A DNA stretch of 64,000 nucleotides from Gluconacetobacter sacchari. GTDB lineage: Bacteria > Pseudomonadota > Alphaproteobacteria > Acetobacterales > Acetobacteraceae. A program made the translations under genes and the position numbers. Location of the stretch: assembly GCF_014174255.1 (NCBI RefSeq), contig NZ_JABEQJ010000001.1, positions 186,001 to 250,000 of the forward strand. The letters run 5' to 3'. The notes beneath the pieces are model-generated. The model made no database searches, had not been told where the DNA came from, and saw nothing but the letters and a program-made list of their open reading frames with translations. Below are positions 1-64,000 of this stretch, piece by piece. Numbering within the stretch: the stretch's first letter is position 1; every line of letters starts with the position of its first letter.

Positions 1-914
1 AAATAGGCCGCCGCCTGCCAGCGGTTTTCATAATGCTCGCCGCCCACGCTGAAGCGCGCGACACCACCCGCCAGGTTGCGCACCAGGTCGATGATGGTCG
101 GGCGTTCGAGGAATTCGAAGGACGACGCCCGCTCCGCGCTCTCTTCTTCCATGCGCGGCTGGAAATAGCCGACGGTCAGCGTCGTATGGCGTAGGCCGGT
201 ATAATTCGCGTTGGCCTCGAACAGGCTGACCGACCCGTCGACCGAGCTGGAGCCGAATTCAGGCGTGACGTTCGCCACCCAGTCCTTGTAGCGCCACGAG
301 AAATACAGGCGCAGGCGCCGGGCATTCTGGGTGAAGGAATTGAAGTTGCCGTTCGTCTCGCCCCGCTTCGGCCCGGCGCCGACAAAGCCGCCCAGATCCT
401 CCATCGCCGTCAGGCCGAGCGAGAAACTGTAGGCACCGTCGTCGGACGAGATGGTGGGCCGCCCGCCCGGAAAGCCGATCCCCATCCCCCCCACATGCAC
501 CGTCTCGTCCCGCGCCGTCGCGGCCCGGATCTCGGCCCACGAGGGGATCGGCCCCTCGGGCGTGATCAGGCGCGTCTCGGCGTCCGTGCGCGGCCGCCGT
601 GTGGCCGCCGGCCCCTGCGGCGCGCCGATCACGGGCAACGGGCCGCCGGCCCAGCGATGCGCATGCACCACGCGCGGCACGTCACCAGCGGCATGGTCCG
701 CCGCGGCGGGCACCGCCCGGCCCTCGTCACGGGCGATCCGGGCCTCGAGCACCCGTATCTCATCGCCCATCTGGCGCTGCATCGCGCGCATTTCGCGCCG
801 CAACGCCGTTATTTCATCGTCGCGCGGCGCCGCCTGCGCCAGAACCGGCAGAACACTGGTCGACAGGGCCGTCGCCACGGCCAGCATGCGCCGGACTTTC
901 AAACCTTCTTTCAT
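1..914 (-). CDS. Phosphate-selective porin O/P-like outer-membrane protein, 3' end outside the window
   Basis: The reading frame starts at the ATG ending at 914 and runs off the left edge, so only about the first 304 residues are visible. A cleavable signal peptide ends near AQA (about residue 24). A short coiled coil rich in E, R, M and Q follows (about 30-55), then a proline-rich linker, then beta-barrel sequence with alternating aromatic strands (LRLYFSWRYKDW, TLTVGYFQPR). This layout of signal, coiled coil and barrel is typical of OprO/OprP-family porins of acetic acid bacteria, which passively pass phosphate or other anions. Family assignment is by recognition of the pattern; the substrate cannot be told. 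The gene is transcribed away from the BlaI-type regulator and shares a 420-bp upstream region with it. Confidence 0.72.
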   Translation of the reverse strand, partial: MKEGLKVRRMLAVATALSTSVLPVLAQAAPRDDEITALRREMRAMQRQMGDEIRVLEARIARDEGRAVPAAADHAAGDVPRVVHAHRWAGGPLPVIGAPQGPAATRRPRTDAETRLITPEGPIPSWAEIRAATARDETVHVGGMGIGFPGGRPTISSDDGAYSFSLGLTAMEDLGGFVGAGPKRGETNGNFNSFTQNARRLRLYFSWRYKDWVANVTPEFGSSSVDGSVSLFEANANYTGLRHTTLTVGYFQPRMEEESAERASSFEFLERPTIIDLVRNLAGGVARFSVGGEHYENRWQAAAY

Positions 915-1334
915 AGCCTTACGTATCCCCGGCCGACCAAGACGGACATTCCACGATTTTTTTTGCATGAAATGCGACCCGCAATGATCGATGACACGTC
1001 GCAATTTAACGGTCAATATCGTCAAGAAGTTATTTATCCATTTTTACCAGTTAATTTTGGTCAAACATTCGGCCCACGGACCATATTCCACTATTTTATA
1101 GTGTATTTTCTGTAGGACAGAACGCGTCGAAGACCCCGACCATGCGGTCAGGCGTCACAAAACCCGCCACCGGGCGCAAGGGCCAGGAAGCCCGCACAGA
1201 GGAACGGAATGTCCGCAACCGGCACGGCAAGACCGGACGACAGATAACAGATACAAGCTTGAATTACGGCAGACCAAAATGCTACGAATTGTAGCGCTAC
1301 GCTTCGTAACAGAAAGAGAGCGGGAAAGAGCGCC
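915..1334. promoter_or_regulatory. Divergent intergenic region, AT-rich, between porin and BlaI-type regulator
   Basis: No coding sequence is supported in these 420 bases. The part at 955-1110 is clearly richer in A and T than its surroundings and should hold promoters. It contains a perfect 15-bp palindrome at 1089-1103 (CACTAT-TTT-ATAGTG). A larger dyad at 1281-1310 lies next to the regulator gene and is listed separately. Confidence 0.5.
1281..1310. promoter_or_regulatory. Probable BlaI/MecI-type operator
   Basis: A perfect 10-bp palindrome GTAGCGCTAC (1291-1300) is flanked by arms that match in 7 of 10 positions, making a 30-bp dyad. An overlapping CTAC-N5-GTAG repeat is at 1282-1294. 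BlaI, MecI and CopY repressors bind TAC/GTA-type dyads, and this one sits about 25 bp before the start of such a regulator, so autoregulation is likely. Confidence 0.55.
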
Positions 1335-1709
1335 GTGGTAACCGAAGTGCCCGATCTGGGTGATCTGGAACGGGACGTCATGGAACTCGTGTGGAAACAC
1401 GGTCCCGTCACCGCCGATACGGTGCGCGAAGCTCTTCCGCGCAATTCCAAGGACTCCACGGTCCGAACCGTCCTCAAACGCCTTGAGCGAAAAGGGCTTG
1501 TAAGCCACACCGTCGAGGGTCGCACCTACCTTTTCAAGGCCTCCATCCCCCGAAAGACACTGGCGGCCCGGGCCGTGAAACGGATCGTGGATCGCTTCTG
1601 CCAAGGGTCGGTGGATGACGTTCTGGTTGGAATGGCCGACGCGAAGATGCTCGATCGGGATCAGCTTGCCGCCCTTATCGAACGTCTCGACCAGGAAGAA
1701 AAACCGTGA
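1335..1709 (+). CDS. BlaI/MecI/CopY-family transcriptional repressor
   Basis: This 124-residue protein starts with GTG (MVTEVPDLGDLERDVMELVW). The winged-helix domain occupies about residues 8-75, with the typical pattern DLERDVMELVW, TADTVREAL, STVRTVLKRLERKGLV and a wing TVEGRTYLF. A dimerisation tail follows with VDRFCQGSVDDVLVGM, the equivalent of the FFxGS motif in BlaI proteins. Family members are repressors released by proteolysis through a BlaR1/MecR1 sensor or by copper. No BlaR1-type M56 peptidase is next to it; the following gene is an acyltransferase, 115 bp downstream. The adjacent dyad at 1281-1310 suggests it controls its own promoter. The inducing signal is unknown. Confidence 0.85.
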   Translation: MVTEVPDLGDLERDVMELVWKHGPVTADTVREALPRNSKDSTVRTVLKRLERKGLVSHTVEGRTYLFKASIPRKTLAARAVKRIVDRFCQGSVDDVLVGMADAKMLDRDQLAALIERLDQEEKP

Positions 1710-1824
1710 CGTCCCTTCTGCCCGTCATCGCCGATGGCCGCGAATGGAAAAATCGACGGTCTCTCTCGCTCCACTTCCCTGACGAAGCGCCTCCACCCGA
1801 CTTTCCTCGTCCAAGGACGGCTCC

Positions 1825-2958
1825 ATGAGCACTGGCATTCGCAACCGGCGCATTGATATCCTGCGTGGCGTTTCAATTCTCCTTGTCCTGTTTCATCATT
1901 TCAATATCGCCTATCACCTGCCCGATACGTCTCTCGGTCGATGGCTCACGCCCGATTTCATACGGGCCGTGGCGCGGAACGGAAATTACGGCGTAACGAT
2001 CTTTTTCGTCATCTCAGGTTTCCTTATCACGACAAATTCCGAAAAGAGATGGGGAAATCTCTCTCAAATCGATATCCGGTCGTTTTATGGATCGAGAATC
2101 GCCCGCATCATTCCCTGCCTGCTTCTTCTCCTCCTGGTCGTCAACGCGCTCGACTTCGCCGGGCTCCCTCTGTTCGGCAACCACATCCCCGGCACTCATG
2201 AGCCAGTGTCGCGATGGCTGGTCGATTTTGCGGCCCTGACATTCTGGATGAATGGTCTCATCGGTCATCTGGGCTGGGTGAACTACCCTCTCGGCGTCTT
2301 GTGGTCGTTGTCGGTCGAGGAAGTGTTTTACCTGACCTTTCCTCTGACCTGCCGAAATCTTCGCCGTGTTCGATGGATCATGCTCTTCTGGATACTGATC
2401 ATCTTGATCGGTCCGCTATACCGGCTCTTTCATCAGGGTGATGAAGCCATGTTCCTGTTCGCCTATTTTGCCGCCTTTGACGGCATCGCCATAGGGTGTT
2501 GCACAGCACTGCTGGCACGCAGGCTGCCTCTGCACGGATCCGCCATGCCTACCATCCAGACCCTTGTCGTCGCGGGCATGGCAACGCTGTATTTGTGGAA
2601 GTCAATCGGCGCCACGAATGTCTATGGCGTGACCCTGATGGCCATAGGCGCGGCCATCCTTCTCTGGGCCGGAAACACCCGTCCCGCAGGCCCCATGACC
2701 CAACGCAACCCGGCGCTGCGCATGATCGAATGGTTCGGGCGGCAGAGTTATGAACTCTATCTTTTCCACCTGATCGTCTTGGCACTCCTGCGCAGTATCG
2801 TCGCATCCGCAAGCGCAACCGGAAACCTGAAACTGATATTGCTGGCCATTTTCATGCTCGGATCGGCGCTTCTGGCGGCCCTCATCGCACGGTTCTATTC
2901 AGAGCCGCTCAATCAGCGTCTTCGCGCCATTTTGGCTGCGCATCCGGGTCATGTGTGA
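1825..2958 (+). CDS. Acyltransferase family 3 (OafA-like) integral membrane protein
   Basis: This 377-residue membrane protein has about ten hydrophobic segments. It carries the family hallmarks near the N-terminus: RRIDILRGVSILLVLFHHF with the catalytic-type His pair, then FFVISGFLIT and the R-rich FYGSRIARIIPCLL. SLSVEEVFYLTFPL and the C-terminal ELYLFHLIVL segment also fit. Acyltransferase-3 proteins move acetyl or other acyl groups to sugars of LPS O-antigen, capsule or glycans across the inner membrane. The start ATG at 1825 has AAGGACGG just upstream. It may be co-transcribed with the preceding BlaI-type gene. The acceptor substrate is not predictable from sequence. Confidence 0.85.
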   Translation: MSTGIRNRRIDILRGVSILLVLFHHFNIAYHLPDTSLGRWLTPDFIRAVARNGNYGVTIFFVISGFLITTNSEKRWGNLSQIDIRSFYGSRIARIIPCLLLLLLVVNALDFAGLPLFGNHIPGTHEPVSRWLVDFAALTFWMNGLIGHLGWVNYPLGVLWSLSVEEVFYLTFPLTCRNLRRVRWIMLFWILIILIGPLYRLFHQGDEAMFLFAYFAAFDGIAIGCCTALLARRLPLHGSAMPTIQTLVVAGMATLYLWKSIGATNVYGVTLMAIGAAILLWAGNTRPAGPMTQRNPALRMIEWFGRQSYELYLFHLIVLALLRSIVASASATGNLKLILLAIFMLGSALLAALIARFYSEPLNQRLRAILAAHPGHV

Positions 2959-3016
2959 ACCGCTCCCCACCGATCGGCGCCGCGCTCCGTTCCGCCCCTC
3001 TCACAATCCTTCACAC

Positions 3017-3050
3017 AAAAAAGCCCGGCCTTCCATCGGGAAGACCGGGC
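3017..3050 (-). terminator. Rho-independent terminator of aceA
   Basis: On the minus strand a GC-rich hairpin (GCCCGGTCTTCCC-GAT-GGAAGGCCGGGC, 3023-3050) is followed directly by a run of six T (3022-3017). It lies 58 bp past the aceA stop codon. Confidence 0.85.
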
Positions 3051-3107
3051 CAGTCATCATAACCATTCTTGCTTGTTGTTATTCCTGCACGCCGGGGGGT
3101 GCGGCCG

Positions 3108-4703
3108 TCAGCCGAACTGCCCCATCGTGTTATGCGCGCCGCCGGCCTTCAGCGCCGCCTCGCCGGCGAAATATTCCTTGTGGTCGTCGCCGATATCCGA
3201 CCCGGCCATGTTCTGGTGCTTGACGCAGGCGATCCCCTGGCGGATCTCCTCGCGCTGGACGTTCTGCACATAGCCCAGCATCCCTTCCTCGCCGAAATAC
3301 CGCTTGGAGAGACTGTCGGTCGACAGCGCCGCCGTATGATAGGTCGGCAGCGTGATCAGATGGTGGAAGATGCCGGCCCGCTTCGACGCGTCCCGCTGGA
3401 AGGTGCGGATGCGCGCGTCGGCTTCCTTCGCCAGATCGGTCTCGTCATAGCTCTGCGCCATCAGCTTCGCGCGGTCATAGGCCGCGACGTCGCGCCCGCC
3501 TTCCTTCCACGCATCATAGACCTGCTGGCGGAAATTGAGCGTCCAGTTGAAGGACGGCGAGTTGTTGTAGACCAGCTTTGCATTCGGCACGGCCTCGCGG
3601 ATACGGTCCATCATGCCGGCGATCTGCTCGATATGCGGCTTTTCGGTTTCGATCCACAGCAGGTCGGCACCGTTTTCCAGCGCGGTGATGCAATCCAGCA
3701 CGCAGCGATCGGCCCCCGTGCCGGGGCGGAACTGATACAGGTTGCTGGGCAGCCGCTTGGGGCGCAGCAGCTTGCCGTCGCGGGCGATGATCACGTCGCC
3801 ATTGCGCACGGTGCCGTCGGTCACCTCCTCGCAATCCAGATAGGCGTTGTACTGGTCGCCCAGATCACCGGGTTCGCTGCTATAGGCGATCTGCTTGGTC
3901 AGGCCCGCGCCCAGGCTGTCGGTGCGGCAGACGATCACGCCGTCTTCCACGCCCAGTTCGAGGAAAGCGTAGCGCACGGCGCGCACCTTCGCCAGGAAGT
4001 CCTCGTGCGGCACCGTCACCTTGCCATCCTGGTGGCCGCACTGCTTTTCGTCCGACACCTGGTTTTCGATCTGGATGGCGCAGGCACCGGCCTCGATCAT
4101 CTTCTTCGACAGCAGATAGGTTGCCTCGGCATTGCCGAAACCCGCGTCGATATCGGCGATGATCGGCACGATATGGGTCTCGTGACTGTCGATCTTCGCC
4201 TGGATTTCGGCCTGGCGCGCGCCGTCGCCCGCTTCGCGCGCGGCATCGAGGTCGCGGAACAGCATCCCCAGTTCGCGCGCATCGGCCTGGCGCAGGAAGG
4301 TATAGATCTCCTCGATCAGCGCCGGAACGGCCGTCTTCTCATGCATCGACTGGTCGGGCAGCGGCCCGAATTCCGAGCGCAGCGCCGCCACCATCCAGCC
4401 CGACAGGTACAGGTAGCGGCCCTTGAGCGACCCGAAATGCTTCTTCACCGAGATCATCTGCTGCTGCGCGATGAAACCGTGCCAGGCCCCCAGCGACTGG
4501 GTGTACTGCGCCGGATCGGCATCATAGGCGGCCATGTCCTGGCGCATGATGGCGGCCGTGTAGCGCGCGATGTCCAGCCCGGTCTGGAACCGGTTCTGCA
4601 AGCGCATGCGCACGACATAGTCGGGATTGATCCCGCCCCAGGTGCCCTGCTTGGCCTCGATGATCTGGTTGAGCTTGGCGGTTGCCGATTCCTGATATGA
4701 CAT
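3108..4703 (-). CDS. aceA: Isocitrate lyase
   Basis: This is a 531-residue isocitrate lyase, cleaving isocitrate to succinate and glyoxylate, the first step of the glyoxylate shunt used on acetate or other C2 substrates. The catalytic signature is present as SDEKQCGHQDGK with the active Cys, preceded by PIIADIDAGFGN (Mg binding) and followed by VCRTDSLGA and WIETEKP. The length and the extended N- and C-termini match the 531-residue Pseudomonas-type subfamily rather than the about 430-residue E. coli enzyme. Malate synthase is not in the window. The gene is monocistronic, with a terminator at 3017-3050 and a dyad at 4802-4816 upstream. Confidence 0.96.
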   Translation of the reverse strand: MSYQESATAKLNQIIEAKQGTWGGINPDYVVRMRLQNRFQTGLDIARYTAAIMRQDMAAYDADPAQYTQSLGAWHGFIAQQQMISVKKHFGSLKGRYLYLSGWMVAALRSEFGPLPDQSMHEKTAVPALIEEIYTFLRQADARELGMLFRDLDAAREAGDGARQAEIQAKIDSHETHIVPIIADIDAGFGNAEATYLLSKKMIEAGACAIQIENQVSDEKQCGHQDGKVTVPHEDFLAKVRAVRYAFLELGVEDGVIVCRTDSLGAGLTKQIAYSSEPGDLGDQYNAYLDCEEVTDGTVRNGDVIIARDGKLLRPKRLPSNLYQFRPGTGADRCVLDCITALENGADLLWIETEKPHIEQIAGMMDRIREAVPNAKLVYNNSPSFNWTLNFRQQVYDAWKEGGRDVAAYDRAKLMAQSYDETDLAKEADARIRTFQRDASKRAGIFHHLITLPTYHTAALSTDSLSKRYFGEEGMLGYVQNVQREEIRQGIACVKHQNMAGSDIGDDHKEYFAGEAALKAGGAHNTMGQFG

Positions 4704-4801
4704 ATGACGGTTTCCGTTATTCTGGGGAAGCGTGGCGTCACCAGCCTTAGCGCCCCCCTTCCCCCGCCGGAAGCCGGAAACCGGCCATCATGCTGTATTT
4801 C

Positions 4802-4816
4802 TGTAAAGCTTTTACA
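4802..4816. promoter_or_regulatory. Dyad upstream of aceA
   Basis: A perfect inverted repeat TGTAAA-GCT-TTTACA lies about 100 bp upstream of the aceA start in an AT-rich patch. It resembles operator half-sites of regulators of acetate and glyoxylate genes, but no regulator gene is adjacent. It is also close to the 3' end of the next gene (stop at 4855). Confidence 0.4.
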
Positions 4817-4854
4817 AACCCCGATTTCCAAATGAAAAGCCGGTTTACCGACGG

Positions 4855-6984
4855 TCAGAACCGCGCCGTCAGGCTCAGATTGTACGACCGCCCCAGCCCG
4901 GGCAGCGGCCCCAGCACCCCGGTCGCCTCGTAATCGCCCAGAGACAGCCCCCCGAGCGGAAGATCATATCGCTGATCGAGCACATTATCGATGCCGGCAT
5001 CCAGCGTCAGGTTCCGCCAGCGATAGCTGCCGCCCAGCCCCAGCAGCGCATAGCCCGGCGTGCGCGGCTCGTTCCGCAGCCAGTCCACCGTGTCCTTCGC
5101 CTTGACCAGCGTCACCTCGACGCGGCCGGTCCAGTTCCCATACGCCTCATGCACCGCAATCGTGCCGTTGGCCGGCATCTGGTGATACAGGCCGGAATGC
5201 GTCACCAGGTCCTGGCCGCGCACCCAGTTCAGGTCGGCACGCAGCTCCCCCGTGCCAAAGGCACCGCTCCGCCACAGACGCGCCACGGCCGATCCATTGA
5301 TCCCGTAACTCTGCGCGTCGTGATTGACGAACTGCAATTGCGACAGCCCGCCCGGCAAGCTCCCGATCCGCTTCACGTTGATATAGTCATGGGTATAGGT
5401 GTAATAGGGCTGGATCTTTACCAGCCACGCCCCGTCGCGCGGATCGTGCCACGTCACCGTCATGCTGGCGGTATTGGCGATCTCCGGCGCGAGGTTCAGA
5501 TTGCCGACATAGCCATTGCCGTCGCCAAACCAGCCGATCATGCTGCTGGCCATGGCTCCCCTGCCCCAGGCATAGCGCTCATACAGATTGGGCGAACGCG
5601 TCTTGCGCGCATACCCCCCTTCGACCGTCAAACTGTCGAGCGGATGCCACCGCGCCAGCGCCGTCACGTCGAAATTGCTGTCGGTCCGCCCGCGTGCGGC
5701 CGCATTGAACCGCCGGGCCGCCATCGCGTCCGCCATGCTCATCATCCCGGTCCAGGAATAAGGCGCGACCGGGCCGGTATTCATCATCACCAGGTCGCTG
5801 CGCATGCCCAGTTCGGTGGAAAGACGCGGCAGCCATTGCGCCTTCCACTCGATATAATGGCCCAGCCGGTCGCGATGGCCGCCATTGATGTTATGATAGG
5901 TATTCGGTCCCATCATCATGCTGCCGGCCAGCGGCGGCCACCAGTCGTTCAGCCCGTTATGGTCGAACGAACTGCCCACGCCCAGCTCGTGGCGCGGGCC
6001 GAGCGGAATCGTGGCCTTGATCGCATAGGCCGCCGTCCGGGCATCCGTGTTCATGGGCATGCCGGTGGCGGCGGTATGGCCGCCCTTGTCCGGCATCATG
6101 TCCATCACATGGTCGACCCGCTGCCAGAACCCGCGCGCCTCCAGCGTGCCCCACTTGAAATCGCCCTTGTATTTTCCGTTCACGAAGGTCGAGCGATTAT
6201 TGGTCATGTCCATATACTGGTTGGGAAATCCCTCATACGGAATGTCCTGCTGCCCGACCGTCAGCGCCAGCAGATGATTGCCCTCATGCACCCCCAGCGT
6301 GACGGCATGATTGAAGCTGAGATAACTGGTCGAGCGCACGCGCGGCCCGTCGCCGCCGGCATGATAGTCGCTGGCATGGCTGTAGGAGCCGGTATAGCGC
6401 AGGCTCAGCAGATCGTTCGCCACCGTCACCGACCCCGAAGCGCCGGACCCTCCGCCATTGCTGCGATAATCCCCCCGCACATGGCCGGTCACCAGCATCC
6501 TGCCCGCCGTGGCGAATTGCGGATCGCGACGCTCGACGGAAACCGTGCCGCCGGTGCTGTCGCCCCCCTGGCTCACGGAGGTCACACCCGCGATCGCGAC
6601 CGCCGACGCGACACTGTCGGGATCGATATAGGACATCGCCGGATTCATATGGTTCGGGCAGGCCGAGGCAATCCGCATGCCATCGACGAAGGTCGCCACC
6701 CGGTCGTCGGCCATGCCGTTCAGCACCGGCAGCGCCGATACCCCGCCGGCCGCATAGGTGCTGAACCCCAGCGCGTGAGACAGCAGGGCCGCCGTATCCG
6801 CGCCATGCCCCACCGGCCGGCGAGCGCCGTTGACGGTAATGAACTCACCCGCCGTCGCGGCAGGCTGGGATAAGGATGCGGACGGCACGGAATCCGCCCA
6901 CGCCGAACCGGCCGCCAGGCCGCAGGCGACGGCCCAGCCGAACGCCACGGCACCGATCCGCAAGGACCGGACATGATCTGTCAT
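4855..6984 (-). CDS. TonB-dependent copper receptor (OprC/NosA type)
   Basis: This is a 709-residue outer-membrane receptor. The chosen start (ATG ending at 6984) gives a clear signal peptide ending AWA; in-frame codons further upstream do not look like protein. A plug domain (about residues 50-180) is followed by a 22-strand-type barrel ending in ...LTARF, with a terminal Phe as usual. It carries CxxxM at Cys109/Met113 (ACPNHM) and HxM at His292/Met294 (DHVMDMM). These match in type and spacing the copper-binding CxxxM-HxM site described for OprC. Extra Met/His-rich loops (MMPDKGGH, SMMMGPNTYH) also suggest copper. A DUF2946 gene lies 201 bp upstream, a pairing often seen with copper receptors. 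Confidence 0.85.
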   Translation of the reverse strand: MTDHVRSLRIGAVAFGWAVACGLAAGSAWADSVPSASLSQPAATAGEFITVNGARRPVGHGADTAALLSHALGFSTYAAGGVSALPVLNGMADDRVATFVDGMRIASACPNHMNPAMSYIDPDSVASAVAIAGVTSVSQGGDSTGGTVSVERRDPQFATAGRMLVTGHVRGDYRSNGGGSGASGSVTVANDLLSLRYTGSYSHASDYHAGGDGPRVRSTSYLSFNHAVTLGVHEGNHLLALTVGQQDIPYEGFPNQYMDMTNNRSTFVNGKYKGDFKWGTLEARGFWQRVDHVMDMMPDKGGHTAATGMPMNTDARTAAYAIKATIPLGPRHELGVGSSFDHNGLNDWWPPLAGSMMMGPNTYHNINGGHRDRLGHYIEWKAQWLPRLSTELGMRSDLVMMNTGPVAPYSWTGMMSMADAMAARRFNAAARGRTDSNFDVTALARWHPLDSLTVEGGYARKTRSPNLYERYAWGRGAMASSMIGWFGDGNGYVGNLNLAPEIANTASMTVTWHDPRDGAWLVKIQPYYTYTHDYINVKRIGSLPGGLSQLQFVNHDAQSYGINGSAVARLWRSGAFGTGELRADLNWVRGQDLVTHSGLYHQMPANGTIAVHEAYGNWTGRVEVTLVKAKDTVDWLRNEPRTPGYALLGLGGSYRWRNLTLDAGIDNVLDQRYDLPLGGLSLGDYEATGVLGPLPGLGRSYNLSLTARF

Positions 6985-7185
6985 GAAAGAAACCTGATCT
7001 GAGAGAAAGCCACGGCCGCCGGAACACGCGCATCGGCGTCCGATCACGTGCCCCAGGAGCCTCTCGGTCCCGAAGACCGACCAGACCGTCACGCAGCCGC
7101 GCGGACGCCGCCGCCGGGCAACGACCGTCGGCATGCGCATCACGCGCGTCGGCATGCCGCCTGCGCGCCCGATCCGGTCAGATTC

Positions 7186-7620
7186 TCAGATTGTCAGGGG
7201 CGGCCCGATGGCCGGCGGCCGCAGCAGGGCCCGGCGCACCGGCGGCGCGCGGGGCCGGGCGGGGCTGTAACGCACCCGCGCCAGCCGGTGCAGGACACAG
7301 AGCGCCACCAGAACAACCGGCAGCACCACCAGCGACAGATGCAGCAGCGGGCAGAGCGGGCAGGCATCCTGGGCGGGCGCATGGTCCGGCGACCGGTCGC
7401 CAGGGCAGGGCATCCCCGCCATGGCCATTCCGGCCATATCGCCGCAGGTGTCGGAAAAGGCGGGCACCGCCAGACGAATACCCGCCAGGCGTTCCAGCGT
7501 GGCACGCGGCATCTCGCCGGGCAGCGCCCGCGCCTGGATGCCCAGCAGGCCGAGATAGCCGCACAGCACGGCCAGCGCGACCATCCACCGGCCCCACCCC
7601 GGCCGCCCCAGCCCGATCAT
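7186..7620 (-). CDS. DUF2946-family Cys/Met-rich membrane protein, copy 1
   Basis: This is a protein of about 144 residues. It has an N-terminal hydrophobic segment (WMVALAVLCGYLGLLG), a soluble part with ALPGEMPRATLERL, a Met-rich stretch (MAGMAMAGMPCPGD), and then CPLCPLLHL leading into a second hydrophobic segment and a basic tail. The same order is seen in two other genes of this window (30456-30908 and 31188-31658). The start is taken at the ATG ending at 7620 because the homologues begin at the matching point; an in-frame ATG at 7671 is possible. DUF2946 proteins commonly sit next to copper TonB receptors, and their exact role is not established. The gene is probably in one unit with the receptor downstream. 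Confidence 0.75.
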   Translation of the reverse strand: MIGLGRPGWGRWMVALAVLCGYLGLLGIQARALPGEMPRATLERLAGIRLAVPAFSDTCGDMAGMAMAGMPCPGDRSPDHAPAQDACPLCPLLHLSLVVLPVVLVALCVLHRLARVRYSPARPRAPPVRRALLRPPAIGPPLTI

Positions 7621-7765
7621 GCCCCGACCGTACACGGCCTCCGGCCCCTTCCGTCGCTGCCCATTCCGCACCCACCCCTAGACCCGGCGGCACGCGGAAG
7701 GCAAGCGGAGGAAGGCGGGCAGGAAAAAGGCGGGCGCCCGCGCCGGGGCGGCCCGCGTTTCGGTT

Positions 7766-8458
7766 TTACTTCTTCGCCGGCGTCTTCGCCGGCTGCCCCG
7801 GCGCGGGCGCCAGGGTCTCGATGAAATCCTGCGACACGAAGACGATCCCATCCAGCGCCTGGTCCAGCGCCTCGGCCGCCTGCTTGGGCTGGCGTCCCTC
7901 GACGAACACGGTCGCCCGGTTCACCGCGCCTTCCATCTGGTCCAGCGGCGCCAGCGCGACGATGAAATCGACATCCTCGCCGACGACCTGCATCGTCTGC
8001 GCCGCCGCCTGGGTGTCACCCGCCTTGAGCTGGGCATTGGCCGAAGCGATCGCCGCCTTCTTCTCGGGCGCCATGATGTCGCTGGCGACGAATTCGCCGC
8101 CCACCGGCACCCACTCCGTCGGCGTCGTCACAGGCTGGTGCGTCGGCGCCGGTGGATGCTGCGGCGCGGGCTGAAGCGCGCTCTCCGCGGCATTGAAGCC
8201 CGCCTCGGCCTTGCGGGCGGCCTCCAGGCGCTTCTGCGCGTCATAAAGCGGCGGCACGGCCTGATCCACCTTGTCCTGCGCGACAAGCTGCCGGGCGGTC
8301 ACGATGTCCGCCAACGCACGCTGCCCGTCATTGGAAAGATGGCGCAGCGCGCGGCCGGCCTTGAATGTCTCCCACGTCGCATGCAGCGTCGCGGCATGGG
8401 AAAGCGAGGGCACGGAACCAAGGGCGACGACAACCGCCAGCGAGGCCACAATCCGCAT
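7766..8458 (-). CDS. YfdX family periplasmic protein
   Basis: This 230-residue protein has a signal peptide (MRIVASLAVVVALGS...SHAA). The rest is mostly alpha-helical and Ala/Gln-rich. The C-terminal half carries the YfdX pattern: WVPVGGEFVASDIMAPEKKAAIASANAQL, then KAGDTQAAAQTMQVVGEDV and a final AAEALDQALDGIVF helix. E. coli YfdX is acid- and multidrug-resistance associated, and family members are seen next to stress and oxalate genes; a chaperone-like role has been proposed. Here it lies on the same strand as the copper receptor and DUF2946 gene, 145 bp upstream of the latter, so envelope stress linked to metal is possible but not shown. Confidence 0.78.
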   Translation of the reverse strand: MRIVASLAVVVALGSVPSLSHAATLHATWETFKAGRALRHLSNDGQRALADIVTARQLVAQDKVDQAVPPLYDAQKRLEAARKAEAGFNAAESALQPAPQHPPAPTHQPVTTPTEWVPVGGEFVASDIMAPEKKAAIASANAQLKAGDTQAAAQTMQVVGEDVDFIVALAPLDQMEGAVNRATVFVEGRQPKQAAEALDQALDGIVFVSQDFIETLAPAPGQPAKTPAKK

Positions 8459-8663
8459 GTCCGAATATCCTTATCATCATGAACGTCTGATTTTTAACAT
8501 AATGTTGCTGGCGCCCCGAGAACAAGTCTGGTCAGCAATGCGCTGCGCGATCATGAAGGCTTAAAGAATAACGATCCGTTCACGCGGCGACGCGGATGAC
8601 AGGACCCGGCCGCCCCTCTAGGGTCCGCGCGATACCGGCATATGGGGCGGAGACGCGGGCGAC

Positions 8664-9158
8664 ATGACGGATTGGGCGATCCGGCAGAGCGGTTGGGCGT
8701 CGTTGCACGCGCGCGTCCGCCGCCTGACGGGGCGGCACGATGCCGACGACCTGCTGCAAACCGCCCTGCTGCACATCCTGGAACGCGGTCAGGCGGGAAT
8801 CGCCCATACCGAGGCCTATGTGCTGCGCACCGCCCGCAACCTGGCCATAGACGCCTATCGCCGCGAACGCCGCGACGGCCTGGTCAGCCTGCCGCCCGAC
8901 CAGGCCGACACCATCGCCTGCCCGATGCCGCTGCCCGACGCGGTGGTGCTGGGGCGGCAGCAACTCGCCCGGATCGAGGCCGCCTTCGCGGGCCTCGCCC
9001 CCCGTACCGCGCGCATCTTCCTGATGCACCGGCTGGAGCATCTGCCCTACCGGACCATCGCCGCCCGGCTGGACGTCAGCGTCAGCACGATCGAAAAGCA
9101 GATCAGCAAGGCCCTCTGCGTCCTGACGACCGCCCTGCTGGAGGGCGAGGCGGCATGA
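8664..9158 (+). CDS. FecI-type ECF sigma factor
   Basis: This 164-residue sigma-70 factor lacks region 1. Region 2 is DADDLLQTALLHILER with AYVLRTARNLAIDAYRRERR (-10 recognition), and region 4 is FAGLAPRTARIFLMHRLEHLPYRTIAARLDVSVSTIEKQI (helix-turn-helix for -35). The pattern and the following FecR gene identify it as a FecI-type iron-starvation sigma. Its stop overlaps the ATG of the FecR gene by 4 bp, so the two are translationally coupled. The likely target is the promoter of the TonB receptor at 10165, with the signal passed from the receptor through FecR. Confidence 0.9.
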   Translation: MTDWAIRQSGWASLHARVRRLTGRHDADDLLQTALLHILERGQAGIAHTEAYVLRTARNLAIDAYRRERRDGLVSLPPDQADTIACPMPLPDAVVLGRQQLARIEAAFAGLAPRTARIFLMHRLEHLPYRTIAARLDVSVSTIEKQISKALCVLTTALLEGEAA

Positions 9159-10072
9159 GCGACGGCACCGTCCAGGCCGCCGCCCGCTGGTCGGCGCGCC
9201 TGCGCGCCGAGGACTGCACCGAGGACGAACAGCGCCGCTTCACCGCCTGGCTGGACGAACATCCCCGCCATCGCGAGGTCTTTTCCCTGATGTCGGGCGT
9301 CTGGGCCTCGTCCGCGACGCTGGGGCGGAACGACGGCCGGCGCACCGCCGCCTCCCGCCGCACCGCGCTGACGGTCGGGATCGGCCTCGCCGCCAGCCTG
9401 TTCGGCCGCCCCGGCACGCCGGCCGAGGCGATGGTCCTGCGCACCGCCACCGGCGAATGCCGGCGCTGCGTGCTGCCCGGCGGCGCCGACCTGCTGCTCG
9501 ATACCGGCAGCATGCTGGTCCTCCCGCCGCAGGCGGCCCGCGACCAGGCATGGCTGGCCGATGGCCGGATCGCCCTGGCGCTGTCCGGCCGCGCCGCGCC
9601 GCTGCGCCTGGCGACCGCCGCCTGCATCCTGGCATGCGCCGCCGGCCAGTTCGACATCCGCCTGCTCGATGACGGACTGGCCGCCACGGTCCTGGACGGC
9701 ACGCTGACCGCCCTGCCGGCATCCGGGCCGGCCGGGGGCACCATCACCGGCGCCATCGCGATCGGCCGGGCCACGCGCCTGACCCTGCGGGCCGGCCAGC
9801 CCCCCCGCATCGACCACCCGCGACTGGACGATCTGATCGCCTGGCGCACCGGGCGCGTCGTGTTCCGCGACACGCCCCTGGCCGAGGCAATCGCGGAGAT
9901 GAACCGCTACAGCGGCCGGAAGATGGACATCGCCTCCCCCGGCATCGGCGCGCTGCGGATCAGCGGGCTGTATCATACCGGCAACATGGACGGTTTCGCC
10001 CGGGCCCTGACCCGCCTGCTGCCCGTGCGGATCGAAAGCGGCGCGACCCTGCGCATTATGAAGCTTCGATGA
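9155..10072 (+). CDS. FecR-type anti-sigma factor
   Basis: This 305-residue protein opens with a DUF4880-type cytoplasmic sigma-binding domain (AARWSARLRAEDCTEDEQRRFTAWL...HREVF, about 5-45). One membrane segment follows (about 70-85, VGIGLAASLF), then a periplasmic FecR domain with repeated beta strands. The C-terminal STN-like part has the usual YSGRKMDI...ISGLYHTGNMDGFARAL motif, which contacts the receptor signalling domain. It holds the upstream sigma factor inactive until the TonB receptor binds its ligand. It is coupled by ATGA overlap to the sigma gene and followed after 92 bp by the receptor. Confidence 0.9.
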   Translation: MSDGTVQAAARWSARLRAEDCTEDEQRRFTAWLDEHPRHREVFSLMSGVWASSATLGRNDGRRTAASRRTALTVGIGLAASLFGRPGTPAEAMVLRTATGECRRCVLPGGADLLLDTGSMLVLPPQAARDQAWLADGRIALALSGRAAPLRLATAACILACAAGQFDIRLLDDGLAATVLDGTLTALPASGPAGGTITGAIAIGRATRLTLRAGQPPRIDHPRLDDLIAWRTGRVVFRDTPLAEAIAEMNRYSGRKMDIASPGIGALRISGLYHTGNMDGFARALTRLLPVRIESGATLRIMKLR

Positions 10073-10164
10073 AATCCGATCGCATCGTGTGAGGACTCGT
10101 CCGGGCCGTTCGTCACGCCTGCGAGCCGGACCGACCGGCGCCACAGACAGGATGCCCCGCCTCC

Positions 10165-12684
10165 ATGTATCCCCCCTCGTCCCAACCGTTCCCGCCCCGG
10201 CGCCTGGCCAGGATGCTGGTCGTGATGACCGTCCTCGCCGGCCTGCCGCCGGCCGCCGCCGACGCCGCGACACCGGCCGCCATCACCGTGCATCTGCCCG
10301 CCCAGCCCCTGGCCGACTCCCTCGAAGACCTGTCCCGGATCAGCGGGCGGGACATCCTGTTCGCCAGCGGCGTCATCGGCAACCGCCGCGCCCCCGCGCT
10401 GGACGGCACGCTGGGCGTCGAGGAGGCGGCATCCCGCCTGCTGCGCGGCAGCGGACTGCGCACCGTGCGGCAGCATGACGGCGGACTGCTGATCGAAGAC
10501 CCGACCGATGCCACCCCCCACCCGGCCGCATCCACCCACGCCACGCGGCACGACGCCGAGGACATCACGGTGATCCGGCGCGCCGAGCGCCTGGCCCCGT
10601 CGACCGTGCCGCTGACGATCACCGAGCCGACATCCGTGATCCAGAAGCGCTTCATCGCGAACAACATCATCCCGCTGGCCAGCGTGGACGACATCATCAA
10701 GTTCCAGCCCAGCATCTGGTCGCAGAACCCCAACGGGCCGGGCATCGGCAAGGCCGAGACGATCAGCCTGCGCGGCTTCCAGGACGGCCAGTACAACATG
10801 ACGTTCGACGGCATCCCGTTCGGCGATGCGTCGGACCTGCATCACACCACTTCCTCCCTTTTCATCTCGCATTTTCTCGACCAGGTGCAGGTCGATCGCG
10901 GCCCGGGCACGGCATCGACCCTGGGCAACGCGACCTTCGGCGGCACGATCGGCTTCGATTCCCGGGCGCCGGCCAAACATTTCGGCGTCACGCCCTACGG
11001 CACCTACGGCAGCTTCAACACCCGCGCCGGCGGCATCGAGATCGACAGCGGCAAGACCGGCTTCGGCGCCATGGTGCTGGACATGCAGCACGAGGAAACC
11101 GACGGCTACCTGACCGGATCGGCGGAACGGCGCAGCAACCTGCTGTTCAAGGACGTGCTGGACCTGGGCGCGCACACGACGCTGACGCTGCTGACCACCT
11201 ACGACAAGGAATGGCAATATACCACCCAGGGCGCGACGCTGGCGGATTACGCGAAATATGGCGACAATTACGGGCTGTGCTTCAACCGCGCGCTGCAATG
11301 CTATTACGGCTACAACCCCAGCACCTACCAGTCCGACTTCAGCTACGTGAATCTCAAGACCCGCTTCACGCCCTGGCTGACATTCGAAAACAAGCTCTAC
11401 ACCGACGGCTTCGTGCATGATTACACCGAATCGACCGACGCCAGCCAGAACGACCCGTCCGCCAACGGCGTGACCTTCTATTCCGCCACCGGCAGGAAGC
11501 TGGCGACCGACCGCACCGACGTTCCGGGGAAATATGCCCGCGCCGCCTTCCGCGATTACGGCGACACCATGAAATTCCGGGCCAGGACCCCGGTCGGCGA
11601 CGTGCTGCTGGGCGTGTGGGCCGACGTGCAGGACGACCGGCGCTACACCTACGCCATCGATCTCAGCCGGAACGGCATCCCGGTCCCCGGCAAGACCGGC
11701 ACCGCGTTCAACTATGATATTTCCGACCTCAACACGACCGTCCAGCCCTATCTGGAATTCGACTGGCACCCGCTGCGCGGCATGACGATCAAGCCCGGCA
11801 TCAAATATTCCTATTTCCACCGCGACTACGACGCGTCGATCAACAAGACGACGAAGCAGCCGCTGAACACCCGGCAGACCTTCACCTCCTGGCAGCCCTC
11901 GATCGCGCTCAACCAGATCATCCTGCCGGGCTGGAGCGCCTACGGCCAGATCGCGCGCGGCTTCCTCGCCCCGCCGATGAGCGTGTTCCAGACCCAGGAT
12001 GTCGGCAACGTCCAACCGGAAACCACGCTGAACTACCAGGTCGGCACGGTACTCCAGAAAAAGCGCTGGACCCTCTCGGCCGACGCTTATTACATCGATT
12101 TCTCCAATTACATCGCCTCGGCCCGGATCAACGTGCCCGGCATCGGCATGGAAAGCACCTCGGTCAACAGCAGCGGCGCCATCTACAAGGGCCTGGAGAT
12201 CGAAGGACAATACGCGATCGGCGCCGGCGTCTCGCTCTACGGCAATTACAGCGTGAACGACGCCCAGTACAAACATACCCGCATCCGCGTGGCGGAAACC
12301 CCCAACGTGCTGGCCTCGTTCGGCCTGCTGTATGACAACGGCACGGGCCCCTATTTCTCGCTGATCGGCAAGTTCGTCGGCAATCACTGGGGGCTGGACA
12401 GCACCACCGACAGCGCCGGCCACACCGTCTTCGCCAACCAGTATCGCGTCGGCAGCACCACGACCGCCGACCTGGCACTGGGCTGGCATTTCCGCCACCT
12501 GGCCGGTTTCATGAGCGACCTGACCCCCAGCCTCAAGATCGCCAACCTGTTCGGCAGCCACGCGATCAGCGATTTCGCCGGCAACCAGTCGGCGGCCAGC
12601 AAGGGCTATCCCGACGGCGCGCCGCTCTACTGGCGCCTGTCCGGCCGCAGCGTATTCTTCAACCTGTCGATGACCCTGCCATGA
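10165..12684 (+). CDS. TonB-dependent receptor with N-terminal signalling (STN) domain
   Basis: This is an 839-residue outer-membrane receptor. A signal peptide ends near ADAA. An STN domain follows (about residues 38-108, ITVHLPAQPLADSLEDLSRISGRDILF), as expected for a transducer that signals to FecR. The plug is at about 135-270 (RGFQDGQYNMTFDGIPFGD, VQVDRGPGTASTLGNATFGGTIGF), and the barrel ends in SVFFNLSMTLP. The barrel resembles receptors for ferric complexes. The ligand is unknown, but the stop codon overlaps the start of a secreted histidine acid phosphatase by 4 bp. An organic phosphate such as phytate, or its iron complex, is therefore an attractive candidate substrate. It forms one unit with the FecI/FecR genes. 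Confidence 0.9.
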   Translation: MYPPSSQPFPPRRLARMLVVMTVLAGLPPAAADAATPAAITVHLPAQPLADSLEDLSRISGRDILFASGVIGNRRAPALDGTLGVEEAASRLLRGSGLRTVRQHDGGLLIEDPTDATPHPAASTHATRHDAEDITVIRRAERLAPSTVPLTITEPTSVIQKRFIANNIIPLASVDDIIKFQPSIWSQNPNGPGIGKAETISLRGFQDGQYNMTFDGIPFGDASDLHHTTSSLFISHFLDQVQVDRGPGTASTLGNATFGGTIGFDSRAPAKHFGVTPYGTYGSFNTRAGGIEIDSGKTGFGAMVLDMQHEETDGYLTGSAERRSNLLFKDVLDLGAHTTLTLLTTYDKEWQYTTQGATLADYAKYGDNYGLCFNRALQCYYGYNPSTYQSDFSYVNLKTRFTPWLTFENKLYTDGFVHDYTESTDASQNDPSANGVTFYSATGRKLATDRTDVPGKYARAAFRDYGDTMKFRARTPVGDVLLGVWADVQDDRRYTYAIDLSRNGIPVPGKTGTAFNYDISDLNTTVQPYLEFDWHPLRGMTIKPGIKYSYFHRDYDASINKTTKQPLNTRQTFTSWQPSIALNQIILPGWSAYGQIARGFLAPPMSVFQTQDVGNVQPETTLNYQVGTVLQKKRWTLSADAYYIDFSNYIASARINVPGIGMESTSVNSSGAIYKGLEIEGQYAIGAGVSLYGNYSVNDAQYKHTRIRVAETPNVLASFGLLYDNGTGPYFSLIGKFVGNHWGLDSTTDSAGHTVFANQYRVGSTTTADLALGWHFRHLAGFMSDLTPSLKIANLFGSHAISDFAGNQSAASKGYPDGAPLYWRLSGRSVFFNLSMTLP

Positions 12685-13979
12685 TCCCCCACCAAACATA
12701 CGCCCGCTGGCGTCTCCTCGGCGCCGCCCTGATGCTCGCCGCGACATGTGGCGGCGGCGCCAGGGCCGCCACGCCCGGCCCCGCCGCCCTCGCCGGCGCG
12801 ACGCTGGAAAAGCTCGTACTGGTCTCCCGCCACGGCATCCGCAGCCCGACGACGGCGCCGGAGGGGCTGAAGGCCCTGACCGGCCGCGACTGGCCGGCCT
12901 GGCCGGTACCGCCCGGGCAGTTGACCCCGCACGGGCGCGCGGCGCTGGCCGGCATGGCGGAGGCGCTGGGCGCGCGCTACCGGCGGCTGGGGCTCCTGCC
13001 CGCAACCGGCTGCCCCGCCCCCGGCACGGTCGCGATCTGGGCCGACGCCGCCGACGACCGCACGCGCCAGAGCGGCGCCATCATGGCCGCCAGCCTCGCC
13101 CCCCGATGCGGCCTGGCCGCCCACTCCCTGGCGGCCGGCCAGGCGGACCCGTTCTTCAACGCCCTGGCCGCCGGCGCCGCGACCCTGGACCAGCCCCGCG
13201 TCACCGAGGCGCTGGGGCAGGCCATCACCCGGGACCGCGCCCAGCGGCCGCCCCCGGTCCGCGACGCGCTGGCCCGGCTCCAGGCCCTGGTCGCCCCCGA
13301 TGGCTGCGCGCGGCCGGACGGCCCATGCCTGACGGGCGGGTTGTCCCTGTCCTGGCGGCCCCTGTCCTGGCGGCACGGGGCGCCGCACCTGAAGGGCGGC
13401 CCGGTCCAGGCCGCCACGATCGCGGAAAACATGATGCTGGCCTACAGCCAGGGCATGAGCCCGCGACAGGTCGCCTGGGGCGCGCCGGACGACGCGGCCC
13501 TGCTCGCGACGATCCTGCCGGCGCATGCCTATGCCGCGATGCTGACCCGCCGCCTGCCCGCCATCGCGCTGCCACGCGGGTCGGTCCTGTCCCGCGCCGT
13601 CATCGACCTGCTGGCGGGCCGCCCGGTCACCCTCCCCGACCACGGCACGATCGGCCCGGCCGCGCGGCTGGTCCTGTTCGCCGGCCACGACACGACCCTG
13701 GACATGCTGGCGACGATCTTCGGCCTGGACTGGCATTTCGCCGACCAGCCCGACCCGACCGCACCCGATACGACCCTGGCCTTCGAACGCTGGCACCTCG
13801 GGGATGGCAGCCGCGCGGTGCGTGTGGTCGTCCTGCATCAGGGGCTGGAACAGCTCCGCTCGGCCCGACGGCCGGACCTGCTGGGCCCGAACGCCACGGA
13901 ACTGCCGATCGGCACCTGCGCCGGCGCGACCCTCTGCCCGCTCGAGCGCCTGCACCCCGCCACCCTGCCTCCGGCCTGA
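12681..13979 (+). CDS. Secreted histidine acid phosphatase (phytase / glucose-1-phosphatase family)
   Basis: This 432-residue protein has a signal peptide ending near GARAA. The active-site motif is LVSRHGIRSPT (His nucleophile, about residue 54), and the proton-donor motif is AGHDTTLDM (about 335). The length matches AppA/Agp-type periplasmic histidine acid phosphatases, which release phosphate from phytate or sugar phosphates. A cluster of Cys (CPAP, CGLA, CARPDGPCL, CAGATLCP) suggests disulphides, fitting export. ATG overlaps the receptor stop (ATGA), so phosphatase and TonB receptor are made together. A role in processing the imported ligand at the cell surface is inferred from this context. 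Confidence 0.87.
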   Translation: MIPHQTYARWRLLGAALMLAATCGGGARAATPGPAALAGATLEKLVLVSRHGIRSPTTAPEGLKALTGRDWPAWPVPPGQLTPHGRAALAGMAEALGARYRRLGLLPATGCPAPGTVAIWADAADDRTRQSGAIMAASLAPRCGLAAHSLAAGQADPFFNALAAGAATLDQPRVTEALGQAITRDRAQRPPPVRDALARLQALVAPDGCARPDGPCLTGGLSLSWRPLSWRHGAPHLKGGPVQAATIAENMMLAYSQGMSPRQVAWGAPDDAALLATILPAHAYAAMLTRRLPAIALPRGSVLSRAVIDLLAGRPVTLPDHGTIGPAARLVLFAGHDTTLDMLATIFGLDWHFADQPDPTAPDTTLAFERWHLGDGSRAVRVVVLHQGLEQLRSARRPDLLGPNATELPIGTCAGATLCPLERLHPATLPPA

Positions 13980-14004
13980 CGATCGCCGCCGGAGAACGCC
14001 TCCC

Positions 14005-14700
14005 TCAGGCGTCCTTCGGCGGCTCGGCCGGCAGCCGCCAGTCGATCGGCGTCAGCCCATGGGCGGCCAGGAACGCATTGGCCTTGGAAAAATGATGACA
14101 GCCGAAGAATCCGTTATGCGCCGACAGCGGCGAAGGATGCGCCGCCTTCAGGACCAGATGCCGCGACTGGTCGACGAAGGCCGCCTTGCGCTGGGCATAC
14201 GCCCCCCATAGCATGAACACCGCCGGCGTGCGCTGCTCGTTGACGCGGGCGATCACCGCGTCGGTAAACCGCTCCCACCCCCGCTTCTGGTGCGAGGCCG
14301 CGTTGCCCCGCTCCACCGTCAGCACGCTGTTCAGCAGCAGCACGCCCTGCTTCGCCCAGGATTCCAGAAACCCATGATGGGCGGGGGGGATCCCCAGGTC
14401 GCTCTGGATCTCCTTGTAGATGTTGACCAGCGACGGCGGAATCCGCACCCCCGGCCGCACGCTGAAGCACAGGCCATGGGCCTGCCCGTCGCCATGATAG
14501 GGGTCCTGCCCCAGGATGACGACCTTGACGTCGTCCAGCGGCGTCAGGTCCAGCGCGCGGAAATAGTCCGGGCCGCGCGGAAAGATCACCTTGCCCCGTG
14601 CCTTCTCCGCCAGCAGGAAATCCTTCAGCGCCCGCATGTAGGGCGCGTCGAACTCGGGGGCCAGCGCCGTCTTCCAGCTCTCGTCCAGTCTGATGGTCAT
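14005..14700 (-). CDS. ung: Uracil-DNA glycosylase
   Basis: This family-1 UDG of about 231 residues removes uracil from DNA in base-excision repair. It shows [18 protein letters not shown] with the water-activating Asp, the [17 protein letters not shown] loop with catalytic His and minor-groove contacts, and the LLLNSVLTV strand. The start is taken at the ATG ending at 14700 (MTIRLDESW), which matches the usual N-terminus; an in-frame ATG 42 bp upstream would add a non-conserved leader. It is followed by nothing on its strand, and the phosphatase gene converges on it. Confidence 0.95.
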
Positions 14701-14751
14701 GGCGGCATCAAGCGATGCCGCGCCGCAAAAATCAAGCCGCACCGGCGCCGG

Positions 14752-15459
14752 TCAGGCCGCGACATCCACCAGCACGATCTCGGCATCCTCCAGCGCCCGC
14801 ACGACCAGCAGGTCGGTCCCGGAAATCGCCGCGCCGTCCCGGGTTCCCACCGTCCGGTCCTCGATTTCCACCCGTCCCGCGGCGGGCACCAGATACCCCA
14901 GCCGCTCGGCGCCCAGATGGTATTCCGCGCGCTCGCCCTTCTTCAGGGTCGCGCCCAGCACCCGCGCATCGGCGTGGATCGGCAGCGCATCGCCGCCCGC
15001 GTCGGCCGCGCGGCCCGAGGCCAGCGCCACGAAACCCCCGCCCCGCGCGCCACGGGGAAAGGCCCGCGTGCCCCATGACGGCGCATGCCCCGCCCGATCG
15101 GGCATGATCCAGATCTGGAACAGCCGCGTGGTGCCGGGCTCGCGATTGTACTCGCTGTGCCGGATGCCGGTGCCGGCCGACATCACTTGCACGTCGCCCG
15201 CCTCGGTGCGCCCGGTATTGCCCAGGCTGTCCTCGTGGGTCACGGCGCCTTCGCGAACATAGGTGATGATTTCCATGTCGCGATGCGGATGGGCGCCGAA
15301 ACCGGTGCCGGGCGCGATGGCATCGTCGTTCCACACGCGCAGGGCGCCCCAATGCATCCGGCGCGGATCATGATAATCCGCGAAGGAAAAATGATGTTTC
15401 GCGTCCAGCCAGCCATGGTCGGCATGGCCCAGCTCCGCGAACGGCCGCACGTCGATCAT
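14752..15459 (-). CDS. Pirin family protein (YhhW-like bicupin)
   Basis: The 235-residue bicupin has metal ligands in the N-terminal cupin, FGAHPHRDMEIITYV and SAGTGIRHSEYN, with the conserved Glu/His set. Bacterial pirins of this type include quercetin 2,3-dioxygenase-active YhhW, but many have no known substrate. The start at 15459 is preferred over the ATG 15 bp upstream because GGAGG lies 8 bp before it. It is divergent from the LysR gene at 15635, the usual arrangement for a regulator and its target. Confidence 0.88.
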   Translation of the reverse strand: MIDVRPFAELGHADHGWLDAKHHFSFADYHDPRRMHWGALRVWNDDAIAPGTGFGAHPHRDMEIITYVREGAVTHEDSLGNTGRTEAGDVQVMSAGTGIRHSEYNREPGTTRLFQIWIMPDRAGHAPSWGTRAFPRGARGGGFVALASGRAADAGGDALPIHADARVLGATLKKGERAEYHLGAERLGYLVPAAGRVEIEDRTVGTRDGAAISGTDLLVVRALEDAEIVLVDVAA

Positions 15460-15634
15460 CGCAATCGCCTCCATCTGCGTTGAATGTCCAGCCAGACCCT
15501 ACGCCTCCACCGATACGCGGCGATACGGCAGGACACGAAACCCACCATTTCCGGAATTTCCTCCATCTGGACGGGCGCGGACACAGAAGATATGGCAGGG
15601 GACCCGCCGCACTGTTTCCAACGAGGCCCCATCC

Positions 15635-16564
15635 ATGCGCCTGCCCGATTTCGAAGCCTGGGCAATTTTCGCGAAGGTGGCCGAATGGGGGTCGTTCGCC
15701 CGCGCGGCGGACGATATCCAGCTCTCCAAGCCCACCGTTTCCAAGGCGGTGGCCCGGCTGGAACAGACGCTGGGGGCAAGCCTGTTCAACCGCACGTCGC
15801 GGCAACTGTCCCTGACCGAGATGGGGCGCCACGCCCTGGGCCACGCCAACCGGATCATCGCCGAAGCCGAAGCCGCCGAGGCCGGGGCGCGGGACGGCAC
15901 GCTGAGGCCGTCGGGCCTGATCCGCATCGCCGCGCCGATGACCTTCGGCATCAAGCACCTCTCGCCGGTTCTGCCCGCCTTCCTGCAACGCTATCCCGAC
16001 ATCGACCTGACGCTCGATTTCAGCGACGCGATCGTCGATCTGGTGGCCGAAGGCTACGACCTCGCGTTGCGGATCGCGGCACTGGCGGACTCGTCGCTGC
16101 GGGCGCGCCGCCTCTGCGCGGTCCGTCTGCTGCTGGTCGCCACCCCCGCCTGGCTCGACACGACCGGCCGGCCGACCCACCCGCGCGAGTTGGAGCCGCA
16201 CAAGAGCTTCGTCTACACCAACACCTCCGCGCCGGGCATGATCCGGCTGCGCCACACGCCCTCGGGCAAGGATCACGTGCTGTCCCAGGCATCGCGCCTG
16301 CGCGCGAACAATGCCGAAAGCTTCCTGCCGGCGCTCGAAGCCGGGCTGGGCTTCGGCGTGTTTCCGGAATTCATGATCTGGGACAGCCTGCAGGCCGGAC
16401 GGCTGGAGATCATCCTGCCGGACTGGCAGGCCCCCGCGATCGCGCTCTATCTGGTCACCCCGCCCAGCGCGCTGCGCCCGGCACGCATCAACGCGCTGCT
16501 GGACTATCTGGTCGACGCGTTCGCCCTGCCACCCTGGGCACGGCGGGAAGACGCGCCCGCCTGA
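15635..16564 (+). CDS. LysR-family transcriptional regulator
   Basis: This 309-residue regulator has an N-terminal winged helix (MRLPDFEAWAIFAKVAEWGSF then ARAADDIQLSKPTVSKAVARLEQTLGASLFNRTSRQLSLTEMG, residues 1-60). A LysR substrate domain of the CrgA-like subgroup follows, with RLRHTPSGK, ANNAESFLPALEAGLGFGVFPEFM and a C-terminal LDYLVDAFA helix. It diverges from the pirin gene across 175 bp and probably activates or represses it. The ligand is unknown. Confidence 0.9.
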   Translation: MRLPDFEAWAIFAKVAEWGSFARAADDIQLSKPTVSKAVARLEQTLGASLFNRTSRQLSLTEMGRHALGHANRIIAEAEAAEAGARDGTLRPSGLIRIAAPMTFGIKHLSPVLPAFLQRYPDIDLTLDFSDAIVDLVAEGYDLALRIAALADSSLRARRLCAVRLLLVATPAWLDTTGRPTHPRELEPHKSFVYTNTSAPGMIRLRHTPSGKDHVLSQASRLRANNAESFLPALEAGLGFGVFPEFMIWDSLQAGRLEIILPDWQAPAIALYLVTPPSALRPARINALLDYLVDAFALPPWARREDAPA

Positions 16565-16566
16565 CC

Positions 16567-18861
16567 TCACAACCGCCGGTCGAGCAGCGCGACCAGCGGC
16601 ACATCCGCTTCCGTCGGCTCCGGCCGGCCGTAGAGATACCCCTGCACCTCCTGGCACCCTTCCGCGCGCACCAGGGAAAGCTGCGCCTCGGTCTCGACCC
16701 CTTCGGCGACGATCCGCACCCCCAGCCGCTTGCCCAGGCCGGCGATGGCCCCGACCACGGCGGCGCATTCCGGCCGCGCCAGCGCATCGCGCACGAACGA
16801 GCCGTCGATCTTGATCTTGTCGAACGCGAAGGTGCGCAGATGCGCCAGCGACGAATAGCCGGTCCCGAAATCGTCCAGCGACACCCGCACCCCCATCTCG
16901 CGCAGCGACAGCAGATCCTGGATGCCGCGATGCTCGTCGCGCAGCAGCGCGGTTTCCGTGACCTCGATCTCCAGCCGCTCCGCCGGCAGGCCGGAATCCG
17001 CCAGCGCCGCCGCGACGGCATCCACCAGCGTTCCCTTGCCCAGTTGCAGCGCCGACACGTTGACGGCGACATGCGCCCCGTCCGTCCAGCGCGCGGCGCT
17101 CCGGCAGGCCTGGTCCAGGATAAACGCGCCCAGCCGGTCGATCAGGCCGCATTGCTCGGCCACCGGCACGAACCGGGCGGGCGAAATCCAGCCATGCCGG
17201 GGGTGATGCCAGCGCGCCAGCGCCTCGCGGGCAGCCACGCGGCCGGACTGGAGGTTGACGATCGGCTGGTAGAACACGAACAACCCATCCCGGCTCGCCA
17301 GCACCGACCGAAGCGCGTCTTCCAGGCGCACGCGCTCCTGCACGCGCCCTTCCAGTTCCGCCGAGAATATCAGCGCCGCTCCCCGGCCCGCCTCCTTGGC
17401 GGCATGCAGCGCCATGTCGGCGCGGGCCAGCAGGATATCCGGCACCCCGCCATGCTCCGGCGCCAGCGCGATGCCGACCGACGCCCCGATCTGGATCGTC
17501 CCCGCATCCTCCAGGTCGAAGGGCGTCCCCAGCGCCGTCACGACCAGGTCTGCCTGCAACTGGGCCTGCGGGCGGCAATCATGGGGCAGCAGCACGGCGA
17601 ACTCATCCCCTTCCAGGCGCGTGACCGTCACGGCGGGGCCGTTGCACACTCTTTTCAGCCGCGCGGTCACCTGCCGGAGCAGCGCGTCGCCGATCTGGTG
17701 CCCCCGCGTGTCGTTGACCAGCTTGAACCCGTCCAGATCGACATACAGCAATCCGGCGCGATTGCCCGGCGAGGCCAGGCGGTCTTCAAGCTCCCGGCGC
17801 AAGGTCACCCGATTGGGCAGGCCGGTCAGCGCGTCGTAATGCGCCAGATGCCGGATACGGTTTTCCGCCTCGGCCTCCTTCGTCACCAGCGCCCAGGTCA
17901 GCATGGGCGCCATGTAATGGCCGTCCTTGGCGATGATGGCGGAAATCTTCAGGTCCAGCACCTCGCCGCCCAGCCGGATGCGCGCATTGTGCGGCAGGTT
18001 GCGCGGATCGGCCAGGATCCTGCGCTGGTGCCCCGGCGAACGGTGGAACACATCGATCGAGGTGCCGATCAGGTCGTCGGCCCGGATCGGCAGGAGATGC
18101 TCGATATTGCGGATCAGCGTCTTGGACATCCGGTTGGCGTAGTTGATGACGCAGGTCCGCGGTTCCACCGTCATGACCGCCACGGGCATGTCGTCGATCA
18201 TCCGCAGCAGCAGTTCCTGCTCCTTCGTCCGCCGCACCTCCTCGGCACGGGCATTCACGGTTTGCGAAAAATCGCGGGAGGTATCGGTCAGCACGCCGAT
18301 CCCCCCCGCCGAGGCAGCCAGCAGGCTCAGCGCGGCGGCGAGATCGAACGGCGTCGCGCCGACCAGGCACAGGGCCAGAAGCGTCGCATTGCCGACGGCC
18401 GCCAGCCCGATCGCCGCCCCCCGCAGATGCACCAGGCACTGCATGGCCGACAGCGTTGTGGTCGCGACGGAGAGGAACAGGAACGAACGCGTCGCCTCGT
18501 CGCCACGGCCATAAAGGGCGAATGTCCACGCGGACTGGGCAATGACCAGCCCGACGACAAGGCGGCCGGTATTGGCCAGCGCCGCCTGGGCCCGTGCCGG
18601 CGTCGGCTCGCGCCGGCGCGCCCGAAGCCAGGATCGCATCCGGACGGCGCAGAACACGCTGGCCGCCGCCGGATAGCCGATCGAAAGCCAGCCGGGCGCC
18701 TGCCGGGCAAAGATGGCGGCCAGCAGCCACATATTGACCAGCAGCACGGCATACATCATCGGCAGATGCTGGGCGCAGCGGCGATACCGTGCCACGGCCA
18801 GCTCGGCGCTCCCCGCCGCCGAAAACCAGCCTTCGCGGCCGAAGGGCCAATGGAGGGTCAT
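16567..18861 (-). CDS. Membrane GGDEF-EAL protein with PAS domain
   Basis: This is a 764-residue c-di-GMP protein. The N-terminal 220 residues carry several hydrophobic segments. A PAS-like domain (about 245-340, DMPVAVMTVEPRTCVINYANRMSKTL) comes next, then GGDEF (about 360-510) with the motif read as EGDEF (TRLEGDEFAVLL), then EAL (about 520-764). The EAL domain keeps its catalytic set: EALARW, NVSAL, EVTE, DDFGTGYSS, KIKID, AEGVE and QGYL, so phosphodiesterase activity is likely. The first Gly of GGDEF is Glu, so cyclase activity is uncertain. It overlaps the upstream MHYT protein by 4 bp, indicating coupled expression. Confidence 0.9.
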   Translation of the reverse strand: MTLHWPFGREGWFSAAGSAELAVARYRRCAQHLPMMYAVLLVNMWLLAAIFARQAPGWLSIGYPAAASVFCAVRMRSWLRARRREPTPARAQAALANTGRLVVGLVIAQSAWTFALYGRGDEATRSFLFLSVATTTLSAMQCLVHLRGAAIGLAAVGNATLLALCLVGATPFDLAAALSLLAASAGGIGVLTDTSRDFSQTVNARAEEVRRTKEQELLLRMIDDMPVAVMTVEPRTCVINYANRMSKTLIRNIEHLLPIRADDLIGTSIDVFHRSPGHQRRILADPRNLPHNARIRLGGEVLDLKISAIIAKDGHYMAPMLTWALVTKEAEAENRIRHLAHYDALTGLPNRVTLRRELEDRLASPGNRAGLLYVDLDGFKLVNDTRGHQIGDALLRQVTARLKRVCNGPAVTVTRLEGDEFAVLLPHDCRPQAQLQADLVVTALGTPFDLEDAGTIQIGASVGIALAPEHGGVPDILLARADMALHAAKEAGRGAALIFSAELEGRVQERVRLEDALRSVLASRDGLFVFYQPIVNLQSGRVAAREALARWHHPRHGWISPARFVPVAEQCGLIDRLGAFILDQACRSAARWTDGAHVAVNVSALQLGKGTLVDAVAAALADSGLPAERLEIEVTETALLRDEHRGIQDLLSLREMGVRVSLDDFGTGYSSLAHLRTFAFDKIKIDGSFVRDALARPECAAVVGAIAGLGKRLGVRIVAEGVETEAQLSLVRAEGCQEVQGYLYGRPEPTEADVPLVALLDRRL

Positions 18862-20900
18862 GCCTCGGACGCCACCCGCGCGATCTGCCCCCTGCGGATG
18901 ATGTCGTCGATCGTGACCGGATGCCCCAGCAGGAACCCCTGCGCTTCCTGGCAGCCTTCGGCATTCAGCATCGAAAGCTGGTCGTAGGTCTCGATACCCT
19001 CGGCCGTCACCGGAATGCCGAAGCTCCTCCCCAGGGCCAGGACCGCCCGGATAATGGCCATGGTCTGGGCCGTGGCGGCCTGGGAACAGAAAAAGGACCG
19101 GTCGATCTTGATCCTGTCGAACGTGAAGGACCGCAGCGTATCCAGCGACGAATAGCCGGTGCCGAAATCATCCAGGGCGATGCTCACCCCCAGGTCCCTG
19201 ATCTGGCGCAGCATCTCCAGCGACCGTTCGCGATCGGCGAAGATGGTCGATTCCGTCAGCTCCAGCTCCAGCCGCGCCGGGGCCAGCCCGGTCTCGGCCA
19301 GAACCGTCCGGATCACCTCCGGCAGATCCGCGATGACGAACTGCACGGCGGAAAGATTGACCGCGATGGTATAAGGCGGCTCCCATGTCGCGGCTTCCCG
19401 GCAGGCGGTGCGCAGCACCCACTCGCCGATCGGGACGATCAGCCCGTTCTCCTCGGCCAGCGGAATGAAGTCTCCGGGCGGAATCTCGCCCATCTTCGGA
19501 TGCGTCCAGCGCAGCAGGGCCTCGTAGCCCCGGATACGCCCGGTCGATACGATGGTCTGGACCTGGTAATGCAGCGTCAACTGGTTCCGGCCGATCGCAT
19601 CGCGCAGGTCGGCCGCCAGCGCGCGCCGTTCCCGGTTCCGCTCGTCCATGCCGGCTTCATAGAAGCAGACGCGCTGCAAGGGGTTCGATTTCGCGCGATA
19701 CATCGCGAGGTCCGCGCCGTTGACCAGGTTTTCCCTGTCGGCGGCATCGTCGGGAAAGACCGCGACCCCCAGGCTGCCGCCGGGCGAGATGTCCAGGTCG
19801 TCGGCCCTGATCGGGGCGGAAAGGGCCTTGACGATCCGGTCGACGAAGCCCGCCACGTCGTCCGGCGCGCCGACGCGGCAGATCGCGGCGAATTCGTCGC
19901 CGCCGGTCCGGGCGATGAATTCGCCGCGTTCGTCCCGTACCAGGGCGTTCATGCGGCGCCCCAGCACGCGCAGCACCTCGTCGCCGACCGAATGCCCCCG
20001 CAGATCGTTGATATCCTTGAACCGGTCGAGATCGATCCCGATCAGCGCCAGCCTGCTCCCGCGCTGCTCCGCCCGGACGATTTCGGAATCCAGCCGGTCG
20101 TTGAAATGCGCCCGGTTCGGCAGCCCGGTCAGCACGTCGCTCAACGCCATGCGCCGCAGGCGCTCGATCGTCTCGGCCCGGGCACTGTCGTCGATCAGAT
20201 AGCTGACCATGCCCATCACGAGAATGATCAGGCTCATGCCGATCACGGCCATGGTCAGGGTCTTCAGGGCGAGGGCATGGCCGGGCGCCATGGTCTCGCC
20301 GGTTCCGACGACATGAAAGGCCGCCATGCCGACGAAATGCACGCACACGATGGCGGCCGCGAACAGCGCCGCCATGGCATTGGCCCCCACGCCCGTCCGC
20401 TTCAGCGCCATGTGCAGGGCCGCCATGGCCAGGACGGGCCCGAGCAGGCCCGACACGATCACATGGGGCATGTCCCAGGCGACCCGGCCGTGAGCGTGAA
20501 AGGCCGCCATGCCGACATAATGCATGGCAACGATCGAACAGCCGAGCAGCACGCCCCCCGTCACGGCCGGCCAGCGAATGACGCTGCTGCCGGTGGCGAC
20601 AAAGCCCAATATGCTCCCGCCGACGCAGATGAACAGCGAAGTCAAGGTCAGAAGCGGGTCGAACGTGACACCCGTCCCCGCGCGGAAGCCCATCATCGCG
20701 ATGAAATGCGTACACCAGATCGCAACGCCGGCCGCCAGGGCCGTGAGCACATACCATCCGCCGCGCTGCAACCCCCGGGTATGCAACGCCCGGCGGAACA
20801 GTCGCGCCGTCACCCATGCGCCCACACAGCAAAGCGCCGCGGCGATCAGGACGATCCGAAGATCATGCCCATGAACGATGCAGACGAATAACGCGCTCAC
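18858..20900 (-). CDS. MHYT-GGDEF-EAL sensory protein
   Basis: This is a 680-residue protein. The first 245 residues form seven membrane helices holding three MHYT-type motifs (WCTHFIAMMGF, AMHYVGMAAFH, CVHFVGMAAFH). These are proposed to bind copper or another metal and sense O2, CO or NO. The GGDEF domain (about 265-415) has an intact TGGDEFAAI. The EAL domain (about 425-680) has YEALLRW, NLSAVQF, ELTEST, DDFGTGYSSL, RIKIDRS, AEGIE and QGFL. Both making and breaking of c-di-GMP are possible. It is the first gene of a two-gene unit with the overlapping GGDEF-EAL gene downstream. In acetic acid bacteria c-di-GMP controls cellulose and other exopolysaccharide. Confidence 0.92.
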   Translation of the reverse strand: MSALFVCIVHGHDLRIVLIAAALCCVGAWVTARLFRRALHTRGLQRGGWYVLTALAAGVAIWCTHFIAMMGFRAGTGVTFDPLLTLTSLFICVGGSILGFVATGSSVIRWPAVTGGVLLGCSIVAMHYVGMAAFHAHGRVAWDMPHVIVSGLLGPVLAMAALHMALKRTGVGANAMAALFAAAIVCVHFVGMAAFHVVGTGETMAPGHALALKTLTMAVIGMSLIILVMGMVSYLIDDSARAETIERLRRMALSDVLTGLPNRAHFNDRLDSEIVRAEQRGSRLALIGIDLDRFKDINDLRGHSVGDEVLRVLGRRMNALVRDERGEFIARTGGDEFAAICRVGAPDDVAGFVDRIVKALSAPIRADDLDISPGGSLGVAVFPDDAADRENLVNGADLAMYRAKSNPLQRVCFYEAGMDERNRERRALAADLRDAIGRNQLTLHYQVQTIVSTGRIRGYEALLRWTHPKMGEIPPGDFIPLAEENGLIVPIGEWVLRTACREAATWEPPYTIAVNLSAVQFVIADLPEVIRTVLAETGLAPARLELELTESTIFADRERSLEMLRQIRDLGVSIALDDFGTGYSSLDTLRSFTFDRIKIDRSFFCSQAATAQTMAIIRAVLALGRSFGIPVTAEGIETYDQLSMLNAEGCQEAQGFLLGHPVTIDDIIRRGQIARVASEA

Positions 20901-20904
20901 CCAA

Positions 20905-20960
20905 GCAAATCTTTCAATAAATATTATAAATAAATATTGTATTAAACAATATCACTACAA
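20905..20960. promoter_or_regulatory. AT-rich promoter region upstream of the MHYT gene
   Basis: This strongly AT-rich stretch (AATATTATAAATAAATATTG and more) directly precedes the MHYT-GGDEF-EAL start on the minus strand. It is the only such patch nearby, so it should carry that promoter. No single -35/-10 pair can be chosen with confidence. Confidence 0.35.
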
Positions 20961-21005
20961 AAAAATCCTTCAAGACCTGATCGGGCACCGCGCCGGTGCC
21001 CGATC
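20957..21005 (-). terminator. Probable terminator of the globin-coupled sensor gene
   Basis: A perfect 12-bp stem (GATCGGGCACCG / CGGTGCCCGATC, 20979-21005, 3-nt loop) lies 33 bp past the stop of the minus-strand gene. A run of seven T on that strand follows, about 12 nt after the stem. The gap before the T run makes it a non-ideal terminator. Confidence 0.55.
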
Positions 21006-21037
21006 ATGCGTATCCGCGCCATCGCTCGCAGGACGCG

Positions 21038-22576
21038 TCACCGGCCTCTCTCCGGCCTGGCGGCGGGTCGCGCCGCCAGGCCCAGTTCGAACGTGGCCAG
21101 CAGGCCGTTGAGATGGGCGGCCTCCCCGGCCATGCGCGCGCTGGCGGCGGAGGCCTGCTCGGCCATCGCCGCGTTCTGCCGTGTTCCCCGGTCGATTTGC
21201 GTCACCGCGCCGTTGATCTCATGCAGCGTCGCGGCCTGCTCCTGCGACGCCACGGCGATCGCCTCGAGATGCCGCCCGATCTCCCTGACGCTGGCGATCA
21301 GGGCACTCGTGGCGGCATTCGCCTCGTTCATCACCGCGACGCCGCCGGCAACCTGCCGCCCCGACGTGCCGACCAGCTCGCGGACATCCTTCGAGGCCGC
21401 GCCGGCCCGCGTGGCCAGGTCGCGGATCTCCTGCGCCAGGATCTTGAAGCTGTTCCCCGCCTCCCCGGCCCGGGCGGCCTCGACGGCGGTATTCAGGGCA
21501 AGCAGGCTGGTGCGGGTGGCGATGCCTTCCATGACGTCGATGATCCGGCCGATCGCCTCGGACGACCGCGCGATTTCAGCCATCGACGCCGTCGCGCGCG
21601 CGACCATCGCGCCGAACCGTTCGGCGATGACCTGGCATTCCTTGACGAAATTCTCCGCCTCCGCGGCGCGCGCGGCGGCCGACGAAACGATGCCGGCGAT
21701 CTGTTCGACGGCGGACGCGGTCTTTTCCACCGAAGCCGCCTGCGTCTCGGTGCGCCCGGCCAGATCCCGGATCGCGGTGCTGATCTCGTCCGCCCCCATG
21801 TCGATCTGTTGGGTCGCGTCTCCCACCGTTCCCAATATGTCGCGCAGCGAAACGATGGCGGTATTGAGGTTCTCGCGCAGCGGGCCATAGGCCGAGGGCA
21901 ATTCATCGCCCATCGTGGCCGACAGGTCCCGGTCCGCGATCCGGCCGATGGTCGTGCCGAAGCGCTCCGAGACCAGATGCCGTTCCGCCCTGATCGCCTC
22001 GGCCCGGTCCGCCTGCCGCCGCCGCTCGGCCTCGTCCAGATAGACCGAGATGGTCAGGTCCATCTCCAGCAGGACGATCTTGCACAGGCTTCCGACGATT
22101 TGCGCCATTCGTTCCGGCGACATCGGGTCTTTCTTCAGCCACCTGCGCCGCCGTGGCAGCAATTCCACCATGACCGCATGGATGAGCCGGTCCAGGACGA
22201 TGGCATATCCACCGATATACCATCGCGGCTCCAGCCCGATCCGGGCATGGACCACCCCGATCCGGGCGACCCGCGCGGCATAATCCGCATCGAGTTCGGC
22301 GCCGGAGACATGTTTCCAATGGTCCTGCTGGGCATGCCGCGCCCGCGCGATGACCGTCTCGGACGAAAAGAATCCAAGCGTGTCACCCGTGGCACGAATC
22401 CGGTCGTAGAACCGGTCGAGCGCGCCGGGCAAGGCCCGGTCGATAATCTCCCGCACGGAGCGGACGGCCTGGCAGTTCTCGTCGGTCAGGCGCATGAAAT
22501 CGCGCCGGCGGCCCAGGTCCGCCAGGTCGGCCGCGCGCTGGCCGGCATCGGCGGAGGAGTGCGATCCAGTCTTCAT
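21038..22576 (-). CDS. Globin-coupled methyl-accepting sensor protein
   Basis: This is a soluble protein of about 512 residues. An N-terminal protoglobin domain (about 15-185) has the proximal-His motif GVVHARIGLEPRWYIGGY typical of globin-coupled sensors. A linker helix and a methyl-accepting signalling domain (about 240-512) follow, with IDVMEGIATRTSLLALNTAVEAARAGEAG as the conserved hairpin tip. It lacks membrane segments, so it senses oxygen through haem in the cytoplasm (HemAT-like aerotaxis) or works as a Che-type signal input. The start at 22576 is chosen because homologues begin close to it; the frame is open upstream to 22735 but looks non-protein there. It is near two c-di-GMP proteins but in a separate unit. 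Confidence 0.9.
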   Translation of the reverse strand: MKTGSHSSADAGQRAADLADLGRRRDFMRLTDENCQAVRSVREIIDRALPGALDRFYDRIRATGDTLGFFSSETVIARARHAQQDHWKHVSGAELDADYAARVARIGVVHARIGLEPRWYIGGYAIVLDRLIHAVMVELLPRRRRWLKKDPMSPERMAQIVGSLCKIVLLEMDLTISVYLDEAERRRQADRAEAIRAERHLVSERFGTTIGRIADRDLSATMGDELPSAYGPLRENLNTAIVSLRDILGTVGDATQQIDMGADEISTAIRDLAGRTETQAASVEKTASAVEQIAGIVSSAAARAAEAENFVKECQVIAERFGAMVARATASMAEIARSSEAIGRIIDVMEGIATRTSLLALNTAVEAARAGEAGNSFKILAQEIRDLATRAGAASKDVRELVGTSGRQVAGGVAVMNEANAATSALIASVREIGRHLEAIAVASQEQAATLHEINGAVTQIDRGTRQNAAMAEQASAASARMAGEAAHLNGLLATFELGLAARPAARPERGR

Positions 22577-22670
22577 GATGGGCGATATTCCCAGGCAATC
22601 GGCCGCCATTGACGCGCGAAGCAAGGCGGCGTGGATAAGGCGGGCGGATTCATGGGCGTTCCGCCTCCCG

Positions 22671-23315
22671 TCAATGGGAGGACAGGCTGGCCGAAGCGGA
22701 AGCGGGGATCCGTGTCGGGTCGGGTTTCCAGACAAGCGTCACGCTCTCCCCCGCATCGGGGAGCACCGTCATGGAACGGGAACGACCGTCTCCGTCCTTC
22801 GACAAAAAAAAGAACGCGCCACCATGCACCTGGATATAGAATATATCTGATGCGGAATCACAATCCGAAGTAAAAACATAAATAAAACATTTATTTGTAT
22901 ACTCGTCGCATTCAATACGTACCCGGAAAATCTTTTTCAATACGATTTTCAGATAAAAATCATGCTCCTCGTCCGGTATGATATTAAGAAAAGCAATAGA
23001 GCCCGAGAAATTCATGAAATCGACAGTAAGACAATCGCACAATCGCCTGATCCAGATATTGGCGCACCCCTGATATCCCGCATCGTCGGACAGGATGTCC
23101 ATCGATCCGCCATCCAGCACGATTCGGCACATGTTTTCCAAAACGAGCTGCCAGATCCGGACCGTCAGATGCACGCCGCGACCGACCGCGAGCACCGCCT
23201 CGTCCGGTTCGCCCGCCCCACATGGCGGCGGAATTATTTTATCAATGATATCAGGTCCATATCGACCAGAAAGCAGCAGAACCTCATACTCCGGCGACAG
23301 GTCGGCACCCGGCAC
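22671..23315 (-). CDS. Unrecognised 214-residue protein beside a recombinase
   Basis: No family is recognised. The frame starts with GTG at 23315 and codes for a Cys-containing (nine Cys), acidic protein. Its middle (about residues 90-170) is rich in I, F, Y, D and N and is coded by DNA with lower GC than the neighbours. Codon use there looks foreign to this genome. There is no signal peptide or clear membrane segment. A 20-bp dyad lies 8-27 bp before the start codon, one of two inverted copies near the serine recombinase gene, so its expression may be switched or repressed by that protein. A non-coding alternative cannot be excluded, but the long open frame in an AT-richer region argues for a gene. 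Confidence 0.5.
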   Translation of the reverse strand: MPGADLSPEYEVLLLSGRYGPDIIDKIIPPPCGAGEPDEAVLAVGRGVHLTVRIWQLVLENMCRIVLDGGSMDILSDDAGYQGCANIWIRRLCDCLTVDFMNFSGSIAFLNIIPDEEHDFYLKIVLKKIFRVRIECDEYTNKCFIYVFTSDCDSASDIFYIQVHGGAFFFLSKDGDGRSRSMTVLPDAGESVTLVWKPDPTRIPASASASLSSH

Positions 23316-23322
23316 AGGAGTC

Positions 23323-23342
23323 TCAAAAGGTGTAACTTTTGA
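23323..23342. repeat. Dyad site I (inverted-repeat left copy)
   Basis: The sequence TCAAAAG-GTGTAA-CTTTTGA is a perfect 7+6+7 dyad. Its core AAGGTGTAACTTTTG (23327-23341) recurs in inverted orientation at 23473-23487 with all 15 bases identical. The size and dyad form suit a serine-recombinase dimer site. Confidence 0.7.
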
Positions 23343-23471
23343 TTAAGAAACATCTAAATCCGGGTAGAAGTTCCCATCCAGGTATCATACGGTTCGATCT
23401 GACGAAAATAAAGAAAATGTTGGACATTATGCTGAATTTATCAAGAATAAATAGAGGCATTAGAAGAGATG
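23343..23471. other. Candidate invertible segment between sites I and II
   Basis: This stretch of about 130 AT-rich bases lies between the two inverted dyads and upstream of the recombinase gene. No gene fits in it. A weak rightward promoter can be drawn (TTGGAC at 23420-23425, 17-bp gap, AAGAAT at 23443-23448). A leftward -10 (TATGAT, 23389-23384 on the minus strand) also faces the 214-residue gene. Inversion would swap which side each promoter faces. The sequence alone does not show that inversion occurs. Confidence 0.4.
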
Positions 23472-23491
23472 GCAAAAGTTACACCTTATGC
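23472..23491. repeat. Dyad site II (inverted-repeat right copy)
   Basis: The sequence GCAAAAG-TTACAC-CTTATGC is a 7+6+7 dyad with one mismatched pair. Fifteen bases (23473-23487) are the exact reverse complement of 23327-23341 in site I. Confidence 0.7.
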
Positions 23492-23556
23492 AACACATTT
23501 ATGTGAGAATAGAACTCGGTGCGAAATCTCCAATCGCGTCTTTTTTTATAAATTTT

Positions 23557-23576
23557 TCAAAAGGTCGTGACTCTGA
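23557..23576. repeat. Partial third copy of the dyad at the recombinase start
   Basis: Nine bases, TCAAAAGGT, equal the left arm of site I. The final TGA also matches, giving 13 of 20 identical in the same orientation. It overlaps the ribosome-binding region of the recombinase gene, so it could serve for autoregulation. Confidence 0.45.
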
Positions 23577-23578
23577 AC

Positions 23579-24187
23579 ATGATTATTGGATATGCGCGTG
23601 TCAGCAGCGAAGACCAGAACCTCGCGGTGCAGATACAGGCCCTGCAACAGGCCGGTTGCGCCATGATCTTCAAGGAAAAACTCTCGGGCGCGTCCACCCG
23701 GCGCCCCGCGCTGCAACGCCTGCTCCGTACGGCCGGCCATGACGACATCATCGTCGTCATGCGCCTGGACCGGCTGGCGCGCTCCACGCGCGACCTGCTC
23801 GACATCGTGGAAAAGCTGAAGCAGAACGGGGCAGGATTCAAATCGATCCAGGAACCGTGGGCGGATACGACGTCGCCCGCCGGCCGCCTGATCCTCACCA
23901 TTTTCGCGGGCATCGCGGAATTCGACCGTGCCCTGATCCGCGACCGGACGGCGGCCGGACGAAAGCTCGCGCGCGAACGCGGCGTCCATATGGGCCGCCC
24001 GCGCAAATTGTCGAATGCCCAGATCACCGCGATCCAGGCCATGATGCGCAACAAGACGGCCGATGCGCGCCATGTCGCCCACACTTACAAGATCCACCGC
24101 AGCACGGTCTATCGCATCGTCAACGCCGCGCGCGGCGGCGCGGACTATCTCGAACAGGCACGCCCCGCGCGACCGGCGGAGGCCTGA
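23579..24187 (+). CDS. Serine recombinase (resolvase/DNA-invertase family)
   Basis: This 202-residue protein starts MIIGYARVSSEDQNL, with Ser9 as the predicted nucleophile. The catalytic domain includes ALQQAGC, FKEKLSGASTRRPAL, IVVMRLDRLARSTRDLL and a long E helix (AGRLILTIFAGIAEFDRALIRDRTAAGR). The C-terminal helix-turn-helix is ADARHVAHTYKIHRSTVYRIV. Length and domains match Pin/Hin invertases and Tn3-type resolvases. No transposase is nearby, so it is not part of an intact transposon here. The inverted dyads at 23323 and 23472 and the partial one at 23557 are likely its binding sites. A GTG at 23567 is an alternative start. It converges on the FUSC gene with a 31-bp gap. Confidence 0.92.
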   Translation: MIIGYARVSSEDQNLAVQIQALQQAGCAMIFKEKLSGASTRRPALQRLLRTAGHDDIIVVMRLDRLARSTRDLLDIVEKLKQNGAGFKSIQEPWADTTSPAGRLILTIFAGIAEFDRALIRDRTAAGRKLARERGVHMGRPRKLSNAQITAIQAMMRNKTADARHVAHTYKIHRSTVYRIVNAARGGADYLEQARPARPAEA

Positions 24188-24218
24188 GCGGGCGCGCGCC
24201 ACGGCAACGCCACGGTCC

Positions 24219-26078
24219 TCACGCCACCGCCATCCCATCGGCCCGGCCGCGCCGCGTCATGGCCTGGAGCGCGATCGCGAGTTCGCCGCCCGTGGCCGAC
24301 TGCGTGTCGACCCGCCGCAACACCCCCGGCACCAGCGCTGGCGCCCGCGCCGGATCGCGCGCCCATGCGCGCAGGAACACCGCCAGCCGCCGCGCGCCCC
24401 CCGCGGCAAGCGGGCCGCCGGCCATGGCCTCGCGCAACTCGATCACGCACATGCCCTGCACGGTCATTTCCATATGGGCGGCGAAATACGCGAACAGCCG
24501 CGCCTGCGGAAGGTCGCGCCCGGTGCGGACGGCACGGACCATGCTGTCCGCGTTCGTCATCAGCCAGTCGTGGGCCGAGGGCAGGCGCCGTGCGGTGGCC
24601 AGGCCGACGGCCCGCCGCTCCGCCCAGGCGATCGTGCGCCGCAGATGCTCGTCGGGCCGGAAGGGCAGCACCAGGCGGAACATGGCGCCGGCGAAGAACA
24701 CCGCCGCCAGAAACGCCATCGTCCCGTTCAGGAAGGCGCTTTCATCGTATCGCCCGCCATTGGACGGCCCGATCAGGACCGGCAGGAACATGTTGAAGGA
24801 AAAAGCCTGGTTGACCAGACGCGGCGTCCGCGCGGCCAGGCCGCCGATCACCATCGGCACCAGCAGACAGGCCGCCAGCACCTCGGGCGCCGTCGCCATC
24901 GGTATCACCAGCAGCACATAGCCGGCCGCGACGACGGCACAGCCCATCGCGCCACGGGCAAAGCCGGCCGACGCCAGCGCCGGCACGTCCCGCGTCGCCA
25001 GCAAGCCATAGACCAGCACGACATAGGCGATGAAGCCGCTTCCCGACGGCCACGCGGTGACATGCCAGGCCAGCGCCGCGCCCAGCACGCCCACCGCCAC
25101 CCGCGCGCCGTTGCGCGCGCCCTGCGTGGCCTGCCGGACCGAGCGGGTGCGGAAGCGGAAGCGATCCCCGGCACGCGGAGCGGCGAGGGCATCGATGTGG
25201 CGGGCGCCGGCCTCCAGCGTCTCGCGCACGGTATGCCACCGCGCGCCGGCCCGGACGCGCGCCACGGCGGCCAGCAGTTCGGCGAGGGCGGCGCGGGCAT
25301 GATCGGCCGCGCGCCCGGCACCCGGTCCCATTTCCAGCACATCGAACTCGACCCGGCCGGACGCGGCCATGATCTCCGCCAGCAACCCGCTTTCCGCCGC
25401 CGGGGCGGGCGCCGCCGCCTGCCAGCCCGCCAGCATGCGCCCGGCGGTCGCCGACACGCCGCGCAGCCGCGCCAGCAAGGCCGCCCCCGCCCGCTCGCGC
25501 AGGCCGGGAGAACACAGCATGGCCAGCACGCTCTCGCAGAGAATACCCAGCGCGATATAGGTCCCCCGCGCCATGGCGATAAAGAACGCATCATCGGGCG
25601 CGGCGATGCCGTCGGTGGCGACGATGGCCGCGGTAAAACTGGCGACCAGAAAACCGTAACTGCGATACCCGTCCAGAAACGTGGCCAGGCCGCAGCACAG
25701 CCCCGCCCACAGCGCGAGACAGAGAAAGAACAGCCCCGCCTCCTGCGGAAAGGTGGCGATCAGCGCCACACCCACGCAGCACCCCGCCACGGTGCCCGCC
25801 AGCCGCCAGCGCGCTTTGGAAAAGGATTCCCCGCGCGAGGCCGTGGCCACCGTCCAGACGGTCAGCGGCGCCCATTGCGGGCTGCCCAGTTCCATCGCCA
25901 TCGCGATCAGCAACGACAGGATGGCCGCGCAGGCCGTCCGCAGCGCGAACCCCAGGTCCGCCCACGACGGCGCGAACAGCCAGCCCCACCGCCCCTCGCC
26001 CCCGCACGCCTCCACCCGCCGCACTCCCCTTTTCCGGCGGCGGACAGTGGCGGCGGCCGCACGCCGCGTCCAAGTCAT
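24219..26078 (-). CDS. FUSC-family inner-membrane transporter (AaeB/YccS-like)
   Basis: This 619-residue protein has two blocks of about five to six hydrophobic helices (about 40-190 and 335-460). Each is followed by a soluble helical region, the repeat layout of fusaric-acid-resistance-type exporters. GSPQWAPLTVWTVATASRGESFSKARWRLAGTVAG is the conserved first-block signature. Members export aromatic acids such as p-hydroxybenzoate, usually with a membrane-fusion partner, which is absent here. An extra basic leader precedes the first helices. The gene is divergent from the TetR/NmrA pair, so the TetR protein may control it. The substrate is unknown. Confidence 0.82.
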   Translation of the reverse strand: MTWTRRAAAATVRRRKRGVRRVEACGGEGRWGWLFAPSWADLGFALRTACAAILSLLIAMAMELGSPQWAPLTVWTVATASRGESFSKARWRLAGTVAGCCVGVALIATFPQEAGLFFLCLALWAGLCCGLATFLDGYRSYGFLVASFTAAIVATDGIAAPDDAFFIAMARGTYIALGILCESVLAMLCSPGLRERAGAALLARLRGVSATAGRMLAGWQAAAPAPAAESGLLAEIMAASGRVEFDVLEMGPGAGRAADHARAALAELLAAVARVRAGARWHTVRETLEAGARHIDALAAPRAGDRFRFRTRSVRQATQGARNGARVAVGVLGAALAWHVTAWPSGSGFIAYVVLVYGLLATRDVPALASAGFARGAMGCAVVAAGYVLLVIPMATAPEVLAACLLVPMVIGGLAARTPRLVNQAFSFNMFLPVLIGPSNGGRYDESAFLNGTMAFLAAVFFAGAMFRLVLPFRPDEHLRRTIAWAERRAVGLATARRLPSAHDWLMTNADSMVRAVRTGRDLPQARLFAYFAAHMEMTVQGMCVIELREAMAGGPLAAGGARRLAVFLRAWARDPARAPALVPGVLRRVDTQSATGGELAIALQAMTRRGRADGMAVA

Positions 26079-26163
26079 TCTCCTGATCGGTCCATAAAGG
26101 CCGCTTATGAAAGAGGGGACGAGCCGCCCGCCGCCGCGCGGCGCAAAAGCCCTTGAATGTTAG

Positions 26164-26177
26164 TAAGTACTCACTTA
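26164..26177. promoter_or_regulatory. Likely TetR operator
   Basis: TAAGT-ACTC-ACTTA is an inverted repeat in the short divergent region between the FUSC and TetR genes, 23 bp before the TetR start. The position suits autorepression and control of both genes. Confidence 0.5.
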
Positions 26178-26199
26178 TAAATCTCCCCAAGGAGAAGCC

Positions 26200-26910
26200 A
26201 TGCCCCCCCATCCATCAAGACTGTCCGCCACCGACCGCCGGAACGCGATCCTGGCGGCGGCCGCCCCGATTTTCGCCCGGCTCGGACGAGAGGGCGCGAC
26301 GACGAAGGAAATCGCCAGGGCGGCGGGCGTCTCCGAAGCCCTGCTATACCGGCATTTCACCGGCAAGGAGGCGCTCTACGCGGCGCTCGAACGCCATTGC
26401 GTCGAGGCGAATACGGTCGGCGACCGTCTCCTTGCCTCGGCACCGCCATCGACGGCGACACTGGTCACGGGCGTCGCCGTGCTGGTGCAGGCGGTCTTTC
26501 CCGGCATCGGCCCGGCACGCACCCATGACGACACCAAGCGCCTCGTCACAGCCAGCCTCCTGGGCGACGGCCGGTTCGCGAAAGCCTTCCTCGACCGGCA
26601 TGTGAAACCGTGGACCGGCATTTTCGCGCAATCGTTTCAAGCCGCCCGGATCGCTGGCGATGTCGAGGACGGCGTCGAGATCGGCAGCGCGGACATCTGG
26701 TTCGTTCACCACCTGGCGAACACGCTGCATCTCATCAGCCTGCCTGGCATCGAGGTCGTCGAATACGGCGTCCCGCGCGAGAAGCTGGTCGAAAAGACGG
26801 TCCATTTCCTGCTGCGCGGGCTGGGACTCAGGCAGGCGGCCATAGACCGGCATTACGACCCGAACACACTCAGGACGATCTTTGCATCGATGGAGCGGCA
26901 CCAACCATGA
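26200..26910 (+). CDS. TetR-family transcriptional regulator
   Basis: This 236-residue regulator has the DNA-binding domain RRNAILAAAAPIFARLGREGATTKEIARAAGVSEALLYRHFTGKEALYAAL (residues 14-62), then an all-helical ligand domain with no recognisable specificity. The start ATG has a strong AAGGAG 7 bp upstream. Its stop overlaps the ATG of an NmrA-like reductase gene by 4 bp, so it probably regulates that gene and perhaps the divergent FUSC exporter. Confidence 0.92.
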   Translation: MPPHPSRLSATDRRNAILAAAAPIFARLGREGATTKEIARAAGVSEALLYRHFTGKEALYAALERHCVEANTVGDRLLASAPPSTATLVTGVAVLVQAVFPGIGPARTHDDTKRLVTASLLGDGRFAKAFLDRHVKPWTGIFAQSFQAARIAGDVEDGVEIGSADIWFVHHLANTLHLISLPGIEVVEYGVPREKLVEKTVHFLLRGLGLRQAAIDRHYDPNTLRTIFASMERHQP

Positions 26911-27821
26911 ATCCGATCGAAAAAATCGCCGTCATCGGCGCGACGGGCCGGCTCGGCGCGCCGGTCGCGACCGAACTCGCGAAGCATTTCGACGTCCGGG
27001 CGATTGTCCGCTCGCCCGACAAGGCCGCAAGGATGCTGCCGCCCCACGTCGAAATCGTCCAGGGAGATCTGCGGGACATTCCAAGCCTGCGCGCCGCCCT
27101 CGCCGGGATGGACGCCATCTACCTCAATCTCGCCACCGAAACGGCGGATCCGGGCCTTCCCTTTTACGAAGAGCGGGACGGCGTGCGGAACCTGATGACC
27201 GCCGCAACGGGGCTGGGCATCCGCTATATCGCCAAGATCGGCGCGCTCGGCGCCTATCCTCCGGCACTGGAAAACATCCGGAACAACATGGTGCCGAACC
27301 TGATCCGGATGGAAGGACACAGGATCATCGCGGACTCCGGCATTCCGCACAGTTTTTTCGCGCCGACCCATTTCATGGAACTGCTGCCGAACATGATCGA
27401 CGGGCGGGCGCTGCAATGGATCGGCAATACCCGGGTCAAGGTCTATTGGGTCTCCGTCGCCGACTACGCGCGGCTGGTGGTCGGGGCGTTTCAAAATCCC
27501 GCGGCGATGCCGGAGCATTGTCCGGTCCAGGGGCCGGAGGCCCTATCCGTCCGGCAGGCCATGGAGCAGTTCGTCCGGCATTACGATCCGACGCTCAAAA
27601 TTCGCGTGGCGCCCCTCTGGGTGATCAGGCTGATCGGCCTCTTCAACCCCAAGATGAAATTCGTCGCCCATCTGTTCGCGTATTTCGGCAACCACGAGGA
27701 CCCGTTCTACGCCGAGAAAACCTGGAAGGACCTGGGCAGGCCGACAGTCACCCTCAGGATGTTTTCCGAATCGCTGCGCCGGACCCGACCCACCGCCCGA
27801 AGGGCCGCGGCATCGCGCTGA
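26907..27821 (+). CDS. NmrA-like NAD(P)-binding SDR-family protein
   Basis: This 304-residue protein starts at the ATG overlapping the TetR stop. It carries the Rossmann motif IAVIGATGRLGAPVATEL (residues 7-24), RAIVRSPDKA and GDLRD, as in atypical short-chain dehydrogenases of the NmrA/HSCARG group. It has YIAKIGALGAY in place of the classical YxxxK, so it may bind NADP as a sensor or act as a reductase. Function is not assignable; coupling to the TetR gene suggests inducible use. Confidence 0.85.
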   Translation: MNPIEKIAVIGATGRLGAPVATELAKHFDVRAIVRSPDKAARMLPPHVEIVQGDLRDIPSLRAALAGMDAIYLNLATETADPGLPFYEERDGVRNLMTAATGLGIRYIAKIGALGAYPPALENIRNNMVPNLIRMEGHRIIADSGIPHSFFAPTHFMELLPNMIDGRALQWIGNTRVKVYWVSVADYARLVVGAFQNPAAMPEHCPVQGPEALSVRQAMEQFVRHYDPTLKIRVAPLWVIRLIGLFNPKMKFVAHLFAYFGNHEDPFYAEKTWKDLGRPTVTLRMFSESLRRTRPTARRAAASR

Positions 27822-27836
27822 AGGAACACTCCGCCG

Positions 27837-28739
27837 TCACACGCGCAACACATCGGTCAGCACCAGCCCGCGCGCCACATGCCAGCACCGCGCCATCAGC
27901 GCGCTGGTCATGGGCTGCCGCACCCGCGCCAGCCCGACCGCCGGCGTCGGCGACGGGTCAAGCCGCCGGAACTGGAACGGCACGCCGCCAGTGCGCGACG
28001 GCAGCGCCGCCACCGGCAGGATCGACGCCAGGCGCCCCACGCGCAGTTCCGCATGCAGCAGTTCCAGCGCGTTGGTCTCGAACCGTACATCCGGCTGGCC
28101 GCCCGCCTCGGCGAAACACCGGTCGATCACCTGCCGGCTGCGCATCGAACGATCCAGCAGACACAGCGGCAGCCCCGCCGCGTCGCGCCACGAACACCGG
28201 GCACGCCCCGGCAGCGCGATCCCCGGGCCACCGACCAGCACCTGCTGCTCGACATAGAGTTCATGCGCCTCGAACGGCCCGCCAGCCGGCAACTGGTCGA
28301 GATAGACGATGCCCAGGCCGAAACGCTGTTCGGACAGCCCGCGCAGAACATCGTCATGCGCCGCGACGGTCAGTTCCAGATGCAGCGCCGGGATCGCGGC
28401 ACGCAGGCTTTCCATCAGCAGCGGCGCCAGTTGCTGCGCCGGCGGCATGACGCCGATGGCCAGGCTGCCGCCCGCGACCTCATGGGCAAAGTCCGCCTCC
28501 TGGCGCAAGCCATCCAGCGCGGCCAGGCTCTGCCGCGCCCAGGCCAGCACCCGCTCGCCCTCCGGCGTCAGGCCCAGCACCCTCTGCCGGCGCCGGACGA
28601 TGGTCACGCCCAGCTCATGCTCCAGTTGCCGGATCGCCGCCGACAGCGCGGGCTGCGACACCCCGCAATGTTCCGCCGCGCGCGAGAAATGCCGAAACCG
28701 ATCGAGCGCGACGAGATAGGTCAACTGCCGGAGAAACAC
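27837..28739 (-). CDS. LysR-family transcriptional regulator
   Basis: This regulator has about 300 residues. The winged helix reads FLRQLTYLVALDRFRHF then SRAAEHCGVSQPALSAAIRQLEHELGVTIVRRR, followed by a LysR effector domain (about 90-290). A GTG start ending at 28739 is chosen because it gives the canonical LysR N-terminus; the ATG further up at 28805 adds an unusual leader. It converges with the NmrA-like gene (15-bp gap), so no partner gene is obvious. It may act on a distant target. Confidence 0.85.
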   Translation of the reverse strand: MFLRQLTYLVALDRFRHFSRAAEHCGVSQPALSAAIRQLEHELGVTIVRRRQRVLGLTPEGERVLAWARQSLAALDGLRQEADFAHEVAGGSLAIGVMPPAQQLAPLLMESLRAAIPALHLELTVAAHDDVLRGLSEQRFGLGIVYLDQLPAGGPFEAHELYVEQQVLVGGPGIALPGRARCSWRDAAGLPLCLLDRSMRSRQVIDRCFAEAGGQPDVRFETNALELLHAELRVGRLASILPVAALPSRTGGVPFQFRRLDPSPTPAVGLARVRQPMTSALMARCWHVARGLVLTDVLRV

Positions 28740-28974
28740 GCCGCCCGCCCTTCCTGCCTCACATCGTCCCACTTCCTCACGGAAAATCCGGACACCGGCA
28801 AGCACGCATCGTCCTTACGCGGTGAAGAAACCGCCGAACCTCATCGCGCGGGCCACCCTTCTCACCCTGCCGTTCCTGCCGCCGTCGGCGTCGTCCCCCC
28901 CCGGTGATCGCCCTGAGATCCTCGGTCTGGTCGGTCACCGGGCCGCATGCACCGCAGGAAGGTTTTCGGGATCA

Positions 28975-29784
28975 TCACGCACGACCGCGCATCAGGGTAA
29001 CACCCAGCCTGAACACAGCCATCCAGCTTGCAGGGCGCGATCTGTCGAGCCCGACAAAAAACCGCGCAATACGCACCAGGTCGTCCGGCGGATAGTCGGC
29101 CGGCAATTTCGCCATCAGGCGTGCGCCCCGATCGCGATTGCGGATAGCCGCCTGCCGATCGGCGCGACGGAGCAGCCCCGGCAGTTCCGCAAGGCTCGGG
29201 TCGGTGCAATAAGCCGGCTGCCCCGGCTGCTGACGCCACGAACCCTCAATCGCTCCCGCGTCGTAAGGATCGAACCCCAGCGCGTCGACGATCGTCATGA
29301 TCACCCCCCGGGCGGCAGGATCGTCCCCGGCGACCGGCAACGCGATGCGCCCGTCGCCGGCAGGCGGCCTGCCCTGACGGGGCAGGCGGTCGGCGATGAT
29401 GTTGTTGAACGCCTTGACGACGGGCCGCCCCAATTGCCGGGCCACCCAGACCGATTCCACCTGCCCGGCTTCGACGGCCGCGATGTGCCCATCCCGGAGC
29501 GGATAGTAATTGCTGGCATCCACGACGATTGCCGCGCTCGACAGGCCGGTCATGACCTCAGCCGGAATCCGCGGCAACCGGCCGAAGGGAATGGCCACGA
29601 TCAGGACATCCGCGCCCGCCGATATGTCCAGGAGATCGCACGCCGTGGCACCCGTGCGCCGGGCAAAGTCGGTCAGGCTGCCCCGTCCCCGGGAATTGGC
29701 GACCGCGACCTCGTACCCCGCGCGCGCAAGCGTCGTAGCCAGCGCTTCGCCCACGTGTCCGGCCCCGATGATGGCAATCCGCAT
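28975..29784 (-). CDS. NADP-binding reductase of the F420-dependent NADP reductase-like family
   Basis: This 269-residue protein has an N-terminal Rossmann fold MRIAIIGAGHVGEALATTLARAGYEVAVANSRG and the motif DVLIVAIPFGRLPRIPAEV. VVKAFNNIIADRL is typical of proteins annotated as NADPH-dependent F420 reductase or YwqN/ProC-like predicted dinucleotide-binding enzymes. Acetic acid bacteria are not known for F420, so the natural partner is unclear. The gene is divergent from an HxlR regulator with a dyad between them, the common arrangement for redox-responsive HxlR targets. Confidence 0.82.
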   Translation of the reverse strand: MRIAIIGAGHVGEALATTLARAGYEVAVANSRGRGSLTDFARRTGATACDLLDISAGADVLIVAIPFGRLPRIPAEVMTGLSSAAIVVDASNYYPLRDGHIAAVEAGQVESVWVARQLGRPVVKAFNNIIADRLPRQGRPPAGDGRIALPVAGDDPAARGVIMTIVDALGFDPYDAGAIEGSWRQQPGQPAYCTDPSLAELPGLLRRADRQAAIRNRDRGARLMAKLPADYPPDDLVRIARFFVGLDRSRPASWMAVFRLGVTLMRGRA

Positions 29785-29796
29785 GGCTATGGTTCC

Positions 29797-29824
29797 GTTT
29801 CATAACTCTTGATCGTCATGAAAC
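29797..29824. promoter_or_regulatory. Dyad operator candidate for the HxlR regulator
   Basis: GTTTCAT (29797-29803) and ATGAAAC (29818-29824) form a perfect 7-bp inverted repeat with a 14-bp spacer. The dyad lies in the 104-bp divergent region between the reductase and the HxlR gene. Confidence 0.5.
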
Positions 29825-29888
29825 TATACCCAAGGATGCACGCCACAAGACGGCACCTCGCCGTGCCTCGGTTACCCGGAGAGAACTC

Positions 29889-30257
29889 ATGGCCAAATCC
29901 CCCGTGCCGGCGTCCTGTAGCGAACACGGCGTCATGACCAGCCTGGGTGATAAATGGACGATCCTGGTCATCCTGCAACTTGCGCGAGCGCCGGAGCCCC
30001 GCCAGCGGTTTTCCCGCCTCCGCCGGGATGTAGCCGGAATTTCGCAACGCATGCTGACGGTGACGCTCCGGATGCTCGAGCGGCACGGGCTTGTCGTCCG
30101 TCATTATCACGCTGAAGTCCCACCGCGCGTGGAATATGAATTGAGTCCGATGGGCGCCAGCCTGGTGCCGGCGCTCGAGACCTTTGCCGCGTGGATCGCA
30201 ACCCATTGGGACGCGATGATGCAGGCGCGCGACGATTATGACGTTCAGGAACCGTAG
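29889..30257 (+). CDS. HxlR-family winged-helix regulator
   Basis: This 122-residue regulator has a Cys near the N-terminus (PASCSEHGVMTSLGDKWTILVILQLA). A winged helix follows with RFSRLRRDVAGISQRMLTVTLRMLERHGLVVR and a YELSPMGASL wing, as in HxlR/YodB/HypR. Family members use that N-terminal Cys to sense electrophiles or oxidants. GGAGAG lies 8 bp before the ATG. It most likely controls the divergent reductase. Confidence 0.92.
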   Translation: MAKSPVPASCSEHGVMTSLGDKWTILVILQLARAPEPRQRFSRLRRDVAGISQRMLTVTLRMLERHGLVVRHYHAEVPPRVEYELSPMGASLVPALETFAAWIATHWDAMMQARDDYDVQEP

Positions 30258-30455
30258 GCCCCCCTGCGGGACGGGCCACCGCGCCACGGATGTCGTCGCC
30301 AGAAGGAGGACGCCCGTTCATGCGCGTTCACGGTATGCCCATCCGTGCGCGCAGCGGCTGGTTTTGGACGAGCCGCGCAAAACATGCCATCAAGGCTCTC
30401 CCGGCCGCCAGAATGAACTGATCGGCTCGTTCGATAAAAGGGGCCAGCTTTTTCG

Positions 30456-30908
30456 ATGTCGTCGGGCTCGGCTGCATGCGATCGGTGGAGCGGCTGGATA
30501 CGTCAGGCGTATCTGGTCCTCGTCGCATGCACCCTGATCGGACTCCTCGGCCAACTGACGGTGCAGAGTCGCGCACTGCCGGGCGAAATGCCGCGGATGA
30601 CGCTCGAACGCCTGACCGGGCTGCACATCGGCCCGTCCGCATGCGCTGACGCCCAGGCCGCTTCGATGTGTACGGACATGCCCGGCATGGGCCATTCGTC
30701 CGCCCCGCATCGCCATGACGACGGCTACTGTCCCCTGTGCCCGTTGCTCCACCTGCCGGTCGTGGTTCTGGCGCTCGGGCTTGCCGTTCTGCTGGCATGC
30801 CTGCGAGTCCGCTACAGCCTCTCTCGCCCCGCGGAACTCTGTCTTCGCCTCGCCAATTCCATCGGCCGGGCGCGTCCCCCATCCACCGGGCCGCCGATCC
30901 TCCCGTGA
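30456..30908 (+). CDS. DUF2946-family protein, copy 2
   Basis: This 150-residue protein is homologous in layout to the gene at 7186-7620. It has a hydrophobic helix (AYLVLVACTLIGLLGQL), ALPGEMPRMTLERLTGLHIG, a Met/His-rich segment (MCTDMPGMGHSSAPHRHDDG), then CPLCPLLHLP and a second hydrophobic helix with a basic tail. The Met/His/Cys content suggests copper or another soft metal, possibly as a metal-handling periplasmic or membrane protein. It is the first of three or four genes leading to a TonB receptor. Confidence 0.75.
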   Translation: MSSGSAACDRWSGWIRQAYLVLVACTLIGLLGQLTVQSRALPGEMPRMTLERLTGLHIGPSACADAQAASMCTDMPGMGHSSAPHRHDDGYCPLCPLLHLPVVVLALGLAVLLACLRVRYSLSRPAELCLRLANSIGRARPPSTGPPILP

Positions 30909-30978
30909 CACCGTAAACCGGCTATTCCGCTCGCCCCCAAGGGGCCCGATCGTCCGATCACGTCACGGAACAACAACC

Positions 30979-31191
30979 ATGTCTTCCATACCAGGCCGAC
31001 GCGCCCTGCGCGCCGGCCCGCCCCTGCTTGCCCTGGCCCGGGGCTGCGCCCACGCGCATGCTCCGACGAACGCGGCCCAATCGCCGAAGCTGGAAAAACA
31101 GGCGTCGTCTCCAACCGGCGCACGCCCGGTATTCTCCATGGCGCTCACGGCTTCCCGGCAGTGGCCTGGTCCGACACACGCCGCCGGATGA
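30979..31191 (+). other. Doubtful 70-codon frame between two DUF2946 genes
   Basis: A short frame from an ATG at 30979 codes for a basic, Ala/Pro-rich peptide that could be a signal sequence followed by degraded coding DNA. It ends overlapping the next gene. Nothing in it is recognisable. It may be the remnant of a gene that once separated the two DUF2946 copies, for example the start of a lost TonB receptor, or simply non-coding. Confidence 0.2.
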
Positions 31192-31658
31192 CCGGATCGA
31201 TGCGCGCGGCCCGCCATCGCATTTCATCGCCTGGCCGTCGCCTGGCCCACGCGCTGCGCGGCGTCGTGGTGCTGGCGACGCTGTTGGGCCTGCTGGGGCA
31301 ACTCGCCCTGCAAAGCCAGGCACGACTGGATGAAATGCCGCGCGCGACATTCGAGCGGCTGACAGGGCTGCATATCGGCTTCCCGTCGCGTGAGGCCCAT
31401 GCCCATGCGATGCGCGCGGATATGCCGGACATGTCGATGGGCGACATGCCCGGTCCGCATCGTCACCACGACGGCGGATACTGCCCACTCTGCCCGCTGC
31501 TGCATTTGCCGAGCATCGTGCTGGCAACTCCGTTCATGGCGATATCCGTGGCGGTTCGCGTTGATCGCACCCGGCACGTTCTACCGCCTGCCCATGCCCC
31601 ACCCTCCGCGCGCGGCATCCGGTTACCGCCGCCGACGGGGCCGCCCTTCACCGCCTGA
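31188..31658 (+). CDS. DUF2946-family protein, copy 3
   Basis: This protein of about 156 residues has a hydrophobic helix (LRGVVVLATLLGLLGQLAL), the shared ARLDEMPRATFERLTGLHIG block and a Met/His-rich segment (MRADMPDMSMGDMPGPHRHHDGG). CPLCPLLHLP and a second hydrophobic stretch follow. The start is taken at ATG 31188; GTG at 31161 is possible. It is closer to copy 2 than to copy 1, as expected for a tandem duplication. It lies 96 bp before a TonB receptor gene on the same strand. Confidence 0.75.
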   Translation: MTGSMRAARHRISSPGRRLAHALRGVVVLATLLGLLGQLALQSQARLDEMPRATFERLTGLHIGFPSREAHAHAMRADMPDMSMGDMPGPHRHHDGGYCPLCPLLHLPSIVLATPFMAISVAVRVDRTRHVLPPAHAPPSARGIRLPPPTGPPFTA

Positions 31659-31754
31659 GTCATCGCCACCGCCCGATAACAGGATGGCGCGTCCCAGAAC
31701 AGGGGCACGCCAGTACCGTCGGGCTGTCTTCCGCCTCGGATCCGGATCTCTTTC

Positions 31755-33950
31755 ATGAAACATGTCATCAGTCTCCGTGCGTCCGGCGCATGGGTGCTCG
31801 CCTGCGGCTGCGCCCTCGCCACCCTGGGTCACGGCCCGGCCGCCATCGCCGCCGAAACATCGAACGCCGCATCGAAAAAGGCGGCGACATCCAAAAAAAG
31901 TGCCGATGAGACGACAGGCGTCCAGACACGGAACTGGTCTGGAGAGACGCTCACGGTAAAAGGCAAGCGCCTCAGCTACACCGCACCGACCTCCTTCGCC
32001 GCAACGCGCACCGATACGCCGCTCATTCAGGTTCCCCAGTCAGTCGAGGTGATCACCCGCACGCTCATCCAGGAACAGGACAGTCACGCGCTGAGCGCCG
32101 CCCTGGTCAATGTCTCGGGCATCACGCCCACCCGAAGCGACGCGATCCTGTTCGTTCCTCCGATCGTGCGGGGATTCCCCGCCGAAATCTATCTCGACGG
32201 TCTGCCGATCTTCGCAGGCAACCAGCAGGCCTTCGCCCCCAACGCGCTGGTGGGGGTCGAGCGCATCGAGGTTCTCAAAGGGCCGAGCGCCACGTTGTAC
32301 GGCGGCGGCCTGGGCACGCCGCTTGGCGGGATCATCGACATCGAATCCGAACGGCCGGATGACAGGACGGGTGGCTATGTGGCGATGCGCGGGGGCAGTT
32401 ATGCCACCCTGAACCCGTATGGCGACGTCAACCTGACGCTCTCACCAAGGGTTTCCGTCCGTCTCGCCGGCGAGTACCAGAGTTATGAAAGCTGGATCGA
32501 CAAGGTCCATGGCAGGCAATGGTCGATCCAGCCCAGCCTGCTGTACGAGATCGATGACGAGACGGATCTTGTTGTGCGTGGCCAGTTCAACGACCGGCGA
32601 AACCTCGAATATTCCGGCCTCCCGGCTGACGAGGCCCTTGCGGGCAAACTCGATCGTCATGCCTTTCCCGGCTCACCGATCAACCAGCCCGAGACGCATA
32701 ACGAAAACCGCATGGGCTCGGTCGCCCTGCATCACGCGTTTAGCGACCGCGCAAAGCTGACCGTTACCGGCCGCTATTACGACAACACCGTGCATGAATA
32801 TGGCAGTTTCGTCGATCCGGACCTGTTTCCGACCGATGCCTCCGCCCCCACTGTCTACAATGTGTTGCCGATCCTGATGCACGATCGCACGCGGGAAGCC
32901 ACCTTCGATGCCAATCTCGCGGCCAGGCTGCATCTCCTGGGCGGCACCCATCAGCTTCTTGGCGGCATCGATTATGATAGGACGGGCTTCTACAGTGCCA
33001 TGGGCTTCGGCGTCAGCGACACGCCCTCCGGCACGATCGACCTCGCCAACCCGCTCTACGCCCTGCGCTACACGCCGCAGCTTCCGGTCAATTCCTACAC
33101 CAATGACCATTATGAGACCTATGCCGTCTACGCGCAGGACCAGGCGACGTACGGTCGCCTGCATGTGACGGGAGGCCTGCGCTTCACCGCGCTCAAATTC
33201 CACGAAGTGAGCGATTACGGCGTGGCGAACAAGGCGACATATTCTCACATATCGCCCCGGATCGGGGCGACGTTCGACATCGTGCCGGGCGTTGCGCTCT
33301 ATGCGGGCTATGCGACGGCATTCAGGGCGCCGTTCGGATTTGTCGGGCTGGCGGCGCCGAGGCCCGAGACCTCCCGTAACGTCGAGGTCGGCGTGAAGAC
33401 GGCGCTACCCGGCACCGGCCTTTCGGGCACGATCGGGCTGTTCCGCCAGACGCATGACAATGTTGCCGTCTCCGACATGAACAATGTGGGATATTATGTG
33501 CAGAGCGGGCGGCAGCGCGCGCAGGGGGTGGAGGCCGACATTGTCTGGGAGCCCGCACCGGCCTTCTCCCTGCTTGCCAATTACGCCTGCACGGACACAA
33601 GGGACGACGGCGTGTCCCCCGGAGACCGGATCGCGCGCGTGCCGAAGAGCAGCGGGCGCGTCGCCGCGCGCTATCGGCTGTTGCACGGCTGGGCGGAGGG
33701 CCTGTCCTTCGGGGCGGGAGTGACCGCCTATACCTCGCGGCAACTGACGCTCCCCAACACCATCGCCGTTCCCGGATATGCCGTGATCGATGCACAGGCC
33801 GCCTACACGGTCGATCGGTACACCCTTGGCGTTTCCATCGTGAATCTTGGCAACAGGAAAGCCTGGGACCCCTATTCCTACCTGGGCAATCCGGTCGTCG
33901 CCCCCATTCAGCCGCTCTCGGCATATGTCACGCTCAAGGTCCGGCTCTGA
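31755..33950 (+). CDS. TonB-dependent siderophore-type receptor
   Basis: This is a 731-residue outer-membrane receptor. A signal peptide ends near AIAAE, followed by a Lys/Ser/Thr linker. The plug (about 80-200) has the pattern QVPQSVEVITRTLIQEQ, VRGFPAEIYLDGLPIF and RIEVLKGPSATLYGGGLGTPLGGIIDI, typical of ferric-siderophore receptors (FhuA/FcuA type). The barrel ends LSAYVTLKVRL. It lacks an N-terminal STN domain, so it is not a FecR-type transducer. The next gene, 2 bp downstream, codes for a secreted alpha/beta hydrolase, a partner that could act on the imported ester ligand. Confidence 0.9.
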   Translation: MKHVISLRASGAWVLACGCALATLGHGPAAIAAETSNAASKKAATSKKSADETTGVQTRNWSGETLTVKGKRLSYTAPTSFAATRTDTPLIQVPQSVEVITRTLIQEQDSHALSAALVNVSGITPTRSDAILFVPPIVRGFPAEIYLDGLPIFAGNQQAFAPNALVGVERIEVLKGPSATLYGGGLGTPLGGIIDIESERPDDRTGGYVAMRGGSYATLNPYGDVNLTLSPRVSVRLAGEYQSYESWIDKVHGRQWSIQPSLLYEIDDETDLVVRGQFNDRRNLEYSGLPADEALAGKLDRHAFPGSPINQPETHNENRMGSVALHHAFSDRAKLTVTGRYYDNTVHEYGSFVDPDLFPTDASAPTVYNVLPILMHDRTREATFDANLAARLHLLGGTHQLLGGIDYDRTGFYSAMGFGVSDTPSGTIDLANPLYALRYTPQLPVNSYTNDHYETYAVYAQDQATYGRLHVTGGLRFTALKFHEVSDYGVANKATYSHISPRIGATFDIVPGVALYAGYATAFRAPFGFVGLAAPRPETSRNVEVGVKTALPGTGLSGTIGLFRQTHDNVAVSDMNNVGYYVQSGRQRAQGVEADIVWEPAPAFSLLANYACTDTRDDGVSPGDRIARVPKSSGRVAARYRLLHGWAEGLSFGAGVTAYTSRQLTLPNTIAVPGYAVIDAQAAYTVDRYTLGVSIVNLGNRKAWDPYSYLGNPVVAPIQPLSAYVTLKVRL

Positions 33951-33952
33951 TC

Positions 33953-34867
33953 ATGATCGATCTCCTGAAACCGCTGGCCAGGCTGGCATCCCTTGGTCTC
34001 GCCACGCTGCCGCTCTGCGCGGCCGCCCAGGCTCCGGGAGCCGCAACGGTGGTGCCGCTCCATGCCGAAGGCGCTCCCGCCCCGCTCGACGTTCCGGAAA
34101 CGCACGCCAGGGTGGGTGAAGCGGGCGAGACCATGATTTTCAATGTCAGTCGCCCCACGCTGGCATTGTTTCGCCCGTCCCCCGGCCGGGCAAACGGCGC
34201 CGCGGTGATCATCGCGCCGGGGGGCGGCTTTGTCGGCCTCGCTTATGAAACCGAAGGAATCGCGGTGGCGCGCAGGCTGGCGGAACGCGGCGTGACAGCC
34301 CTGGTACTGAAATATCGCACGATCCGCAGCCCCGATGACGCGATGCATATGCCTCCCGTCCATATGAAGGAGATGCAAACGATCACGGACCGGGCGAGGA
34401 GCGGCCTACCCGATGAACTGCCCCCCTTCGCTGGCGAGCCACATGCAATGGAGGATGGCGCGCGCGCCATCCTCCTCGTGCGTCAACACGCGAAAGAATG
34501 GGGCGTCGATCCCGGACGGGTGGGCTTCATCGGCTTCTCTTCAGGAGCCTTTGTCGCGGCGGACCTGGCGATCGGCGACAAGTCCACCCGACCGTCCTTT
34601 GTCGGCCTGCTCTATGGCGGATTGCGCACCCCCGTTCCCCCCGGGGCGTCACCCGCCTTCATCGCCGCCGCAGCCGATGACGCCTACATGCCCGACGACG
34701 GCGTGCGGCTCTATGCGGCATGGCGCAAGGCGGGCGCCGCGGCGGAACTTCATCTCTACGAGCATGGCGGCCACGGGTTTGCCCTGAAACCGAAAGGAAC
34801 GACGAGCGACCACTGGTTCGACGCGTTCCTCTGGTGGATGCAGGCCAGGGGTTTTTTGAGACGATAG
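33953..34867 (+). CDS. Secreted alpha/beta-hydrolase (esterase-like)
   Basis: This 304-residue protein has a signal peptide (LGLATLPLCAAAQA). The oxyanion region is AAVIIAPGGGFVGLAYETEG, the nucleophile elbow GFIGFSSGAFVA (Ser about 198), the acid AAADDAYMPDDGV, and the catalytic His in YEHGGHGFAL. The fold is close to BD-FAE/acetyl-esterase-like and dipeptidyl-peptidase-like hydrolases. The start is only 2 bp after the TonB receptor stop. Its periplasmic location and linkage suggest hydrolysis of a siderophore or other imported ester, comparable in principle to IroE-type esterases. This is an inference from context. Confidence 0.85.
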   Translation: MIDLLKPLARLASLGLATLPLCAAAQAPGAATVVPLHAEGAPAPLDVPETHARVGEAGETMIFNVSRPTLALFRPSPGRANGAAVIIAPGGGFVGLAYETEGIAVARRLAERGVTALVLKYRTIRSPDDAMHMPPVHMKEMQTITDRARSGLPDELPPFAGEPHAMEDGARAILLVRQHAKEWGVDPGRVGFIGFSSGAFVAADLAIGDKSTRPSFVGLLYGGLRTPVPPGASPAFIAAAADDAYMPDDGVRLYAAWRKAGAAAELHLYEHGGHGFALKPKGTTSDHWFDAFLWWMQARGFLRR

Positions 34868-34904
34868 GGGAAATGACGTACGCGATCCCCCTTGCGCGCC
34901 GAAC

Positions 34905-35720
34905 TCAGAAGTCCGGCATCGTCGGGGCCAGCAATCCCCCCATCCGCAGCGGCGCCATGCGCCGCGCCAGCCCGGTGGCGTCATCGGTCTCCACCATCAT
35001 GCCCGCCACGGTCGCCACCCCTTCGGCCGGTTGCAGCCGCTCGCCGGGCATGCGCCGCAGGAAGCGCGCGATGGCGGCCTCCTTGCCCATGCCGATCACG
35101 CTGTCATAATCGCCGCACATGCCCGCATCGGTCTGGTACGCGGTGCCGCCGGGCAGGATGCGATGGTCGGCCGTCGGCGTATGGGTATGCGTCCCCACCA
35201 CCAGCGACGCCCTGCCATCCAGCACATGCCCCATCGCCCATTTCTCGCTCGACGCCTCGGCGTGGATATCCACCACCACCGCCTGCACCGTCACACCCAG
35301 CCGATGCCGCGCCATGATGTCGGCCACGGCGCGGAACGGATCGTCCAGCGCCTCCATGAACTGCCGCCCCATGACGTTGATCACCAGCGCGCGCCGCCCG
35401 TCCACCAGTTCCACCATCGCGCTGCCCTGCCCCGGCGTCCCGGGCGGATAATTGGCCGGGCGGATAATGCGCGGCTCGGCATCGATCTGGCCGATCAGGT
35501 CCTTGCGGTCCCACGCATGGTTGCCCAGCGTCACGACATCGACGCCGGCCGCGAACAGCTCCCGGGCGATGGGCAGCGACAGGCCGAACCCGTGGCTGGC
35601 ATTCTCGCCGTTCACCACCACCAGATCCAGGCGCAGGTCCCGCCGCAGGGTGGGCACCACCTCCATCACCGTCTCGCGCCCCGTGCGGCCGACAATGTCG
35701 CCCAGAAACAAGATCCGCAC
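34905..35720 (-). CDS. ymdB: YmdB-family metallophosphoesterase
   Basis: This 271-residue protein has the family motifs FLGDIVGRTGRE, VVNGENASHGFGL, TLGNHAWDRK and VDIHAEASSEK. VGTHTHTPTADHRILPGGTAYQTDAGMCG carries the C-terminal metal ligands. YmdB proteins are dinuclear-metal 2',3'-cyclic nucleotide phosphodiesterases that affect RNA turnover and biofilm in Bacillus. It is on the same strand as 5-FCL, separated by a 145-bp region that holds a hairpin-ended repeat element. Confidence 0.92.
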   Translation of the reverse strand: MRILFLGDIVGRTGRETVMEVVPTLRRDLRLDLVVVNGENASHGFGLSLPIARELFAAGVDVVTLGNHAWDRKDLIGQIDAEPRIIRPANYPPGTPGQGSAMVELVDGRRALVINVMGRQFMEALDDPFRAVADIMARHRLGVTVQAVVVDIHAEASSEKWAMGHVLDGRASLVVGTHTHTPTADHRILPGGTAYQTDAGMCGDYDSVIGMGKEAAIARFLRRMPGERLQPAEGVATVAGMMVETDDATGLARRMAPLRMGGLLAPTMPDF

Positions 35721-35739
35721 CCGTTCTTCCTTCTTCCGT

Positions 35740-35859
35740 CTTCTTTTTCTGATGAAAAAGAAGCAAAAAGACTTTCACCCGTTCAGGATCATCGCGTGCC
35801 CCAGGCACAGGATTTCCGAACGACTCAAAGCTTTCTGGTTCTTTTTTTCAAAAAAGAAC
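35740..35859. repeat. Short interspersed element with inverted hairpin ends
   Basis: The left end is a 10-bp hairpin (CTTCTTTTTC-TGAT-GAAAAAGAAG, 35740-35763) followed by CAAAAAGACTTT. The right end is the same unit inverted: AAAGCTTTCTGG (35827-35838) leading into GTTCTTTTTT-TC-AAAAAAGAAC (35838-35859). A related single unit is at 57746-57773. Pairs of inverted hairpins around a short spacer are typical of REP/BIME or MITE-like elements. On the minus strand the T-rich hairpin could also end 5-FCL transcription. Confidence 0.6.
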
Positions 35860-35865
35860 AACCCG

Positions 35866-36456
35866 TCACACCAGAATCACGTCCCGCTCCGTCAGGATGA
35901 CCGGCAGCGGAACGTCATACACCCCCACCGGCACCGCCGGCACTTCCTGCGCCGACAGGCCATAGCCCACCGCCGGCACGCCGGGCAGTTCGGCCAGCGT
36001 GCGGTCGTAATAGCCGCCCCCATATCCCAGCCGGAACCCCCGCCTGTCAAAACCCAGCAGCGGCACGAACACCAGGTCGGGCCGCGCCATGGCGCCGTCG
36101 GGGTAGAGCGTGCCGAAGCGCCCCGGCCGCATCTCCGCATCGGGGCGCCACCGGCGAAAGCACAGGGGCAGGCCGCGCGGCGGCGTCTCCGGCAGCAGCA
36201 CGCCATAGCCGCCTTCATGCAGCCCGGCGCACAACCCGCGCAGATCGACCTCGCCGGGCAACGGCCACACGGCGGCCACGTCGGCACCGGGCGGCAGCAC
36301 GGCGCGGACATGCGCCGCCATGCGCCGGCACAGCGCCGCGATCGCGGCCGGCGACGGCGGGGCCGCGCGCAGGGCGCGCAACCGCTCGCGCAGGTCGGCC
36401 TTGGCCGCGACCAGCGCGGGAGGGTCGGATGGAGGGGGATTGTGCGGAGCCGCCAT
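35866..36456 (-). CDS. 5-formyltetrahydrofolate cyclo-ligase
   Basis: This enzyme of about 196 residues converts 5-formyl-THF to 5,10-methenyl-THF with ATP. An N-terminal helix has KADLRERLRALR, then VAAVWPLPGEVDLRGLCAGLHEGGYGVLLP. The C-terminal nucleotide motif is LLGFDRRGFRLGYGGGYYDRTLA. The start at 36456 (MAAPHNPPPS) is uncertain; an ATG at 36492 is in frame but lies inside the presumed 6S RNA. Its position directly behind 6S RNA and zapA is the ygfA arrangement conserved across many proteobacteria. Confidence 0.92.
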   Translation of the reverse strand: MAAPHNPPPSDPPALVAAKADLRERLRALRAAPPSPAAIAALCRRMAAHVRAVLPPGADVAAVWPLPGEVDLRGLCAGLHEGGYGVLLPETPPRGLPLCFRRWRPDAEMRPGRFGTLYPDGAMARPDLVFVPLLGFDRRGFRLGYGGGYYDRTLAELPGVPAVGYGLSAQEVPAVPVGVYDVPLPVILTERDVILV

Positions 36457-36612
36457 GGCCGTTGGTCTTTCAGCCCTCCCGGACCTGCTCACGCAGGTGG
36501 GCGCCAGATAACATGACCAGGATCACGCCAGAGCCAGCTCCCTAAGGAAGTGCTTATCGGCCCAGGGGTTGAGTTGCCTGACGAACCGGGCAGCCCCGCA
36601 CCCCTCAACTTA
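36457..36612 (-). ncRNA. ssrS: 6S RNA
   Basis: This gap lies between zapA and the 5-formyl-THF ligase gene, the classical location of 6S RNA. The minus strand contains CCCCTGGGCCGATA (36568-36555), nearly the same as CCCCUGAGCCGAUA in E. coli 6S RNA and at a similar distance from the 5' end. The strong hairpin ACCTGCGTGAGCAGGT region and GGGAGGGCTGAAAGACC follow near the 3' side. 6S RNA mimics an open promoter and sequesters sigma-70 RNA polymerase. The ends are estimates: the 5' end is placed near the zapA stop, and the 3' end may run into the ligase gene. Confidence 0.75.
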
Positions 36613-36951
36613 GGGATGTTCGAGCGCCGCCGCAATGCTTTCGGCCCGTTCGACCAGCAAGGCCAACTGGTCGCGCCGCCGCTCGTTCTCGACGCGCGCC
36701 TGCCGCCCTTCGGCCAGTTGGCGGGCGGTATCCTCGGGCATCTTCTCGGCCGACAGGTCGTGGATCTCGTCGGCCATCAGCAGCGCCGCCAGGGCCAGGA
36801 TCCGGGCCTCGCCGCTCTGCCCGCCGATGGCGCGGATATGCTCGATCCGGCGCTCGACCTCCAGCGCCATGGCCTGGAGATGGCGTTCCTGCCCGTCCTT
36901 GCAGCCGACGACATAGGCATAGCCGTTGATGCGAACCGTGACCTGCGCCAT
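36610..36951 (-). CDS. zapA: Cell division protein ZapA
   Basis: This 113-residue ZapA begins with the globular MAQVTVRINGYAYVVGCKDGQERHLQAMALEVERRI domain. A long coiled coil follows, with ILALAALLMADEIHDL and ARQLAEGRQARVENERRRDQLALLVERAE. It cross-links FtsZ filaments at the Z-ring. A 78-residue coiled-coil gene sits 3 bp upstream, and 6S RNA follows directly. Confidence 0.93.
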   Translation of the reverse strand: MAQVTVRINGYAYVVGCKDGQERHLQAMALEVERRIEHIRAIGGQSGEARILALAALLMADEIHDLSAEKMPEDTARQLAEGRQARVENERRRDQLALLVERAESIAAALEHP

Positions 36952-36954
36952 GGC

Positions 36955-37191
36955 TCAGCCCTCCTCCATCCCGTCGCTTTCCTCATCCGGCCCCAGCACG
37001 TCCCGCACGCGGGCGATCAGGGCATCGATATTGGCCGCCAGCGTCTGGAGGTCGGGGCCCGAGGCCGCTTCATGCCGGCGGTCCAGCGCGAAGGCGATAC
37101 GGTTCAATGCCTGCTCCAGGCGGTCAGCGGGCTCGGTCGCCCCCCAGCCCGCCGGGCTGTCCGATGCTTCAGCGTGCCCCACGGTCGTCAT
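36955..37191 (-). CDS. Small coiled-coil protein upstream of zapA
   Basis: This 78-residue protein starts at the ATG ending at 37191, with GACGGGA just upstream. The first 20 residues look disordered. The rest is helical with heptad-like spacing (DRLEQALNRIAFALDRRHEA, LAANIDALIARVRDVLG) and an acidic end. Alphaproteobacteria often carry a small DUF4164-like gene here. With a 3-bp gap to zapA, a role in the same division complex is plausible but not shown. An alternative is a simple translational leader for zapA. Confidence 0.7.
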   Translation of the reverse strand: MTTVGHAEASDSPAGWGATEPADRLEQALNRIAFALDRRHEAASGPDLQTLAANIDALIARVRDVLGPDEESDGMEEG

Positions 37192-37281
37192 TCCCGTCGC
37201 TCGACGTCTCGGTATCGGCCGGCAACCCCAACCGAAACTCACTCTTGAACTGATCGCCCGCGCGCGGTTCAACGTCAAGCG

Positions 37282-37719
37282 ATGATCCACTCTCCCCTCC
37301 CGGCACGCGTCTTCGCCGTCGCCTCGGCGGCGGAGATCCGCGCCGTCCTGGCCGCGCTGGCCGCGCACGGCGCGGCCGACAGGCCCGCCTGCGCCCTGCT
37401 GTCGCCGGCGGGGGCGGGGTGTCTCATGGGCCCGGCGTGGTGGCGGGCCGTGCTGGCCGAAACCGGGGCCATCCTCCCCGCCTACCTCGATTGCGGCGCG
37501 GCGGCGGGCCGCGCGGCCGAGGCCCTGGGGCTGGGCCTGCGCCACATCGTGCTGCATGGCGACGGTCCCCAGGCGGCGACCATCCACCTGCTGGCCCGCA
37601 CGCTGGGCGCGACCTGCCTCGCCGCCCCCCCGCCCCATTGCGTGGTGGGCCCCGTCCCCGTGCCCGCCCGCCTGCGGGCATACCTGTCCGGCACGGACAC
37701 GCCACCCACCGCTCCCTGA
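37282..37719 (+). CDS. Conserved hypothetical protein upstream of thiE
   Basis: This 145-residue Ala-rich protein has alternating helices and strands: [93 protein letters not shown]. No family name can be given, although the layout suggests a small alpha/beta fold. It is on the same strand as thiE, 42 bp upstream, and is probably co-transcribed, so a link to thiamine is possible. It is divergent from the zapA operon across 90 bp. Confidence 0.7.
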   Translation: MIHSPLPARVFAVASAAEIRAVLAALAAHGAADRPACALLSPAGAGCLMGPAWWRAVLAETGAILPAYLDCGAAAGRAAEALGLGLRHIVLHGDGPQAATIHLLARTLGATCLAAPPPHCVVGPVPVPARLRAYLSGTDTPPTAP

Positions 37720-37761
37720 CCCCCTGTCGCCGCGCCGCGCGGCGTCGTATGGTCGCGGACG

Positions 37762-38388
37762 ATGTATGATTGTCAGCTTTATCTCGTCACCCCTCCGGTG
37801 CCGGACCCGGCCGCGTTCGCGCCGGACCTGGCACGCGCCCTTGATGCCGGGCCGGTCGCCGCCGTCCAGTTGCGCCTCAAGGACGTACCCGACGATACGA
37901 TCCTCCGCGCGATCGACATCCTGCGCCCGGTGGCGCAGGAGCGCGACGTCGCCTTCATCCTCAACGACCGGCCCGACCTGGCCCGGCGCGGCGGCTGCGA
38001 CGGCGCGCATGTCGGCGGCGACGACATGGACGCCGCCGCCGCCCGCACCCTGCTGGGCGACGCGCTGCAACTGGGCGTGTCGTGCTACGACAGCCGCGAC
38101 CAGGCGATGCGCGCGGGCGAGGCCGGGGCGGATTACGTCGCCTTCGGCGCGTTCTTTCCCTCGACCTCCAAGGAAACCGACATCCGCGCCCCCGTGGAAC
38201 TGCTGGAATGGTGGAGCGCGATGATGGAACTGCCGGTGGTGGCGATCGGCGGCATCACGGCGGAAAATTGCGGCCCGCTGGTGCGCGCGGGGGCGGACTT
38301 CCTGGCGGTGATCAGCGCCGTCTGGTCCCACCCCGAAGGTCCGGCCGCCGGCGTCCGCGCGATGAACCAGGCGATCGCCGCCGCCTGA
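37762..38388 (+). CDS. thiE: Thiamine-phosphate synthase (ThiE-like)
   Basis: This 208-residue TIM barrel carries the ThiE pattern: [61 protein letters not shown] and [30 protein letters not shown]. ThiE joins HMP-pyrophosphate and thiazole phosphate. The usual GVSTH strand reads GVSCYDS, and the pyrophosphate loop is somewhat altered, so a divergent ThiE or a TenI-type relative is possible. The upstream gene is a hypothetical protein. No TPP riboswitch was seen before the pair. Confidence 0.82.
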
Positions 38389-38401
38389 GCCGGACCGGCG
38401 A

Positions 38402-39052
38402 TCAGGCCGGCGCCAGCAGCGAACGGGTCAGATACAGCACGCCGTTCGATTGCACCATGCCGTCGATCCACACCGGCGCGCGCTGTCCCGCGCCATCGGA
38501 CAACACCAGCCGGCCCGCCGGATCGCGCTCCAGCAGCACGACCCCGCCATCGACCGTCGGCAGCCGGATCGGCTTGCCCGGCGCCTGGGCGGCCAGTCGA
38601 CTCAGCCGCGCGGCCGGATAGGCCCCGCGCACGATGCTGTAGGCCAGCGTCCGGCGCAGCACCGCCGGCGCGGGCATCCCTCCGCGCGCGAACCGTTCCA
38701 TCGGCAGGTTGGGCACGGCGAAAACAGTGAACGGCCCCGGCTGGCGCAACACCGCCATCAGCCCGGCCAGATCCAGCGCACGGGTATAGTCGGCCAGTTC
38801 GACGCTGGCCCGCAGGGTCTCGTTCAGCGGCCGGTCGCGATAGACCGGCGTATCCGGCGCGCCATAGGCCACCCGGCTGTCCGGCCGCCCCTGGTCCGTC
38901 GCCGGCAGGTAGCTATGTTCGACGGAAACGGTCGGGATGCCGGCGGCCCGGCTGTCGGCCCGCACCAGCAGCGGGTCCTGCCGCGCCGCCGGCGCGCAGG
39001 CCACGGCCAGGCAGGCCAGCAGGCAAGTCACCAGAATGCGCGCCGCCCTCAT
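38402..39052 (-). CDS. Fasciclin (FAS1) domain lipoprotein
   Basis: This 216-residue protein has a lipoprotein signal (LLACLAVAC, lipid attachment at the Cys of AVAC). A FAS1 domain (about 75-215) includes LNETLRASVELADYTRALDLAGLMAVLRQPGPFTVFAVPNLPMERF and a C-terminal QSNGVLYLTRSLL strand replacing the usual NGVIHVID. FAS1 proteins mediate surface adhesion or matrix contacts. The gene converges on thiE (13-bp gap) and is followed upstream by another lipoprotein gene on the same strand. Confidence 0.82.
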   Translation of the reverse strand: MRAARILVTCLLACLAVACAPAARQDPLLVRADSRAAGIPTVSVEHSYLPATDQGRPDSRVAYGAPDTPVYRDRPLNETLRASVELADYTRALDLAGLMAVLRQPGPFTVFAVPNLPMERFARGGMPAPAVLRRTLAYSIVRGAYPAARLSRLAAQAPGKPIRLPTVDGGVVLLERDPAGRLVLSDGAGQRAPVWIDGMVQSNGVLYLTRSLLAPA

Positions 39053-39116
39053 GCCCCCTCCTTTCGGGGGCGACCGGCGGCCGCCCCGTCCTCACGCCCG
39101 CCTCAGCGGGCCGCGA

Positions 39117-39539
39117 TCAGCATCCGTCGCCGCGCATCGTCCAGCCCGATACCCGGCCGGCAATGACTTCGAAGGTCGTCTGGCAGGTGCTGGTATAGAC
39201 GGTGCCGCCCATGCCACCACCCCAGCCGCCCCAGCCACCGCCCCAGCCTCCCCAGCCGCCGCCCCAGCCACCACCCCAGCCGCCGCCCCAGCCCGGGCCG
39301 CCGCCCCAACCCCAGCCCCAGCCACCGCCGGGCGAATAGTTGGTTTCGCTGTCGATATAGGCCAGGAAGGTGTGGCCCTGGGCCTCGTACGAGCGGGTGG
39401 GCACCCCGAAGGTGCGGATCACGTCGACCTCCCCCTGCCCGACCATCGAGTTGAGCAGCTTCCGCTGCTCGGGAGAGGGAACCTCGCACGCCGTCAGGGC
39501 GAGCAGGGCAGCCAGCGGTAGGAGCGAGAGGTATTTCAT
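39117..39539 (-). CDS. Lipoprotein with Gly/Trp-repeat tract
   Basis: This 140-residue protein has a lipobox LLALTAC. The mature N-terminal half (PEQRKLLNSMVGQGEVDVIRTFGVPTRSYEAQGHTFLAYID) looks like a BamE/SmpA-type small fold. About 45 residues built almost only of Gly and Trp follow (GGGWGWGWGGG and GGWGGGWGG units), then a Cys-containing tail (TSTCQTTFEV...GDGC). The repeat DNA (39208-39330) is low-complexity and could vary in length. The role is unknown; outer-membrane attachment is likely. Confidence 0.78.
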   Translation of the reverse strand: MKYLSLLPLAALLALTACEVPSPEQRKLLNSMVGQGEVDVIRTFGVPTRSYEAQGHTFLAYIDSETNYSPGGGWGWGWGGGPGWGGGWGGGWGGGWGGWGGGWGGWGGGMGGTVYTSTCQTTFEVIAGRVSGWTMRGDGC

Positions 39540-39633
39540 GGTCCGATTACCGATCTACAGGGTAAAATTTATCATGACGTTAACGTAGCATAGTGGCCAT
39601 GGCAGACGAATTGGGTATGAAATTACAAATATT

Positions 39634-40662
39634 TCAACCCATCCACAGAATATCGTCCAGCCGCCGCGTCCCCGCCGCCAGCATGACCAGCCGGTCGAAC
39701 CCCAGCGCGATCCCCGCGCAGGGCGGCAGATGCGCCAACGCCGCAAGCAGCGATTCGTCCATCGGCCAGTCCAGGCCCGGCGGCGTGCCGTACAGCGCCG
39801 CCCGCCGGGCGCGATCGGCCACGAAGCGCCGGCGCTGCTCGACCGGGTCGGTCAGTTCCTCGAACGCATTGGCCAGTTCCATGCCGGCGGCATAAAGCTC
39901 GAAACGCAGCGCGGTGCGCGGGTCGGCCGGGTCCCGGCGGGCCAATGCCGCCTGGCTGGCCGGCCAATGGGTCAGGAACGTCGGCCGATCGCGGCCGATC
40001 GCCGGTTCCACGCGCTCCATCAGCAGGCGAAAGAACAGATCCTCCCACGTCTCGCCGTCACGCGGGGCGCATCCCGCCGCCGCCGCCAGCGCGGCGACAT
40101 CCCCTTCGGTCGGCAGCAGGTCCACCCCGGCATGCCGGGCGAAGGCCTCCGCCATCGTCAGGCGCTCGAACGGCCCGTCCACCCGCAGCGGCCCGGCATT
40201 CCCCGGTCCGCCGGGCCACGCGACGACCGGCGGCAGCACCGCGCGCAGCAGCGATTCGGTCTCGTCCATCAGCGCGGCCAGCCCCGCCCCGGGGCGATAC
40301 CATTCCAGCATGGTGAATTCGCACGCATGCAGCGCGCTGCCTTCCTCGTTGCGCCAGACGCGGGCCAGTTGAAAGACCGGCAGCCCCGTGGCGGCGACGA
40401 TCCGCTTCATGGCGAATTCCGGACTGGTATGCAGGAACAGCGCCTCGCCGGTGCCGTCATGGTGCCGCCGCTCGGTGCGGAACACTTTCAGATGCACCTC
40501 CTCGCCCGGGGTCGGCACCGCATAGGGGGTCTCGACCTCCAGATAGCCGCGCGCGTCGAAAAAGGCCCGCACGCCGCGCGCCACCAGGCCCCGCCGCCGC
40601 AGCAGCGGCAGGCGTTCCGCGATACGGTCGGGATCGGGGACCGCACCACCGCGATCGGTCAT
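39634..40662 (-). CDS. epmA: Elongation factor P lysyltransferase (EpmA/GenX)
   Basis: This 342-residue class II lysyl-tRNA-synthetase-like protein lacks the anticodon domain, the usual EpmA length. Motifs seen are VETPYAVPTPGEEVH, FLHTSPEFAMKRIVA, ARVWRNEE and the C-terminal GIALGFDRLVMLAAG. It ligates beta-lysine, made by EpmB, to the conserved Lys of EF-P. The start is set at the ATG ending at 40662 (MTDRGGAV). It is divergent from epmB, 47 bp away. Confidence 0.93.
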   Translation of the reverse strand: MTDRGGAVPDPDRIAERLPLLRRRGLVARGVRAFFDARGYLEVETPYAVPTPGEEVHLKVFRTERRHHDGTGEALFLHTSPEFAMKRIVAATGLPVFQLARVWRNEEGSALHACEFTMLEWYRPGAGLAALMDETESLLRAVLPPVVAWPGGPGNAGPLRVDGPFERLTMAEAFARHAGVDLLPTEGDVAALAAAAGCAPRDGETWEDLFFRLLMERVEPAIGRDRPTFLTHWPASQAALARRDPADPRTALRFELYAAGMELANAFEELTDPVEQRRRFVADRARRAALYGTPPGLDWPMDESLLAALAHLPPCAGIALGFDRLVMLAAGTRRLDDILWMG

Positions 40663-40709
40663 GTACGACTCCTGTTGCGGGACCAAGACCGGTCGAGTAG
40701 AGCCAGCCG

Positions 40710-41819
40710 ATGCCCCCCTCGGTCAACCATCTCCCGGACGATTTCCTCCCCGCTCCGGGCCGCACGTTGCGCGACATCCCTTCCCTGGTCGCCGCGGGGC
40801 TGGTACCGCCGGACGCGGCCCCGGCGCTGGAAGATGTGGCCCTTCGATACGCCACCGCCATCCCCCCCGCCTTCGCCGCGCTGATCGACCGGCCGGACGA
40901 CCCGATCGGCTTGCAGGTCATCCCCGACGCGGCCGAACGGACGGTGGCGCCGCACGAGCGGGCCGACCCGATCGGCGACGACGCCCTGTCGCCGGTGCCG
41001 GGCATCGTCCACCGCTATGCCGACCGCGCGCTGCTGAAACCCCTGCTGGTCTGCCCGCTCTATTGCCGCTTCTGCTTCCGGCGCGAGCATGTCGGCCCCG
41101 ATGGCGGCGTGCTGGACGAGGCGGCGCTGGACCGCGCGCTGGACTGGCTGCGCGCCCACCCCGCGATCCGCGAGGTGATCCTGACCGGCGGCGACCCGCT
41201 GATGCTCTCGCCCCGCCGGCTGGGCGCGATCGTCCGCGCCCTGGACGCCATGCCCCATGTCACGACCATCCGCATCCACAGCCGCGTGCCGGTCGCCGAC
41301 CCGGACCGGCTGACCGACGCGCTGGCCGACGCGATGCGGACCGACCGCGCCATGTGGCTGGTCATGCACGCCAACCACGCGCGCGAATTCACGCCCGCCG
41401 CCCGCGCGGCGCTGCGGCGCGTCCAGGCCAGGGCGATCCCGGTGCTGGGCCAGTCGGTGCTGCTGCGCGGCGTCAACGACAGCGTGGCGGCGCTGGAGGG
41501 GCTGTTCCGCGCGATGGTCGAGGCCCGGGTGAAGCCCTACTACCTGCACCAGCTCGACCCCGCCCCCGGCACCGCACGCTTCCATGTGCCGATCGCCGAG
41601 GGCCGGCGCCTGCTGGCGGGGCTGCGCGGCCGGGTGACCGGCCTGGCCTGGCCCACCTACACGCTCGACATCCCCGGCGGCCACGGCAAGGTGCCGCTGG
41701 GCCCGGACTATCTCGAAGCCGGGGAAGACGGTCCCGTGGTCCGCGATCCGGCGGGCGGGCGGCACAAACTCGCGCCGGATTCCGCGCCGAACCTTGCCCT
41801 CGGCGCCCGAGAGCGTTAG
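40710..41819 (+). CDS. epmB: EF-P lysine 2,3-aminomutase (EpmB)
   Basis: This 369-residue radical SAM enzyme has the cluster motif CPLYCRFCFRREHVG, PLP-type and SAM-binding segments (VILTGGDPLMLS, RIHSRVP) and WLVMHANHAREFTP. The short length fits EpmB rather than fermentative lysine 2,3-aminomutase, and its neighbours are epmA and efp. It converts lysine to (R)-beta-lysine for EF-P modification. The efp gene follows after 40 bp. Confidence 0.93.
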   Translation: MPPSVNHLPDDFLPAPGRTLRDIPSLVAAGLVPPDAAPALEDVALRYATAIPPAFAALIDRPDDPIGLQVIPDAAERTVAPHERADPIGDDALSPVPGIVHRYADRALLKPLLVCPLYCRFCFRREHVGPDGGVLDEAALDRALDWLRAHPAIREVILTGGDPLMLSPRRLGAIVRALDAMPHVTTIRIHSRVPVADPDRLTDALADAMRTDRAMWLVMHANHAREFTPAARAALRRVQARAIPVLGQSVLLRGVNDSVAALEGLFRAMVEARVKPYYLHQLDPAPGTARFHVPIAEGRRLLAGLRGRVTGLAWPTYTLDIPGGHGKVPLGPDYLEAGEDGPVVRDPAGGRHKLAPDSAPNLALGARER

Positions 41820-41859
41820 AAGCCCGCCTTCCATACCCCATAGTCAGACAGGGCCCACC

Positions 41860-42426
41860 ATGAAACAGCAGGCGAACCTGATCCGTGCCGGACAGGTCAT
41901 CGAGCACGAAGGCCGTCGCTGGACCGTCCTGAAGCAGCAGATCATCACCCCCGGCAAGGGCGGCGCCTTCATCCAGGTGGAAATGCGCGACCTCAAGACC
42001 GGCAACAAGACCAACGAGCGCTGGCGCACCGCCGACACGGTCGAACGCCTGATGACCGAGGAAAAGGAATATACCTATTCCTACATGGACGGCGACAACG
42101 TCGTGCTGATGGACCCCGAGACGTTCGAGCAGACGCTGATCCCGCTGGACCTGCTGGGCGACCAGGCACCGTTCCTGCAGGACAACATGACGCTGGTGAT
42201 CAACCTGGTCGAAGGCGACCCGGTGGGCGTGCAGCTCCCCGCGCAGGTGACGCTGGAAATCGTCGAGGCCGATCCGGTGGTGAAGGGCCAGACCGCCAGC
42301 TCGTCCTACAAGCCGGCCAAGCTGTCGAACGGCGTCAAGACCATGGTACCCCCCTTCATCGAGGCCGGCGAGCGCATCGTCGTCCGCACCGAGGACGCCA
42401 GCTACGTGGAACGCGCGAAGGGCTGA
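41860..42426 (+). CDS. efp: Translation elongation factor P
   Basis: This 188-residue EF-P has three beta-barrel domains. The modified-Lys loop is present as TPGKGGAFIQVEMRDLKTGNK, so the beta-lysylated residue is the Lys of GKGGA, about position 34. EF-P rescues ribosomes stalled at polyproline, which matters here because several envelope proteins in the window carry proline runs. The start at 41860 gives the conserved N-terminus MKQQANLIRAGQVI. It is encoded with its own modification enzymes, epmA and epmB; EpmC is not seen. Confidence 0.97.
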   Translation: MKQQANLIRAGQVIEHEGRRWTVLKQQIITPGKGGAFIQVEMRDLKTGNKTNERWRTADTVERLMTEEKEYTYSYMDGDNVVLMDPETFEQTLIPLDLLGDQAPFLQDNMTLVINLVEGDPVGVQLPAQVTLEIVEADPVVKGQTASSSYKPAKLSNGVKTMVPPFIEAGERIVVRTEDASYVERAKG

Positions 42427-42477
42427 GGCCCGCCGCGCATCCCCGCCCCGCTTCCCGCCAGATCAGGACCGACCGAC

Positions 42478-43314
42478 GTGGCCATGCGACTCTCTCCCCA
42501 TATGACGGTGATGCAGAACGCGGCGCAGAAAGCCGCGCGGCGCCTGCTGCGCGACTTCAACGAGGTCGAGCAGCTCCAGGTCAGCATCAAGGGCCCGGGC
42601 GATTTCGTCTCCCAGGCCGACCTGCGCGCCGAAGCCGCGATCCGCGAGGAGCTGGAGCGCGCCCGCCCCGGCTACGCCTTCCTGATGGAGGAAAGCGGCG
42701 CCTCGGGCAGTGACAACTGGACCTGGCGCTGGATCGTCGATCCGCTCGACGGCACCACCAACTTCCTGCACGGCATCCCGCACTGGGCGATCTCGATCGG
42801 CCTGCAACGCCGCCTGCCCGACGGCACGGTCGAACTGGTGGCGGGGCTGGTCTACAACCCGGCCGCCAACGAGATGTTCTGGGCCGAGAAGGGCGTGGGC
42901 GCGTACCTGAACGAGCGCCGCCTCCGCGTCTCCGCCCGCCGCGACATGCACGAGGCCCTGTTCGCCACCGGCATTCCCTTCGCCAAGGTCCCGGCGCGGC
43001 GCCGCCTGCCCTTCGCCCGCACCCTGGGCGCGCTGATGCCGCAGGTGGCGGGCATCCGCCGCTTCGGCGCGGCGGCGCTCGACCTGGCCTGGGTGGCCGC
43101 CGGCCGCTACGAGGGCTTCTGGGAACTGGGCCTGAAACCCTGGGATTGCGCCGCCGGCCTGCTGCTGGTGCGCGAGGCCGGGGGCTACGCGACCGACCCC
43201 GAGGGCGTCGAGCTGAACGACATGGGCGATTCGGTCGACATCGTGGCCGGCAACGTCCATTTGCACGGAAAATTGCGCGAACTGGTGGCCGAGAGCCTGA
43301 CCGCACGGCCCTGA
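42478..43314 (+). CDS. Inositol-monophosphatase family protein
   Basis: This 278-residue Mg-dependent phosphatase has the metal motifs FLMEESG, WIVDPLDGTTNFLHGIP and LKPWDCAAGLLLVREAGG in order. SuhB/IMPase proteins hydrolyse inositol or related sugar phosphates, and some act with NusA/NusG in rRNA transcription. A GTG start is used (AGGA lies upstream); ATG 6 bp on is possible. It follows efp after 51 bp. Confidence 0.92.
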   Translation: MAMRLSPHMTVMQNAAQKAARRLLRDFNEVEQLQVSIKGPGDFVSQADLRAEAAIREELERARPGYAFLMEESGASGSDNWTWRWIVDPLDGTTNFLHGIPHWAISIGLQRRLPDGTVELVAGLVYNPAANEMFWAEKGVGAYLNERRLRVSARRDMHEALFATGIPFAKVPARRRLPFARTLGALMPQVAGIRRFGAAALDLAWVAAGRYEGFWELGLKPWDCAAGLLLVREAGGYATDPEGVELNDMGDSVDIVAGNVHLHGKLRELVAESLTARP

Positions 43315-43379
43315 GCCGCCGGCGCGCCCGTTCGCATTCCGCCCCTGCCCATGGGCGTTCTGGTCTAGGCTGCCCGATC

Positions 43380-44186
43380 ATGCCGGATATCCGTCCCGCC
43401 CACCCATCGTCCGCACGCCGCCGCCCGGCCGGGCCCCGCCCCCTGCTGGCGGCGCTGTCCCTCCTGGGCGGCCTGGCGCTGGCCCCCGCCCACGCGCAGG
43501 TCACGACCGACGACAGCGCGCTGTCGGCCCTGCCGGCGGCCGGCGCGCCGAAGCCGCGCGCCAATCGCCCCGCCCCGGCCCGGTCTCCCGCCAGGCAGGC
43601 CGCCAAACAGGCCGCCCCCACGGCACCGAAAGCCGGCGCGGCTCATCCGGCGCCACCGCCCACCATTCCCGCCGCGCCGCCGCCCCCGCCGATCATCCGT
43701 CCCCCGGTGGTCGACGTCCCGCTGCACCCTCCCGCCCCGCCGCCGGAAGTCCCGGTCAAGGCCGATGCGGTGGGCCGGGCCACCGACCTGCCGGCCGGCC
43801 TGCGCCTGACCTTCGCGCCCGGCAGCGCGGACATGAACGCGGCGATGATCGACCGGGTAAAGGGCTTCGCGGCGATCCTGATGCAGGCCCCCTATGCCCG
43901 GGCCGAGATCGACGCGACGGCATCGGGCGCGGCCGACGACGTGTCCACCCCCCGGCGCCTGTCGCTGATGCGCGGCCTGGCGGTCCGCTCGATCCTGATG
44001 CATGCCGGCATCGCCTCGACGCGGATCTATGTCCGCGCGATCGGCGTGCCGCCTCCCGGGGCAGCCCCCGGCGCCGCCCCGGCGAACGGCCCGCCGCCGG
44101 ATCATGTTGACGTGACCCGGTCCGATATGGTGGCCTCTGCACCGTCCCCTTCCCCAGCCCCTTCGGAGCCGCGTCCCGCACCGTGA
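43380..44186 (+). CDS. Proline-rich OmpA-like periplasmic protein
   Basis: This 268-residue protein has a signal peptide (LLAALSLLGGLALAPAHA). A long Pro/Ala/Lys linker (about 60-130, with runs such as PAAPPPPPIIRPP) is followed by an OmpA-like fold (LRLTFAPGSADMNAAMIDRVKGFAAILMQAP ... RRLSLMRGLAVRSILMHAGIASTRIYVRAIG). The peptidoglycan-binding Asp/Arg pair is weakly kept, so PG binding is uncertain. Its last bases overlap the GTG start of a MotA/TolQ-like channel, so it belongs to that stator-like operon. Confidence 0.75.
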   Translation: MPDIRPAHPSSARRRPAGPRPLLAALSLLGGLALAPAHAQVTTDDSALSALPAAGAPKPRANRPAPARSPARQAAKQAAPTAPKAGAAHPAPPPTIPAAPPPPPIIRPPVVDVPLHPPAPPPEVPVKADAVGRATDLPAGLRLTFAPGSADMNAAMIDRVKGFAAILMQAPYARAEIDATASGAADDVSTPRRLSLMRGLAVRSILMHAGIASTRIYVRAIGVPPPGAAPGAAPANGPPPDHVDVTRSDMVASAPSPSPAPSEPRPAP

Positions 44187-45268
44187 CCCAGCCGACGACC
44201 TATCTTCTGCGTATCGTCCTGTTCCTCACGGCCGTCGTGCTGGTGGCAGGCTTCCTCGGGCCCATGCTGTATGCCGCCTTCTTCAACAACCCGGTCCTGG
44301 ACGGGCTGATCCTGGCGATCCTGGCCTTCGGCATCGCGTGGAACATCCGCATGGTCCTGCGGCTGATCCCCGAGGTCCGCTGGGTGGAAACCCTGCGCCA
44401 GCCGCGCGACGGCCTGGCCCAGCCCACGCCCCCGCGCCTGCTGGCGCCGATGGCGTCGATGCTGGCCACCCGCAACCGCGCCGACCGGCTGGTCCTGTCC
44501 ACGCCCGCGATGCAGTCGATGCTCGACAGCCTGTCCTCCCGCCTGGACGAGGGGCGGGAACTGTCGCGCTACATGACCGGCCTGCTGATCTTCCTGGGCC
44601 TGCTGGGCACGTTCTACGGCCTGCTCCTGACGGTCGGGTCGATCGCCGACGTGATCGGCAGCCTGTCGGTCGGCTCGGGCGACCTGAACGCGATGTTCGA
44701 CCAGCTCAAGACCGGCCTGGCCAAGCCGCTGCACGGCATGGGCACCGCCTTCTCGGGCTCGATGTTCGGCCTGGCGAGCGCGCTGGTGCTGGGCTTCCTG
44801 GACCTGACGGCCGGCCAGGCGCAGAACCGCTTCTTCAACGAGCTGGAGGAATGGCTGGCCGGCCTGACCCGCATCGGCTCCGCCCTGGGCACGGGCGACG
44901 GCACCGATGCCGGCATTCCCGTCTATGTCCAGGCCCTGCTGGAACAGACGGCCGAGAACCTGGAAAAATTGCAGGCCCTGATCGCGCGCGGCGAGGAAGG
45001 GCGGCACCAGCAGCAGGCCCTCCTGGTCAGCCTGAACGACCGGATCGGCGTCATGACCGAGACGATGCGCGCCAGCCACGGCCTGATGCAGCGCATGGTC
45101 GAGGATTCGGGCCAGCAGCAGTTGCGCGGCATCGAAGCCCAGTTGACCCGCATCCTGTCGGACATGGAACAGGGCCGGACGCAGATCGCCACCGACATCC
45201 GCGGCGACCTGCGCCTGCTCACGCGCACCATCGCCGCCGCCACCCCCGCCGCCGCGCGCGCGCCCTGA
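44183..45268 (+). CDS. MotA/TolQ/ExbB-like proton-channel protein
   Basis: This 361-residue inner-membrane protein has two N-terminal helices (about 8-58) and a cytoplasmic loop. The core pair of helices follows: YMTGLLIFLGLLGTFYGLLLTVGSIADVI and LHGMGTAFSGSMFGLASALVLGFLDL. GLLGTFYGL and GMGTAFSGSMFGL are the MotA/TolQ hallmarks. A long coiled cytoplasmic tail ends the protein. GTG overlaps the previous stop (GTGA). The next gene is its MotB/OmpA partner. Such pairs convert proton flow to force at the cell wall; the task of this one is unknown. Confidence 0.88.
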   Translation: MTQPTTYLLRIVLFLTAVVLVAGFLGPMLYAAFFNNPVLDGLILAILAFGIAWNIRMVLRLIPEVRWVETLRQPRDGLAQPTPPRLLAPMASMLATRNRADRLVLSTPAMQSMLDSLSSRLDEGRELSRYMTGLLIFLGLLGTFYGLLLTVGSIADVIGSLSVGSGDLNAMFDQLKTGLAKPLHGMGTAFSGSMFGLASALVLGFLDLTAGQAQNRFFNELEEWLAGLTRIGSALGTGDGTDAGIPVYVQALLEQTAENLEKLQALIARGEEGRHQQQALLVSLNDRIGVMTETMRASHGLMQRMVEDSGQQQLRGIEAQLTRILSDMEQGRTQIATDIRGDLRLLTRTIAAATPAAARAP

Positions 45269-45295
45269 TCGCCCCCCGGACCCCGAGGTAACGCC

Positions 45296-46267
45296 ATGGC
45301 ACGCCGCCGCCGCCAGACCCATGCCGGGCTGGACGCCTGGCCAGGCTATGTGGACGCGCTGTCCACCCTGCTGATGGTCGTGATCTTCGTCCTGCTGGTC
45401 TTCGTGCTGGGCCAGGCCTTCCTGTCCGTGGTGCTGTCCAAGCGCCAGCAGGCGATGGAACAGTTGACCCAGCAGGTCGGCAAGCTGAACGACATGCTGG
45501 CGCTGGAACACGACCGCACCCACACGCTCCAGCTTTCGGTCGCCTCGCTGCGCGCCGCGCACGACAAGGACGTCGCGATGGAAACGTCGCTGACCGCCCA
45601 GGTGTCGCAGCTCGCGGCCGAGCGCGACACGTTGACCCAGGCCAGCCGGCAGCAGGTGGCGGCACTGGGCGCGCAGCTCGACGAACTGCGCCGCCAGCTC
45701 GGCGCCGCGATGACGATGCTCGACATCTCGCAGCAGCAGGTCCACGACCGCGATCACAAGATCGACGATCTGGGGCAGAAGCTGAACGTGGCGCTGGCCG
45801 ACAAGGTCGAGCAGTTGCAGCGCTACCGGTCGGAATTCTTCGGCCGCCTGCGCGACATCCTGAAGGACCAGGACGGCGTGCAGATCGTCGGCGACCGCTT
45901 CGTGTTCCAGAGCGAGGTCCTGTTCCCGCCCGGCAGCGCCGACCTGTCGCCCAAGGGCGTGGCCGAGATCCGCACCCTGGCCCGCACCTTCCACCAGGTC
46001 TCCGGCCAGATCCCGGCCTCGATCCCCTGGATCCTGCGGGTGGACGGCCACGCCGACCGGCAGCCGATCCACAGCGCCTTCGCCAGCAACTGGGAACTCT
46101 CGTCGGCGCGCGCGATCACCGTGGTCAAGCTGCTGATCGCCGAGGGCATCAGCCCCCGCCACCTGGCCGCGACCGGCTTCGCCGATTTCCAGCCCCTGGA
46201 CAGCCACGATACCCCGACGGCCTACGCCCGCAACCGGCGCATCGAATTCCGGCTGACCGATCGGTAG
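45296..46267 (+). CDS. MotB-like protein with C-terminal OmpA peptidoglycan-binding domain
   Basis: This 323-residue protein has one N-terminal helix with a candidate proton-carrying Asp20 (GYVDALSTLLMVVIFVLLVF). A coiled coil of about 110 residues (about 50-175, Q/L/E-rich) follows. The OmpA domain (about 190-320) reads ILFPPGSADLSPKG..., WILRVDGHADRQP, NWELSSARAITVVKLLIAEGI, NRRIEFRLTDR, with intact PG-binding residues. The long coiled coil separates it from flagellar MotB and resembles tail-like TolR/PomB variants. It pairs with the channel gene 27 bp upstream. Confidence 0.9.
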   Translation: MARRRRQTHAGLDAWPGYVDALSTLLMVVIFVLLVFVLGQAFLSVVLSKRQQAMEQLTQQVGKLNDMLALEHDRTHTLQLSVASLRAAHDKDVAMETSLTAQVSQLAAERDTLTQASRQQVAALGAQLDELRRQLGAAMTMLDISQQQVHDRDHKIDDLGQKLNVALADKVEQLQRYRSEFFGRLRDILKDQDGVQIVGDRFVFQSEVLFPPGSADLSPKGVAEIRTLARTFHQVSGQIPASIPWILRVDGHADRQPIHSAFASNWELSSARAITVVKLLIAEGISPRHLAATGFADFQPLDSHDTPTAYARNRRIEFRLTDR

Positions 46268-47562
46268 TGTCCTCGCATACGCACGGGCTGCTCGCCCGGA
46301 TCTTTCGCAATACCGGTTACCTGCTGGGCGGCAAGGGGATGGCGGGGGTGCTGGGCTTCCTCACCACCGCGCTGGCGGTGCGGGCGCTGGGGCTGGGCGG
46401 CTACGGCACGCTGCTGCTGGTCCATGCCTGCGCCTCGTCCTGCTCGGTCGGCACGCGCTTCCAGTCCTGGCAGCCGCTGCTGCATTTCGGCAACAGCCTG
46501 TTCGCGAGCGGCGAGCGCCCGCGCTTCCAGGCCCTGCTGCGCCATTGCATCCTGCTGGACGCGCTCGGGGCGGTGGCCGGCACCGTCCTGGCGCTGGCCG
46601 GGGTCACCGTCTTCGGCCGGGCCCTCGGCTGGCAGGCCACGGCCCAGGGGCCGGCGCTGCTCTACATGACCTCGGTCCTGTTCATGAACACCTGCTGGGC
46701 GCTGGGCGTGCTGCGCCTCACCGACCGCTTCCGGCAGACCGCCCTGGCCGACCTGTCGATCAACACGACCCGCCTGGCGGGCACCCTGCTGGGCCTGGGC
46801 CTGCACTGGCATCTGGGGGGCTTCATGGCCGTCTGGTACCTGGGCACGGTCATGTCGTTCCTCGCCAATTGCGGCACGGCCTGGCGGGCGATCCGCCACG
46901 CCCCGGGCCTGCGGGGCTTCCGCCTGGCGGGCGCGGCCTGGGGCAGGGGCTTCCCGGGCATCTGGCGGCTGACCCTGTCGACCAGCGGCAACCAGGCGCT
47001 CTCGGCCCTGACCTCGCGCCTCACGGTGCTGCTGGTGGGGGCGGCGACCAACCCGGCGGCGGCGGCGGTCTACAGCGTCACCTGGCATGTCTGCGACGCC
47101 CTGGCCCAGCCCGCGCAACTGCTGACCCCGGCGCTGTATCCCGAACTGATCCGGCTGCGCGACCAGGGCGACCGGGCGGGCATGCGGCGCATCATGGGGC
47201 GCATCTTCCAGGCGCTGGGCCTCTTTTCCCTCCTCGCGCTGCTGGTGGCGGCCACGGTCGGCCCCTGGGTGTTCCAGACCCTGCTGGCGGTGCGCACGCA
47301 CGACCTGGCGCTGCTGATGCTGCTGACCTCGGCGGCGATCCTGGACCTGTGGGACGTGCCGCTGGAGCCGTTTCTGGTCTCGCTGGGCTACGCCCACCGC
47401 CTGTTCACCGGCCGCATCGCCGCCACCATGCTGTGCCTGCCGGTGCTGTACGGCCTGGCGCGCCTGTGGGGGGTGGACGGCGCCGGCCTCGCGACCCTGC
47501 TGGTGGAAGCGCTGATCCTGTCCACCCGCGTGATCCCGTTCCTGCGCCTGCGCGCGCCCTGA
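46267..47562 (+). CDS. Polysaccharide flippase (Wzx/MATE-like)
   Basis: This 431-residue protein has about 12-14 membrane helices. It starts at a GTG that shares its first base with the previous TAG stop. Polysaccharide-synthesis signatures are GYLLGGKGMAGVLGFLTTALAVRALGLGGYGTLLL near the start and AAVYSVTWHVCDALAQPAQLLTPALYPEL in the middle. It would flip a lipid-linked saccharide across the inner membrane. Coupling to the stator-like genes and closeness to two glycosyltransferases point to an envelope glycan. Confidence 0.87.
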   Translation: MSSHTHGLLARIFRNTGYLLGGKGMAGVLGFLTTALAVRALGLGGYGTLLLVHACASSCSVGTRFQSWQPLLHFGNSLFASGERPRFQALLRHCILLDALGAVAGTVLALAGVTVFGRALGWQATAQGPALLYMTSVLFMNTCWALGVLRLTDRFRQTALADLSINTTRLAGTLLGLGLHWHLGGFMAVWYLGTVMSFLANCGTAWRAIRHAPGLRGFRLAGAAWGRGFPGIWRLTLSTSGNQALSALTSRLTVLLVGAATNPAAAAVYSVTWHVCDALAQPAQLLTPALYPELIRLRDQGDRAGMRRIMGRIFQALGLFSLLALLVAATVGPWVFQTLLAVRTHDLALLMLLTSAAILDLWDVPLEPFLVSLGYAHRLFTGRIAATMLCLPVLYGLARLWGVDGAGLATLLVEALILSTRVIPFLRLRAP

Positions 47563-47572
47563 ACCGCCGCTC

Positions 47573-48580
47573 TCAGGCCTCGGCGGGCAACGCCGCCGGG
47601 TCGGTGGGGTGCTGGGCGCCGCGATAGCGGTCGAACATGCTCATCTGATGCACGCAGCTCAGGGTGCAGGTCGGGCTGCACGATTTCTCGGTATGATATT
47701 CGCGCTTCAGGTCCTCGTGACCATAGTCCAGCAGCGGAATCGCCGGATACCCGCGCTGCTGCGAACACCAATGCACCCGGCCATCCTCGGTCACGTACAG
47801 GTACCGGGCCCCGGCGCGGCATTTCCAGTCGTTCGGCCTGCCATGCATCAGGTTCTTCTGGAACAGCCGGTAGTTCAGCGTATGGACCAGCGAGGGCGAG
47901 ATCTCGGTCACCCGCCGATAGGCCCGCATCTGCTCGTCGCTCAGCGCCTTCAGCCCGCCCTGGTGGTCGTGCAGCACGCCCACCGAATGCTGCAAGCCAT
48001 AGCGCGCCGCCGTCTCGGCGATCGTCACCACGTCCTGGGTCCGCTCGCCGGTCACGCCCAGCACCGAATTCACATTGACCTTGAAGCGGGCATGCTCGGA
48101 CAGCAGCGCCAGCCTGCCCTCCACCGACGACAGGCTCTTCATCGAGATGTCGTCGGGCGTGATATTGTCGATGCTTACCTGCATCCCTTGCAGGCCCGCC
48201 GCGTTCAGCCGGTCGATCCAGGCGCGCGACAGGCGGAAGCCGTTGGTGATGGTGGTGACGATCATGCCATGGTCGCGGGCCACGCGCACGATCCGGTCCA
48301 GTTCGGGATGCAGCAGCGGCTCGCCGCCGGTAAAGGTGATCGAGGCGGTGCCGAGCTTCGCCAGATGATCGACCCGCGCCTTCAGGTCCGCGAAGGGCAC
48401 CGGGGCCGAGAAATCGTCATATTCGTTGCAATAGCCGCATGCCAGGTTGCAGCGCCGCGTCACCACCACCTGCGCCAGCAGCGGCGTATAGCGCGTGGCG
48501 ATGGCCTTGGCCGCGAAGCGCGCCGCGGCGCCCAGGTTGCTGATGCGGCGGGCCAGGGGAATATCGTTCATCGTTGCCAT
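47573..48580 (-). CDS. Radical SAM protein with SPASM-like C-terminus
   Basis: This 335-residue protein has the cluster motif VTRRCNLACGYCNEYDD, the SAM-binding FTGGEPLLHPEL and TTITNGFRLS. A C-terminal Cys set (DWKCRAGARYLYV, VHWCSQQRG, SCSPTCTLSCVHQ) is of SPASM or twitch type and would bind extra iron-sulphur clusters. The start ATG ending at 48580 has GGA upstream; a second ATG lies 9 bp further in. It converges with the flippase gene (10-bp gap) and is followed upstream by a glycosyltransferase on the same strand. Substrate unknown. Confidence 0.86.
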   Translation of the reverse strand: MATMNDIPLARRISNLGAAARFAAKAIATRYTPLLAQVVVTRRCNLACGYCNEYDDFSAPVPFADLKARVDHLAKLGTASITFTGGEPLLHPELDRIVRVARDHGMIVTTITNGFRLSRAWIDRLNAAGLQGMQVSIDNITPDDISMKSLSSVEGRLALLSEHARFKVNVNSVLGVTGERTQDVVTIAETAARYGLQHSVGVLHDHQGGLKALSDEQMRAYRRVTEISPSLVHTLNYRLFQKNLMHGRPNDWKCRAGARYLYVTEDGRVHWCSQQRGYPAIPLLDYGHEDLKREYHTEKSCSPTCTLSCVHQMSMFDRYRGAQHPTDPAALPAEA

Positions 48581-48620
48581 ATCGTCCGAGGAACCGGCGG
48601 AAACCGGAAAAGGGGGCAGA

Positions 48621-49796
48621 TCATAGGGACGCCCCGTCCGGCGCGATAGCCCGGACCAGCGCGTCATACCAGCTTTCCAGGATCGCCGTCTGCCGCCGCA
48701 GGTCGAAACGCCCGGCGACGAAGGCCCGCCCCGCCTGCCCCATCGCCGCCCGCCGCTCCCGGTCGGCCGCCAGCGCGCCCATCGCCCCGGCCAGCGACTC
48801 GACATCGCGCGGCGGCACGATCAGGCCGCTGCGCCCCTCGTCCACCCCCTCGGGAATGCCCCCCACCCGCGTCGCGACCACCGGCACGCCGCAGGCCGCC
48901 GCCTCCAGCATCACCATGCCCAGCCCCTCGACGCGCCCGCTGGCGGTCTGCACGCTGGGCAGCACCAGCATCATCGCCCGCCGCATCCACGCCATGACCA
49001 CCGCATGCGGCCGCGCGCCCAGAAACAGCACCCGCTCCCCCACGCCCAGCGCGCCGGCCATCTTCTCCAGCCGCGCGCGCATCGGCCCATCCCCGATAAT
49101 GACCAGCCGCAGGTCCGCGTGCCCCGCCGCCATCCGGGCAAAGGCCCGCAGCAGGTCGTCCGTGCCCTTCAGTTCCACCAGCCGGGCGACATGCAGGATG
49201 ACCGGCGTCTCCTCTTCCGGCGCCCGGGGCCGGTACGCGGCGCAGTCGACCCCGATATAATGCACCCGCGTCCGCTCGGCCGGAAAGCCGCGCTCCAGCG
49301 CCTTGCCGTGCAGGAAGCGGGAATTGCACAGGAACAACCGCCCCTCCCGCGCCAGCGCGCGCCGGTGCAGCGGATAGTTCACCCACGCGGGCGACCGCAG
49401 GAAATACCGGTCGGACAGCGTAAGGTCGAAGCCATGGAACGTCGTGACCAGCGGCACGCCCAGCCGGCGCGCCAGCGCCAGGGCATAGACGCCGTCGGTC
49501 CCGAAATGGGCATGGACCAGCGCCGGCCGGCGCCCCGCCAGCAGGCGCTGGTAGGGGGCGGGGTCGCGCGTCAGCATCTGCGCGCCCATCCGGGGCCAGC
49601 CGGCACGCCCCCACAGGTCGCGCAGCAGCAGCGTCCGCGCGCCGTCCGGCCCCGCCCCGAATCGCATGCGCCCCAGATAGAGCGGCGCGTACCGGCGCAG
49701 GGCCTCCGCCTGCTGGGCGATGAAAATCTCGGAAACCCGGAACTGGTTCTGGCGGAAGATGACGACGTCGCGCAAAAGGAGGCACCCGCGGCTCAA
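48621..49796 (-). CDS. Glycosyltransferase family 4
   Basis: This 391-residue GT-B enzyme has an N-terminal acceptor domain (LVHAHFGTDGVYALALARRLGVPLVTTFHGFDLT). The C-terminal donor domain has ILHVARLVELKGTDDLLRAFARM, LVIIGDGPMRARLEKMAGALG and the EGLGMVMLEAAACGVPVVATRVGGIPEGV signature with the conserved Glu pair. It is probably co-expressed with the radical SAM gene 40 bp downstream and acts in surface glycan assembly. Confidence 0.92.
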   Translation of the reverse strand: MSRGCLLLRDVVIFRQNQFRVSEIFIAQQAEALRRYAPLYLGRMRFGAGPDGARTLLLRDLWGRAGWPRMGAQMLTRDPAPYQRLLAGRRPALVHAHFGTDGVYALALARRLGVPLVTTFHGFDLTLSDRYFLRSPAWVNYPLHRRALAREGRLFLCNSRFLHGKALERGFPAERTRVHYIGVDCAAYRPRAPEEETPVILHVARLVELKGTDDLLRAFARMAAGHADLRLVIIGDGPMRARLEKMAGALGVGERVLFLGARPHAVVMAWMRRAMMLVLPSVQTASGRVEGLGMVMLEAAACGVPVVATRVGGIPEGVDEGRSGLIVPPRDVESLAGAMGALAADRERRAAMGQAGRAFVAGRFDLRRQTAILESWYDALVRAIAPDGASL

Positions 49797-50113
49797 AGGT
49801 TTTCAGGGGCGCTCCCCCACGCAGCGGCTATCCTATAAACGCGATCAATATGACTATAAAGGCGCCCCGGCGGATCGGACGAAAGATGATCGGCCAGAAA
49901 TGCCGGCCGACCGTTCATCCCGCGACCTTGGCCGGACAGGCGATCGGCAAACCCGCCTCCATCATCATTCCGCCACTTTTTACGTTCTTCTGTACAAGAG
50001 CACTTATTCGATAAACGCGTATTGTCTGGAAATGTATTGTAACATACGACTACATTTTTTATCGATCAGGATGATGCCCCTCCCCTACTGTCGCGCGACG
50101 GACACAGGATTCC
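49797..50113. promoter_or_regulatory. AT-rich divergent region between two glycosyltransferase genes
   Basis: No gene is supported in these 317 bases. Two direct repeats, CTATAAACGCG (49833-49843) and CTATAAAGGCG (49854-49864), are spaced 21 bp, two helical turns. CGATAAA (50009-50015) and TTTATCG (50058-50064) form an inverted pair. The region should hold both promoters and a shared regulator site. Confidence 0.4.
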
Positions 50114-51094
50114 ATGACCATTCCCGCCCACATCCATTTCTGCTGGATCGGTCCGCGCCTGCCCTGGGCCTATGCCTTCGCCGTCCTGTCGGCCGCCGCG
50201 ACGGGCGGCATGGACGCGGTCATCCTGCACCACACCGACACGCTCGAGGACGGCCCGCAGAAGCGGGCGCTGGAGGCCGCGCCCGGCGTCATCCTCTCCC
50301 GCGTCGACCCGCGCCGCGACCTGGCGGCGGTGGAACAGGCCGCCGGCCTGCCGGCGGACAGCCTGGTCGCGCTCTATGAGGGCGTCCGCACGCCGGTCCA
50401 GCGCGCGGATATCCTGCGCGCCGCGATCCTCTATCGCGACGGCGGCGTGTATCTGGACATGGACACCCTCACCACCGCCTCGCTGCGCCCGCTGCTGGCG
50501 TCCGGCCCCTTCGTCGGGACCGAGCGCATCGTCTGGCCGGCGCATGTCAGGGCCACGCGCTCGCCCACATTGCGGGCGCGGCATATCGGGCTGTCGCTGC
50601 TCCGCCAGGCCTGCCGCGTCGTGCCCGGCGGCTGGCGGGGGTTCCGGCGCATCGATTTCCTCTACCCGCTGGGGCTGAACAACGCCGTGATGGGCGCCCC
50701 CGCCGGCGCGCCCTGGCTGCATGCCTGCCTGCGCGCCATGCTGGCCCTGTCGCCCCAGGAGCGGCTGCGGCCCTACGCCCTGGGCCCCCATCTGCTGCAA
50801 CGGGTGGCGGAGCAGATGGGCACGGACGGCCTGACCGTCCACGATCCCGCCGTGTTCTACCCGGTCCCCCCCGAAATCTCGGAACATATCTTCCGCGCCA
50901 ACCGGCGGATCCGGGCCGAGGACATCCTGCTGCCCGGGACCCGCGTCGTCCATTGGTACGCATCCGTCCGCACGCGCGCGCGGATACCGCGACTCACGCC
51001 GGCCCATGTCCGGGCCCATTGCGGGCGGGAATATTACAGCGCCCTGGTCCGCGCCACGATCCCCGACCTGCCGGCCGACGGCGACCCCGGCTGA
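50114..51094 (+). CDS. Glycosyltransferase family 32 (DXD type)
   Basis: This 326-residue protein begins IPAHIHFCWIGPRLPWAYAFAVLSA. The GT32 core is VQRADILRAAILYRDGGVYLDMDT, with the DxD metal site (DMD), and LGLNNAVMGAP and VVHWYASV follow. Such enzymes transfer mannose, galactose or related sugars. It is divergent from the GT4 gene and ends about 170 bp before the aldolase gene. Confidence 0.88.
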   Translation: MTIPAHIHFCWIGPRLPWAYAFAVLSAAATGGMDAVILHHTDTLEDGPQKRALEAAPGVILSRVDPRRDLAAVEQAAGLPADSLVALYEGVRTPVQRADILRAAILYRDGGVYLDMDTLTTASLRPLLASGPFVGTERIVWPAHVRATRSPTLRARHIGLSLLRQACRVVPGGWRGFRRIDFLYPLGLNNAVMGAPAGAPWLHACLRAMLALSPQERLRPYALGPHLLQRVAEQMGTDGLTVHDPAVFYPVPPEISEHIFRANRRIRAEDILLPGTRVVHWYASVRTRARIPRLTPAHVRAHCGREYYSALVRATIPDLPADGDPG

Positions 51095-51113
51095 CATTCC
51101 GCCGGCCCGTCTT

Positions 51114-51147
51114 TTCACCCCCGCCTCTTCACCCCCGCCTCTTCACC
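51114..51147. repeat. 14-bp tandem repeat, about 2.4 copies
   Basis: TTCACCCCCGCCTC is repeated directly at 51114-51127 and 51128-51141, with a partial third copy. It lies in the gap between the GT32 and aldolase genes. Confidence 0.8.
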
Positions 51148-51263
51148 ATTGACGGCAAAACCGGCAATCTCCAGAAACGGGCAATCGCCCGGGAGGCGGT
51201 TTCGCGACCACCGTCCCGGCGAGGCCCGGACACGCATCTGCACCAAGCGGGGGAAACACAATC

Positions 51264-52160
51264 ATGTCGATCGAGAGCATGAAGTCACAACTCTCTGGTA
51301 AACCGGGCTTTATCGCGGCCCTGGACCAAAGCGGGGGTTCCACGCCCGGCGCCCTGAGCCATTACGGGATTCCCGAAAGCGCCTATAGCGGCGACGACGA
51401 GATGTTCCGCCTGATGCATGAGATGCGCGTGCGCATCATCACGGCGCCCAGCTTCACCGGCGACAAGGTGATCGCGGCCATCCTGTTCGAGCGCACGATG
51501 GACGGCCTGGTCGGCGACAAGCCGGTCCCGTCCTACCTGTGGGAAGATCGCGGCGTCGTCCCGTTCCTGAAGATCGACAAGGGGCTGGAGGCCGAGGCGG
51601 CCGGCGTACGGCTGATGAAGCCGATCCCCGGGCTGGACCCGCTGCTGGCGCGCGCGGCGAAGCTGGGCGTCTACGGCACCAAGGAACGTTCGGTCATCAA
51701 CCTGGCCGATCCCGAGGGCATCGCCGCCATCGCGGCGCAGCAGTTCGACGTGGCCCGCCAGGTCGCCGCCCACGGCCTGGTGCCGATCCTGGAGCCGGAA
51801 GTCCTGATCAAGAGCCCGCAGAAAGCCGCCGCCGAGGCCATCCTGCGCGACGAGCTGGCGCGCGGCCTGGACGCGCTGCCCGGTGACTATCCGGTGATGC
51901 TGAAACTGACGATCCCGGACACGCCGGACCTGTATCTGGATCTGATCCGCCATCCGCGCGTGCAGCGCGTCGTGGCGCTGTCCGGCGGCTACACGCTGGA
52001 CGATGCCTGCACGCGGCTGGCCGCCAATCACGGCATGATCGCCAGCTTCTCCCGCGCCCTGGTCGGCGATCTGAAAGTCTCGATGACCGACGCCGAATTC
52101 GACGCCACCCTGGCGACCGCCATCGACAAGATCTACAAAGCCTCCACCATCAAATCCTGA
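51264..52160 (+). CDS. Class I fructose-bisphosphate aldolase (bacterial type)
   Basis: This 298-residue aldolase reads along its length like the Staphylococcus class I enzyme: GFIAALDQSGGSTPGAL, FERTMDGLVGD, KIDKGLEAEAAGVRLMKPIPGLD, LVPILEPEVLI, VMLKLTIPDTPDLYLDLI (with the Schiff-base Lys) and VVALSGGYTLDDA. It cleaves fructose-1,6-bisphosphate in glycolysis or runs in reverse for gluconeogenesis, independent of metal. A strong GGGGGAAA ribosome site precedes the ATG. Confidence 0.93.
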   Translation: MSIESMKSQLSGKPGFIAALDQSGGSTPGALSHYGIPESAYSGDDEMFRLMHEMRVRIITAPSFTGDKVIAAILFERTMDGLVGDKPVPSYLWEDRGVVPFLKIDKGLEAEAAGVRLMKPIPGLDPLLARAAKLGVYGTKERSVINLADPEGIAAIAAQQFDVARQVAAHGLVPILEPEVLIKSPQKAAAEAILRDELARGLDALPGDYPVMLKLTIPDTPDLYLDLIRHPRVQRVVALSGGYTLDDACTRLAANHGMIASFSRALVGDLKVSMTDAEFDATLATAIDKIYKASTIKS

Positions 52161-52275
52161 AAACCTGGCTGTGAATGCGCGCTGGTGGCGAGCCGGCGCG
52201 CGTTTCCTCCCCTCATCAGACAATCGGGTCCAGGGCGGCGCCCTGGCCTTGCGCCACGCCCGACGCGCTCCGGCT

Positions 52276-53067
52276 TCACCCCACCCCGTCGATCAACCGA
52301 AAGCGCATCCTCTCCAGCGACCGGCGCGTCTCGGCGATCATGGTCCGGGGCGGCAGCAGGAAGTCGGGATCGGTCAGGCCGGCCACGGCGCCCGCCAGCA
52401 GCAGGATATTGCCCTCCCGCCCCTCGGTCTCCTCGAACAGGCGCGCATCGCCCCCCGGCGCCACCGCGCGCCCGGCGATGGCCAGGGTCCGCGCGGCCAG
52501 GTCCGGCCGTTCGGGCGGCTCGAACAGGTTCATCGCGAGAAACCCGTTCTCCGCCAGCCGCCAGGCGGCATCGGCCAGGAATCGCGCCTCCAGCAGATGG
52601 CCGGGCACGACATCGCCGTGAAACGCATCGACGACGATGGCGCCGAACCGCCGGGTGGCGGGCAATCCGCGCAGAAAAGCCGCCCCATCCGTCAGATGGC
52701 ACGGAATCCAGGGGGGCAGGCCGAAATGCTGGCGGGCGATGGGAAAGGCCAGCGGATTCACGTCGACCAGTTCGACCGCCCGCTCCGCCCGGTCCAGCAT
52801 CGTGGCCAGCGACCCGCCACCACAGCCGATCACCAGCACCGGCTCGTCGGGCCGGGTCCCCGCCGGCGTCTGCAACAGGAAGCCGAACAGCGCATGGACA
52901 TAGGGCGCATAGCTCACCCCGTCGGCATCGCTCTCGCTCTGGCAGAACCGCCCCTGCCAGTAGACGCGGCTTTCGGTGCGGATATCCTCGCTGATCCAGA
53001 TATCGCCATGATCGCTGATATAATGGGCCAGCACGTCGTGGTCGGCCGGGATGAAGGCGGCGGGCAT
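52276..53067 (-). CDS. Spermidine-synthase-like methyltransferase-fold protein
   Basis: This 263-residue protein has a Rossmann AdoMet-binding core (EPVLVIGCGGGSLATMLDRAERAVELVDVNPLAFPIARQHFG). FGAIVVDAFHGDVVPGHLLEARFL follows, as in polyamine aminopropyltransferases. The family also includes spermidine-synthase-like proteins without polyamine activity. The start ATG ending at 53067 lies 1 bp past the YoaK stop, so it is translated with it. Confidence 0.8.
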   Translation of the reverse strand: MPAAFIPADHDVLAHYISDHGDIWISEDIRTESRVYWQGRFCQSESDADGVSYAPYVHALFGFLLQTPAGTRPDEPVLVIGCGGGSLATMLDRAERAVELVDVNPLAFPIARQHFGLPPWIPCHLTDGAAFLRGLPATRRFGAIVVDAFHGDVVPGHLLEARFLADAAWRLAENGFLAMNLFEPPERPDLAARTLAIAGRAVAPGGDARLFEETEGREGNILLLAGAVAGLTDPDFLLPPRTMIAETRRSLERMRFRLIDGVG

Positions 53068-53068
53068 C

Positions 53069-53818
53069 TCAGGCAACCGGCCCGCGCGGCGCCCGCCCCG
53101 CCATCCGGTCCCGGGCATCGGCCAGCGCGCCCGGCAGCGCCAGCCAGGCCAGGACCGGCGCCAGTCCCAGCAACGCGCCCGCCCGCCACCAGCCATAGGC
53201 CATGGCCCCCGCCGCCCCGCCGCAGGCGAAGGACAGGACGATCCCGCCATGCAGTGCCAGGCGCTGGCGCACCTGCGCAATACGGGCCGGATCGCCCGGC
53301 CGGCGCACCGCCTCCAGCCAGTCCGCGAGTTCGATCCCGAAATCGGTCAGCATGCCGGTCATGTGCGTCGTCCGCACCCGCGCGCCGGAAATGCGCGTGA
53401 CGGTCGCATTCTGCAATCCCATCAGGAAACTCAGCCCATAGGCCAGCACCAGCCCGCGCACCCCGGCCCACAACAGCAGGTCCGACGCCCCCAGCCCCCC
53501 CAGCAGCGCCGCCTCCAGCAGGATACCATAGGCATAGATGGCCCGGCGCCGGCGATGCCGCCCGGCATTGACCAGCCAGGCCGACAGCACCGCGCCCGAG
53601 ACGAAGGCGCCTATCAGCCCCAGGCAGGACAACGCCAGCGGCAGGTCGGCCGCGCGCAGGCCCATGGACAGGCTGGACAGGTTGCCCGTCATGTTGGCCG
53701 AATAATAGCCGACCGCCAGAAAGCCCGCCGCGTTGACCGCACCGGCGACCGCCGCCAGCGAACAGCCCAGCCGGCGGTCCATGACGAACGTCCGGGCGTC
53801 CCCCTCGCGCAGCAGCAT
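53069..53818 (-). CDS. YoaK/DUF1275 membrane protein
   Basis: This 249-residue protein has six membrane helices. It carries the family pattern AGAVNAAGFLAVGYYSANMTGNLSSLSMGL, FLMGLQNATVTRISGARVRTTHMTGMLTDFGIELADW and a C-terminal helix pair. The function is unknown, although DUF1275 proteins resemble transporters. The gene sits between mntR (start immediately after the mntR stop) and the spermidine-synthase-like gene in one unit. Confidence 0.9.
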   Translation of the reverse strand: MLLREGDARTFVMDRRLGCSLAAVAGAVNAAGFLAVGYYSANMTGNLSSLSMGLRAADLPLALSCLGLIGAFVSGAVLSAWLVNAGRHRRRRAIYAYGILLEAALLGGLGASDLLLWAGVRGLVLAYGLSFLMGLQNATVTRISGARVRTTHMTGMLTDFGIELADWLEAVRRPGDPARIAQVRQRLALHGGIVLSFACGGAAGAMAYGWWRAGALLGLAPVLAWLALPGALADARDRMAGRAPRGPVA

Positions 53819-54310
53819 CTACCCACCCCGTTTCGCGCGATCGGCCATCATGAAGGCCTGCAACCCGGCATTCAGCGCGCGCTCGAAGGCGGCGAGCGTC
53901 TCCTCGCCGGCATAATGCTCGATCCCTTCGGCATCGATCCGGACATTGTCGGCGCTGATCCCCAGCGCGGCCAGAAAGGCTTCGACGATGCCGTGCCGCC
54001 GGCGCGCATCCGCCGCCAGCGCATCGCCGGCAGGGGTCAGGAACACCCCGCGATAGGGTTTCTGCGTGACCAGCCCCTCATTGGCCAGCCGGGCCAGCAT
54101 CTTCGCCACCGTGGGCTGGGACACGCCCAGCCGCGCCGCGATATCGACCTGCCGGGCTTCCATCCCCTCGCCGAGCAGGTCGGCGATCAGCTCGACATAA
54201 TCCTCGACCAGCACGTTGCGCCGCGCCGCCCGGTTCGCCCGGAACCCCTCGGACTGCACCTTCGCATCCACGATCCGCGGCGCCTTGGCGACCGCCGCCT
54301 GCCTGTTCAA
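53819..54310 (-). CDS. mntR: Manganese-responsive regulator MntR
   Basis: This DtxR/MntR-family regulator has about 163 residues. EGFRANRAARRNVLVEDYVELIADLL is close to the E. coli MntR start, and the helix-turn-helix is ARQVDIAARLGVSQPTVAKMLARLANEGLV. The metal-site region is RRRHGIVEAFLAAL with DAEGIEHYAGEETLAAFE. A TTG start ending at 54310 is chosen: GAGGGG lies just upstream, and the length then matches known MntR. An ATG at 54379 would give an odd leader. No mntH is present in the operon. Confidence 0.9.
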   Translation of the reverse strand: MNRQAAVAKAPRIVDAKVQSEGFRANRAARRNVLVEDYVELIADLLGEGMEARQVDIAARLGVSQPTVAKMLARLANEGLVTQKPYRGVFLTPAGDALAADARRRHGIVEAFLAALGISADNVRIDAEGIEHYAGEETLAAFERALNAGLQAFMMADRAKRGG

Positions 54311-54395
54311 CGGTTTCCCCTCAATCGTTCCCTCGCAGTGAATGGTTTCCCCGCAGCCCGACAATATTCCGCAAAGCATAAAACATTCCGTCGCT

Positions 54396-55796
54396 TCAGT
54401 CCATGCGCGCCACGTCCGATACCGCCCCCCGTCTCGACGCCACATCGTCCACGACGCTGGATACCGGGGCCTCGAACATCCACGTCACGCCATCCGGCTC
54501 GTAGCGATAGACGACCGACGCGCCCGGAAGAGCCCGCGGATTGCGTTCGATCACGGCGGTGCCGAACCCCTGGGCGGCGGGTTCCCGCACCGGGGGCCCG
54601 CCACTCTCCCGCCAGACCAGGCGAAACACATCGCCCGCGCGCCGCGCCTCGACCCCCCAGTCGATCGCCACCGTCCCGCCATCGTTCGACAGCGCGCCGT
54701 ATTTGATGGCGTTGGTCGTCAGTTCATGGATCGCGAGCCCGACCCGTTCCGCCGTTTCCGGCAGCAGCCGCAGCCCCGCCGCCCCGTGCAGCAGCAGGCG
54801 CGCCCGGTTCACGTCGCCCATCACCGCGGTCTGCGAGGCCAGCAGCGTCTCGACCGTGATGCCCGACCACTGCCCGTTGATCAGCAGGTCCTGGTTGCGC
54901 GCGATCGCCGCGATGCGCTGGCCCAGGATCGCGACGAAGGGCGCCTGCGCGTCCGGCACGGTGCGCCGGATCAACGCCAGGACGATGGCAAGCATGTTCT
55001 TCGACCGATGCGTCACCTCATGCAGCAGCGCCGCGATCCGGCGCTCGCTCGCCCGCTGCGCGGTCACGTCGCGCGACACGCACAGAATGGCCTCGACCTG
55101 CTCCCCGCCATTCTTCAGCGGCGTCAGCATATTGTCCCAGTAGCGCGGATCCTGGCCCGGCACCTGGCTCACGCCGAGGAAACGCGCATTCTCTCCCCGC
55201 CGCGCCTTCTGGAGCGCCCGCCATCCTGCCTGATGCGCCTCCCGGGGCAGCAGCCCCAGCCATTCCATGCCGAATCCGCCGTCCTCGGCGACGTTCAGCG
55301 CGGCGCAACCGGCCTTGTTCAAATGCGACAGGGTCCCGTCGGGCCGCACGAGCTTGATGCAATCGATACTGGCATTGAGCATCTCCGCCTGGATCCTGGT
55401 ATCGCGCAGCAGGTCCAGCTCGCGCCGCTTCCTGGCATCGATATCCGTCAGGCTCAGCAGCCAGCGCGGCGCAGCCGCCGCCCCGTCCGGCAGCGTCAGC
55501 GGCCGCACCCGCAGCAGAAACCAGCGCGCGCCGCCGGCCGGATGCACAAGCGGCAGGTCGGTCTCGAACCGCTCCCCCGACCCGACCGCATTCCGCACCT
55601 CAAGCGCGACCCGCGGCCGCTCGGCGGGGGCGATCCAGTCCATCCATCGCGGCGCGGCGAACCCCGGCCCATAATCCCGCCACGCCCGGTTGAAATACGC
55701 GACAGACCCGTCGCGTCCGCCCACGCAGACCATGTCCGCGATCAGGTCGAGGGCCTGATAGCCCGTGTCGGAAAGGCTGTTTACGTCTTGCGGCAT
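54396..55796 (-). CDS. HWE-family sensor histidine kinase with two PAS domains
   Basis: This is a soluble protein of about 466 residues. PAS 1 (about 15-130, DLIADMVCVGGRDGSVAYFNRAWRDYG, WMDWIAPAERP) is followed by PAS 2 (about 145-260, LNASIDCIKLVRPDGTLSHLNKAG). The HWE kinase core has the phospho-acceptor box ALLHEVTHRSKNMLAIVLALIRRT and the ATP lid region HELTTNAIKYGALS. No membrane segment or receiver domain is seen, and no response regulator is adjacent, so it is an orphan kinase. It may feed a PhyR-type general stress response, as other HWE kinases do. The start ATG ends at 55796. Confidence 0.88.
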   Translation of the reverse strand: MPQDVNSLSDTGYQALDLIADMVCVGGRDGSVAYFNRAWRDYGPGFAAPRWMDWIAPAERPRVALEVRNAVGSGERFETDLPLVHPAGGARWFLLRVRPLTLPDGAAAAPRWLLSLTDIDARKRRELDLLRDTRIQAEMLNASIDCIKLVRPDGTLSHLNKAGCAALNVAEDGGFGMEWLGLLPREAHQAGWRALQKARRGENARFLGVSQVPGQDPRYWDNMLTPLKNGGEQVEAILCVSRDVTAQRASERRIAALLHEVTHRSKNMLAIVLALIRRTVPDAQAPFVAILGQRIAAIARNQDLLINGQWSGITVETLLASQTAVMGDVNRARLLLHGAAGLRLLPETAERVGLAIHELTTNAIKYGALSNDGGTVAIDWGVEARRAGDVFRLVWRESGGPPVREPAAQGFGTAVIERNPRALPGASVVYRYEPDGVTWMFEAPVSSVVDDVASRRGAVSDVARMD

Positions 55797-55937
55797 GCAT
55801 CCATCCGACTGTCCGTGCGCTCCCGTTATGGCGATCAAAGGGCGGAACGGACAATGAAATCCCGCGTTCCACGGCCCCGCCGGCGCTCCGTCCACGCGTG
55901 TGTTGCCGCCGCGCCAGCTTCCTGTCATGCAGGCCGC

Positions 55938-57053
55938 ATGATGCAGGACCGGGATTTCGAGATTTTCCTCGCCACCGCGCCGGGCCAGGAAGCCGCGCTA
56001 TATGGTGAAATCCGGCTGAAAGGCTTCAGGCAGCCCCAGGCCGTTCCCGGCGGCGTCGTCATCCGGGGCGGCTGGCCGGAGGTCTACCGCGCCAATCTGT
56101 GGGTCCGGGGCGCCAACCGCGTCCTGGCGCGGATCGACGCCTTCCGCGTCACCCATCTCGCCCAGCTCGACCACCGCGCGCGACTCGTGCCCTGGGCGAC
56201 GGTCCTGCGCCCCGACATCGCCTTCCGGGTCGAGGCCTCCTGCACCGGCTCGCGCATCTACCACGCCGGCGCCGCCGCCGAGCGGATCGAAAAGGCGATC
56301 CGCAGGACCGTCCGCGCCCCCTGCGCGCCCGACGCCGCGATCGTCGTCCGGGCCCGCATCGACCACGATCTCTGCACCATCAGCATCGACAGCTCGGGCG
56401 ACCTGCTGCACCGGCGCGGCCACAAGCAGGCCGTCAACCGCGCGCCGATGCGCGAGACCATGGCGTCGCTGTTCCTGCTGCAATGCGGCTATGCCGGCAA
56501 CGAGCCGGTCTTCGACCCGATGTGCGGCTCGGGCACCTTCGTCATCGAGGCGGCCGAGATCGCGGCCCGGCTCAACCCCGGCCGCTCGCGCCACTTCGCG
56601 TTCGAACTGCTGGCCAATTTCGACGAGGCCACCTGGCGGAAACTGCGCGAGACCCGGAGCACGCGCGCCCCCACGGCCCATTATTACGGCAGCGACCGCG
56701 ACGCCGGCGCCATCGCCATGAGCCGCGCGAACGCCGAGCGCGCGGGTGTCACCGCCTATACCAGCTTCCAACAGACGCCGATCAGCGACATCCGCCCCCC
56801 CTGCGACCAGCCAGGACTGGTGATCGTCAACCCGCCCTACGGCACCCGGATCGGCGACCGGGCGGCGCTGGTCCCGCTCTACCGCGCGCTCGGGCGAACC
56901 CTGGCCGCCCATTTCACCGGCTGGCGCGTCGGCCTCGTCACCACCGAACCCACCCTGGCCCACGCCACCGGCCTGCCGTTCCTCCCCCCCGCCGCACCGA
57001 TCCCACATGGCGGCCTGCGCGTGACGCTGTTCCAGACCGCCCCGCTGGCCTGA
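55938..57053 (+). CDS. THUMP-domain class I rRNA methyltransferase (RlmL/RlmK N-terminal type)
   Basis: This 371-residue protein begins RDFEIFLATAPGQEAALYGEI. A THUMP-like part (about 45-160) with IAFRVEASCTGSRIYHAGAAAERIEKAI and SSGDLLHRRGHKQAVN follows. The methyltransferase core has FDPMCGSGTFVIEAAEIAARLNPG and VIVNPPYGTRIGD (NPPY motif, N6- or N2-base methylation). It resembles the 23S rRNA m2G2445 enzyme half of RlmL. The start is one of two adjacent ATGs at 55938/55941. Confidence 0.9.
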   Translation: MMQDRDFEIFLATAPGQEAALYGEIRLKGFRQPQAVPGGVVIRGGWPEVYRANLWVRGANRVLARIDAFRVTHLAQLDHRARLVPWATVLRPDIAFRVEASCTGSRIYHAGAAAERIEKAIRRTVRAPCAPDAAIVVRARIDHDLCTISIDSSGDLLHRRGHKQAVNRAPMRETMASLFLLQCGYAGNEPVFDPMCGSGTFVIEAAEIAARLNPGRSRHFAFELLANFDEATWRKLRETRSTRAPTAHYYGSDRDAGAIAMSRANAERAGVTAYTSFQQTPISDIRPPCDQPGLVIVNPPYGTRIGDRAALVPLYRALGRTLAAHFTGWRVGLVTTEPTLAHATGLPFLPPAAPIPHGGLRVTLFQTAPLA

Positions 57054-57102
57054 CACGCAAGCCGATGCCACTTCACGAAAAATTCTGACGGGACCACCAG
57101 CT

Positions 57103-57705
57103 TCAACACTCCAGCGCCCCACCCCGCGCATCGGCCACGCCATGGCGAAAGCACCCGGGGTCATGATCGTCGATCATCCCCACGGCCTGCATCCAGGCAT
57201 ACACGATCACCGGCCCGACAAACCGGAACCCCCGCGCCTTCAACGCCTTCGCCATCGCCTCAGACAGCGGCGAGCGCGCCAGCACCGCGCCGGTCCTGTT
57301 CCGCACGGGCGCATCGGGCACCATGCCCCAGGCGAAGGCCGCGAAATCCTCGCCCCGCGCCTGCATGGCCAGATAGGCCCGCGCATTGCCGATCGTCGCC
57401 TCGATCTTGGCGCGCGCCCGGATAATCCCCGCATCCGCCATCAGCCGCTCCACATCCGCCGCCCCGAAACGCGCGACCCGCTCGGGGTCGAACTCCGCGA
57501 ACGCCCGGCGCAAGCCCTCGCGGCGGCGCAGCACGACCAGCCAGGACAGTCCGGCCTGAAACCCCTCCAGGCACAGCATCTCCCACAACATCCGGCCGTC
57601 GCGGATCGGCACCCCCCACTCCTCGTCGTGATAGGCACGCAGCAACGGGTCCGTCCGCGCCCAGCGACAGCGCGCGACCGTTTCGGGAAGATCTTCGTTA
57701 TCCAT
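57103..57705 (-). CDS. tag: DNA-3-methyladenine glycosylase I
   Basis: This enzyme of about 200 residues has the Zn ligands VARCRWART and AYHDEEWGVP at the N-terminus and MIDDHDPGCFRH at the C-terminus. The core is LCLEGFQAGLSWLVVLRRREGLRRAF. It excises 3-methyladenine from DNA in base-excision repair. The start is set at the ATG ending at 57705 (MDNEDLPETVARC). Confidence 0.94.
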   Translation of the reverse strand: MDNEDLPETVARCRWARTDPLLRAYHDEEWGVPIRDGRMLWEMLCLEGFQAGLSWLVVLRRREGLRRAFAEFDPERVARFGAADVERLMADAGIIRARAKIEATIGNARAYLAMQARGEDFAAFAWGMVPDAPVRNRTGAVLARSPLSEAMAKALKARGFRFVGPVIVYAWMQAVGMIDDHDPGCFRHGVADARGGALEC

Positions 57706-57745
57706 TCCGGCCATATAGCATCCGCTCACGGGAAGAGCGTTCTCC

Positions 57746-57773
57746 TTTGAAAAAAAGGAACCAAAAAACTTTT
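57746..57773 (+). repeat. Single copy of the interspersed hairpin repeat unit
   Basis: TTTGAAAAAAAGGAACCAAAA followed by AACTTTT matches the end units of the element at 35740-35859 (AAAAAGAACCAGAAAGCTTT). It borders the decayed hydrolase sequence. Confidence 0.55.
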
Positions 57774-57876
57774 ATCTGATCTTAAGCTTTCCGATTGAAA
57801 CATCCAGCATGACGTCGAGAACGAATTTGGCCAATGTCCTTTTTTCAAGACCTTCGAGCATATATGGCCTTGTGAC

Positions 57877-58173
57877 GATACCCGGCTGGCGCTGCATGAT
57901 CTCCGTCGCCCAGCCGGCGAAATGCTCCACGTCGAAGCCCTGCCCCAGGCGAACGGCATTCCCGATCAGGGAAAGGCCTACGCCATTCTGTATCGTTCGA
58001 CCAACGGAGTGGACGGAACCTCGCCGAACGAAGTCTCGGGGGCCGTCATGAAATACGCGACGCTGAAACTGCCGATGCCCGTCTTCATCGGCACGGGCAG
58101 CGCGGATATCGACGTGTCACCCGACCAGCAACTCGCGCTGGCAAAAGACGCCTGCGCGGCGGAGGCAAAATGA
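57877..58173 (+). pseudogene. Fragment of an alpha/beta-hydrolase gene
   Basis: One open stretch encodes DTRLALHDLRRPAGEMLHVEALP, GKAYAILYRSTNGVDGTSPNE and LPMPVFIGTGSADIDVSPDQQLALAKDACAAEAK. The last motif is the acid-residue region of alpha/beta-hydrolases of the lipase/esterase type. No nucleophile elbow is found upstream, and the frame ends before the His motif, so both ends are missing. The fragment starts right after AT-rich repeat DNA. It is most likely the remnant of a deleted gene. Confidence 0.55.
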
Positions 58174-58191
58174 GCCACCTGGCCACCCCTG

Positions 58192-58377
58192 CTATCGTCG
58201 GCTCAAATCACAAAGCGCATCGATCTTGTCGGCCAGGGCGGCAATGCCCTGGCGCAGGGCATCGGGCATCTGCGGGACGGATTGCGCGCGCACATTCAGC
58301 CGCTCCACGTCAGACTGGATTTCGGCCAGAAGCGTAGCCGCTTCCGACACGATGCCATCCCTATCGCCACGCCGCAT
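58192..58377 (-). CDS. Small helical hypothetical protein
   Basis: This protein of about 61 residues (MRRGDRDGIVSEAATLLAEI then QSDVERLNVRAQSVPQMPDALRQGIAALADKIDALCDLSRR) is amphipathic and helical. No family is recognised. The frame could start further up (58452), but this start gives a coherent helical protein. It stands between the hydrolase remnant and the yceI gene. Confidence 0.5.
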   Translation of the reverse strand: MRRGDRDGIVSEAATLLAEIQSDVERLNVRAQSVPQMPDALRQGIAALADKIDALCDLSRR

Positions 58378-58615
58378 GCCCGATACCCCTTTTCCGGATG
58401 GCACCATTCTGTGGCCGGGATGGAGCCACGACGATATCGAACGCTCTTCCACGGCCCGTCAAGCCTGTGTCACTGTGCCGTTTCGCGGCACAAACGTCGC
58501 AGCCCTTTGCTTCAATCTGCCGACACACCCGGAAAGAAGCGCCACCGACAACGCGTATCGCGAAAAACTGCGCGAAGCCGGCCGGATATGTCGACAACAA
58601 ACGACGCGACGCCCG

Positions 58616-59224
58616 TCAATCCTGCTTCTCGAACGCACCGGCGATACGCAGGCCGACATCGTCGCTGACATAGGGAACATATTTGTTCACGCCGAAGTCA
58701 CTGCGCCGGATGGTGCCCGTGGCCTCGAATCCGACGGTGTATTTCTTGTCGATCGGGTTCACGCCCGCGCCGATGAAATGCACCATCAGGGTCTCGGGCT
58801 TGCTCACGCCACGGATCGTCAGGGTACCGGCAACGACGGCGTCGCTCCCGCCGGTCGGCGTCACGCGGGTCGAGACGAAGGTGGCATTCGGGAATTTTCC
58901 GGCATCGAACCAGTCGGCGCTCTTCAGTTCGCCATTCAGCACGTCGCTGGTGGTCTGCACCGAGCCGACAGGGATCGTCACCGACAGGCGAGAGGCCGCG
59001 GGCGTCTTCGCATTCAATTCCAGCGTGCCGGACACGGATGAGAACACACCGGCATAATGGGTAAAGCCGAAATGCAGGACCGAGAAGCCGACCTGCGTAT
59101 GGCCGGGCTCGACCGCATAATGGCCCGGCTGGACCTGCGCCGGGCTGGTCGCCGTCTGAGCGGCGGCGGGCAGGCTGGCGGCGATGGCAAGGATCGTGAA
59201 AAGCGAACAGGCGCTACGCGTCAT
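58616..59224 (-). CDS. YceI-family periplasmic protein
   Basis: This 202-residue protein has a signal peptide (LFTILAIAASLPAAAQ). The YceI lipocalin-like barrel shows YAVEPGHTQVGFSVLHFGFTHYAGVFSSVSGTLEL, NGELKSADWFDAGKFPNATFVST, GVSKPETLMVHFIGAG and YTVGFEATGTIRRSDFGVNKYVPYVSDDVGLRI. YceI proteins bind polyisoprenoids and are linked to base or stress responses. The gene is divergent from the Nudix gene. Confidence 0.93.
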   Translation of the reverse strand: MTRSACSLFTILAIAASLPAAAQTATSPAQVQPGHYAVEPGHTQVGFSVLHFGFTHYAGVFSSVSGTLELNAKTPAASRLSVTIPVGSVQTTSDVLNGELKSADWFDAGKFPNATFVSTRVTPTGGSDAVVAGTLTIRGVSKPETLMVHFIGAGVNPIDKKYTVGFEATGTIRRSDFGVNKYVPYVSDDVGLRIAGAFEKQD

Positions 59225-59312
59225 GTGGACGAACTCCAGAATCGGGACGAATCACGCAGAATGGCCGGACAGGACCGTTCTGCCCCATCCAGACATAACC
59301 GAGACACCTGGA

Positions 59313-59347
59313 GGAAATGATAAAAATGATGGAAATGGATCATTTCC
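59313..59347. promoter_or_regulatory. Inverted repeat in the yceI/Nudix divergent region
   Basis: GGAAATGAT (59313-59321) and ATCATTTCC (59339-59347) are a perfect 9-bp inverted repeat, with a further GGAAATG inside (59331-59337). The three copies of one hexamer-like unit in 35 bp suggest a regulator binding site. Confidence 0.45.
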
Positions 59348-59395
59348 AATTTTACGCTCATTTACCCCGCCAGCCACGCCTCCGGACCGATCTCG

Positions 59396-59899
59396 ATGCC
59401 TGCCAGTTCCCCCCCGCCTTCTCCCTCGCCCCGCTCCGATACCCCCCTCCTACCCCGCGTCGGATGCGGCGCCGCGATCCTGCACGCGGACAGGTTGCTG
59501 CTCGTCCTGCGCCGGCGGAACCCCGAGGCCGACCACTGGGGCCTTCCCGGCGGCAAGCTCGACCCGTACGAGACGGTAGCGGACGCCACGATCCGCGAAA
59601 TCGCCGAGGAACTGGGCATCGCCATCACGCTCACGCGCCTGCTCTGCGTGGTCGACCAGATCGACCGCGCCCGCTCCACGCACTGGGTCGCTCCGGTCTT
59701 CCTGGCCGCCATCCGCGACGGCGCACCCGCGATCCAGGAACCCGACGCTCTCGCCGACTGGGGCTGGTTCCCGCTCACGGCACTCCCCGCGCCGCTGACC
59801 GAGGCCACCCGCCAGGCACTGGCCGCGCTGACGCCCGGCCCGCTCAGCCGATATCGAACCGCACCCCCTGCGCCAGCGGCAGGGTACGGCCGTAATTGA
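59396..59899 (+). CDS. Nudix hydrolase
   Basis: This 167-residue protein has the Nudix box GGKLDPYETVADATIREIAEELGI fully matching Gx5Ex7REUxEExGU. An N-terminal Pro/Ser-rich stretch of about 18 residues precedes the fold (VGCGAAILHADRLLLVLRRR). These enzymes cleave nucleoside diphosphates linked to another group; the substrate is not clear. Its 3' end overlaps the end of the convergent amaB-like gene by 56 bp. Confidence 0.9.
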   Translation: MPASSPPPSPSPRSDTPLLPRVGCGAAILHADRLLLVLRRRNPEADHWGLPGGKLDPYETVADATIREIAEELGIAITLTRLLCVVDQIDRARSTHWVAPVFLAAIRDGAPAIQEPDALADWGWFPLTALPAPLTEATRQALAALTPGPLSRYRTAPPAPAAGYGRN

Positions 59900-61364
59900 T
59901 CGCATTGGTCTGCCGCCGCATATAGGCCCGCCAGGCATCCGAGCCGGATTCACGCCCGCCGCCGGTTTCCTTCTCGCCGCCGAAAGCACCGCCGATCTCG
60001 GCCCCCGATGGGCCCATATTGACGTTCGCAATGCCGCAATCCGAGCCCGCACCCGACAGGAACTGCTCGATCTCGCGCAGATCGTTGCCGAAGATGGACG
60101 AGGACAGGCCCTGCGGCACGTCGTTCTGCAACGCGATCGCCTCGTCCAGATCGGTGTATTTCAACACATACAGGATCGGCGCGAACGTCTCCTGGCGCAC
60201 CGGCCCCACCTGGGCCGGCATTTCCACCAGCGCGGGGCGGGCATAGAACGACCCGGCCCCGTTCACATCGACCCGGCCGCCGCCATGCACCACGCCACCA
60301 TGCGCCGCCGCGTCGCGCAGGCTGGCCTGCATCGCCTCGAACGCCGCCCCGTCGATCAGCGGCCCGACCAGCGCGTCGCTATCGATCGGGCTGCCGACCG
60401 AAATAGAGCGGTAGATCTGGGCCAGGCGCGGCACCAGCGCGTCATAGACGCTTTCATGCACGATCAGGCGGCGCAGGGTCGTGCAGCGCTGCCCGGCGGT
60501 CCCCATCGCGCCGAAGGCCACGGCGCGCAACGTCAGTTCCAGATCGGCCGAGGGCGTGACGATCGAGGCATTGTTGCCGCCCAGTTCCAGGATCGACTTG
60601 CCGAAACGCCGCGCCACGCGTTCGCCTACGACGCGCCCCATGCGCGTCGATCCCGTGGCCGAGACGACCGGCACGCGCGGGTCGTCCACCAGCAGTTCGC
60701 CGATCTCCCGCCCGCCGATCAGCAGCGTGCCGAGATGCGCCGGCGCGTCGTCGCCAAAGCGGGCCACCGCGCGATCCAGTAGCGCCTGCACCGCCAGCGC
60801 GGTCAGCGGCGTCTTCTCCGACGGCTTCCACACCACCGGGTCGCCGCAGACGAAGGCCAGCGCCGCATTCCACGACCACACCGCCACGGGGAAATTGAAG
60901 GCCGAGATCACGCCGACCACGCCCGCCGGATGCCACTGTTCCGTCAACCGGTGATCGGGCCGCTCCGACGGGATCGTCAGGCCGTAAAGCTGGCGCGACA
61001 GCCCCACCGCGAAGTCGCAGATATCGATCATTTCCTGGACCTCGCCCAGGCCCTCGGACACCACCTTGCCCACTTCCAGCGTCACCAGCCGGCCCAGCGC
61101 GTCCTTGCCGGCCCGCAATTCCTCGCCCAGCAGGCGTACCAGTTCACCACGGCGCGGCGCGGGGACGCGCCGCCATGCCTTGAAGGCCTCGGCCGCCTCG
61201 CCGATCGTGCGCCGCGCCTCGTCGGCACCGGTCTCGACCACCCGCGCGATCTCCTCGCCGGTCACCGGCGAACGGACGGCCAGCGTCCCCCCCGTGAACC
61301 GCGCCGCCGGCACGCCCAGGCGCACCAGCAGGTCGTGCGCCTCGGAAGCTATCAGGTTTGTCAT
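59844..61364 (-). CDS. amaB: Piperideine-6-carboxylate / aminoadipate-semialdehyde dehydrogenase (AmaB, ALDH7 type)
   Basis: This 506-residue aldehyde dehydrogenase has NAD-site VVGVISAFNFPVAVWSWN and VSATGSTRMGR. Catalytic Glu is in LELGGNNASIV and Cys in GTAGQRCTTLRRL. LEVGKVVSEGLGEVQEMIDICDFAVGLSRQLYG is typical of ALDH7A1/AmaB. It oxidises 2-aminoadipate 6-semialdehyde (in equilibrium with piperideine-6-carboxylate) to 2-aminoadipate. It is the last gene of the hglS-amaA-amaB unit. The start is set at the ATG ending at 61364. Confidence 0.9.
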   Translation of the reverse strand: MTNLIASEAHDLLVRLGVPAARFTGGTLAVRSPVTGEEIARVVETGADEARRTIGEAAEAFKAWRRVPAPRRGELVRLLGEELRAGKDALGRLVTLEVGKVVSEGLGEVQEMIDICDFAVGLSRQLYGLTIPSERPDHRLTEQWHPAGVVGVISAFNFPVAVWSWNAALAFVCGDPVVWKPSEKTPLTALAVQALLDRAVARFGDDAPAHLGTLLIGGREIGELLVDDPRVPVVSATGSTRMGRVVGERVARRFGKSILELGGNNASIVTPSADLELTLRAVAFGAMGTAGQRCTTLRRLIVHESVYDALVPRLAQIYRSISVGSPIDSDALVGPLIDGAAFEAMQASLRDAAAHGGVVHGGGRVDVNGAGSFYARPALVEMPAQVGPVRQETFAPILYVLKYTDLDEAIALQNDVPQGLSSSIFGNDLREIEQFLSGAGSDCGIANVNMGPSGAEIGGAFGGEKETGGGRESGSDAWRAYMRRQTNAINYGRTLPLAQGVRFDIG

Positions 61365-61401
61365 CGTCTCTCCGCTTTCTCGCTTCATGCGTGGCACATC
61401 C

Positions 61402-62697
61402 CTACAGCCGCGCCGTCAGCAGATGCACGGCGGCCGAGCCATATTCGTACATCGCCTCGCGCGCCCGCCGGGCCCGCGCCGGCACCGCGTCGGTCACCGG
61501 CATCGCCAATTCGGCCTCGGATATCACACCGCGCGCAAAATCGGCCAGCATGCGGCCGAACACGGTGCCCGGCGCGATGCCGCGCCCGTTATAGCCGCTC
61601 ATGGATACGACATTATCCGCCAGACGATGCAGGCGGGGCAGGTCGTCAACCGTCATGCCGATGCTGCCGAACCATTCACTCTCGAACCCGATCCCGGCAA
61701 GCTGGGGATAGATCCGCGCCAGCGCGCGCGCCGCCCATTGCCGATGCACCGGCCCGCCCGCCCCCCGCAGGGCCCCCACGCTGCCGATCACCAGCCGCCC
61801 GGCCCGGTCCAGCCGGAAGGAGGTCAGCACCTCCCTGGTATCCCACGCCCCCTGCCTGCCCGGCAGCACGGACCGCACCTGCGCCGCATCCAGCGGGACG
61901 GTGGCGATGTTGAAATAGGGCAGATGGATCAACTCCGCCCGAACCTCCGGCCACAGGGCATCACCATGGGCGGTCGTATAGGCATTGGTCGCCACGATCA
62001 CCTTCGCGGCGCGCACGCTGCCGGCCCCGGTCCGCAGCCGCCAGCGCCCGCCTTCCCGCCGGGCGGAAACAACCGGGCTTGCGGTGCAAATCCGCGCCCC
62101 GGCCGCCAGCGCCGCGGCCGCCAGCCCGCGCGCATAGGCCAGCGGCTGGATCGTGCCCGCCCGCGCGTCCAGCAGGGCGCCGGCATACGCGCCGCTGCCG
62201 ATCTTTTCAGCGGTCTCGGCCGGGTCCAGCAGCCGGACCGGCGCGCCCAGATGCCGCCACTGGCACTCGCGCTCCTTCAGGCTGGCCAGTCCCGCCTTGC
62301 CGACGCCGCAATGCAGCGTGCCGGCCGGCTCGGCCTCGCACGCAATGCCATGGCGGGCGACCAGATCGAACACCACGGACGGCGCGTCGCCCAGCAGCCG
62401 GAGGATGCGCGGACCATGCACCGGCCCCAGCCCGGCAATGACATCCTGCGGCATGACCCACAGACCGGCGTTGACCAGCCCGACATTGCGGCCGGACCCG
62501 CCGAACCCGATCTCCACGGCTTCCAGCACCACGGCCGAAACCCCGGCCGAGGCCAGATGCAGCGCGGCCGACAGGCCGGTATAGCCCGCCCCGACGATCA
62601 CGACGTCGGCATCGATGTCCCCGACCAGCGCCGGCGTGACGGGGGCCGGCGGGGCGGACAACTCCCATAATCCATGACTGCGCGGATCGTTCTTCAT
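61402..62697 (-). CDS. amaA: FAD-dependent L-pipecolate oxidase-like protein (AmaA)
   Basis: This protein of about 431 residues has the FAD motif ADVVIVGAGYTGLSAALHLASAGVSAVVLEA near the N-terminus. The DadA/GlpO-type core and the C-terminal FAD contact NVVSMSGYNGRGIAPGTVFGRMLADF follow. Family members oxidise secondary amino acids. Placed between hglS and amaB, it is best read as L-pipecolate oxidase forming piperideine-6-carboxylate. The ATG overlaps the hglS stop (ATGA). Confidence 0.87.
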   Translation of the reverse strand: MKNDPRSHGLWELSAPPAPVTPALVGDIDADVVIVGAGYTGLSAALHLASAGVSAVVLEAVEIGFGGSGRNVGLVNAGLWVMPQDVIAGLGPVHGPRILRLLGDAPSVVFDLVARHGIACEAEPAGTLHCGVGKAGLASLKERECQWRHLGAPVRLLDPAETAEKIGSGAYAGALLDARAGTIQPLAYARGLAAAALAAGARICTASPVVSARREGGRWRLRTGAGSVRAAKVIVATNAYTTAHGDALWPEVRAELIHLPYFNIATVPLDAAQVRSVLPGRQGAWDTREVLTSFRLDRAGRLVIGSVGALRGAGGPVHRQWAARALARIYPQLAGIGFESEWFGSIGMTVDDLPRLHRLADNVVSMSGYNGRGIAPGTVFGRMLADFARGVISEAELAMPVTDAVPARARRAREAMYEYGSAAVHLLTARL

Positions 62698-64000
62698 CGC
62701 AGTACCCTGTGTCCTTCCCCCAGGCTTTGCCGGGTCGCGGCGATCGACCGGGCCTGAAGCGCCTCGTACAGCGCGCATTCGTCCAGAACCTCCGCCCCCA
62801 GGGCCGCCTCGAACCCCGCGCGATCCGCATGGGCGGCATAATCCGCCCCGGCCCCGCCACCCAGATTGGACCGAAAAATCCCCGCCGCGCTGACCGGCAG
62901 GAAATCCTCGTACGTGATCGGGGTCGCCATCACCACGCCACGGCGCACCAGGTCCCCGATCGGCGCATCCGCCGACAGGCCCGGCGGCAGCGATGCCGCA
63001 CCCGCCAGGTCGTAGCGGAAATAGGCCAGTTCACCCGCGCGCAAATCGTCCTCGGTGTCGGGAAACTGTGTGAAGGCGCGCTCCAGCCGCGCGCCATACG
63101 GCCCCTCATCCGGCCCGCCCTCGCGCGCCACGCCCAGCAGGCGGTCATAGAGCGCCCGCCCTTTCGGGGTCAGGGCCATGCCGCGCTGCTCGATCTCGCC
63201 GAAACGGGCGGTATGGCATCCCGCCGCGCCCTCGTCGTCGTCCCCTCGAAAGACGATCTGTTCCTCCAGCGCCGCGAAACTGGTCTGGCGCAGCAGGATC
63301 GGGCAGGCACGGCGGGGCGGCCCCTCGATCACATCCTTGGCCCGCATGCCGCAAGACGGCATCTCGGCCTGCGCGGCGTCGATATCCAGCGTGCGGGGCG
63401 TCAGATGATTGATATGCGGTCCCTTGAAGCACACCACATCCGCGATCAGCCGATGCGCGTCATGCAGGCTGCGATAGGTCGCGGCGTCGACCGTTGCCGC
63501 GCGATGCCAGCGGAACGTCTCCAGCGCCTCGCGCACGAACAGATCCGCCTGCGCCGCCGTCAGGCCGCCATCGGCCTCCCACCGCCCGATCAGGTCCAGC
63601 ACGCCGGGCGTAAAAATCCGCCGCGCCGCCAGAATGCGCTCGGCCTCGACACGCAGGGCGGTATCCGCGATCAGTTCCAGCCGCAGCAGCGAGGTAAAGA
63701 CCCGGAACGGATTACGATCCAGTGCCGCCTCGTCGATCGGCCGGAACGCCGTGGAATGCACCGGAATGCCCGCGACCGACAGATCGTAATACCCGACCGG
63801 CGCCATGCCCATCACGGCGAACAGCCGCCGCATGGTGGCCAGTTCCGCCGCCGTGCCCAGCCGGATCGCCCCATGCCGCTCGATATTCAGCCGCTCCAGC
63901 CCGCCCGCGGCCTCCAGTCGTGCCTTCAGAACCGGGTCGTCATGCAGCACCCGGGCGTTCACCCGCCCGACCAGGTCCGTCAACGCGCCATATTGCGGCA
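62694..64000 (-). CDS. hglS: D-2-hydroxyglutarate synthase HglS (DUF1338), 5' end outside the window
   Basis: At least 435 residues are visible; the frame stays open to the right edge (QYGALTDLVGRV...), so about 30 N-terminal residues are missing. The metal and substrate residues known for HglS are present: VHSTAFRP (His and Arg), FKGPHINHLTPRTLDID (His) and HTARFGEIEQRG (Glu). HglS turns 2-oxoadipate into D-2-hydroxyglutarate, the last specific step of D-lysine/pipecolate breakdown in Pseudomonas. It is co-transcribed with amaA and amaB. Confidence 0.93.
   Translation of the reverse strand, partial: PQYGALTDLVGRVNARVLHDDPVLKARLEAAGGLERLNIERHGAIRLGTAAELATMRRLFAVMGMAPVGYYDLSVAGIPVHSTAFRPIDEAALDRNPFRVFTSLLRLELIADTALRVEAERILAARRIFTPGVLDLIGRWEADGGLTAAQADLFVREALETFRWHRAATVDAATYRSLHDAHRLIADVVCFKGPHINHLTPRTLDIDAAQAEMPSCGMRAKDVIEGPPRRACPILLRQTSFAALEEQIVFRGDDDEGAAGCHTARFGEIEQRGMALTPKGRALYDRLLGVAREGGPDEGPYGARLERAFTQFPDTEDDLRAGELAYFRYDLAGAASLPPGLSADAPIGDLVRRGVVMATPITYEDFLPVSAAGIFRSNLGGGAGADYAAHADRAGFEAALGAEVLDECALYEALQARSIAATRQSLGEGHRVLR

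Follow-up and report, generated by a model that had tools for sequence, protein, structure and literature searches.

A probable DNA-inversion switch formed by inverted dyads and a small serine recombinase in Gluconacetobacter sacchari

The invertible segments of the Hin, Gin and Pin systems are about 1 kb long or more. Serine recombinases that invert promoters are already known, and so is an invertible segment placed before a c-di-GMP gene. Two papers on Mpi (PMC4747536, PMC5903667) describe a serine recombinase of Bacteroides fragilis that inverts polysaccharide promoters at 13 regions of the genome. In Clostridioides difficile, the pdcB switch is presented in PMC9286219 as an invertible segment that lies upstream of a c-di-GMP phosphodiesterase and changes its expression, and the sections of that paper dealing with the switch do not identify the recombinase; an invertible segment before a c-di-GMP gene in this species also figures in parts of PMC11868660. 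The locus that we describe here lies in a stretch of 64,000 nucleotides of the G. sacchari genome (the window) and resembles each of these systems in part. Like Hin, Gin and Pin, it combines an enzyme of that size and domain content with inverted dyads that have a short asymmetric center, and the closest solved chain is a DNA invertase (4m6f, E 1e-34, followed by gamma-delta resolvase, 9.5e-31); unlike them, it has a segment of only about 0.15 kb, with the recombinase gene outside. With Mpi, our proposal shares a serine recombinase and short promoter segments bounded by inverted repeats, but here one recombinase stands beside one pair of sites instead of acting on 13 regions genome-wide. As in the cited account of pdcB, the segment lies upstream of a signaling gene, whereas here a serine recombinase is adjacent and the targets would be a divergent gene without a known family (the left gene) and a protoglobin receptor. 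We consider it probable that the locus is a switch which controls the leftward genes by inversion, and we give this reading a probability of about 0.68. Its features are collected in Table 1.

Table 1. Features of the switch-like locus and its surroundings, with positions counted in the window.
Feature	Position	Strand	Remark	Basis
MHYT-GGDEF-EAL gene	18858-20900	-	conserved host gene adjoining the insertion	Pfam; present in five congeners without the insertion
Insertion, approximate extent	20995-24190		contains receptor, left gene, sites and recombinase	flanking genes adjacent in five congeners
Protoglobin and methyl-accepting chemotaxis signaling protein (receptor)	21038-22594	-		Pfam Protoglobin 1.9e-37, MCPsignal 2.7e-33
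Left gene, 214 aa	22671-23315	-	divergent; predicted switch target; first possible start GTG, 7 bp from left dyad	ORF
Left dyad TCAAAAGGTGTAACTTTTGA	23323-23342	+	predicted recombination site; outer half is TCAAAAGGTG	sequence and pair statistics
Segment between dyad centers, 149 bp	23333-23481		predicted to invert	analogy with Acetobacter segments found in both orientations
Right dyad GCAAAAGTTACACCTTATGC	23472-23491	-	predicted recombination site, inverted relative to left dyad	sequence and pair statistics
Third copy of the 9-base half site TCAAAAGGT	23557-23565	+	just 5' of recombinase start	by eye and pattern listing
Small serine recombinase, 202 aa	23579-24187	+	active-site residues present	Pfam Resolvase, HTH_7; residue check

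A repeat search of the window returned the dyads as arms of 18 nt, 94% complementary and 131 nt apart. They share a core of 15 identical bases in inverted orientation (23327-23341 and 23473-23487), exactly where a preliminary description of this DNA had placed it. That description had also regarded each site as a dyad in itself and, by eye, 8 of 10 positions indeed pair in the left dyad and 7 of 10 in the right one. The pair is far beyond chance expectation. When the 320-bp region was shuffled 20000 times, 4 of the shuffled sequences contained an exact 14-mer inverted repeat, the inverted match of the dyads (17 of 20 bases) was equalled in none of 400 shuffles, and no inverted pair with the window score and a spacing of 70-200 bp appeared in 200 shuffles. 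Moreover, the 14-bp core is present in the window as two perfect copies, with nothing else at three mismatches or fewer, and a search of the 4.83-Mb genome at up to two mismatches returned these copies and one site with a single mismatch. The DNA between the dyads is about 65% A+T. The neighboring recombinase frame is intact (Pfam Resolvase 1.3e-42, plus HTH_7) and its product retains the active-site Ser and Arg residues, which places it among the small serine recombinases and agrees with the invertase-size enzyme proposed earlier from the letters. The locus thus presents the two inverted sites beside a recombinase gene that characterize a serine-recombinase inversion switch.

A search of genome contigs yielded no close relatives of this recombinase. 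In the matches listed for 397 genomes of the family, identity peaked at 55%. On plasmids, the best identity was that of a Komagataeibacter oboediens match, 64.6% across 73% of the protein. In a 75-row tree the enzyme falls within a clade (96/83) with Komagataeibacter proteins and plasmid resolvases, without singling out its exact sister. The NCBIfam model for Mpi (NF009949) scored 48.6 bits against a cut-off of 272, and therefore the enzyme is no member of the Mpi family. Plasmid or transposon resolvases are numerous among relatives of comparable identity and a third half site precedes the gene, so that one might take the dyads for a res (resolution) site on which a resolvase of the transposon or plasmid type acts. 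We attach hardly any weight to this explanation. The genome holds a single copy of the core pair, placed between conserved neighbor genes, which leaves no second res partner; most resolvase relatives tested are devoid of such a pair, as 17 of 89 upstream regions (the window, two Komagataeibacter and 14 Acetobacter loci) had one that was reached in 0 of 200 shuffles; and the list of open reading frames, read by eye, contains no transposase nearby, as had been stated before. The additional half-site copy TCAAAAGGT is also compatible with a possible autoregulation of the recombinase.

If the locus is a switch, the recombinase would bind both dyads and pair them, cut the dyad centers and rejoin the ends, so that about 149 bp would be turned round. 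The segment would carry the promoter of the leftward genes, and its inversion would switch the left gene and, if the two are co-transcribed, the protoglobin receptor. The receptor gene is the next one leftward and is probably co-transcribed with the left gene; its start is uncertain, its ORF extending to 22735. Several observations lead us to this reading: the dyad pair is beyond chance and unique in the genome, the active site is intact, a sister family of like layout inverts, and the Komagataeibacter loci that we call class 1 keep the dyads. The reading is weakened because only one orientation of this locus is known and because the sister clade is separate (about 50% identical) with unrelated site letters. 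The one-way segments of Komagataeibacter, the weak pairs of its class 2 loci and the lack of an above-chance promoter weaken it further.

The sister family forms a separate clade (100/100) of recombinases that are 47-50% identical to the window enzyme, and was found in 17 of 49 Acetobacter genomes at E 1e-55 or better. Its loci (such as L158 and L182-L186) share the layout of the window, with a divergent gene, a first site (TTTGCGCAAATCAGG, inverted), a short A+T-rich segment of about 110 bp, the second of the inverted sites and the small serine recombinase. They differ from it in their recombinase clade, in their Hint-domain targets and in their site letters, which are unrelated to the window dyads. 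We processed 32 loci of this family, two of which had no recombinase start and 20 of which gave a measured segment. Among these 20 segments there are 16 BLAST-similar pairs, eight in the same and eight in the opposite orientation. The cleanest pair is carried by plasmids of A. oryzoeni B6 (L185) and A. pomorum SH (L186), which have both flanks and the recombinase WP_116100443.1 in common, while the segment is 99.1% identical but inverted. Turning the segment round raises the identity from 174 to 259 of 260 positions, and the breakpoints (15 co-optimal pairs, 8 printed) are consecutive positions inside the shared site. Four other pairs gain in the same way, from 150 to 230, 151 to 220, 123 to 183 and 150 to 224. 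In L158 and L170, a 114-bp segment is identical but inverted, the sequences run collinear with 100% identity for 740 bp toward the recombinase, and the left flanks are unlike each other. Opposite orientations come from different strains and species, none having been seen within a single strain at one locus. The inverted segments span 111-114 bp, which answers the earlier worry that the window segment might be too short. By analogy with these loci, we infer that the window copy inverts as well.

In three of these loci (L182, L185 and L186) the annotated start of the left gene is 10 bp from CCTGATTTGC, the equivalent distance in the window being 7 bp. The left gene is annotated as a Hint-domain protein in L182, L183, L185 and L186 and as an outer membrane protein in L184, and Pfam Hint_2 matches every left gene of the sister family that was tested (L082, L184, L185). 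The source genome itself carries a member of this family (L002), whose site pair was reached by 1 of 200 shuffles. At the second switch-like locus of this genome, besides that of the window (L083, G000:C15:6000-20000, recombinase at 12306-12848), the left gene encodes an autotransporter strand-loop-strand O-heptosyltransferase (TIGR04414, 600 bits) and is followed by a Hint_2 protein gene. On a plasmid of A. oryzoeni B6 (L187, about 3950-4150), two divergent recombinase genes flank a single palindromic site with no segment, as if the segment had been lost. In L170 (G425:C94), recombinase genes about 71% identical stand on both sides of the segment, one per strand, and the left flanks of such loci therefore seem exchangeable.

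The nearest recombinases are those of Komagataeibacter, where the gene is divergent from a left gene of about 220 aa with weak similarity to that of the window. Unlike the window, these loci have two PAS-GGDEF-EAL genes (shown for L107/L077) instead of the protoglobin receptor and show one orientation only; the two genes lie downstream of the left gene in K. diospyri, and other loci are alike by eye. A search with the left-gene profile brought matches in 18 of the 19 Komagataeibacter genomes, and several of these matches have no recombinase nearby. In class 1 (L094, L107, L121), the inverted pairs match at 16, 18 and 16 of 20 bases, equalled by 1, 0 and 3 of 400 shuffles respectively, and in all three loci the dyads lie at about -250 and -95, close to the distances in the window. 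K. melomenusus (L123/L085) has a fourth left gene of class 1, and no recombinase starts within 800 bp of it. Pairs are weaker in the five intact class 2 loci, where 12-14 of 20 bases match and between 18 and 204 of 400 shuffles did as well. In two class 2 loci devoid of the catalytic serine and in nine class 3 loci the match is 11-12 of 20, a level that 121 to 291 of 400 shuffles attained. The catalytic Ser is replaced by Asn and Arg71 by Trp in eight class 3 proteins, two class 2 proteins carry Gly in place of Ser, and the N-terminal part of the class 3 copy L108 is not intact. We had considered that loss of the serine goes together with loss of the site pair; this idea is weakened, since three of the five intact class 2 pairs are also at chance level in the ungapped test, although outer half sites are visible.

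Alignments show a uniform segment direction in class 1 (3 of 3) and in class 2 (five intact and two serine-less loci). This speaks against frequent inversion in Komagataeibacter, or for a preferred orientation in the sequenced cultures. The comparison of spacer orientation suggested in the preliminary description gave both directions in Acetobacter, but a single one in the eight intact Komagataeibacter loci; neither of two plasmid queries brought up near-identical Komagataeibacter loci with which to compare the orientation. Ten further loci are without the catalytic serine or without a site pair, and consequently part of the group does something else. The dyads could thus be operators, to which a recombinase-derived protein would bind, perhaps looping the 149 bp, in order to regulate the divergent genes without recombination. 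Such a role would suit the ten Komagataeibacter proteins that have no catalytic Ser and are still encoded upstream of like genes, the open frame and HTH region kept by eight class 3 proteins, and the one-way segments of the intact loci. For the window, however, we hold it to be unlikely: the enzyme has its active site, the sister family inverts, and the window pair is very strong whereas the dead loci tested (2 of class 2, 9 of class 3) show no above-chance pair.

The locus belongs to an insertion that sits between the MHYT-GGDEF-EAL gene and a FUSC gene. These two genes are direct neighbors, with no extra genes, in five congeners (G001, G002, G006, G008, G009), and tblastn over 12-17 kb of each found no receptor, left gene or recombinase at that place; the window therefore contains an insertion of about 3.2 kb. 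The region differs in the more distant congeners G004, G005 and G011, the last of which has a protoglobin relative nearby (41%). A search for terminal repeats of the insertion found nothing longer than a chance-like 8-mer. As the insertion is found in one genome only and a second orientation is not known, the element might be a formerly working switch that is now locked in one orientation. We judge this to be very improbable, because the recombinase frame and both sites are intact. The sequence upstream of the MHYT-GGDEF-EAL gene is common to congeners without the insertion, and we therefore make no claim that the switch controls this gene. Just past the receptor gene and near the left end of the insertion (20977-21003), a perfect 12-bp inverted repeat, GATCGGGCACCG / CGGTGCCCGATC, is visible by eye and is a possible terminator.

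Twelve of the 14 genomes in the genus, that of the source included, carry protoglobin relatives. Twelve of their loci were inspected (10 further matches lay outside this set), and the 11 other than that of the window have, by eye, neither the left gene nor the recombinase in the upstream stretch covered. The window left gene matches no Pfam or NCBIfam family and has no match in plasmids, and among 299 genomes of the family it finds only itself. Its match to the Komagataeibacter left gene is weak, with E 2.8e-4 in a one-sequence HMM search and E 0.0086 at a probability of 4.7% with hhalign. AlphaFold2 models of the two proteins (pLDDT 80.4 and 77.7) have a similar order of strands and helices, a structural likeness that is not independent since both models were built on largely one alignment. 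A common ancestry of the two left genes is plausible, short of proof. Foldseek gave no match at E 0.001 or better for either model, and the best VIA-align hit of the Komagataeibacter model was a yeast adhesin-like wall protein domain at Z 7.5, in a range rated uninformative.

Only 7 bp lie between the left dyad and the first start codon available to the left gene, and its promoter must therefore be in the segment or farther toward the recombinase. A scan of 23200-23620 gave two promoter-like matches against 0.8 expected, one of them, right-facing, inside the segment, and the window segment scored no better than shuffles (p 0.54 rightward, 0.23 leftward). Scans of the window region and of two Acetobacter loci, together with the scoring of 12 segments, were likewise never clearly above shuffles, the lowest p being 0.08. 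The possible promoters in both directions of the preliminary description are thus unsupported by either the scan or the scoring. From the switch proposed there, the inverted dyads as recombination sites are supported by the Acetobacter inversions and the Komagataeibacter dyads, but the two-way promoters are not.

A broader interpretation, which we regard as rather doubtful, is that acetic acid bacteria harbor a large unrecognized family of self-contained switch cassettes, some Komagataeibacter copies of which became fixed regulators. Such a cassette would consist of a small serine recombinase, inverted dyads and an invertible segment of 0.11-0.15 kb. Its targets would be Hint-domain surface-type proteins in Acetobacter, c-di-GMP operons in Komagataeibacter and an oxygen-sensor-like receptor in the source genome. 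In some Komagataeibacter copies, the catalytic serine and the site pair would have been lost and the dead recombinase would have become a DNA-binding regulator of c-di-GMP genes. If this were true, surface and signaling genes of acetic acid bacteria would be under a heritable on/off switch, and a defined DNA segment would be at hand to assay the heterogeneity of cultures of vinegar and cellulose producers; the serine-less paralogues would illustrate how a DNA-rearranging enzyme turns into a regulator. One abstract (PMC13068021) speaks of cellulose production being lost in culture, and we claim no link between this and the switch. By title and abstract opening, none of the open-licence papers listed on acetic acid bacteria deals with such switches in them, and the main text of PMC6528568, which compares Komagataeibacter genomes and covers cdg operons, does not use the words 'recombinase' or 'inversion'.

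Eight of the Komagataeibacter loci (L096-L099, L116, L126, L127, L129) encode recombinase-like proteins with an open frame and HTH, Asn for Ser and Trp for Arg71. They stand beside c-di-GMP-type left genes, and their products are possible regulators made from a dead recombinase. At G309:C3:588105-590051 (L095, L115), the left gene is apparently interrupted: the profile hits it as two parts separated by about 1.3 kb. Finally, a palindrome GGAATATATTCC lies within the segment in all five intact class 2 loci (L091, L092, L093, L122, L115), and the two serine-less class 2 loci carry GGAATTTATTCC.
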